Part shown: one piece after another, positions 1-39,938 of the stretch
How the letters are laid out: every line of letters starts with the position of its first letter
How positions within the stretch are numbered: position 1 is the stretch's first letter
Assembly (NCBI GenBank): GCA_902519465.1
Contig: CABYJW010000007.1
Coordinates: 1 to 39,938 of the forward strand
Length of the DNA: 39,938 nt
Source of the DNA: an uncultured Pelagibacteraceae bacterium
Lineage (GTDB): Bacteria > Pseudomonadota > Alphaproteobacteria > Pelagibacterales > Pelagibacteraceae
Direction of reading: 5' to 3'
Made by a program: the position numbers and the translations under genes
Notes under the pieces: model-generated
What the model saw: only the letters and a program-made list of their open reading frames with translations
Database searches by the model: none
Told to the model about the DNA's origin: nothing

Positions 1-533
1 TCAAGCCTGTTCCCGGAAATGGAAATAATATTTTTGTTACAAATAATAAAAAAAAAATTGCTGTTATTAATTTAATGGGAAATGTTTTTATGAAAAAAAG
101 TGATGATGTTTTTGTTGCAGCAAAAAAATTTATTTCAGAAGTAAAACTCAAAAAAGACGCTGATTTTATTGTAGTAGATTTTCATGGTGAAATCACAAGT
201 GAAAAAATGGCTATTGGATATTTTTTTGATGGTAAAGTTACAGCAGTTGTTGGAACACATACACATGTACCTACATCTGATAATAGAGTATTAAATAAAG
301 GTACTGCTTATCAAACTGATCTTGGTATGTGTGGTGTTTATAATTCTGTAATCGGCATGAACGGAGAAAATTCTTTAAAAAAATTCTTTAAAGATGCATC
401 AGCCCAACGACATTTTCCAGCCGAAGGTGAAGCAACGATATCAGGATTGTTGGTCGAGGGTGACCCTGAAAGTGGTTTAGCTAAGAAGGCTGACCAAATT
501 ATTCTTGGAGGATCTTTGCAAGAAAGATCTTAA
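1..533 (+). CDS. YmdB-family (TIGR00282-like) metallophosphoesterase, 5'-truncated by window edge
   Basis: Open frame from nt 3 (KPVPGNGNNIFVTNNKKKIAVINLMGNVF...) through the track ORF at 75-533; motifs DFHGEITSEK, VVGTHTHVPTSD, DLGMCG typical of the family; sits just upstream of yebC. Confidence 0.88.
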   Translation, partial: KPVPGNGNNIFVTNNKKKIAVINLMGNVFMKKSDDVFVAAKKFISEVKLKKDADFIVVDFHGEITSEKMAIGYFFDGKVTAVVGTHTHVPTSDNRVLNKGTAYQTDLGMCGVYNSVIGMNGENSLKKFFKDASAQRHFPAEGEATISGLLVEGDPESGLAKKADQIILGGSLQERS

Positions 534-536
534 TAG

Positions 537-1256
537 ATGGCGGGTCATTCACATTGGGCAGGTATAAAACATAAAAAAGGGAGACAAGACAAATTAAGAT
601 CAAAAATATTTTCAAAAATCTCTAGAGAAATAACAGTTGCTGCTAAACTTGGATCAAAAGATCCAGATACAAACCACAGATTGCGAGCAGCAATCGAAAC
701 AGCCAAGGACGCAAACATGCCTAAAGAAAATATTACCAGAGCTATAAGCAAATCTGAAAACCAAAAAGGTGTAAATTTTTATAATTTAAGATATGAGGGT
801 TTCGGACCAAATAATATTGCATTAATTATTGAGACTCTTACAGATAATAAAAATAGAACAGCAGGAAATGTAAGAAAAAATTTACAAAAATTTGGAGGAA
901 GCCTCGCAAGCGATGGATCTACAGCTCACTTTTTTGATAATTTTGGAGTTATTCAATTTTCAAGAGATGGAATATCTGACGAAAAAGCTTTAGATTACGC
1001 AGCTACGTTAGGCGCAAAAGATTGTTTTAGTTATAAAGATTTTCACGAAATTATCACTATCAAAGAAGATTTTTACAGAGTAAAAAATGAGAGTGGAAAG
1101 TTAATAAAAAAATTTGATTATTCAGGTATAGAGTGGAGGCCTAAAAACAAAGTAAGTTTAAAAAAAGATGATGAAAAAAAATTGATAAATCTTTTAGAAA
1201 TATTAGAGGAAGATGATGATATCCAAAAAATTTTTCACAACTGTAACTTAATTTAA
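537..1256 (+). CDS. yebC: YebC/PmpR family probable transcriptional/translational regulator
   Basis: MAGHSHWAGIKHKKGRQDKLRSKIFSKISREI is the family signature N-terminus; 239 aa. Confidence 0.96.
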   Translation: MAGHSHWAGIKHKKGRQDKLRSKIFSKISREITVAAKLGSKDPDTNHRLRAAIETAKDANMPKENITRAISKSENQKGVNFYNLRYEGFGPNNIALIIETLTDNKNRTAGNVRKNLQKFGGSLASDGSTAHFFDNFGVIQFSRDGISDEKALDYAATLGAKDCFSYKDFHEIITIKEDFYRVKNESGKLIKKFDYSGIEWRPKNKVSLKKDDEKKLINLLEILEEDDDIQKIFHNCNLI

Positions 1257-1263
1257 AATATAA

Positions 1264-1755
1264 ATGAGAATAATTGGTATAGATCCTGGTCTAAGTGGTG
1301 GAATTGCAATTCTTGATGATTTAAAAATATTTGATATCTATGATATGCCTATAATGTCCGAGGGTAAAAAAAACAAAAACCAATTAAATAGTGCACAATT
1401 AGTTAATATTATAAGAAAAAATTTAATCCCGAACGGAGATACTTTTTTAATAGTAGAGCAGGTAAGTGCAATGCCCGGTCAAGGAGTTACAAGCATGTTT
1501 AACTTTGGTCAAACTTTTGGCTCAATAAAGGGAATTTGTGCAGCATTAAATCTTCCTATTTTCTTCGTAAGACCAGCTAAATGGAAAAAACATTTTGATC
1601 TAATTAATTCTTCTAAAGATGCCAGTAGAACAAAAGTTATAGAAATGTATCCCTCAATATCACCAAGATTGAGCAAAAAAAAAGATGTAAATAAAGCCGA
1701 CGCAATTTTAATTGCTAGATATTTCAGAGATTGTCGAGCACAATTTAATCAGTAA
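1264..1755 (+). CDS. ruvC: RuvC-fold Holliday junction resolvase, MOC1/phage-like subtype rather than canonical RuvC
   Basis: 163 aa; GIDPGLSGG, IVEQV, WKKHF, SKDASR, KKKDVNKADAILIARY; candidate acidic catalytic residues D7, E65, D141, D146; located in the ruvC position after yebC. Confidence 0.85.
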   Translation: MRIIGIDPGLSGGIAILDDLKIFDIYDMPIMSEGKKNKNQLNSAQLVNIIRKNLIPNGDTFLIVEQVSAMPGQGVTSMFNFGQTFGSIKGICAALNLPIFFVRPAKWKKHFDLINSSKDASRTKVIEMYPSISPRLSKKKDVNKADAILIARYFRDCRAQFNQ

Positions 1756-1820
1756 ACTGAATAAACCTTATTCAAATCAGGTGCCAAATTGATGACACAT
1801 TCTACACGTAATTAACGTTA

Positions 1821-2501
1821 ATGGAGACAGAAATCGCAAATCAAGTTGTAGGCTTAGGTGGAGCAAATGATTTTTCACTTTGGCAACTTTTCTTAAGAGC
1901 TGATTTTGTAGTTAAAGCAGTTATATTACTTTTAATCGTAAGCTCGATTTTTTCGTGGGCCCTAATATATGACAAAGTAAGATTATTTAGAAGAATTGAT
2001 CAATCTACAAAATCATTTGAGGATAAATTTTGGAAATCGAAATCAGCCGAGTCATTTTACAAAGGCCTACCGATGAAGTCAGAAGATCCTATGACAATTA
2101 TTTTTAAAAATGCAATGTCAGAACTAATAAAAACAAAATCAAAATCTTCATCTGTACAAAGTGCGAGAGTAGAAAGAGTTTTAGAAGTTTCCATAGACAA
2201 CCAGCTTAAAACTATCGAAAAAAATTTTACTTATTTAGCAACAATCGGCTCCACAGCTCCTTTCATCGGTTTATTTGGAACTGTCTGGGGAATTATGAAT
2301 TCTTTTCAATCAATTGCGATTTCAAGAAATACAAGTTTAGCAATTGTAGCACCTGGTATTGCTGAAGCGTTATTTGCAACTGCTCTTGGCCTTCTTGCTG
2401 CTATCCCTGCAGTGATAGCTTATAATAAGTTTAACAGTGACTCACAAAGATATTTTGCAAGGGTAGATAATTTTTCAAAAAGATTTTTATCAATAATTTA
2501 A
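1821..2501 (+). CDS. tolQ: Tol-Pal system proton channel subunit TolQ
   Basis: ATIGSTAPFIGLFGTVWGIMNSF motif; start of tolQRAB-pal order. Confidence 0.96.
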   Translation: METEIANQVVGLGGANDFSLWQLFLRADFVVKAVILLLIVSSIFSWALIYDKVRLFRRIDQSTKSFEDKFWKSKSAESFYKGLPMKSEDPMTIIFKNAMSELIKTKSKSSSVQSARVERVLEVSIDNQLKTIEKNFTYLATIGSTAPFIGLFGTVWGIMNSFQSIAISRNTSLAIVAPGIAEALFATALGLLAAIPAVIAYNKFNSDSQRYFARVDNFSKRFLSII

Positions 2502-2505
2502 TTAA

Positions 2506-2922
2506 ATGGCATTTACAATTAATCGCTCAAAAAAGAAAGAACCAATGAGCGAAATAAATGTTACGCCTTTTGTAGATGTAATGTTAGTTCTTTTGATTAT
2601 TTTTATGGTGACCGCTCCATTATTAACAGTTGGTGTACAAGTTGATCTACCCGAGTCAGCTGCAGACTCTTTACCTGACGATCAAGAACCACTCACAATA
2701 ACAATTAATTCAAAGGGTGAAATATTTATTCAAGAACACCAAGTTACTTTTAAAAAAGTAGTTCCCAAATTATTGGCCATCTCTAAAAATAGAACAGACA
2801 CTAGAATTTATGTAAGGGGTGACAAAACAATAAATTACGGAAGAGTTTTAGAGGTAATGGGAAGATTATCTGGTGCGGGATTCTCAAAAGTAGCACTTAT
2901 ATCTGAACCCTATAAAAATTGA
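2506..2922 (+). CDS. tolR: Tol-Pal system subunit TolR (ExbD family)
   Basis: MSEINVTPFVDVMLVLLIIFMVTAPLL signature. Confidence 0.96.
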   Translation: MAFTINRSKKKEPMSEINVTPFVDVMLVLLIIFMVTAPLLTVGVQVDLPESAADSLPDDQEPLTITINSKGEIFIQEHQVTFKKVVPKLLAISKNRTDTRIYVRGDKTINYGRVLEVMGRLSGAGFSKVALISEPYKN

Positions 2923-2928
2923 TGTTTT

Positions 2929-3735
2929 ATGAGCAGAGGTTTAATATTTTCTTTTTTATTTCATACATTTGTAATTTTCATGACGGCATTGACCCTACCT
3001 TTTATGATGCGTGAACCAATTGATGTGCCACCTATTGTTTCTGTAGAACTTATACAAATTAAAGACAAAACCTTTATACCTTATGCACCTAAAGCAAGAA
3101 AAATTATTGAAAAAGTAAAAGAGGATACTAAAAGAGTTGTATCCGAACAGGCGCCCCCGTCTGCAAAAGCCAAAGAAAAACCCGATAGGATTCCTTTACC
3201 AGAGGATAAAAAAGAGACTAAACAAATAGTAAAGAAAAAACAGAATCCCGAAGAGATCAAGCCTCAAATTAGACAATCATCTGAATTTGAGAAAGAAGAG
3301 TTATTTGATACTAATGAGATTGCTGCTTTAATAGATAAAGCTAAAGAAGAGCAAGCAGAAACACAAAAAAAAAATAGCCAGATAACTCAAAGCAATGTTA
3401 AAACACCATTTGCTAAAGCATTATCTTTGTCTGAAGAAGATGCACTGAGAGCTCAGATATTTGGATGTTGGAGTGTTCCACTTGGGCTTCCTTATGATAA
3501 AGACTTGTTAGTGAGGATTAAACTACAATTAAAACCCGATGGAAGAATACTTAAAGCGGAGATTTTAGATCATGCAAGAATGAATACTCCAGGGCAAAGC
3601 TTTTATAAAATTTTAGCAGAAAGCGCTCTTAGAGCTGTTAGAATTTGCCAACCTTTAAAAGTTCCACCCACTGGTTATGATAGATGGAAAAATTTACAGT
3701 TAAATTTTGATCCAACAGAAATGTTGAAAGGCTAA
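2929..3735 (+). CDS. tolA: TolA-like energy transducer
   Basis: N-terminal TM, Lys/Glu/Pro-rich middle, C-terminal TonB/TolA-like domain ([33 protein letters not shown]); between tolR and tolB. Confidence 0.88.
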
Positions 3736-3739
3736 AATT

Positions 3740-5077
3740 ATGAAAAAAACAATTATTGCTCTTTTATTTTTTGTATTAAGCACTGAAAGTGCATTCAGTC
3801 TGATAAAGGTAGACATAACAAGAGGTAATTTAGATCCATTACCAATCGCCGTTTCACCTTTACACATTGATAGCAAGTCAGAGGATCTGAAATCATTAAT
3901 GGACAGAAAATTAGGCGAGGAAATTTCAAAAATAATTGAAAAAAATTTTAGATCTACCGGTTTATTTAATCCATTAAAAAAGGATGCATTTGTTCAAAAA
4001 CCAGATATAGCACATCTTAAACCAAGGTTTGAAGACTGGAGACTTATAAAAGCTCAAGCATTAATTACTGGAAAAATTGTTGTTAAAGACAAAAAGTTAA
4101 AAGTAGAATTTAGGCTTTGGGACCTTACAGCAGCCAAGGAAATGTTGGCACTATCTTTCACAACTACGCCAACTAATTGGAGAAGAGTAGCACACATTAT
4201 ATCTGACAAAATTTATGAAAGATTAACTGGTGAAACTGGGTATTTCGATACAAGAATAATATATGTATCTGAAAAAGGGCCAAAAGATCAGAGAGTAAAA
4301 AAATTAGCTATAATGGATCAGGATGGACATGGTACGAAATATTTAACTTTAGGAAATGAACTTGTTTTAACTCCAAGATTTAACCCAACAAATCAACTAG
4401 TTACTTACATGTCGTATTTTAAAAATATGCCCAGGGTTTATTTGTTAGATATTGAAACAGGTATTCAGGAGGTAGTTGGAAACTTTCCTGGCATGACCTT
4501 TGCACCTAGATTTTCTCCAGATGGAAAAAAGATAATTATGAGTTTCGCTAAAGATGGCAACTCTGATATTTATTCAATGGATATGGAAACAAGAGTTGTT
4601 GAAAGAATTACTGATCACTCCGCGATAGATACATCACCTTCTTATTCTCCGGATGGTAAATATATTTGTTTTAATTCTGATAGAAGTGGACTTCAACAAA
4701 TATATACAATGAGAAGTGATGGAAGCCAGGTTAAAAGAATAACTTTTGGTAATGGTATTTATGGAACACCTGTTTGGTCTCCAAGAGGTGATTTAATAGC
4801 ATTTACTAAAATGCGAAAAGGAAAATTTTATATTGGTGTAATGAGGTCAGACGGCACCGGGGAAAGACTTTTGACAGAAAATTATTACCAAGAGGCACCT
4901 TCATGGTCACCCAATGGAAGAGTTTTAATATTCTATAGAGAGACAAAATCAGATAGCAAAGGCAAAGGTTTTACAGCAAAGCTCTGGTCTATAGATATAA
5001 CTGGGTATAACGAAAGGTTGGTAAAAACAGAGACTGATGCATCCGACCCATCATGGTCCTCATTGCTATCAAAATAG
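3740..5077 (+). CDS. tolB: Tol-Pal system beta-propeller protein TolB
   Basis: Signal peptide; repeated [26 protein letters not shown] propeller motifs; operon context. Confidence 0.96.
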
Positions 5078-5161
5078 TGATTTTTTAACACAATTTATAC
5101 TTGCAAGATTCCCTTAAATTTGGAATATTACAACAACCTTAAATATATTTAGGAGATACAA

Positions 5162-5641
5162 ATGAAGTTTAATAGTGCACTGAAAAATTTTGTTTTAGTT
5201 CTATTTAGCACGTTGTTAATTTCAGCGTGTTCCACGGCTAAAAAAGCTGCTGTTGATACCGTAGATGATGTTTATACAGGAACAGATACTGTTGAATATT
5301 TAGCTAATGGTGTACCGGACAGAGTTTTTTTTGCTACTAACAAATCAAGCTTAACTACAAGATCACGTGATACTTTAAGAAAACAGGCTACATACTTAAG
5401 AAAAAATAAAGATTTGACTGTTACTATTGAAGGTCATGCAGATGAAAGAGGAACAAGAGAATATAACTTGGCTCTTGGTGAAAGAAGAGCAAACGCTGCA
5501 AAAGATTATCTAATGACATACGGTGTCTCTGGAAAAAGAATTAGCGTTATAAGCTATGGTAAAGAAAAACCAGTAAATCCAGCATCTAGTCCATTAGCGT
5601 GGTCTCAAAATCGAAGATCTGTAACGATTAAAGCAAACTAA
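5162..5641 (+). CDS. pal: Peptidoglycan-associated lipoprotein Pal
   Basis: Lipobox LISACS; OmpA-like domain VTIEGHADERGTREYNLALGERRA; AGGAGA Shine-Dalgarno-like motif upstream. Confidence 0.96.
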   Translation: MKFNSALKNFVLVLFSTLLISACSTAKKAAVDTVDDVYTGTDTVEYLANGVPDRVFFATNKSSLTTRSRDTLRKQATYLRKNKDLTVTIEGHADERGTREYNLALGERRANAAKDYLMTYGVSGKRISVISYGKEKPVNPASSPLAWSQNRRSVTIKAN

Positions 5642-5656
5642 AAATTTAATATTAAT

Positions 5657-5696
5657 AGACCCTGTTATTTAACATTAATAGCAGGGTCTTTTTTTT
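5657..5696 (+). terminator. Rho-independent terminator after pal
   Basis: AGACCCTGTTATT-loop TTAACATT region-AATAGCAGGGTCT (13-bp stem with one U:G) followed directly by a T-run. Confidence 0.9.
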
Positions 5697-5724
5697 GCCA
5701 TTTTGTGTGAATAAAAATTGAAAC

Positions 5725-6696
5725 ATGTCAACATCTTATAAAAATCTTTTTACAAAAGTTTTTATTTTTTCATCATTTTTTTTAATATTTTCTTATTTTG
5801 CTAGCGCCGACGAAAAGGCAGAACTTAAAGATATTAAAACCAAAATTGAAAATATAAGCAAGGATCTTAAAACTTTAGAAAAAGCTTTTTACAAAACTTC
5901 AGAAGTTCAAACAAAAAAGATATCTAACGATGGACTTAACGAAGATGTTTTAACACGTCATTTACTAAAACTTAATGAGATAGAAGAACAATTTAGAGAA
6001 GTCACAAACCGGTATGAGGAAATCAATTTTAAAATTGATAAACTTTCGAACAGAATAACTAAGATGCAATCTGATAATCAACTTAGATTTAGTGATCTGG
6101 AGAGTTCTACGACACCATCTGATAACACATCAAAAAAAATGACTAAAAAAAGACTTCCAGGAACTGATTTGCCAAAAGACTTAGGTAGTTTATCTGATAG
6201 CGATTTAGAAAAAAATGAAAGTGTACAAAAAACGCAATCAATAGAGTCTGCCGGACTAGTTGTGAGTGAAAAAGCTGAGAGGTCAAAATCTTTACTTCCC
6301 AACAAACCTCCAAATGAACAATATAATTTTGCTGTTAGTTTTATAAAAGTTGGGGATTATGAGACAGCAGAGTTTGCACTTAAAGAATTTATCGATAAAA
6401 ATAAAGATAATGATCTCGCTGGTAGCGCACAATATTGGTACGGTGAAACTTTTAGAATAAGACAACTTTATCAAGATGCAGCCGCAGCTTATCTAGACGG
6501 ATATCAAAATTATCCTAAAAGTAAAAAAGCACCAATTAATTTACTTAAACTTGGAACTACGTTAGTTCAATTAGGAGAAAAAGACCAAGGTTGTTTAATG
6601 ATAAGCGGAGTTAAAAAACAGTATCCAAAAGCAAGCAAGTCTGTGTTACAAAAAGCAGAATATGAAAAGAAAAAATTTAAATGCAACAAAGCTTAA
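5725..6696 (+). CDS. cpoB: Tol-Pal associated TPR/coiled-coil protein CpoB (YbgF)
   Basis: Signal peptide, coiled coil, C-terminal TPRs (NFAVSFIKVGDYETAEFALKEFI...AQYWYGETFRIRQLYQDAAAAY); position after pal. Confidence 0.9.
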   Translation: MSTSYKNLFTKVFIFSSFFLIFSYFASADEKAELKDIKTKIENISKDLKTLEKAFYKTSEVQTKKISNDGLNEDVLTRHLLKLNEIEEQFREVTNRYEEINFKIDKLSNRITKMQSDNQLRFSDLESSTTPSDNTSKKMTKKRLPGTDLPKDLGSLSDSDLEKNESVQKTQSIESAGLVVSEKAERSKSLLPNKPPNEQYNFAVSFIKVGDYETAEFALKEFIDKNKDNDLAGSAQYWYGETFRIRQLYQDAAAAYLDGYQNYPKSKKAPINLLKLGTTLVQLGEKDQGCLMISGVKKQYPKASKSVLQKAEYEKKKFKCNKA

Positions 6697-7675
6697 AGAT
6701 GCAATTTTAAAAGATAAAAAAATCTCAAAAATTTATTCAAAATTAAATTTAACTACCAAAAACACTAAGTCATTTTTAGCTGCTATATCAGGGGGATCTG
6801 ACAGTATGGCTCTTGCTTTATTATCAAAACTATTAAAACAAGAAAAAAACAAAAAGGTTTACTTTTTACATATAGATCACGCAATTAGAAAAAATTCTAG
6901 CAAAGAAGCTTTTCAATTAAAAAACATCCTAAAAAAGTATAAAATTGATTTAAAAATAATTAAAAATAAAAAAAATATCCAAAAAAATATTCAAAAAAAT
7001 GCTAGAGATACAAGATATCAAATTTTATGTGATTTTTGTAAGAAAAATAATATTAAATCTTTGGTAACAGCCCATCATAAAGATGATCAAATTGAAACTT
7101 TTTTAATTAGGTTATCTAGGGGAAGTGGAGTTGAAGGATTATCATCAATGAGTGAAAGTACAAAATTAAATTATGGTATTAAATTATTAAGACCCTTTTT
7201 AAAATTCAGGAAAGAAGAACTTCAAATTATTTCAAAAAAATTCTTCAAAAAACTTATTAAAGATCCGAGCAATAAAAATAAAAAATTTTTAAGGACAAAT
7301 ATTCGTGAGTTAACTAAAATTTTAAGAAAAAAAGGTATCGAACCAGATCAAATTTATAGATCTATTGAAAATATTTCATCAACGAAAAAAGCAATCAATT
7401 TTTATGTTAAACAATCATTAAAAAAATTTGTAAAATTCAAAAAAAGTGAAACAATTTTAGATTTTAATATGTTTCAAAAGGAACCTGCTGATGTAAAATT
7501 TAAAATTATTAACACAATTGTTAAAAATAGAGCCGCATCATACTATCCCCCAAGAGCTAAAAAGGTTTTAAATTTAATAAACAGGTTTAGATCTAAATCT
7601 ACCCAAAAAAGCACTCTAGGAGGATGTATCTTCGAAAAAAGGAAAAACTTTGTTCATGTGACAAAAGAATTTTAA
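6662..7675 (+). CDS. tilS: tRNA(Ile)-lysidine synthetase TilS
   Basis: SGGSDSMAL PP-loop motif, HHKDDQIET motif; overlaps cpoB 3' end by 35 nt. Confidence 0.92.
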   Translation: MKRKNLNATKLKDAILKDKKISKIYSKLNLTTKNTKSFLAAISGGSDSMALALLSKLLKQEKNKKVYFLHIDHAIRKNSSKEAFQLKNILKKYKIDLKIIKNKKNIQKNIQKNARDTRYQILCDFCKKNNIKSLVTAHHKDDQIETFLIRLSRGSGVEGLSSMSESTKLNYGIKLLRPFLKFRKEELQIISKKFFKKLIKDPSNKNKKFLRTNIRELTKILRKKGIEPDQIYRSIENISSTKKAINFYVKQSLKKFVKFKKSETILDFNMFQKEPADVKFKIINTIVKNRAASYYPPRAKKVLNLINRFRSKSTQKSTLGGCIFEKRKNFVHVTKEF

Positions 7676-7754
7676 AAAAACTGGTTTTCATTAAAAAATT
7701 GATTAAAAATTACTTAATTTTGTTAACTTTTTAATTATTTGTAGCTTTATGACA

Positions 7755-7782
7755 CTTGTTTAAATTGTAAAAATACCTATTT
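7755..7782 (+). promoter_or_regulatory. Putative sigma-32 (RpoH)-type promoter of ftsH
   Basis: CTTGTTT (7755-7761), 14-nt spacer, CCTATTT (7776-7782), resembling the CTTGAAA/CCCCATNT-type heat-shock promoter; ATG at 7790. Confidence 0.4.
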
Positions 7783-7789
7783 ATTAACT

Positions 7790-9685
7790 ATGAATTTAAG
7801 AAATTTACTAATGTGGGGTTTAATAGTCCTTTTATCTGTAGGACTGTTTAACATATTTCAAAATCCAAATAAAACAAACGATCAAGCTAACAACATAGCA
7901 TTTTCAAAATTTTTAAAAGAAGTGGACAATGGTAGAGTTGTTCAGGTTAAGATACAGGGCAACAATATATCAGGTGTTCTATCAGATGGTTCCAAATTTA
8001 TCACTTACTCACCTAATTACCCCGGTCTAGTAGAAAAGTTGTCCGAAAAAAATGTGAATATAGTTGCAACACCAGTTGAAGATAAAATGCCATCACTATT
8101 AGGAGTTTTATTATCCTGGTTCCCAATGCTTTTATTAATTGGAGTTTGGATATTTTTTATGAGGCAGATGCAAGGTGGCAGAGGTGGTGCCATGGGTTTT
8201 GGGAGATCGAAAGCAAAATTACTTACTGAAGCACAAGGAAAAGTAACATTCAATGATGTTGCAGGTATTGAGGAGGCAAAAGAAGAAGTTGAGGAAATAG
8301 TAGAATTTTTGAAAGATCCAAAAAAATTTAGAAGACTTGGTGGAAAGATTCCAAAAGGTGCATTACTTATTGGCCCTCCAGGAACAGGAAAAACTTTATT
8401 AGCAAAAGCGATTGCTGGTGAAGCAAATGTTCCTTTTTTTACGATCTCAGGATCAGACTTTGTTGAAATGTTCGTAGGTGTTGGTGCATCTAGAGTTAGG
8501 GACATGTTCGAACAAGGCAAGAAACACGCTCCTTGTATAATTTTTATAGATGAAATTGATGCTGTTGGTAGAAGTAGAGGAGCTGGTTTAGGTGGTGGAA
8601 ACGATGAAAGGGAACAAACTTTAAATCAGCTATTAGTTGAAATGGATGGTTTTGACACTAACGAGGGAATTATTTTAATTGCAGCAACAAATAGACCAGA
8701 TGTATTGGATCCAGCTTTATTAAGACCAGGAAGGTTTGATAGACAAGTTGTTGTTCCAAATCCAGATATTATCGGAAGAGAAGCTATTCTTAAGGTACAT
8801 GTTAAAAAAATTAGCACTGGACCAGATGTAAAACTAAGAACAATTGCAAGAGGAACTCCTGGTTTTTCTGGTGCAGATCTTGCTAATTTAATAAATGAGT
8901 CAGCATTGCTTGCAGCTAGAAAAAATAAAAGAGTGGTTACAATGAGTGATGTGGAAGAGGCAAAAGATAAAGTGATGATGGGCGCAGAAAGAAGATCAAT
9001 GGTTATGTCTGAGGAGGAAAAAAAATTAACCGCTTACCATGAGGGTGGTCACGCGATTGTTGCTTTAAATGAAAAAGTTTCTGACCCAATTCACAAAGCT
9101 ACTATTATACCAAGAGGAAGAGCACTTGGTATGGTAATGAGACTACCTGAAAGGGATCAACTTTCTGTAACTAGAGAGAAAATGTACTCAGATATAGCAG
9201 TTGCAATGGGCGGTAGAATTGCAGAGGAACTTATATTTGGATATGAGAAAATAACTTCAGGCGCGTCCTCTGATATTGATATGGCAACTAAAATGGCGAA
9301 AAATATGGTGACTAGATATGGAATGAGTAAGGATCTAGGAACTATAGCTTATGGTGAAAATGAAGATGAAGTTTTTCTAGGAAGGTCAATAACTAGACAA
9401 CAAAATATGTCAGAAGATACTGCTAAAAAAGTTGATGCAGAAGTAAAAAAAATTATAGACACTAGCTACGAGAGAGCTAAGAAAGTTTTAACAGAAAAAA
9501 TTGATGACCTTCATAAACTTGCAAAAGCGTTACTGGTCTATGAAACTTTGACGGGTGATGAAATAAGAGATTTAATTCTTAAAAACATCAAACCAGAAAA
9601 ATTATCAAAAAAAGAGGAAAATGATGAAGATAACGTTTCCTCAGCAATAGATTCTATTGGTTTAAAACCTAAACCAGCATTATAA
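7790..9685 (+). CDS. ftsH: ATP-dependent zinc metalloprotease FtsH
   Basis: [18 protein letters not shown] Walker [30 protein letters not shown] zinc motif. Confidence 0.98.
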
Positions 9686-9697
9686 TATATTCAAATC

Positions 9698-10759
9698 ATG
9701 AGAAGCTATTACACCAGGGCGTGTAATTTTTATCATGGAAAAGCTGCGAGAAGACTAATCAAATTAAACAAAGCTTTTCCACTAAATGGTAAAAAAAATA
9801 TTGCCTTTGATCAATTAGAAATTTTTTCAAGGGAAAAAAGAAAAGTTAAAACCAGATTAATACACATAAAAGAAATTAACACTCTTAATAAAAATATAAA
9901 AAAAATTGTTAAATACGATCTAAAAAAGATTATATCAAAAAGAAAAAACTTCCTTAAAAACATTAATTTTAGTCATGCTACAATAATGGGTATCTTAAAT
10001 CTTACCCCAGATAGTTTTTCTGATGGAGGAAAATTTAATAGTAATAAAAAAGCCCTCAAACAAATTTCTTATATGATTGAGTCTGGGGCTAAAATTGTTG
10101 ATATAGGAGGGGAGTCAACGCGACCAGGATCAAAAACAATCGACCCAAGTAAAGAATGGAAAAGAGTCAAATATATTGTAGAAAATTTTAAAAAAAAATA
10201 TAAAAAAGTTTGCCTATCAATTGATACCAGAAAATCCGACATAATGATCAAAAGCATAAAAAATGGAGCAGATATTATTAATGATGTATCAGGTTTTAAT
10301 TATGATCCAAATACAATATTGAAACTTAAAAATTTCAATATCCCAAAAGTTTTACATCATATGCAGGGTACACCAAACACTATGCAAAAAAATCCAAAAT
10401 ATCAAAATGTTTTGCTTGATATTTACGATTTTTTTGAAAAGAAAATTTTAAATATATCTAATAATAAAAAAACTATTTTAGATCCTGGTATTGGTTTTGG
10501 TAAAACTTTGAAACATAATTTGACTTTAATTTCTAAAATATCTTTGTTTCATAGTCTTGGACTTCCTATTTTGGTTGGTACTTCAAGAAAAAGATTTATT
10601 AACCAAATTTCTGGAGAATATGATAGCAAGGATAGAATAGGGGGAACTTTAGCCTCTATTCTTTTTTTATTATCTCAAGGAGTGCAAATTTTTAGAGTAC
10701 ACAATGTTCGGGAAATAAAACAAGGGATTTTAGTATTTGAAAAAATATATGAAGAATAA
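9698..10759 (+). CDS. folP: Dihydropteroate synthase with ~90-aa N-terminal extension
   Basis: TIMGILNLTPDSFSDGG, DIGGESTRPGS, DVSGF, LDPGIGFGKT, GTSRKRFI motifs. Confidence 0.93.
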   Translation: MRSYYTRACNFYHGKAARRLIKLNKAFPLNGKKNIAFDQLEIFSREKRKVKTRLIHIKEINTLNKNIKKIVKYDLKKIISKRKNFLKNINFSHATIMGILNLTPDSFSDGGKFNSNKKALKQISYMIESGAKIVDIGGESTRPGSKTIDPSKEWKRVKYIVENFKKKYKKVCLSIDTRKSDIMIKSIKNGADIINDVSGFNYDPNTILKLKNFNIPKVLHHMQGTPNTMQKNPKYQNVLLDIYDFFEKKILNISNNKKTILDPGIGFGKTLKHNLTLISKISLFHSLGLPILVGTSRKRFINQISGEYDSKDRIGGTLASILFLLSQGVQIFRVHNVREIKQGILVFEKIYEE

Positions 10760-12080
10760 ATACTTTGGTACTGATGGAATTAGAGGAACTGTAAATCAAG
10801 GAAATATTACTGGTGAAAAATTTTTTAAATTTGGATTAGCATCAGGTACTTATTTTAAAAATCAAAAAAAGTCTAAACAGATTGCAATTATAGCTAAAGA
10901 TACACGATTATCAGGATATACTTTAGAGCCTGCTTTGGTCTCGGGACTTGTCTCAGGAGGAATGAATGTATTTACTTTAGGACCATTACCCACAAATGGT
11001 TTAGCAATGCTAACTAAATCAATGAAAGCTAATATGGGAATTATGATTACAGCTTCCCACAATCCTTATTTTGACAATGGTCTTAAACTATTCGGTCCTA
11101 ATGGGATGAAGTTGTCTGACAAAATTGAAAAAAGGATTGAAAAACTAATAGATGCTAAAAATACAAAACAGTTAACAAATCCTAAATTTTTAGGAAGAGT
11201 TAAAAGATTAGAAGATGGAAATGATAAATATATAAGAATACTAAAAAATAATTTTCCAAGTAATTTTAAACTTAAAGGAATAAAAATAGTTTTAGATTGT
11301 GCAAATGGAGCTTGCTATAAAGCAGCACCTAAATTACTTAAAGAACTCGGAGCAAAAGTTATTTCCATAGGAGTCAAACCAAATGGATTGAATATCAATG
11401 AGAAATGCGGATCAACTTTCCCATCAAAAATAAAGACAGCGGTAAAAAAGTACAAAGCAAATGTTGGAATAGCATTTGATGGAGATGCTGACAGAGTAAT
11501 TATGTGCGATGAAAAGGGCAAAATAATAGATGGTGATCAAATCATTGCAATGTTGGCCAGACGTTGGAAGTCTAAAAAAATTTTAAAGGGCGGAGTGATA
11601 GGAACACTAATGTCTAATTATGGTTTAGAAAAATTTTTAAAAAATGAGAAAATAAGATTTTCAAGATCAAAGGTTGGAGATAGGTATGTTAAAGAAAAAA
11701 TGAAAAAATTTAATTATAATCTAGGTGGTGAACAGTCTGGGCATATTATTTTAGGAAAATTCGCAACAACTGGTGATGGATTATTAGTAGCTTTAGAAGT
11801 TTTGTTTTCGCTTCGAAAAGGTAAAAAAGCCAGCCATCTCCTTAAAGTATTTAAACCACTACCACAAATATTAGAGAATATAATAGTAAAAGATAAAAAT
11901 ATTATTAGCAAATTTAAATGTAAAGTTGCAATAAAGAAAGCAAAAAAGATTATGGATCAGAAGGGTAGAATTCTAGTTAGAAAATCTGGAACAGAACCAA
12001 AAATTAGGATAATGGCCGAGTCATATGATAAAAGTTTAATTTTAAAATGTATAAAAATAATAAAAAAATCTATTAAATAA
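10749..12080 (+). CDS. glmM: Phosphoglucosamine mutase GlmM
   Basis: KYFGTDGIRGT N-terminus, ITASHNP active-site loop, FDGDADRV; track start is 10737, but the in-frame ATG at 10749 (MKNKYFGTDG) fits the family better. Confidence 0.95.
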   Translation: MKNKYFGTDGIRGTVNQGNITGEKFFKFGLASGTYFKNQKKSKQIAIIAKDTRLSGYTLEPALVSGLVSGGMNVFTLGPLPTNGLAMLTKSMKANMGIMITASHNPYFDNGLKLFGPNGMKLSDKIEKRIEKLIDAKNTKQLTNPKFLGRVKRLEDGNDKYIRILKNNFPSNFKLKGIKIVLDCANGACYKAAPKLLKELGAKVISIGVKPNGLNINEKCGSTFPSKIKTAVKKYKANVGIAFDGDADRVIMCDEKGKIIDGDQIIAMLARRWKSKKILKGGVIGTLMSNYGLEKFLKNEKIRFSRSKVGDRYVKEKMKKFNYNLGGEQSGHIILGKFATTGDGLLVALEVLFSLRKGKKASHLLKVFKPLPQILENIIVKDKNIISKFKCKVAIKKAKKIMDQKGRILVRKSGTEPKIRIMAESYDKSLILKCIKIIKKSIK

Positions 12081-12082
12081 AA

Positions 12083-14181
<2,099 letters not shown>

Positions 14182-14184
14182 TTT

Positions 14185-15084
14185 TTACTTTGCTGCTAAA
14201 AGATTTTTTGAGTTACTAGAGTTTAGCATCGCTTTTTGAAGTTTTTCAAAAGCTTTTGTTTCAATTTGCCTAATTCGTTCTCTACTTATTTTATATTTTT
14301 TGCTTAGTTCATCTAAAGTCTTTGGTTCTTCTGATAACTTTCTTTCCTGTATTATTTTTCTTTCTCTATCATTTAAAATTTTTATGGCATCTTGAAGTAA
14401 ACTCTTTTTTTCATCCAACTCTTGTTTTTGTGAAATATAAAGCTCTTGATCCAAATTATCATCAACTAGCCAGTCTTGCCATTCACCTTTTTCATCAGAT
14501 TTAATAGGATCGTTTAAAGATTTTTCTTGACCCATCATTCTTCTGTTCATTGAAATTACTTCATCTGATTTTACACCAAGTCTTTTTGATATTTCATTAA
14601 CCTGTTCTTTTTTTAGATCTCCCTCTTGACTTGGTGCAATTTGTTTTTTTATTTTTTTTAAATTAAAAAATAATTTTTTCTGTGCTGCTGTTGTCCCCAT
14701 TTTGACCAAACTCCATGATCTTAAAACATATTCTTGAATTCCAGCTTTGATCCACCACATAGCATAAGTTGCGAGTCTGAAGCCTTTGTCTGGATCAAAT
14801 TTTTTTACTGCCTGCATCAATCCAATATTGCCTTCAGATATTAATTCACTTACTGGAAGTCCATAACCTCTATATCCCATAGCAATTTTTGCTACCAATC
14901 TTAAGTGGCTCGTTACTAGTTTGTGTGCTGATTTTAAATTTCCACGATCTTTCCAATTTTTGGCTAGCATGTATTCCTCTTCTGCATCTAGCATAGGAAA
15001 TTTTTTAATTTGAGCAAGGTAAAGTGATAATCCTCCCTCTCCAGATAATATGGGTAAATTAGTTATCTCAGTTTTAGTATTCAT
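14185..15084 (-). CDS. rpoH: RNA polymerase heat-shock sigma factor RpoH (sigma-32)
   Basis: SLYLAQIKKFPMLDAEEEYMLAKNW; ATYAMWWIKAGIQEYVLRSWSLVKMGTTAAQKKLFFNL RpoH box; 299 aa. Confidence 0.95.
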   Translation of the reverse strand: MNTKTEITNLPILSGEGGLSLYLAQIKKFPMLDAEEEYMLAKNWKDRGNLKSAHKLVTSHLRLVAKIAMGYRGYGLPVSELISEGNIGLMQAVKKFDPDKGFRLATYAMWWIKAGIQEYVLRSWSLVKMGTTAAQKKLFFNLKKIKKQIAPSQEGDLKKEQVNEISKRLGVKSDEVISMNRRMMGQEKSLNDPIKSDEKGEWQDWLVDDNLDQELYISQKQELDEKKSLLQDAIKILNDRERKIIQERKLSEEPKTLDELSKKYKISRERIRQIETKAFEKLQKAMLNSSNSKNLLAAK

Positions 15085-15119
15085 TTACAGCTGTATATAT
15101 ATTTCTAAATAAAATTTTT

Positions 15120-16100
15120 TCAATTGGTTAATTTTTCAAGTATATCAAGTATTTTTTTAAAATCTTTGGGTAATTTTGACACAAATTCAATTTGTTTATT
15201 TTTTGAAGGGTGGGTAAATCCTAAGCTTATAGCATGAAGAGCCTGCCTTTCGAGATTCATTAAAACTTTCTCAAATTCTTTATTAATTTTCTTAAATTTT
15301 ATTTTTTGTTTTCCGTATTTTTTATCTCCAATTAAACCGTTTCCCTTATGGGAAAGATGTACTCTTATTTGGTGAGTCCGTCCAGTTTCTAAAGTACACT
15401 CTACCAAACTAATTTTTGGTATTTCATTATTTGCAAATACTTTTAATGTTTTATAATTAGTGATTGCTTTTTTTCCAGAAATTTCACTTACTGACATAAG
15501 CTGTCTATTTTTTTTACTTCTAGAAATTAGTGTTAAAATTTTTCCGTTTAATGGTCTTAAAACACCCCAAATTAATGCAATATATTTCCTTTTTATATTA
15601 TGCTGACTGAATTGATTTGAAAGCTTAACGTGAGATAAGTTATTTTTTGCTACGACTAGTAAGCCACTTGTTCCTTTATCAATTCTGTGAACTATACCAG
15701 GTCTAAGTATTCCATTTAAATCTGAAAGATTTTTTTTATAGTGATAAACTAAACCATTAACCAAAGTTCCACTTTTATTACCAGCTCCTGGGTGCACAAC
15801 TAATCCAGCTGGTTTATTTAAAACTATTAAATCACGATCTTCGTAAACAATGTCAATTTTAATTTTCTCTGGTTTAATATACTCATTTTTGCTTTCTGGG
15901 ATTGAAAAAAGTATTTTATCACCGATTTTTACTTTTTGAGATGGAGAAGAAATAATTCTATCATTAACTGACAAATTTTTAGAAAGTATAATTTTTTTAA
16001 TTTGTGTCCTAGTTATAGTTTTAAGCTTATGTGCCAAGAATTTATCTAGCCTTGCATTACTGTCTACTTCTTCAACTGAAAATGTTTTTATTTTAGTCAT
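15120..16100 (-). CDS. rluD: RluA/RluD-family 23S rRNA pseudouridine synthase
   Basis: S4-domain N-terminus; GILRPGIVHRIDKGTSGLLVVAK, TGRTHQIRVHLSHKG motifs. Confidence 0.93.
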   Translation of the reverse strand: MTKIKTFSVEEVDSNARLDKFLAHKLKTITRTQIKKIILSKNLSVNDRIISSPSQKVKIGDKILFSIPESKNEYIKPEKIKIDIVYEDRDLIVLNKPAGLVVHPGAGNKSGTLVNGLVYHYKKNLSDLNGILRPGIVHRIDKGTSGLLVVAKNNLSHVKLSNQFSQHNIKRKYIALIWGVLRPLNGKILTLISRSKKNRQLMSVSEISGKKAITNYKTLKVFANNEIPKISLVECTLETGRTHQIRVHLSHKGNGLIGDKKYGKQKIKFKKINKEFEKVLMNLERQALHAISLGFTHPSKNKQIEFVSKLPKDFKKILDILEKLTN

Positions 16101-16122
16101 TTATAGTTTAAAACATCTATAT

Positions 16123-16199
16123 GCGTTCGTAGCTCAACTGGATAGAGCGTCTGACTTCGGATCAGAAGGTTGAGGGTTCAAATCCTTCCGGGCGCACCA
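16123..16199 (+). tRNA. tRNA-Arg (anticodon TCG, nt 16157-16159), encoded CCA
   Basis: 77 nt; acceptor GCGTTCG/CGGGCGC (two G:U), D-loop AGCTCAACTGGATAGAGC, anticodon arm TCTGA-CTTCGGA-TCAGA, GGTTCAAATCC T-arm, CCA end. Confidence 0.96.
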
Positions 16200-16202
16200 A
16201 AA

Positions 16203-17009
16203 TCAAGCAATCCAATTTTTTAATTTATCTTTATTATTGATAATATACTCAGGATAACTTGAGTCTATTTCAATCTTTTTAATTTTATATCCCCGATCTA
16301 ACACATCTTCACCTTGATTAATTTTAAATTCAATATTTTTCTCACTAACAATTTCCGCTTTATTAAATTCGCCATGAGCAAAAGACTTTATTTTTTTTGA
16401 TATATTTTTTACATCTTGAAGATATGCGAAATGCCAACCACCTTTATCAATAATTTGAAGATTTTTTTGTTTATCAATTCTCCAAAAAGGATACTTTTTA
16501 AATTTCAAATTTCTAAGCCACTGGGGTGATTTTAAATTTTTTTTGAGACAAATTTTTGAACCATGCCAATTATTTTCATTTAAGTTTAAGAGGTTAAGCT
16601 TGTACATAAACATTTTTTGTGAAAAAACTGCGTATTTATTTTTATCAAAAATTTTTAACTTATTTAAATCTGGTATTTCATCGACATCAGATAAGATGAT
16701 TAGATCGTTATCCTGGGATTTATTTAAACCCTTCATAATAGAATTTCTTTGATGCTGCTCCACAAGAGATTCTCCTCCAGTATGAGGTCTTTTTATGTTG
16801 TCGGGAGTATCGTCAACTTCTATGTAAATAATTTTGTTTTGAAACTTTTTATATTTATTTTTATCAAAATGCAGTTTTCTACCTTGACCTTGATGGTTAA
16901 CTGTTGATTCGACTATTACAAAAAAATCAACATACTCATCCAGTATATTAAATCTTAAATCAGCGATATGATCTTCGTTAAAATATTGAAAACAGTCAAA
17001 AATTGCCAT
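16203..17009 (-). CDS. GT17-family glycosyltransferase (MGAT3 / beta-1,4-mannosyl-glycoprotein GlcNAc-transferase-like)
   Basis: MAIFDCFQYFNEDHIADLRFNILDEYVDFFVIVESTVNHQGQGRKLHF, LIILSDVDEIPDLN, GGWHFAYLQD resemble GT17 (Glyco_transf_17). Confidence 0.85.
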   Translation of the reverse strand: MAIFDCFQYFNEDHIADLRFNILDEYVDFFVIVESTVNHQGQGRKLHFDKNKYKKFQNKIIYIEVDDTPDNIKRPHTGGESLVEQHQRNSIMKGLNKSQDNDLIILSDVDEIPDLNKLKIFDKNKYAVFSQKMFMYKLNLLNLNENNWHGSKICLKKNLKSPQWLRNLKFKKYPFWRIDKQKNLQIIDKGGWHFAYLQDVKNISKKIKSFAHGEFNKAEIVSEKNIEFKINQGEDVLDRGYKIKKIEIDSSYPEYIINNKDKLKNWIA

Positions 17010-17015
17010 ATTTCT

Positions 17016-17120
17016 TTAATCAAAATATTTGTCTTTAATTTTCATATAAAATTTAGAGTGAGGTAAATTTAATGATTTAGATATTTTATTTAAAAATTTT
17101 ATTTGTCCAGATATGAGCAT
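17016..17120 (-). CDS. Possible 34-aa small ORF between the oxygenase-like gene and the GT17 gene
   Basis: Manual translation MLISGQIKFLNKISKSLNLPHSKFYMKIKDKYFD*; co-directional with both neighbours and fills the gap; could also be a gene remnant. Confidence 0.3.
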   Translation of the reverse strand: MLISGQIKFLNKISKSLNLPHSKFYMKIKDKYFD

Positions 17121-17129
17121 TAAATTTTT

Positions 17130-17837
17130 TCATTTTCTTGTAAAAGTTGCTATTCCAATTTTTTTCCCCTCAATAACAGATGATGAACAATGTAAATGTG
17201 ATCTATCAAAAATTAGCATCGATCCAACTTCCCACTCATAAATTATCTCTACTTCTAAACCTTTTAAATTATTTATATCCTCATGCTTTAAGTACTTTTC
17301 ATGGATTTTTTTGTCAAACGGTTTATCCCCATATAATTTTAAATGCTCTGCTGATCTTTTATTCTGGCCGTAACTTAAGTTTTTTTTCTTTAATTCTTCA
17401 GGATCTTGAGTAAAAGAGGTTGATCCACCATAATACCTATTTTTGAAAATTACAGTACTTCCTACTGGAGTAAGAGGAATTAAACTTTGTTTATATATTT
17501 GATTTTTTATTTCAAAACCCGCATCTACGTGAAGACCTATTGGAGCGTAACTTTCTTGAATAAGACCATAAATATCTTTGCCATTTTCATCTTTGAGGTT
17601 ATCCATTTTAAAATCTCCAATTTCTTTTCCAAGTCTCTCACAAAATATTTTTTCTAAACCATCATCATAACCTTGAAGCCATCTTTTTTTAATAACATTT
17701 TGTTTTTTATTATGAGTTGTAACTGGTAGCTTCTCATACAAATTCATAAATTCCTGAATTTCTTTTTTGCTATAAATGTTTTTTATTACCTTGGGAGCTG
17801 TCTCAGTTTTTTTTATTTTTTCTATTTTTTCATCCAT
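17130..17837 (-). CDS. Putative 2OG-Fe(II) dioxygenase-like protein
   Basis: GLHVDAG (HxD) and DRSHLHCSSSVIEGKKIGIATF (distal His then basic residue) arranged as in double-stranded beta-helix oxygenases; no closer family recognised. Confidence 0.55.
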   Translation of the reverse strand: MDEKIEKIKKTETAPKVIKNIYSKKEIQEFMNLYEKLPVTTHNKKQNVIKKRWLQGYDDGLEKIFCERLGKEIGDFKMDNLKDENGKDIYGLIQESYAPIGLHVDAGFEIKNQIYKQSLIPLTPVGSTVIFKNRYYGGSTSFTQDPEELKKKNLSYGQNKRSAEHLKLYGDKPFDKKIHEKYLKHEDINNLKGLEVEIIYEWEVGSMLIFDRSHLHCSSSVIEGKKIGIATFTRK

Positions 17838-17843
17838 AATATT

Positions 17844-18635
17844 TTATTCACCCATATTAATAAGTGTTCCCCTTACTTTTGCCCCTAAAAAAGAAACGTA
17901 AAAAATAATCACACCTAAAATAAAGTAAACTATAGATATAGATATTGATTTAATTATGTCAAAATAATTCACATTTCCACTTATCAAAATACTTCTCATT
18001 TCCTCAAATATATGAACTAAAGGTAATCCTTTAGCTATAATCTGCAAAGAATTTGGAAGTATTTCTATTGGATAATAAATACAGCCTAATGGAGCTAAAA
18101 AAAATAAACTTGCCCAAGCAATATTTTCAAATGATGGTCCAAATCTTAATAAACCTGAAGTAACCAACAGACCCAAAGTGATACCAAATAAATATAATGC
18201 TAGTAATAAAAATAATAACGGCATTCCTAATTTAAAAACTGATACACCAAAAAGAGGTATAGCTATGATTGCAGCAGGTATCATTCCAATTAAAGCTCTT
18301 AAAATAGCAGTAAATGTAAGCGAAGCTACAATTTCACTTATTTTTATTGGTGCAATGAATAAATTAGTAAAATTTCTACTCCAAATTTCTTCTAAAAACA
18401 TCATATTAAAACTAATACTTATTCTAAATAAAAAATCATATAAAATTGCTGCAGTTAAAATAATACCAACTGTATTACTGTAATATTCTGAGTTTAATGT
18501 AAAAAACTTTGAAATAAATCCCCAAAGAAAAATTTGAACGGTTGGCCAATAAATTAAGTCAATAATCCTAGGAAGAGAATTACTGATCAAATACATGTGT
18601 CTTAATCCTAGAGCATAAACTTTATTAAAATTCAC
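17844..18635 (-). CDS. ABC-2 type transporter permease
   Basis: Multi-TM ABC-2 membrane protein pattern (FAPI..FFLAPLGCIYYPIEILPNSLQIIAKGLPLVHIFEEMR); overlaps the ATPase gene. Confidence 0.85.
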   Translation of the reverse strand: MNFNKVYALGLRHMYLISNSLPRIIDLIYWPTVQIFLWGFISKFFTLNSEYYSNTVGIILTAAILYDFLFRISISFNMMFLEEIWSRNFTNLFIAPIKISEIVASLTFTAILRALIGMIPAAIIAIPLFGVSVFKLGMPLLFLLLALYLFGITLGLLVTSGLLRFGPSFENIAWASLFFLAPLGCIYYPIEILPNSLQIIAKGLPLVHIFEEMRSILISGNVNYFDIIKSISISIVYFILGVIIFYVSFLGAKVRGTLINMGE

Positions 18636-19356
18636 TTTTGCTCCTTGCTAATTTTAAAAATGTTTCCTCAAGATTATTTCTTCCGTGTTTATCAATTATT
18701 TGTTTACATGTACCCCTATCTATAATTTTCCCGTTCTTCATCATTATAATACTGTCACACAGTCTTTCGACCTCAGCCATATTGTGTGATGCAAGAAGTA
18801 TTGTAACTTTATTTTTACTTCTGTAGTTTTGAATATAGCTTCTAACAAAATCACCTATATCTGGATCTAGGCTGGCTGTAGGTTCATCCAAAAGTAAAAT
18901 TTCAGGTTTATTTATTAAAGACTTTGCTAATGAAACTCTATTTTTTTGTCCAGATGATAGTTCTCCAGTTTTTCGTTCAAAGAAGTCACTAATATTCAAA
19001 TCTTCAGATATCTCATCAATTCTTTCTTTTCTATTTTTTATTCCATAAAGTCTGCTGTAAACTTCTAGATTTTGTCTAACAGTAAGTTTTTTAGGTAATT
19101 CAATGTAAGGAGAAGCAAAGTTAATTCGCGCCAAAATCTCATCTCGTTTAAAAGTATCCAGATTTTTGTTATCAATAATTATTTCTCCGCTTGTTGGTTT
19201 AATGAGACCTAAAATCATTCCTATAGATGTAGTTTTACCACAACCATTCGGTCCTAATAAACCAAGTGTTCTATCTTTATCAATTTCAAAATTTATACCA
19301 TTTACGGCAAAACTATCATTAAACTTTTTTTTTAAGTTTTTAATTTGTATAAACAT
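18625..19356 (-). CDS. ABC transporter ATP-binding protein
   Basis: GPNGCGKTT Walker A, LSSGQKNRVSLAKSL signature, LLLDEPTASLDPD Walker B. Confidence 0.95.
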   Translation of the reverse strand: MFIQIKNLKKKFNDSFAVNGINFEIDKDRTLGLLGPNGCGKTTSIGMILGLIKPTSGEIIIDNKNLDTFKRDEILARINFASPYIELPKKLTVRQNLEVYSRLYGIKNRKERIDEISEDLNISDFFERKTGELSSGQKNRVSLAKSLINKPEILLLDEPTASLDPDIGDFVRSYIQNYRSKNKVTILLASHNMAEVERLCDSIIMMKNGKIIDRGTCKQIIDKHGRNNLEETFLKLARSKSEF

Positions 19357-20298
19357 TTAGTTTGCTGCTTTTTTAAGTCTATCATTTATAGCTATTCCTA
19401 TTTTACTCTTTGGAATTTTAACTACTTTAATTTTTTTGAAACCTTTTTTTTTAATTTTTCTCAAAGTTTTGTATAAGTTTCTAGCCGCTTCTTCCAGACT
19501 CCCTTTCTTACTTAAGTTAAATATATTTTTTTGGTTATTATACCTTTTGCCAAAAACTATACATGCGGCTTTATCATCCATTTTTTTAATGTTTAATTCT
19601 ATTGGGATACCAGGCGAATAATGTTTTTTTGTCATGCCTGGCGAGATCACTTTATTTGATTTATTTGAAAAATAAACCTTTTCTCTTAAAATTTTATTAA
19701 TTTCTTTAGCACTTATGGCACCAGGACGGAGAATTTGTATCTTTTTATTTAAATTTACTACAGTAGACTCTAATCCTATTTTACATTTTCCTCCATCTAA
19801 AATAAACGAAAGTTTTTTACCGAATTCATCTAAAACATCATTAGAACAGACGGGACTAACCGCAGATGATAAATTTGCACTCGGAATAGCTAAAGGAAAT
19901 TTTAATTTACCTAATAATTTTCTTATAATTCTATTTTGAGGAAATCTAACAGCAATAGTTTTTAAATTTGCGTTCGCTAAAGACGAAATTTTTGAATTTT
20001 TTCTTTTTTTTAAAATATATGTAAGTGGCCCAGGAGAAAATTTTTTATATAGCTTTAAAAACTTATCACTTAAAAAAGCATCTTTTTTTAATAATCCAAG
20101 GTTGTAATAGTGAATTATCAAAGGGTTGATCCTTGGCCTTTTTTTTAATTTATAAATTTTTTTTACCGCATTATTGGAATAGGCGTTTCCAGCTAGCCCA
20201 TATACAGTCTCTGTTGGAAGGCCAATAATATTGTTTTTCATTAAAATTTTTTTTGCTCTGGCTAAATTTAATGAAGAATTTTTATAGATATTTTTCAT
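19357..20298 (-). CDS. L-threonylcarbamoyladenylate synthase (Sua5/YwlC/TsaC family)
   Basis: IIGLPTETVYGLAGNAYSN, KRPRINPLIIHY, FPLAIPSANLSSAVSPV; C-terminal Sua5-like domain (SPGMTKKHYSPGIPI). Confidence 0.93.
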   Translation of the reverse strand: MKNIYKNSSLNLARAKKILMKNNIIGLPTETVYGLAGNAYSNNAVKKIYKLKKRPRINPLIIHYYNLGLLKKDAFLSDKFLKLYKKFSPGPLTYILKKRKNSKISSLANANLKTIAVRFPQNRIIRKLLGKLKFPLAIPSANLSSAVSPVCSNDVLDEFGKKLSFILDGGKCKIGLESTVVNLNKKIQILRPGAISAKEINKILREKVYFSNKSNKVISPGMTKKHYSPGIPIELNIKKMDDKAACIVFGKRYNNQKNIFNLSKKGSLEEAARNLYKTLRKIKKKGFKKIKVVKIPKSKIGIAINDRLKKAAN

Positions 20299-20319
20299 TT
20301 AAAGATTATTATAAATTCA

Positions 20320-20544
20320 ATGAAAAGGAAAAATATTCCAACTGATATCAAAAGTAAATCATTAAACGAAACAAAATCAGAAATATCAGATATTCTTGAA
20401 AGATTAGAAAATAATCAAGTAGATCTTGAAGCTTCTAAAAAGGATTACGAAAGACTTCTGGTCTTAAATGATCATATTGACAACCTGTTTAAAGAAAAAC
20501 TTAATAATATTAAATCTATTGGATTAAAAAATAAAACTTCTTGA
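20320..20544 (+). CDS. xseB: Exodeoxyribonuclease VII small subunit
   Basis: 74 aa; ISDILERLENNQVDLEASKKDYERLLVLNDHIDNLFKEKL; adjacent to ispA-dxs as commonly seen. Confidence 0.85.
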   Translation: MKRKNIPTDIKSKSLNETKSEISDILERLENNQVDLEASKKDYERLLVLNDHIDNLFKEKLNNIKSIGLKNKTS

Positions 20545-20548
20545 TAAA

Positions 20549-21421
20549 ATGTTAAACCAGATTAAAAAAAATTCAAAAAGAATAGACAAATTTCTTAAAA
20601 AATATTTTAATAACCAACAGTATTCTAATCTAATAAAGCCAATGAAATATGGGACACTTTTTGGAGGTAAAAAAGTTAGATCGACTATTATTTTAAATAC
20701 AGGAAAAATTTTAAACATAAAACCAAAGTACCTAATAAATATTTGTGCGGCGGTTGAATGTATACATTCATACTCATTAATTCACGATGACTTACCTTGT
20801 ATGGATGATGATAAGTTAAGAAGAGGCAAACCATCGACCCATGTGAAGTTTGGCGAGTCTACAGCAATACTAGCAGGAAATTCCTTATTAACTTTAGCTT
20901 TCGAAATAATTGCTGATAAAAATTATAAAATTAAACCCGATCAAAAAGTTGAACTTATAAAAAAATTATCTGAATGCTCAGGTCATACTGGTATAGCTGG
21001 AGGTCAATTTCTTGATTTGAGTTACGAGAAAAAAAAAATAGGAAGTTCAAATATTATAAATATGCAAAAAAAGAAGACAGGCAAATTATTTGAATTTTGT
21101 TGCTTAGCACCCGCATTAATTTCAAATAAAAATAAAAAAATTAAAAAGAATATGAGTTTTATTGGCGAGGAATTGGGCTTTTTATTTCAAATTGCTGACG
21201 ATTTATTGGATATAAAAGGCAACAAATCTTATGTTGGAAAACCTGTTAATAAAGATAAAAAAAAAGGTAAATCAACGCTTATCAAATTAATGGGGTATAA
21301 TAAGACATTAAAGTTTGCTTTAAGAAGAAAAAAAATGATAATTGAAAAATTAAAAAAATATGGAGTAAAATCAAAAGAGCTTATAAATATAACTAATTTT
21401 ATATTGGATAGAAGTTATTAA
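20549..21421 (+). CDS. ispA: Short-chain polyprenyl (farnesyl) diphosphate synthase
   Basis: [18 protein letters not shown] (FARM), [19 protein letters not shown] (SARM); followed by dxs. Confidence 0.93.
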
Positions 21422-23337
21422 TGAATGAAAAATTATTAGACCAGATAAATTTTCCATCTGACTTAAGAAAATTGAAAAAAAATCAACTAAATCAAGTTTC
21501 GGAAGAATTAAGAACAGAGTTAATAGAGGTGGTTTCAGAAACGGGGGGTCATTTAGGTGCCGGTCTCGGTGTTGTTGAAATGACAGTTGCACTTCATTAC
21601 GTCTTTAATACTCCAAAAGATAAACTTGTATGGGATGTTGGGCACCAATGTTATCCTCACAAAATCATCACTGGAAGAAAAGAAAAAATTAGATCTTTGA
21701 GAAAAGGTGGTGGGCTTTCTGGATTCACCAAAAGATCTGAAAGTGAATACGATCCCTTTGGTGCAGCACACAGCTCAACCTCAATTTCATCAACACTTGG
21801 AATGGCAACAGCAAAAAAATTATCAAATGATAATAACAATGTAGTTGCTGTCATCGGAGATGGTGCAATGAGTGCCGGCATGGCTTATGAAGCGATGAAT
21901 AATGCAGGAGCAATGAAATCCAAACTTATTGTAATATTAAATGATAACGACATGTCAATAGCTCCACCTGTGGGTGCTATGAGCAAATATTTAGCAAGGT
22001 TATTATCTGGTAAAATTTATTTTAGTTTTAGGGAGACAGTAAAATTAATTATTTCTGCTTTTTCAAAAAGATTTTCAAAAAAAGCTGGAAAGGCAGAAGA
22101 TATGTTACGAAGTATGGTAACTGGTGGTACACTATTTAATGAGCTTGGTTTCTATTATATCGGTCCAATTGATGGTCACGATGTAAACAATTTAGTAACT
22201 ATTTTGGAAAATGTAAAAAATTCTAAATATGATGGCCCAATTCTTATTCATACTTTAACAAAAAAAGGTAAAGGATATAAACCAGCAGAAGAGTCAGGAG
22301 ATAAATATCATGGGGTTTCAAAATTTAATGTACTAACAGGTGAACAGTCAAAAGGTAAATCAAAAACTCCTTCTTATACCAAAGTCTTTGCAAATACGCT
22401 TATTAAACATGCTCAAAATGATACTAAAATAGTTGCAATTACCGGAGCTATGCCATCTGGAACTGGACTAGACTTATTCGAAAAAAAATTTCCTGAAAGA
22501 ATGTTTGATGTAGGTATTGCAGAGCAACATGGAGTTACCTTTGCTGCCGGATTGGCAACCGAAGGATATAAGCCTTTTGCCGCAATATATTCTACTTTTC
22601 TTCAAAGAGCTTATGATCAAGTAGTCCATGATGTTGCGATACAATCTTTACCAGTTCGATTTGCAATTGATAGGGCAGGGTTAGTTGGCGCTGATGGACC
22701 AACTCATGCAGGATCATTTGATATTACTTACCTATCAACATTACCAAATTTTGTAGTTATGGCAGCTAGCGATGAAGCTGAATTAGTTAGAATGATAAAT
22801 ACATCTGTAAACATAAACGACAGACCTTCTGCTTTTAGATATCCGAGAGGAAATGGAATAGGAGTTGAATTACCTGACATTAAAGAAACTTTAAAAATTG
22901 GACAAGGAAAAATTATCACTCAGGGCAAGCATATTGCAATTCTTAATTTTGGTGCAAGATTGAATGAATGTAAAAAAGCTTCAGAGAATTTAGAAAAAAA
23001 AGGTATCACCACAACTATCTTTGATGCAAGATTTGCAAAACCACTTGATGATAAAGCTATAATAGAACTAGCATCGAGTCATGAAGTTATTTTGACTATC
23101 GAGGAAGGTTCAATAGGAGGTTTTGGATCTCATGTTTCAAAACTATTATCTGAAAGAGGATTTTTTGACAAAGGTTTAAAATTTAGATCAATGTTTTTAC
23201 CAGATAAGTTTTTGGATCAAGATACACCTGAAAAAATGTACAAGTCTGCTGGTCTAGATTATGAGGGCATTGTCCAGAAAATTGAAAGTACTTTAAATTC
23301 TAATATTGTTATTGCAAAGAATAAGAATCTTTCTTAA
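21421..23337 (+). CDS. dxs: 1-deoxy-D-xylulose-5-phosphate synthase
   Basis: [62 protein letters not shown]. Confidence 0.98.
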
Positions 23338-24416
23338 CCACATTGAGCTCTATTCATTAAGTAGTGATCTAACAGCACGCAAGAAAGCATTGCCTCACCT
23401 ATCGGAACAGCTCTAATTCCAACGCATGGATCATGACGACCTCTAACTGATATTTTAGTATTTTTTCCTTTTTTATTAATTGTTTCACGACTGTTGATTA
23501 TAGATGAGGTAGGCTTAACAGCAAATGATACAATGATTTCTTGACCAGAAGAAATACCACCTAAAATTCCTCCAGCATTATTACTTTTAAATTTAATTTT
23601 ACCTGATGAAGATCTTATTTCATCGGAGTTTTCCTCACCTGATAAGTAAGCTGATGACATACCTGCACCAATGTTTACTCCTTTGACTGCATTTATACTT
23701 ATAAGCGCTGCAGCTATATCAGTATCTAATTTTGAGTATATCGGAGCCCCCAAACCTGCAGGAACACCGTTTGCTCTTAATTCAATAATTGCTCCACAAG
23801 AAGAACCAGATTTTCTTACAGCCATCAAATACTTTTCCCATAATTTCACAGATTTTTTATCTGGACAAAAAAATGGATTTTTATTTATTTCTTTATTATT
23901 CCAATTATTCCTATCACAACCCATCAAACCAAGCTGGGTGACACCACCGATAATATTAAATTTTTTTCCTATTACTTTTTTGAGAACTATTTTTGCTATA
24001 GAGCCAGCAGCAACTCTAGACGCCGTCTCTCGAGCAGACTGTCTTCCGCCACCTCTGAAATCTCTTATTCCATATTTTTTAAAATATGTGAAATCAGCAT
24101 GCCCTGGTCTAAACTTATCTTTTATAGACTCATAATCTCTAGATCTTTTGTCTTCATTACGAATTATCAATGAGATTGGGGTGCCAGTTGTTTTACCTTG
24201 AAATACTCCTGATAAAATTTCAACTTTGTCAGACTCTTTTCTCTGCGACACAAACTTCGAATTTCCAGGACGCCTTCGGTCCATATCTTTTTGAATATCT
24301 TTCTCAGATATGGCAATATTTGGGGGGCAACCGTCCACAATACAGCCTATAGCTGGACCATGTGACTCACCCCAAGTAGTAAACCTAAATATTTTTCCAA
24401 AAGTATTAAAAGACAT
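23334..24416 (-). CDS. aroC: Chorismate synthase
   Basis: [63 protein letters not shown]. Confidence 0.98.
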
Positions 24417-24450
24417 TGATAATTAATGTATAAATTATTTTATATAAATT

Positions 24451-25083
24451 ATGAATCAAAAAAGTGGCCAAAATTCGTTAGGTTTAGATGCTTGTTTTGA
24501 AGACGAGCAAAACCCTATAGTTTTGTTTAAAAAATGGTTTGCAGTTGCTGAAAAAAGTGAAATTAACGATCCAAATGCTTTATCATTAGCAACATCAAGC
24601 TCAGATGGTATGCCGAGCGTTAGGATGGTTTTACTCAAAGGTTTAAGTGAAAAAGGTTTTGTTTTTTACACAAATTTCAATAGTAAAAAAGGGAGTGACC
24701 TTAAAAAAAATCCAAAAGCATCAATGTGCTTCCATTGGAAAAGTTTAAGGAGACAAATTAGAATATCTGGTAAAACTGTTGTCATAGAAAACAAAGAAGC
24801 AGACGAATATTATAATTCAAGAGCTTATGGAAGTAGGATAGGTGCTTGGGCGTCTTCACAGTCTCAAACTATGAATAATAGAAATGAATTTATAAATAAA
24901 ATCAAAGAATTTGAAAAGAAATATCCAGATCAAAAAAATGTTCCACGACCGCCACACTGGTCAGGCTGGCGAGTAGAACCAGATAATATAGAATTTTGGT
25001 TAGAAATAAAGAACAGGATACACGAAAGATTAAATTATAGAAAAAAAAACGGCGAGTGGCTAAGAGAAATACTTTACCCTTAA
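24451..25083 (+). CDS. pdxH: Pyridoxamine 5'-phosphate oxidase
   Basis: SVRMVLLKGLSEKGFVFYTNFNSKKGSDL, SRIGAWASSQSQ, PPHWSGWRVEPDNIEFW. Confidence 0.96.
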   Translation: MNQKSGQNSLGLDACFEDEQNPIVLFKKWFAVAEKSEINDPNALSLATSSSDGMPSVRMVLLKGLSEKGFVFYTNFNSKKGSDLKKNPKASMCFHWKSLRRQIRISGKTVVIENKEADEYYNSRAYGSRIGAWASSQSQTMNNRNEFINKIKEFEKKYPDQKNVPRPPHWSGWRVEPDNIEFWLEIKNRIHERLNYRKKNGEWLREILYP

Positions 25084-26093
25084 AAGGACCTATTTAAACT
25101 AAACCCAGTAAGGTTTTGTAAAATATTTTTTTCATTTGAGTTTTCAAACATACCCAATGCATCGTAAGAAACATTTACAAAATATTCTGCTCTTTTAAAT
25201 GTTGTTTCTAGAGCTTTATATTTTTTTATCAATTTGAGTGTTTCATCAAAATCTTCTTTTTCCCGCTTATCTTTTTTAAAAATTTTTGTTAAAAAAGTTC
25301 TTTCGACCATGTTCGATTTTTGGAATACAATAATAATTGGTAATGTAACTTTTCCTTCAAAAAAATCTTTACCTATTTGTTTTCCAAAAATTTTCTCTTT
25401 TGAAAAATAATCTAATGCATCATCAGCAATTTGAAATGCCAAACCAAGGTTTTTACCATAAGACTCTAGCGCATCTTTTTTCTTTTTATCCTGTCCCGAA
25501 ATACAAGCACCCACTTTTGTTGCAGCAGCAAACAGAGCAGCAGTTTTTAGATTAATTATTTTTATATAATTTTCCTCTAAAAGATCTGCTTCTCCTTTAT
25601 GTTGAAGTTGAAGTACTTCACCCTGTGCAATCTTTGAGGATGTTGAAGATAAAAGTTTTAAAACTTCTAAATCTCCATCTTCTACCATCATCTCGAAGCA
25701 TCTGCTGAGCAGATAGTCACCAACCAAAATTGAAGATTGATTACCCCAAATAGCATTTGTAGTTTTATTTCCTCTTCTAATTTCGCTTTCATCTATAACA
25801 TCATCATGTAGTAATGTGGCACTATGTATAAGTTCAACGCAAGCTGCTAAATTAATATCCCTTTTACCATTCACATAACCCCCAAGTTTTGCTGAACCCA
25901 TTGTTAATAAGGCACGGATTCTTTTTCCGCCAGAGTTGAGATGGTAATCACTCATTTTGTTGATAAGATCAACTTCACTGTTAAGCTTAGTATTTATAAG
26001 CTTTTCAACAGCCTTCAGTTTTCCATCTAAAAGATTTTTTAAATCTAGGTAGGCCGAATTAACAGATTTTTTTAGAGGTATGACTGAACCCAT
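25080..26093 (-). CDS. ispB: Trans-polyprenyl (octaprenyl-type) diphosphate synthase
   Basis: LLHDDVIDESEIRRG, GDYLLSRCFEMM, LAFQIADDALDYF motifs. Confidence 0.92.
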   Translation of the reverse strand: MGSVIPLKKSVNSAYLDLKNLLDGKLKAVEKLINTKLNSEVDLINKMSDYHLNSGGKRIRALLTMGSAKLGGYVNGKRDINLAACVELIHSATLLHDDVIDESEIRRGNKTTNAIWGNQSSILVGDYLLSRCFEMMVEDGDLEVLKLLSSTSSKIAQGEVLQLQHKGEADLLEENYIKIINLKTAALFAAATKVGACISGQDKKKKDALESYGKNLGLAFQIADDALDYFSKEKIFGKQIGKDFFEGKVTLPIIIVFQKSNMVERTFLTKIFKKDKREKEDFDETLKLIKKYKALETTFKRAEYFVNVSYDALGMFENSNEKNILQNLTGFSLNRSF

Positions 26094-26229
26094 TTAATAA
26101 TTATATACTGTAAAAAATTATAATTTCATACATCTGTGACGCACTTCAATTTCAACCAAGGGTAGCGTAAAATATATTTATATATTTATTTTAACTGCTG
26201 GTATAAGAAATAAAATTAACCTAATTCAT

Positions 26230-27042
26230 ATGTTTTCATTATTTAAAAAAAAGATAACAATTCCACATGTGAGACTTACTGGTGTGATAGGGTCTGCTGG
26301 AAGGTTTAGACAAGGTATTGATTTTTCAGGACAACAGGAAATTATTAAAAAAGCATTCTCATTTAAAAAATCAAAAAATGTTGCTATTTCGATAAATTCA
26401 CCTGGTGGTTCGCCAGTTCAATCCCACTTAATACATGATTACATTAGACAATTAGCAAAAAAAAACAAAAAGAAAGTAATAGTTTTTGCCGAAGATGTCG
26501 CTGCATCTGGGGGTTATTTAATTGCATGTGCAGGTGATGAAATTTATGCGAATTCTAGTTCTATAGTTGGATCTATTGGTGTAATTTCAGCTTCATTCGG
26601 TTTTCAAGATGCTATAAAAAAAATAGGAATCCAAAGAAGAGTTTATACAGCTGGAAAAAATAAAAGTACTCTTGATCCCTTCAAAGAAGAAAAAGAAGAA
26701 GATATTCAGCGAATTAAAAAATTACAATTAGAATTACATTCAGATTTCATAAATTTGGTAAAAAAAAGCAGAGGGTCAAAATTAAAAGATGCAGAAAAAA
26801 ATAATATTTTTACTGGAGAATTTTGGTCGGGTTCAGCTTCTCTTAAGCTAGGTCTCATTGACGGAATCGGCAACGCTGAACAAATACTAAGGGAAAAATT
26901 TGGAGAAAATATTGTAATTAAAAAACTTGAAAAACCAAAAGGTTTTATTGCAAGAAAATTATCTTCATCATTAGAAAATCAAATTGATAGTATTGCAAAT
27001 GCAATAGAAGAAAGAGCGATGTGGCAGAAATACGGTTTATAA
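26230..27042 (+). CDS. S49-family signal-peptide-peptidase-like serine protease (SohB/SppA type)
   Basis: VAISINSPGGSPVQSHLIH, DVAASGGYLIACAGDEIYAN, SIVGSIGVI. Confidence 0.92.
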   Translation: MFSLFKKKITIPHVRLTGVIGSAGRFRQGIDFSGQQEIIKKAFSFKKSKNVAISINSPGGSPVQSHLIHDYIRQLAKKNKKKVIVFAEDVAASGGYLIACAGDEIYANSSSIVGSIGVISASFGFQDAIKKIGIQRRVYTAGKNKSTLDPFKEEKEEDIQRIKKLQLELHSDFINLVKKSRGSKLKDAEKNNIFTGEFWSGSASLKLGLIDGIGNAEQILREKFGENIVIKKLEKPKGFIARKLSSSLENQIDSIANAIEERAMWQKYGL

Positions 27043-27927
27043 ATGCCAGAAAAAATAAAAAATAAAAAAAACTTTTTTACATTTCAAGATGTTGTTTTTA
27101 ATTTGCAAAAATACTGGAGTAAATACGGTTGTGTTATATTACAACCTTATGATTTGGAAGTCGGTGCAGGAACTTTTCACCCGGCAACAACTTTACGTTC
27201 ACTTGGACCAAAACCATGGAAAGCAGCATATGTTCAACCATCAAGAAGACCAACAGATGGAAGATATGGAAAAAATCCAAATAGACTTCAACATTATTAT
27301 CAATTTCAAGTTATAATTAAACCATCACCCAAAAATATTAAACAAATCTATTTAAAAAGTTTATCTGCTATCGGTATTGTAGCAAAGGACCATGATATAA
27401 GATTTGTAGAAGATGATTGGGAAAGTCCGACCCTTGGAGCGGCAGGATTAGGTTGGGAAGTTTGGTGTGATGGTATGGAAATAACTCAATTCACATACTT
27501 TCAAAAGATGACAGGGATAGAATGCAAACCTATATCTGTTGAATTAACATATGGTTTAGAAAGAATATGTATGTTTATTCAACAAAAGAAAAATATTTTT
27601 GATATCGAATGGAATAATGAAGGTGTAAAATATAAAGATGTTTATTTTCAATCAGAAAAAGAATTTTCCTCATATAATTTTGACCATGCTAATACAGAAT
27701 TTTTGCTTAAAAATTTTGAAATAGCTGAAAGTGAATGTAAATCATTGTTAGATAAAAAACTTTCTCTTCCTGCGTATGATCAATGTCTAAAGGCTAGCCA
27801 TATATTTAACTTATTAGACTCCAGAGGTGTTATTTCAGTTGCTGAAAGAACAGGGTATATCAATAGAATAAGGGAACTTGCAAAAGGATCAGGATCAATT
27901 TGGTTAAGTAGTCAAATAGAAAAATAA
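27043..27927 (+). CDS. glyQ: Glycyl-tRNA synthetase alpha subunit
   Basis: [47 protein letters not shown]. Confidence 0.98.
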
Positions 27928-29982
27928 ATGTCAGAACTATTAGTTGAATTATTTAGTGAGGAAATTCCATCCAACTTACAAATTCATACGAGACAACAGT
28001 TAGAAAATCTATTAAAGCAAAACCTTTCTTCATCTAACCTCAAACCTAAAAGTCTTGAGGTATTTTCTACTCCTACTAGGCTTACAATTCATATAACTGG
28101 ATTACCTAAAATAATCAAAATTCCAGCAGCAGAAATAAAAGGACCAAAGGTGGGTGTTCCTGAAAGTGTTATTGATAATTACGCAAAGTCCAAAAACTTA
28201 AATGTAAGTGACTTGCAAAAAAAGGATACTGAAAAAGGAATTTTCTATTTTGCTAAGGTAAAAGGAAAAGAAATAAGCACAGATAAAGAGCTTGAAAAAA
28301 TAATACCTCAAACTCTGAAAGATATAAATTGGAAAAAATCAATGAAATGGTCTGATTTTGAGTTGAACTGGGGCAGACCATTAATATCTATATTAGCTAT
28401 TTTTAATGAGAAGTTCCTCAAATTTAATTTTGCCCATTTAGAAAGCGTAAATTTTACAATGCTTGAAAACAACGATCAAATAAAGCAAATAAAAGTAAAA
28501 AACTTCAATGATTATCTGAATTTATTAGAACAAAATGAAATTATTTTAGACCATAATAAAAGAAAAGAATATATTTTAAAAAAAATTGTCTCAATATATA
28601 AAAAAAAATCTTGTAAAGAAATTATTAACCAATCTTTACTAACAGAAGTTAGCAATCTTGTAGATAAACCAAATGTAATTACAGCAACTTTTGATAAATC
28701 TTATTTAGAATTACCTAAAGAAATAATTAAATCAACTTTGCAAACCCACCAAAGGTATTTTACTTTAATTGATATAAAAGACAGAATGCTTAATGAATTT
28801 ATTATAGTAGCAAATAATAAAGATGAAAAAAAACTAATAAAAACTGGAAATGAAAGAGTTGTAGAGGCAAGATTGTCTGATGCTAATTTCTTTTGGAACA
28901 GGGATAAGTCATTTAATTTAATCAAACAAATTAATAAATTAAAAAAAGTAGTTTTTTATGAAAATCTAGGATCAGTTTATGACAAAACTCAGAGATTGAG
29001 AAAAATGGCCTATTTTATTTCAGATCAATTAAATATAAATAAAGAGAAATTAGAAATAGCTGCATCAGTATCTAAATCTGACTTAGTATCAGATCTCGTT
29101 TCTGAATTTCCTGAGCTTCAAGGAGAAATGGGAAAATATTTTGCGCTCAACCAAGGATTTGAGCAAGATGTTTCAAATGCAATAAGCGAGCACTATTTAC
29201 CTACCGGAAACTCATCAAGTATCCCAAAAAAACCTATTAGTTATTCTTTATCAATTTTGGATAAATTAGATAATCTAGTAGGTTTTTATTTGATAAATGA
29301 AAAACCAACAAGTTCAAAAGACCCTTTTGCTTTAAGAAGGTCAGCCATAGGATTGTTAAGAACAATAATTGAAAATAATTTAGTTATTAAAATATCAGAT
29401 TTAATCGATTATTTTACTAGAATTTACTTAGAACAGGGTGTTCAAGAAAAAAATACTCAACTAAAAAAAGAATTAATGACCTTTTTAAGAGAAAGAATGA
29501 AAAATATCTTAAAAGAAAAAAAAGTTAGAACCGATATCATCGAGGCTTCGATTAGTTCACACACTAATGATAATTTTTTAGAGCTCTATAAAAAAACTTT
29601 AATAATGAATAAATTTATATCTAAAGAGCTTGGTAAAAATGCTGTTTCAACTTATAAAAGAGCCTCAAGCATATTAGAACAAGAAAAATTAGAACTAAAG
29701 AATGGTCCTGATGCTGTTCTATTTAAAGAAGAAGAAGAGAAAGAACTTTTTGAAAGAATAAATATCATTCGGAAAGCTTTTACAATAAAAGAAGAGAGAA
29801 AAAATTATGAAGAACATTTAAAGCTTTTATCTGACACAAAACTATCAACAGATAAATTTTTTGAAAAAGTTAAGGTTAACGATGATAATAACGACCTTAA
29901 AAATAATCGTTTGGAACTATTGCAAATACTATGTTCAACGTTTAATACTTTTGTAGATTTCTCTAAATTAGAAGGATCTTAA
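27928..29982 (+). CDS. glyS: Glycyl-tRNA synthetase beta subunit
   Basis: MSELLVELFSEEIP, NERVVEARLSDANFFWNRD, DPFALRRSAIGLLR; downstream of glyQ. Confidence 0.97.
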   Translation: MSELLVELFSEEIPSNLQIHTRQQLENLLKQNLSSSNLKPKSLEVFSTPTRLTIHITGLPKIIKIPAAEIKGPKVGVPESVIDNYAKSKNLNVSDLQKKDTEKGIFYFAKVKGKEISTDKELEKIIPQTLKDINWKKSMKWSDFELNWGRPLISILAIFNEKFLKFNFAHLESVNFTMLENNDQIKQIKVKNFNDYLNLLEQNEIILDHNKRKEYILKKIVSIYKKKSCKEIINQSLLTEVSNLVDKPNVITATFDKSYLELPKEIIKSTLQTHQRYFTLIDIKDRMLNEFIIVANNKDEKKLIKTGNERVVEARLSDANFFWNRDKSFNLIKQINKLKKVVFYENLGSVYDKTQRLRKMAYFISDQLNINKEKLEIAASVSKSDLVSDLVSEFPELQGEMGKYFALNQGFEQDVSNAISEHYLPTGNSSSIPKKPISYSLSILDKLDNLVGFYLINEKPTSSKDPFALRRSAIGLLRTIIENNLVIKISDLIDYFTRIYLEQGVQEKNTQLKKELMTFLRERMKNILKEKKVRTDIIEASISSHTNDNFLELYKKTLIMNKFISKELGKNAVSTYKRASSILEQEKLELKNGPDAVLFKEEEEKELFERINIIRKAFTIKEERKNYEEHLKLLSDTKLSTDKFFEKVKVNDDNNDLKNNRLELLQILCSTFNTFVDFSKLEGS

Positions 29983-32642
29983 TGTCTAAATACATATTTA
30001 GTTTTGGAGACAAAAAAACAAAAAAAATATTAAATTCCAAAAACATTTTGGGCGGTAAAGGAGCTAATCTAGCCGAGATGGCTAGACTTGGTTTACCCGT
30101 ACCCCCAGGATTTACAATTTCAACCGAAATGTGTTCAATTTTTTATAAGAATAAAAAAAAACTAAACACAAAAATTTTCAAAGAAATAAAAAAAGAATTA
30201 AAAAAAATTGAATTAATAACCGGAAAAAGATTCGGTGATAATTCAAATCCTTTACTTGTATCAGTAAGATCTGGTTCAAGGGTATCCATGCCAGGTATGA
30301 TGGATACTATTCTTAATTTAGGGTTAAACGACAGGACCGTGGAAGCATTGTCAAAAAAAACTTCAAACGAAAGATTTGCCAAAGATAGTTATAGAAGATT
30401 CATTCAAATGTATGCAAATGTGGTTTTAGGGATTGAAAGCCATCTGTTTGAGGAAATGATTGATAACTTTAAACTAACAAAAGGTGTTTTGATGGACACC
30501 GAATTAAATGCTGATGATTGGGATGGCCTAATAAAAAATTTCAAATTTTTAATATTAGAAAAAACAAAAAAAGATTTTCCTCAAGATGTTTACGTACAAT
30601 TGTTTGGAGCCATCAAAGCAGTATTTTTATCTTGGGAGAGCAAAAGAGCAAAAAATTATAGAAAATATAATCACATACCAGGAGATTGGGGAACAGCAGT
30701 AAATATTCAATCCATGGTATTTGGAAATATGGGAAATGATTGTGCTACAGGTGTTGCATTTACAAGAAACCCGTCGACTGGAGAAAATAAATTTTTTGGA
30801 GAATATTTAATAAATGCCCAAGGAGAAGACGTCGTAGCTGGTAGTAGAACACCTAGGTACATTACAAAAAAAGCAAAAGAAAATGCTGGAGCCATAGAAA
30901 AATCGATGGAAGAAACTATGCCAAAAGTTTTCAAGGAACTTAAAAATATTTTTGTGAAATTAGAAAAACATTATCGAGACATGCAAGATATTGAATTCAC
31001 AGTAGAAAATAAAAAACTATGGATGCTACAGACAAGAAATGGAAAGCGAACTGCAAAAGCAGCAATTAAAATTGCAGTTGATATGGTTAAGGAAAAACTA
31101 ATTTCTAAAAAGGAAGCAATTTTAAGAATTGATCCTAACACTCTAGATACACTTTTGCACCCAACACTGGATGAAAAAGTTAACAAAGAAGTAATCGCAA
31201 AAGGTCTGCCGGCATCACCCGGCGCAGCAAGTGGGAAAGTAGTTTTTAGTGCTGATGAGGCTGAGAAAATGAATAATCAAAAAGAAGATACAATTTTAGT
31301 TAGAGTAGAAACGTCACCAGAGGATATTCACGGTATGCATGCAGCTAAAGGAATATTAACTGCAAGAGGCGGAATGACTAGTCATGCTGCTGTAGTAGCT
31401 AGAGGTATGGGAAGACCATGCGTTTCAGGGTCTGGAGAAATTAATATCGATTATGAAACAAAAGAATTCAAAGTTGGAGATTTAAGTATTAAAGAGGGAG
31501 AGGTTATAACTATTGATGGAGGAACGGGCAGAGTAATGAAGGGCCTAGTCCCAACAGTCAAACCTGATATTTCAGGTTATTTCTCCACTATAATGAAATG
31601 GTCAGATGAATTTAGAAAACTCAAAATAAGAACGAATGCTGAAACACCACAAGATACTAAAATGGCTAGAAATTTCGGCGCAGAAGGGATTGGTTTATGT
31701 AGGACTGAGCATATGTTTTTTGATGACGAGAGAATTCTATCAGTTAGACAAATGATTCTTTCAAAAAGTCTAGATGACAGAAAAATTGCTTTAGAAAAAT
31801 TACTACCTCACCAAAAAAATGATTTTAAAGAAATTTTTAAAATTATGAAGGGTTTGCCAGTAACTGTAAGACTTTTAGACCCTCCTCTGCACGAGTTCTT
31901 GCCTAAGACAGATAAAGATATGGAGGAGGTAGCAAGATCACTAAATCTAGGAGTTAAAGAGATTAAAAATAGAGTAGCAGAATTACATGAATTAAATCCA
32001 ATGCTTGGACACAGAGGATGTAGATTGGGTATCTCTTTTCCAGAAATTTACGAAATGCAATGCAGAGCTATTTTTGATGCTTTAATTGAATGTAAAAAAG
32101 AGAAAATTAAATCAGTCGTACCAGAGATAATGATACCTTTGGTTTCAACAGAAGACGAGCTCGGAATAATGAGAAAATTAGTTAATAGGGTTGCTGATCA
32201 AGTTCAACAAGAGAATAAAGTTAAAATAAATTATTTTGTAGGCACTATGATCGAGCTTCCAAGAGCAGCTCTGAGGGCAGCCCCAATATCAAAATATGCA
32301 GATTTTTTTAGCTTTGGAACTAACGATTTGACGCAAACTACATTTGGTATCAGCAGAGACGATTCTGGAAAATTTTTAAATGATTATATTGATCATAAAA
32401 TTTTCGATGAAGATCCATTTGTAAGCATTGATAAAGACGGCGTTGGCGAACTTGTCAAAATTGCATCACAAAGAGGAAAAAAACAAAACAAAAAACTTAA
32501 ATTAGGGATCTGCGGAGAACACGGAGGAGATCCTAGAAGTATCGAATTTTGTTCTAAAAATGGATTGAATTATGTTTCTTGCTCACCATTTAGAGTTCCG
32601 ATTGCCAGACTTGCTGCAGCACAAGCTGAGCTTAGAAGATAA
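29982..32642 (+). CDS. ppdK: Pyruvate, phosphate dikinase
   Basis: GGKGANLAEMARLGLPVPPGFTI, RGGMTSHAAVVARGMGRPCVSG, GTNDLTQTTFGISRDD, LGICGEHGGDP. Confidence 0.98.
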   Translation: MSKYIFSFGDKKTKKILNSKNILGGKGANLAEMARLGLPVPPGFTISTEMCSIFYKNKKKLNTKIFKEIKKELKKIELITGKRFGDNSNPLLVSVRSGSRVSMPGMMDTILNLGLNDRTVEALSKKTSNERFAKDSYRRFIQMYANVVLGIESHLFEEMIDNFKLTKGVLMDTELNADDWDGLIKNFKFLILEKTKKDFPQDVYVQLFGAIKAVFLSWESKRAKNYRKYNHIPGDWGTAVNIQSMVFGNMGNDCATGVAFTRNPSTGENKFFGEYLINAQGEDVVAGSRTPRYITKKAKENAGAIEKSMEETMPKVFKELKNIFVKLEKHYRDMQDIEFTVENKKLWMLQTRNGKRTAKAAIKIAVDMVKEKLISKKEAILRIDPNTLDTLLHPTLDEKVNKEVIAKGLPASPGAASGKVVFSADEAEKMNNQKEDTILVRVETSPEDIHGMHAAKGILTARGGMTSHAAVVARGMGRPCVSGSGEINIDYETKEFKVGDLSIKEGEVITIDGGTGRVMKGLVPTVKPDISGYFSTIMKWSDEFRKLKIRTNAETPQDTKMARNFGAEGIGLCRTEHMFFDDERILSVRQMILSKSLDDRKIALEKLLPHQKNDFKEIFKIMKGLPVTVRLLDPPLHEFLPKTDKDMEEVARSLNLGVKEIKNRVAELHELNPMLGHRGCRLGISFPEIYEMQCRAIFDALIECKKEKIKSVVPEIMIPLVSTEDELGIMRKLVNRVADQVQQENKVKINYFVGTMIELPRAALRAAPISKYADFFSFGTNDLTQTTFGISRDDSGKFLNDYIDHKIFDEDPFVSIDKDGVGELVKIASQRGKKQNKKLKLGICGEHGGDPRSIEFCSKNGLNYVSCSPFRVPIARLAAAQAELRR

Positions 32643-32643
32643 T

Positions 32644-33477
32644 CTAATAAAAATTAATTTTAAAATCTACAACAGGCGCACTATGAGTTATTTGGCCAAT
32701 AGAAACACGATTGACACCAGTTGCAGCAATCCGTCTTACATTTTTTAATGTAATTCCACCTGATGCTTCTGTCTCATAAAATCTTTTGGAGATTTTAACT
32801 GCTTTTCTGAGATTTTTTAAACCCATATTATCAAATAATATTCTATTAAATTTAAGGCCCTTAATTTTTTTTAGTTGATTTAAATTATCTATTTCTACTG
32901 TAATCTTCTTACCTTTTTTATTCTTAATAGCTCTTTTAACTAAATCATAAATATTTTTTCTAACAGCAATATGGTTATCCTTTATTAAAATTTCATCACT
33001 CAGATTAAATCTATGGTTAGTTCCACCACCCAGTTTTACTCCATATTTTTGTAGTAATCTCAAATTAGGTAAAGTTTTCCTCGTACAACATATTTTACAG
33101 GATTTACCTTTTATTTTTTTAACAAATTGATTTGTAATCGTTGCTACACCTGAAATTAAACCAATAAAATTAAGCGCTACTCTTTCACTTTTAAGAATAC
33201 TTGAAGCTTCACCTTTTAAAAGAGCGATTACTTTACCTCTATTAACTTTTCTTCCATCTTTTATTTTAGTTTTGAATATTATTTTTTTATTAGAAATTTT
33301 AAAAGCTTCCTTTGCAAAACCTAAGCCTCCAACAATACAGTTTTGGCCAGCAATTATTTTCGCAGTTATATTTTTATTTATAATATTTTTAGTTGTTATA
33401 TCTCCAGATGGGCTTAGATCTTCTCTCAAAGCTTGATAAACAACTGATTTAATATATTTCTGATTAATTTTTTGCAC
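32644..33477 (-). CDS. nadC: Nicotinate-nucleotide pyrophosphorylase (carboxylating)
   Basis: ALREDLSPSGDITT, LNFIGLISGVATIT, CTRKTLPNLRLLQKYGVKLGGGTNHRFNLSDEILIKDNH. Confidence 0.97.
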   Translation of the reverse strand: MQKINQKYIKSVVYQALREDLSPSGDITTKNIINKNITAKIIAGQNCIVGGLGFAKEAFKISNKKIIFKTKIKDGRKVNRGKVIALLKGEASSILKSERVALNFIGLISGVATITNQFVKKIKGKSCKICCTRKTLPNLRLLQKYGVKLGGGTNHRFNLSDEILIKDNHIAVRKNIYDLVKRAIKNKKGKKITVEIDNLNQLKKIKGLKFNRILFDNMGLKNLRKAVKISKRFYETEASGGITLKNVRRIAATGVNRVSIGQITHSAPVVDFKINFY

Positions 33478-33483
33478 TCAAAA

Positions 33484-34458
33484 TTATCTACCAATTTCTG
33501 CCATTCTCAAAACAGATTTTCTGGCCATTTCTGCAATATTATGGCCAATTTTAATTTCATTGGTTTCATTTTTTAAGCAATCATAGATTTTATTTAATGT
33601 AATTTTTTTCATGTGTGGGCAAAGATTACATGGTTTTATAAATTGAACGTTTGGATTTTCGACTTGAACATTGTCGCTCATTGTGCACTCAGTAACTAAT
33701 AAAACTTTTTTAGGTTGGTTTTCCTTAACATATTTTACCATACTAGAAGTTGATCCTGCGAAGTCAGATGCACTAATAACATCTGGTGGGCATTCAGGGT
33801 GGGCAATTACCTCAATTCCAGGGTTTTCTTTTTTAATATCTTCTACTTCCTTACCTGTAAATTTTTCATGTACCATACAAGTACCTTGCCATGAAATTAT
33901 TTTAACTTTTGTATTTTTTTGAACGTAATTTGCTAGGTAATGATCAGGAAGAAAAATAACTTTTTCAGTCCCTAAAGATTCAACCACTTTAACCGCATTA
34001 GCAGATGTGCAACATATATCTGTTTCTGCTTTTACATCTGCAGAGGTATTGACGTAAGATACAACTGGAACACCTGGATATTTTTCTTTTAACATACGAA
34101 CATCTGCTCCAGTAATTGACTCGGCCAAAGAACATCCTGCTTGCATATCTGGTATTAAAACTTTTTTACTCGGATTCATTAATTTTGCAGTCTCTGCCAT
34201 AAAGTGAACTCCACACAAAACTATTACTCTTGCATCTGTTTTTGCAGCTTCCAGCGCAAGCGCTAAAGAGTCCGCCGCTATATCTGCAACGCCATGATAA
34301 ATTTCTGGTGTTTGATAGTTATGAGCAAGAATGACCGCATCTTTTTCTTTTTTTAATTTATTAATCTTGTCGATTATTGGAGCATGAAATTTCCACTCTA
34401 TTTCAGGCACTACTGAAGAAATCTTCTTATAAATTTCATCTAAATTTTGTGAAGTCAT
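33484..34458 (-). CDS. nadA: Quinolinate synthase A
   Basis: AVILAHNYQTPEI, VDIAADSLALA-like segment, VLCGVHFMAETAK, HPECPPDV, CNLCPHMKKITL (Fe-S Cys). Confidence 0.97.
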   Translation of the reverse strand: MTSQNLDEIYKKISSVVPEIEWKFHAPIIDKINKLKKEKDAVILAHNYQTPEIYHGVADIAADSLALALEAAKTDARVIVLCGVHFMAETAKLMNPSKKVLIPDMQAGCSLAESITGADVRMLKEKYPGVPVVSYVNTSADVKAETDICCTSANAVKVVESLGTEKVIFLPDHYLANYVQKNTKVKIISWQGTCMVHEKFTGKEVEDIKKENPGIEVIAHPECPPDVISASDFAGSTSSMVKYVKENQPKKVLLVTECTMSDNVQVENPNVQFIKPCNLCPHMKKITLNKIYDCLKNETNEIKIGHNIAEMARKSVLRMAEIGR

Positions 34459-34508
34459 ATAAATAATTTATCAACTTGAAGATAAAAAGTCATTCATTTA
34501 TTGTCGCA

Positions 34509-34514
34509 TATAAT
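34509..34514 (+). promoter_or_regulatory. Perfect -10 hexamer TATAAT upstream of tRNA-Leu
   Basis: TATAAT ending 6 nt before the tRNA 5' end at 34521; no good -35 seen. Confidence 0.55.
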
Positions 34515-34520
34515 TAAATC

Positions 34521-34604
34521 GCGGTCGTGCTGAAATTGGTAGACAGGCACGGTTGAGGGCCGTGTGGGATTCCCATGAGAGTTCGAGTCTCTCCGACCGC
34601 ACCA
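34521..34604 (+). tRNA. tRNA-Leu (anticodon GAG, nt 34555-34557), encoded CCA
   Basis: 84 nt class II tRNA; acceptor GCGGTCG/CGACCGC, anticodon arm CACGG-TTGAGGG-CCGTG, variable arm, GTTCGAGTC T-loop, CCA. Confidence 0.96.
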
Positions 34605-35480
34605 TTATTGAATAATTTTAGACTTACAATCATTAATTAACAAATCTTTATCTTTATATTCAGAGAAATCCGGATCAACAATTTTAATCAAACCAAATGG
34701 ATAGGGTTCATCAATTACGATCTGACCGATTTTAATACTATTAAAATTTATGTCACTGCCAATTTTTAATTTATCGTTTGATTTTATAGCAAATAACTTT
34801 TTCCTTACTTTATTTTTCAATTTCATTCTTGCAGTATTTTCTTGTCCTACATAACAGCCTTTTTTAAAATCTATACCGTTTAGTTCCTCAAAATTACACT
34901 CTAGGCCAAAAATTTTTTCCTGAAGATTTTTTGTATTTATTTGCGCAATACCTAAATTATAACTAAGCTCATAGTAATTTTTTGAATCTTCTAGTTTTAA
35001 TTCCAATTTTTTTATAGATAAATACAACTTTTCAAGGTTAACAATACCTCTTGCTCCAAGTTTTTTATTTCTTGGATCAATAAAAAAAGGATCATCTCTA
35101 TAAGTTATGGTCGTACCTTCGAGATTTTTAGAATTATTTATAGAAATAAATTTTTCATTACTCATAACCGTAACTTGAAATTTATGTGATAAATTTGTGA
35201 TCTCAATTTTTGAGTTTAATTTATAAACATTCAGCCTGTTAATTAGCCCATTAATTTGGTTAAGCTCACAATCAAGAAAATAACCATCCTTGTGCTTAAC
35301 AATCATAAAATCAAACAAATATTTTCCTTGAGGCGTTAGTAATGATGAAAAACAACTTTGAGTTTCAGTCACTTTATTAATATCATTTGTGACTAAATTC
35401 TGAAGAAAGTCTTTAGAATCTTGACCTGAAATTAATAGAACCCCTCTATCTTTTAAAATAAATATTTGATCTTTTTTCAT
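34605..35480 (-). CDS. ygfZ: YgfZ/GcvT-like folate-binding (tRNA-modifying/Fe-S maintenance) protein
   Basis: LISGQDSKDFLQNLVTNDIN and diagnostic FKKGCYVGQENTAR. Confidence 0.92.
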   Translation of the reverse strand: MKKDQIFILKDRGVLLISGQDSKDFLQNLVTNDINKVTETQSCFSSLLTPQGKYLFDFMIVKHKDGYFLDCELNQINGLINRLNVYKLNSKIEITNLSHKFQVTVMSNEKFISINNSKNLEGTTITYRDDPFFIDPRNKKLGARGIVNLEKLYLSIKKLELKLEDSKNYYELSYNLGIAQINTKNLQEKIFGLECNFEELNGIDFKKGCYVGQENTARMKLKNKVRKKLFAIKSNDKLKIGSDINFNSIKIGQIVIDEPYPFGLIKIVDPDFSEYKDKDLLINDCKSKIIQ

Positions 35481-35517
35481 ATTTGAAGTTTATATTGTAT
35501 ATTAATTTTAACAAAAT

Positions 35518-36834
35518 ATGTCTGATAACTATAGTCTCATTATAAAGAACGGATCTTGTTATATTGATGGTAAATTTCAAAAGATAGATTTAGCTATATC
35601 AGGAAATAAAATCAAAAAAGTTGGAAAAATAGATCTTAATAGCGGTAAAGTTTTCGACGCAACAGGCAAGATTGTTTTGCCTGGGGCAATAGATACCCAG
35701 GTACACTTTAGAGAACCAGGAGCTAATGACGCTGAAAATTTAGAAAGTGGGAGTAGGGCTGCAGTAGCAGGGGGCATAACCTCTGTATTTGAAATGCCGA
35801 ATACTAATCCACCAACATCAACATTTAAAGAATTTAATAACAAACTTAGTGCAGCGAGAAATAGAATGTTTTGTAATTATGCTTTTTATTTTGGAGCTAC
35901 CCCGGACAATATGAAAGAGTTAGCATCGGTCAATGCTCTTGAGGGATGTTGTGGGGTAAAACTTTTTGCTGGTTCATCAACAGGAAACCTATTAGTCAGC
36001 CAGGAAAAAGATATAGAGAAAGTAATATCTAATAGCAGCAAGATTATTTCTGTGCATTCAGAAGATGAAAATATTCTGTTATCTAGAAAAAAATTTATTA
36101 AAGAAGGTGATGTTACCTCGCACCCTGTTTGGCGGAATGAGGAATGTGCACTAGAGTCCACTAAAAGAGTAGTAAGATTAGCTCAAAAACATAAAAAGAA
36201 AATTCATATTCTTCATGTTTCAACAAAAGAAGAAATTGATTTCTTTTCAGAAAAGAGGGATGGGGTAACTTTTGAAATTACACCACAACACTTAACTTTG
36301 TATGCCCCTGATTGTTATAAAAATTTAAAAACTTTTAGTCAAATGAACCCGCCCTTAAGATCTAAAGACCACTACGATAGATTATGGGATGCAGTAGACG
36401 AAACTTTAGTGAGTACTATAGGTTCTGATCATGCCCCACATACAAAAGAGGAAAAAAATAGAAAATATCCTTTGTCTCCATCTGGAATGCCAGGGGTGCA
36501 AACTTTACTACCTGTTATGCTTGATCATGTAAATAAAGGAAAACTAAAAATAGAAAAACTAATAAAATTAGTTTCTGAGAATCCTTGTGATTTATTTGGT
36601 ATTAAAAATAAAGGATATATCAAAGAAAACTTTGATGCTGATCTGACAGTAATTGATATGAATAAAGAGGTTATTATTAAGGACGATTGGATTGAAAGCA
36701 AATGTGGATGGACACCTTTTAATAATTATAAAGTAAAAGGTTTTCCTGTAGCGACAATAGTTAATGGAGAAATTGTGATGGAAAATAATAAGATTATATC
36801 ACCTGCTAAAGGCAAGCCATTAAATTTTAATTAA
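35518..36834 (+). CDS. pyrC: Dihydroorotase
   Basis: VLPGAIDTQVHFREPGANDAENLESGSRAAVAGGITSVFEMPNTNP; GSDHAPHTKEEK. Confidence 0.95.
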   Translation: MSDNYSLIIKNGSCYIDGKFQKIDLAISGNKIKKVGKIDLNSGKVFDATGKIVLPGAIDTQVHFREPGANDAENLESGSRAAVAGGITSVFEMPNTNPPTSTFKEFNNKLSAARNRMFCNYAFYFGATPDNMKELASVNALEGCCGVKLFAGSSTGNLLVSQEKDIEKVISNSSKIISVHSEDENILLSRKKFIKEGDVTSHPVWRNEECALESTKRVVRLAQKHKKKIHILHVSTKEEIDFFSEKRDGVTFEITPQHLTLYAPDCYKNLKTFSQMNPPLRSKDHYDRLWDAVDETLVSTIGSDHAPHTKEEKNRKYPLSPSGMPGVQTLLPVMLDHVNKGKLKIEKLIKLVSENPCDLFGIKNKGYIKENFDADLTVIDMNKEVIIKDDWIESKCGWTPFNNYKVKGFPVATIVNGEIVMENNKIISPAKGKPLNFN

Positions 36835-36840
36835 CAAAAA

Positions 36841-37269
36841 TTATAAAGAGTTTATTAGCTCTTCAGCTATTTTAGTAGATTTACCGTAGAACTTTAGTTT
36901 TTTAATAGCATCTAAGTTAGATTTATCATTTCCTACAACTACAAAACCTATCATTCCCATACTTTTGTGTGGTGTACACCAATAAGCGTATATCCCAGGA
37001 GTCTTGAAAGTATAACTAGTATCTTTATTATATTTTGATTTAAATTTTTCTACTCCCTCAGGAATTCCACCTTTTATAAATTCTACATTGTGACCAGGAT
37101 TAACAGATTTCCAATTTACAGTATCACCCACGTCTACATTAACAATTTTTTTTGAATAAACATTAATCTCTTTACCCAATCTATTTAGCATATCAATGTT
37201 TTCGTCTGCACCAAAAGCTGAACTGCAAATCATAAGAATAAATGTAAATTTTAAAACTATTTTTTTCAT
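36841..37269 (-). CDS. Pseudoazurin-like type-1 blue copper protein
   Basis: Signal peptide; GDTVNWKSVNPGHNVEFI (His) and YAYWCTPHKSMGMIGFVVVG (Cys, His, Met) copper ligands. Confidence 0.92.
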   Translation of the reverse strand: MKKIVLKFTFILMICSSAFGADENIDMLNRLGKEINVYSKKIVNVDVGDTVNWKSVNPGHNVEFIKGGIPEGVEKFKSKYNKDTSYTFKTPGIYAYWCTPHKSMGMIGFVVVGNDKSNLDAIKKLKFYGKSTKIAEELINSL

Positions 37270-37294
37270 AAATTTTTAATTCTATATTTTGTTA

Positions 37295-37316
37295 AGGCGT
37301 GTTATCAAACACGCCT
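37295..37316. other. Perfect 9-bp stem / 4-nt loop hairpin between the CPMM protein and pseudoazurin genes
   Basis: AGGCGTGTT-ATCA-AACACGCCT; not followed by a strong T-run on the minus strand. Confidence 0.75.
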
Positions 37317-37327
37317 CAAACATTAAT

Positions 37328-37534
37328 TTAACTTTTAAAAAGATCTAAAGCTTTATTTAATAATTCCTCAGATTTTTTATGGTCTCCATTTTGATGTGCC
37401 TTTAAGCCATCAGTATGAAATTTTTTTGCTTCTTCAATTTTCTTTTCAACTTTATTTGCCATCATTGGACATGATCCAGCAAATACGCTAGTTGAAAAAC
37501 TCAAAAGTGCAAAAATTAAAATAATTTTTTTCAT
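37328..37534 (-). CDS. Small secreted protein with N-terminal CPMM motif after the signal peptide
   Basis: 68 aa; MKKIILIFALLSFSTSVFAGSCPMMANKVEKKIEEAKKFHTDGLKAHQNGDHKKSEELLNKALDLFKS; GAAAGGAAAAT upstream resembles a Shine-Dalgarno. Confidence 0.8.
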   Translation of the reverse strand: MKKIILIFALLSFSTSVFAGSCPMMANKVEKKIEEAKKFHTDGLKAHQNGDHKKSEELLNKALDLFKS

Positions 37535-37543
37535 ATTTTCCTT

Positions 37544-37666
37544 TCAAAAACCCATATTTGACCAATTATCTTTTTTGTTAAATCTCTTTAATTCTTCCTT
37601 GGATGTAGGACGTAAGAGATAAAACAGAAAGTAAAAAACAATTAGTAAAATTAGAGTTATTTCCAT
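37544..37666 (-). CDS. Unlisted 40-aa single-TM small protein
   Basis: Manual reverse-strand translation: ATG at 37666, MEITLILLIVFYFLFYLLRPTSKEELKRFNKKDNWSNMGF*, TGA at 37544; 9 nt upstream of the CPMM ORF. Confidence 0.65.
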   Translation of the reverse strand: MEITLILLIVFYFLFYLLRPTSKEELKRFNKKDNWSNMGF

Positions 37667-37700
37667 AAATGCTTATAAATAAAAAAATCCCTTAAATCTC

Positions 37701-37740
37701 TGCGACAAGTTAATGATTAGAGCGGTGCGACAAGTTGATG
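37701..37740. promoter_or_regulatory. 15-bp imperfect direct repeat in divergent intergenic region of the copper cluster
   Basis: TGCGACAAGTTAATG (37701-37715) and TGCGACAAGTTGATG (37726-37740), 14/15 identical, 25-bp period. Confidence 0.7.
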
Positions 37741-37777
37741 TTTAATAATATTTTTAAAATTTGATATTTTTACATTT

Positions 37778-38275
37778 ATGAAGTTATTAATAATAATACT
37801 ATTTTTAATACCAAACATTGTCTTTGCAGGACCAATGAAAATGATAGGTGAAAAAGGCAAACCTTCCGAGGTAACAAGGACTATCACTATTAAGATGCAC
37901 GATAATTACTATGAACCTGCAGAAATAAATGTAAAGAAAGACGAAACAATTAAATTTTTAGTTTTAAATGCTGGGGAACTAGTGCACGAGTTTAATATAG
38001 CAACAAAAGAAATGCATATAAAACATCAGCCTGAAATGATGATGTTAGTTGAAAATGAAATTTTATTATCAGATAAAGTTGATAAAGAAAAAATGAAACA
38101 GATGGCTAAAAAAAATCCATCAATGGGACACTCCCATTCAAATAGTGTTTTGCTTTCACCAGGTGAAAAAGGTGAATTAGTATGGAAATTTAGCAACAAA
38201 GCTAAAATAGAAGCAGCTTGCAACGTGCCGGGACATTATGAAGTTGGTATGATTGCTAAAATTAACGATATCTAA
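37778..38275 (+). CDS. Secreted cupredoxin-domain protein with Met/His-rich insert (CopI-like by domain layout)
   Basis: Signal peptide; NAGELVHEFNI (His), AACNVPGHYEVGM (Cys/His/Met); insert MHIKHQPEMMM...MKQMAKKNPSMGHSHSN. Confidence 0.85.
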   Translation: MKLLIIILFLIPNIVFAGPMKMIGEKGKPSEVTRTITIKMHDNYYEPAEINVKKDETIKFLVLNAGELVHEFNIATKEMHIKHQPEMMMLVENEILLSDKVDKEKMKQMAKKNPSMGHSHSNSVLLSPGEKGELVWKFSNKAKIEAACNVPGHYEVGMIAKINDI

Positions 38276-38282
38276 ATTATTA

Positions 38283-38465
38283 ATGAACCCAACGGATATT
38301 TTATTGAGTATAGCCATAGTTGGTATATACACGATGATCTACGTATATCTTAAGTCACGATTTAAAAATGATAAAATTAGACTAAAGTTATTTGTCTTAG
38401 GCTTTATTTATGCAACAATAATTACTGGAATTCTTTACTATCTTATTAAATTTATAGCGTCTTAG
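38283..38465 (+). CDS. Small two-TM membrane protein
   Basis: 60 aa from ATG 38283: MNPTDILLSIAIVGIYTMIYVYLKSRFKNDKIRLKLFVLGFIYATIITGILYYLIKFIAS; track start at 38253 would overlap the cupredoxin gene. Confidence 0.65.
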   Translation: MNPTDILLSIAIVGIYTMIYVYLKSRFKNDKIRLKLFVLGFIYATIITGILYYLIKFIAS

Positions 38466-39938
38466 CCTTTTAAAACATTATTATCTTTAAGATCTTTTTT
38501 TATCTCATCTAATATTGCTGGATCATCTATTGTTGGTGGCACTTTGTATGTTTCTCCATCTGCAATTTTTCTAACAGTTCCCCTTAAAACTTTTCCTGAT
38601 CTAGTTTTAGGCAATCTTTTTACAACAATGGCTAATTTGAAAGCAGCAACAGGCCCAACTTTCTCTCTCACCAGTGTTACACATTCTTTGGTAATTTCTT
38701 TATTGTCTCTATCAACTCCAGCTTTTAAAGCTATTAATCCAATTGGAAGTTGTCCTTTTAATTTATCAGCAATTCCTATTACAGCACATTCTGCAACATT
38801 TTTATGTTCCGCTAAAACTTCTTCAATTGCTCCAGTAGACAATCTATGTCCTGCTACGTTAATGATATCGTCTGTTCTGGACATAATCCAAACGTAACCA
38901 TCTTCATCAATATGACCCGCATCATACGTTTGGTAATATCCGTCGTAAGTTGACATATAAACTTTCTTATATCTTTCATCCGCATTCCACAGAGTGGGAA
39001 AAGTTCCTGGTGGTAAAGGTAATTTAACTACAATGTCACCCATTTGACCCGCTTTATTTTCTTTTCCTTCACTATTTAAAACTTTTAAATCATAACCGGG
39101 TACTGGTTTAAAAGCTGAACCATATTTAATTGGAAACTTTTCTATTCCTGCACAATTTGCGCTTATTGCCCAACTAGTTTCTGTTTGCCACCAGTGATCA
39201 ATTACAGGAGCATTTGAAAGTTTTTCAAACCACTTTATTGTATCTGGGTCAGCACGCTCACCAGCTAAAAACAAAGTATCAAATTTAGATAGATCATATT
39301 TTTTGAAGAATTTCCCGTCAGGATCTTCTTTTTTAATTGCTCTTATTGCTGTTGGGGCAGTAAAAAGTGATTTTACTTTATATTCTGAAATTATTCTCCA
39401 AAAAACACCAGCATCAGGAGTTCCTACTGGTTTACCTTCAAATAAAACAGTAGTGCAACCGTAAAACAGCGGAGCATAAACAATATAAGAGTGACCAACT
39501 ATCCAGCCTATATCACTTGCAGACCACCAAACATCATCTTGATCTATGTTGTAAATATTTTTCATAGTCCATTTCAGAGCAACAATGTGTCCACCAATAT
39601 CTCTAACTATTCCTTTTGGTGTTCCTGTTGTTCCAGATGTGTAAAGTATGTATGCATAATCATTCGCATTCATTTTTTCGCATTCAGCAGGTTTAGCTCC
39701 TTTTAAAGCTTCTAACCAATCAATATCTCTTTTAGGATCAAGCTCAGCTTTATCTTTTTCTCTTTGCCAAATAATACACTTTTCTGGTTTATGATTTGCT
39801 ATTTCAATAGCTTTGTTTAATAAAGGTTTGTAGTGAACTGTTCTTCCAGGTTCATATCCGCAAGATGAAGAAATAATAATTTTTGCTTTAGAGTCGTCAA
39901 TTCTACTTGCCAATTCGTTAGCAGCAAAGCCTCCAAAC
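38462..39938 (-). CDS. prpE: Propionyl-CoA/acetyl-CoA synthetase-like acyl-CoA ligase, 5' end beyond window
   Basis: AYILYTSGTTGTPKGIVRDIGGH, DIGWIVGHSYIVYAPL, WWQTETSWAI, RLPKTRSGKVLRG; frame stays open to the window edge (FGGFAANELASRIDD), so the track start at 39913 (TTG) is internal. Confidence 0.92.
   Translation of the reverse strand, partial: FGGFAANELASRIDDSKAKIIISSSCGYEPGRTVHYKPLLNKAIEIANHKPEKCIIWQREKDKAELDPKRDIDWLEALKGAKPAECEKMNANDYAYILYTSGTTGTPKGIVRDIGGHIVALKWTMKNIYNIDQDDVWWSASDIGWIVGHSYIVYAPLFYGCTTVLFEGKPVGTPDAGVFWRIISEYKVKSLFTAPTAIRAIKKEDPDGKFFKKYDLSKFDTLFLAGERADPDTIKWFEKLSNAPVIDHWWQTETSWAISANCAGIEKFPIKYGSAFKPVPGYDLKVLNSEGKENKAGQMGDIVVKLPLPPGTFPTLWNADERYKKVYMSTYDGYYQTYDAGHIDEDGYVWIMSRTDDIINVAGHRLSTGAIEEVLAEHKNVAECAVIGIADKLKGQLPIGLIALKAGVDRDNKEITKECVTLVREKVGPVAAFKLAIVVKRLPKTRSGKVLRGTVRKIADGETYKVPPTIDDPAILDEIKKDLKDNNVLKG

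Follow-up and report, generated by a model that had tools for sequence, protein, structure and literature searches.

Genomic organization of the locus

The window analyzed here is a 39,938-nucleotide stretch of DNA from a SAR11 bacterium (family Pelagibacteraceae, order Pelagibacterales). It carries an open reading frame of 163 amino acids (1264-1755, forward strand) that opens with ATG, ends with a stop codon at 1753-1755 and lies 7 bp behind the end of yebC (1256) and 65 bp ahead of tolQ (Table 1). Across the SAR11 loci, the gene order reads phosphoesterase-yebC-resolvase-(ybgC, in some genera)-tolQ-tolR. In canonical alphaproteobacterial loci, yebC lies upstream of ruvC (28 of the 30 checked), and E. 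coli K-12 maintains the same yebC-ruvC order. Taken together, these arrangements indicate that the SAR11 gene occupies the ruvC slot, with ruvA and ruvB missing behind it. Position after yebC, one criterion for a canonical RuvC, is thus met by the window gene. No phage genes were seen near it, either in the window's open reading frame map or in the SAR11 loci read.

Between the resolvase gene and tolQ, the window's genus lacks ruvA, ruvB and ybgC alike. Some SAR11 genera keep ybgC at this junction (L025, L027-L030, L049, L159), and others, the window's genus among them, have lost it. Elsewhere in the window (16203-17837), a glycosyltransferase-like frame and a 2OG-oxygenase-like frame lie beside an ABC transporter pair; the segment resembles a small variable island, as judged from the reading frames only.

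Table 1. Coordinates of the genes and active-site codons discussed in the text
Feature	Position	Strand	Evidence
yebC (TACO1/YebC family)	537..1256	+	Pfam PF01709 3e-43, PF20772 1e-29
MOC1/phage-type (PHROG 1770) RuvC-fold Holliday-junction resolvase gene, in the ruvC slot (cleavage inferred)	1264..1755	+	profile, PDB, tree and model evidence
D7 codon, first catalytic acid (= MOC1 D115)	1282..1284	+	invariant in all rows
E65 codon, second catalytic acid (= MOC1 E174)	1456..1458	+	invariant in all rows
K118 codon (= MOC1 K229)	1615..1617	+	K in every SAR11 and plant row and in 63/64 others
D141 codon, KKD motif	1684..1686	+	D in 11/11 SAR11 rows and 53/64 other rows
D146 codon, final catalytic acid (= MOC1 E257)	1699..1701	+	D throughout SAR11; every other row has D or E
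tolQ, start of the tol-pal operon flanking the slot	1821..2501	+	Pfam MotA_ExbB 6e-38; open reading frame map
tolR	2506..2922	+	open reading frame map, tblastn synteny

Family assignment and predicted structure

An earlier note, made from the sequence alone, had claimed that the ruvC position holds a MOC1/phage-type resolvase. This claim held in profile searches, PDB search, structure comparison, phylogeny and locus comparison. In the profile search that the note had suggested as a check, no RuvC match was returned: the Pfam scan gave nothing over cut-off, PF02075 included, and the NCBIfam scan gave no ruvC match. The PHROGs search, by comparison, matched PHROG 1770, annotated as Holliday junction resolvase, at E = 2.2e-36, essentially over full length (protein residues 1-154, profile positions 4-147 of 158), and PHROG 159 (RuvC-like) at 1e-11. 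Phage relatives share 39-40% identity with the protein (Salmonella phage epsilon15, Planktothrix phage PaV-LD and Stenotrophomonas phage SOVA965), and viral-contig relatives reach 48% identity to the SAR11 resolvase.

Searching the PDB by sequence retrieved nine MOC1 sequences, from 9.7e-18 (NtMOC1) to 3.5e-10, and the best RuvC, that of D. radiodurans, reached only E = 0.012; a SAR11 profile gave the same picture as the single sequence. Since nothing but MOC1 matches closely in the PDB, this ranking cannot separate plant from phage relatives.

The AlphaFold2 model, built with 56 alignment rows, none of them from named phage records, is of high confidence (pLDDT 94.0, pTM 0.90). Its top 12 Foldseek matches in the PDB are all MOC1 (best E = 2.7e-12), superposing with TM scores of 0.79-0.88 at 1.8-2.3 A (best match, TM 0.88 at 1.9 A) and aligning over full length at 24-31% identity. 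RuvC structures, including that of a Lactococcus phage, rank after MOC1 (TM 0.48-0.70, 4.2 A or more). The fold is thus closer to MOC1 than to RuvC.

Active-site conservation

Residue conservation was assessed in an alignment of 11 SAR11 rows, plant MOC1 rows and 64 other non-plant rows (phages, prophages and the slot protein of genome G301, described below). MOC1 numbering and residue roles follow PMC11183143, and equivalences were taken from the alignment, in agreement with residue spacings. D7, E65, D141 and D146, the acidic positions named in the earlier note, all lie where it had placed them, and together with K118 they are invariant in the 11 SAR11 sequences. K118 corresponds to MOC1 K229, a proposed transition-state stabilizer (PMC11183143).

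Two features of plant MOC1, the D117 of its DPD motif and the active-site histidine H253, are absent from the SAR11 protein in this alignment. The counterpart of D117 is G9 in SAR11, and glycine also stands there in every phage row; the counterpart of H253, position 142, is V, S, A, N or T in SAR11. Alanine mutation of H253 weakened MOC1. Given the invariance of D7, E65, K118 and D146, the metal-binding core is intact and two plant features are missing.

Phylogeny and origin

We reconstructed a tree of 80 proteins that included 11 SAR11 rows together with RuvC, phage, prophage and plant MOC1 sequences. RuvC separates from the MOC1/phage branch at 100/100, and the window protein falls outside RuvC and among phage rows, so that the earlier note's assignment also held in the tree it had proposed. 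All SAR11 rows form one clade (100/99) nested among phage rows, whose sister is a prophage protein (L058; 96/93); by eye, the neighboring genes of this protein were recognized as phage-type, coding for a Rha-like protein and a cytosine methylase. The best reading of this topology, inferred rather than demonstrated, is that the SAR11 gene was acquired from a phage or prophage.

The earlier note had further implied that the gene might bear on the origin of plastid MOC1, which would be so if it and plant MOC1 derive from a recent common source. In favor of such a source, MOC1 is the best PDB match, and a joint SAR11-plant clade, though disfavored, survives the AU test (p = 0.084). Against it, the PDB ranking is uninformative for the reason given above, and in the best tree plant MOC1 (NtMOC1, 8kfr) is not sister to SAR11: it groups with PaV-LD and three viral-contig proteins (97/90; L309, L067, L073, L317), with SAR11 grouping with the prophage protein, and both fall inside the phage radiation. 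We therefore consider a recent common source very unlikely. A direct SAR11-plastid link was rejected as the best reading, with the AU test not decisive, and this implication of the earlier note was not supported. The grouping of plant MOC1 with PaV-LD-like proteins hints that the plastid enzyme came from a cyanophage-related source.

Distribution of the resolvase and loss of RuvABC

To place the window gene in its lineage, we surveyed genomes of the order. Matches were found in 56 of 60 Pelagibacteraceae genomes, representing 13 of the 14 genera of the family, and in the order sample in 87 of 94 genomes of the same family (f1). The seven f1 genomes lacking a match are all drafts, with 20-70 contigs each; the gene was present in every closed genome of the family that was searched. 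It is single copy in nearly all genomes and occupies one conserved slot in the SAR11 loci read; in a contig scan for relatives, all of the 80 loci kept were SAR11. Same-genus relatives are 74-99% identical to the window protein, and congener comparisons gave dN of 0.05-0.10 with dS above 1 or saturated (dN/dS of ~0.02-0.05), which indicates a maintained gene. In one relative, the match (residues 52-156; G045:C44:72195-72509) lies inside an 813-aa open frame, and two stops interrupt the match in another (G175:C10:14998-15436); either could reflect fusion, assembly error or decay.

Canonical RuvC (PF02075) exceeded the cut-off in none of 147 genomes of the order, and the same model did so in 353 of 385 genomes across the class. 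A second, canonical ruvC, which the earlier note had named as grounds for refutation, was likewise not found in the window's own assembly; this assembly is 63% complete, so the absences rest on relatives. RuvA was absent from all 88 genomes of the order examined, and RuvB (TIGR00635) exceeded its cut-off in none of 58, the best score being 32.6 bits against the 299 needed. The canonical-RuvC criterion of RuvA and RuvB partners in the genome thus failed. The Pfam model PF05496 matched every genome, but only weakly (~30 bits); the lengths of the matched frames fit other AAA+ proteins (ClpX, DnaX, Lon, FtsH), and these candidates were rejected as RuvB on the decision of the TIGR00635 equivalog model. 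The loss of ruvA and ruvB, the SAR11-wide extent of the trait and the different slot resolvases of other lineages (below) go beyond what the earlier note had claimed.

One closed genome (G009) was additionally searched in overlapping stretches with E. coli query proteins. RecG has a near-full-length homologue there (34% identical, 6e-122) and YqgF a homologue at 3e-13. RuvA and RuvC queries found no match in this genome, RuvB only weak, partial AAA-like pieces, and RadA only a short, weak C-terminal piece. The counts across the order show the loss of RuvABC; for RecG and YqgF, presence is shown in this closed genome.

Could the gene nevertheless be a normal RuvC that evolved so fast that the models no longer reach it? 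The shared ruvC locus, the shared fold superfamily and the GIDPG motif speak for this reading. Against it, PF02075 is silent in the window's genome and below cut-off in its 147 relatives, yet recovers RuvC in most of the class; MOC1 is much nearer in both sequence and fold; and the tree splits RuvC off with full support. Drift from RuvC is all but excluded.

Resolvase-type genes in the ruvC slot of other lineages

In the sister SAR11 family (f2), we found neither a RuvC over the PF02075 cut-off nor a MOC1-type match with query P0001. Its yebC-tolQ slot instead holds a protein of 123-127 aa that matches PF24608 (PDDEXK_15) at 4e-8 (L160-L171, L151-L158) and phrog_244, RusA-like Holliday junction resolvase, at 1.9e-20. 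This protein is present in 40 of 45 f2 genomes and in none of 43 f1 genomes. Compared with the PDB, its structural model (pLDDT 83) returned archaeal Hjc/Hje junction resolvases in all of the top 12 places, although with modest significance (E = 0.013, TM 0.46). Relatives occur on at least 111 viral contigs, those listed being 43-55% identical. In the absence of activity data, we infer from these profile and fold matches that it is a resolvase-type protein of the PD-(D/E)xK class, unrelated to the MOC1 type.

This bears on the possibility that the window gene is phage or mobile cargo merely residing in the slot and not the resolvase of the cell. Its nearest relatives outside SAR11 are indeed phage and prophage proteins. 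However, the gene's presence in nearly all genera of the family at one conserved slot, its strong purifying selection and the lack of phage genes nearby all argue against cargo, as does the sister family, which has another resolvase there and not a gap. We regard the cargo reading as very unlikely.

Beyond SAR11, 27 other genomes of the class without PF02075 were examined, and yebC was findable in 20. The next gene after yebC is a junction-resolvase-type frame in 12 of these 20, giving five RuvC-less alphaproteobacterial families with such a gene in the slot (four PD-(D/E)xK, one diverged MOC1-type). Profile scans were run on one member per family or subgroup, and the rest were assigned by near-identical sequence. 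In three families (f25, f32, f142), slot frames of 97-122 aa between yebC and tolQ (L211, L213, L216-L219, L222, L223) match PHROG 2002, Holliday junction resolvase, at 1e-8 to 2.5e-10, and that of f142 has viral-contig homologues 76-78% identical. In f51, a 168-aa protein directly after yebC (L208-L210) matches PDDEXK_15 at 2.7e-22. A tilS-like gene, rather than tolQ, follows the f51 protein, so the tol operon lies elsewhere. In f119 (G301), a small-genome lineage, the slot protein (L204 5347-6305) matches PHROG 1770 at 7.7e-22, and its gene precedes ybgC-tolQ-tolR-tolA-tolB-pal. In the remaining eight genomes, no resolvase-like frame was found behind yebC, and one contig ends there (L212, L214, L215, L221, L224-L227).

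The MOC1-type gene of f119 is likely an independent acquisition. A joint clade of SAR11 and G301 is not rejected by the AU test (p = 0.063), but the best trees separate the two by 29.8 log units, and we set aside a single MOC1-type origin as disfavored. A YebC tree, meant to count how often RuvC was lost independently, placed the RuvC-keeping lineages to one side of a branch with weak support (86/87), and AT-rich lineages may be drawn together in it.

The slot contents of these RuvC-less lineages show that several of them filled the slot, drawing on at least three PHROG families. We read this as repeated receipt by the ruvC slot of phage-type genes that are resolvase-type by profile; their activity is inferred.

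A further possibility is that the SAR11 protein keeps the fold as a weak or non-cleaving junction binder, like TEFM, with junctions resolved by YqgF or by RecG and replication. The non-conservation of MOC1 D117 and H253 and the presence of YqgF in the closed genome favor it. On the other hand, D7, E65, K118 and D146 are fully conserved, the phage members all lack D117 as well, and the filling of the slot by other nuclease families elsewhere argues for cleavage. This reading, too, appears very unlikely.

Proposed function and comparison with known systems

We conclude that the window gene is very likely (probability about 0.87) the only recognizable dedicated Holliday-junction resolvase of SAR11: a nuclease with the RuvC fold and two-metal-ion chemistry, from the MOC1/phage (PHROG 1770) branch, which took the place of RuvC at its site between yebC and the tol operon, with RuvA and RuvB lost too, and which acts in the manner of MOC1 and phage resolvases. 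Its family, fold, active-site residues, position, near-universal single copy and purifying selection are established; junction cleavage, dimerization, partnership with RecG and acquisition from a phage or prophage are inferred. Among the points that count against this conclusion are the unmatched D117 and H253 and the presence of YqgF, another RuvC-fold protein, which has sometimes been proposed as a resolvase.

As RuvA and RuvB are lost, the SAR11 resolvase most likely operates as MOC1 and phage resolvases do. It would bind the four-way junction directly, as a dimer and probably with loose sequence preference, and would introduce paired symmetric nicks on opposite strands by two-metal catalysis without a RuvAB scaffold. 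Branch migration would be left to RecG.

Plant chloroplast MOC1 (Zea mays, Nicotiana tabacum; PDB 6is8, 6kvo, 8kfv) has its fold and a D/E/K/acid active site in common with the SAR11 protein and, as far as is known, acts without RuvAB in chloroplasts. It differs in having DPD (D117) and H253 where the SAR11 protein has DPG and V/S/A/N/T, and the SAR11 gene, a bacterial chromosomal gene, occupies the ruvC locus and falls in a different part of the tree. PHROG 1770 phage resolvases (epsilon15, PaV-LD, SOVA965) have in common with SAR11 the GIDPG motif, the AMP.QGV.S/AMPGQG stretch and a KKD..(D/E)A-type C-terminal motif; those are phage genes, whereas that of SAR11 is a conserved, vertically inherited cellular gene. 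With bacterial RuvC (PF02075; E. coli, T. thermophilus, D. radiodurans), the SAR11 protein shares the superfamily fold, the position after yebC and the presumed reaction, but it has no profile match, a TM score of only 0.48-0.70 and neither RuvA nor RuvB as a partner in the genome.

Non-orthologous replacement of ruvC has a documented precedent in its displacement by recU (PMC4224334). RecU-bearing Firmicutes generally retain RuvAB. In SAR11, by contrast, RuvAB is absent, and the replacement is phage-type and sits inside the ruvC slot itself. What is new here is that RuvC was replaced at its own site while RuvAB was lost, and that this is repeated with different resolvases; the family and the displacement of ruvC were already known. 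In the literature searched, with subscription journals mostly outside coverage, we found no earlier description of a MOC1-type resolvase in the ruvC position of SAR11, nor any of exchange in this slot.

Implications for recombination in SAR11

RuvABC is the textbook junction-resolving machine of bacteria, and SAR11 are among the commonest and most recombining bacteria of the ocean. A 2025 study reported that RecBCD, the RecF pathway and MutSL are missing from SAR11 and linked the promiscuous recombination of these bacteria to the absences (PMC12374537). Neither "ruv" nor "Holliday" occurs in its main text, and the resolution step is therefore an unexamined part of the SAR11 recombination picture.

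A bolder reading, towards which the evidence tilts only slightly, is that small-genome Alphaproteobacteria recurrently exchange the occupant of their ruvC slot: RuvABC was lost, and phage-type resolvases of at least three families (MOC1-type PHROG 1770, PDDEXK_15/PHROG 244 and PHROG 2002) entered behind yebC in different lineages. SAR11 would be left with a minimal set of RecG and a stand-alone phage-type resolvase, which may contribute to its promiscuous recombination.

Collectively, a whole order of very abundant bacteria is without RuvABC, and the slot reveals the probable substitute, a self-sufficient phage-type nuclease. SAR11 is in this respect a bacterial parallel to the plastid, which has a resolvase of the same branch. 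Unrelated resolvases have repeatedly filled this one slot, and this natural experiment offers a pointer to the function of small nuclease families whose activity is uncertain. It also suggests that cells can give up the RuvAB motor more readily than the resolvase.
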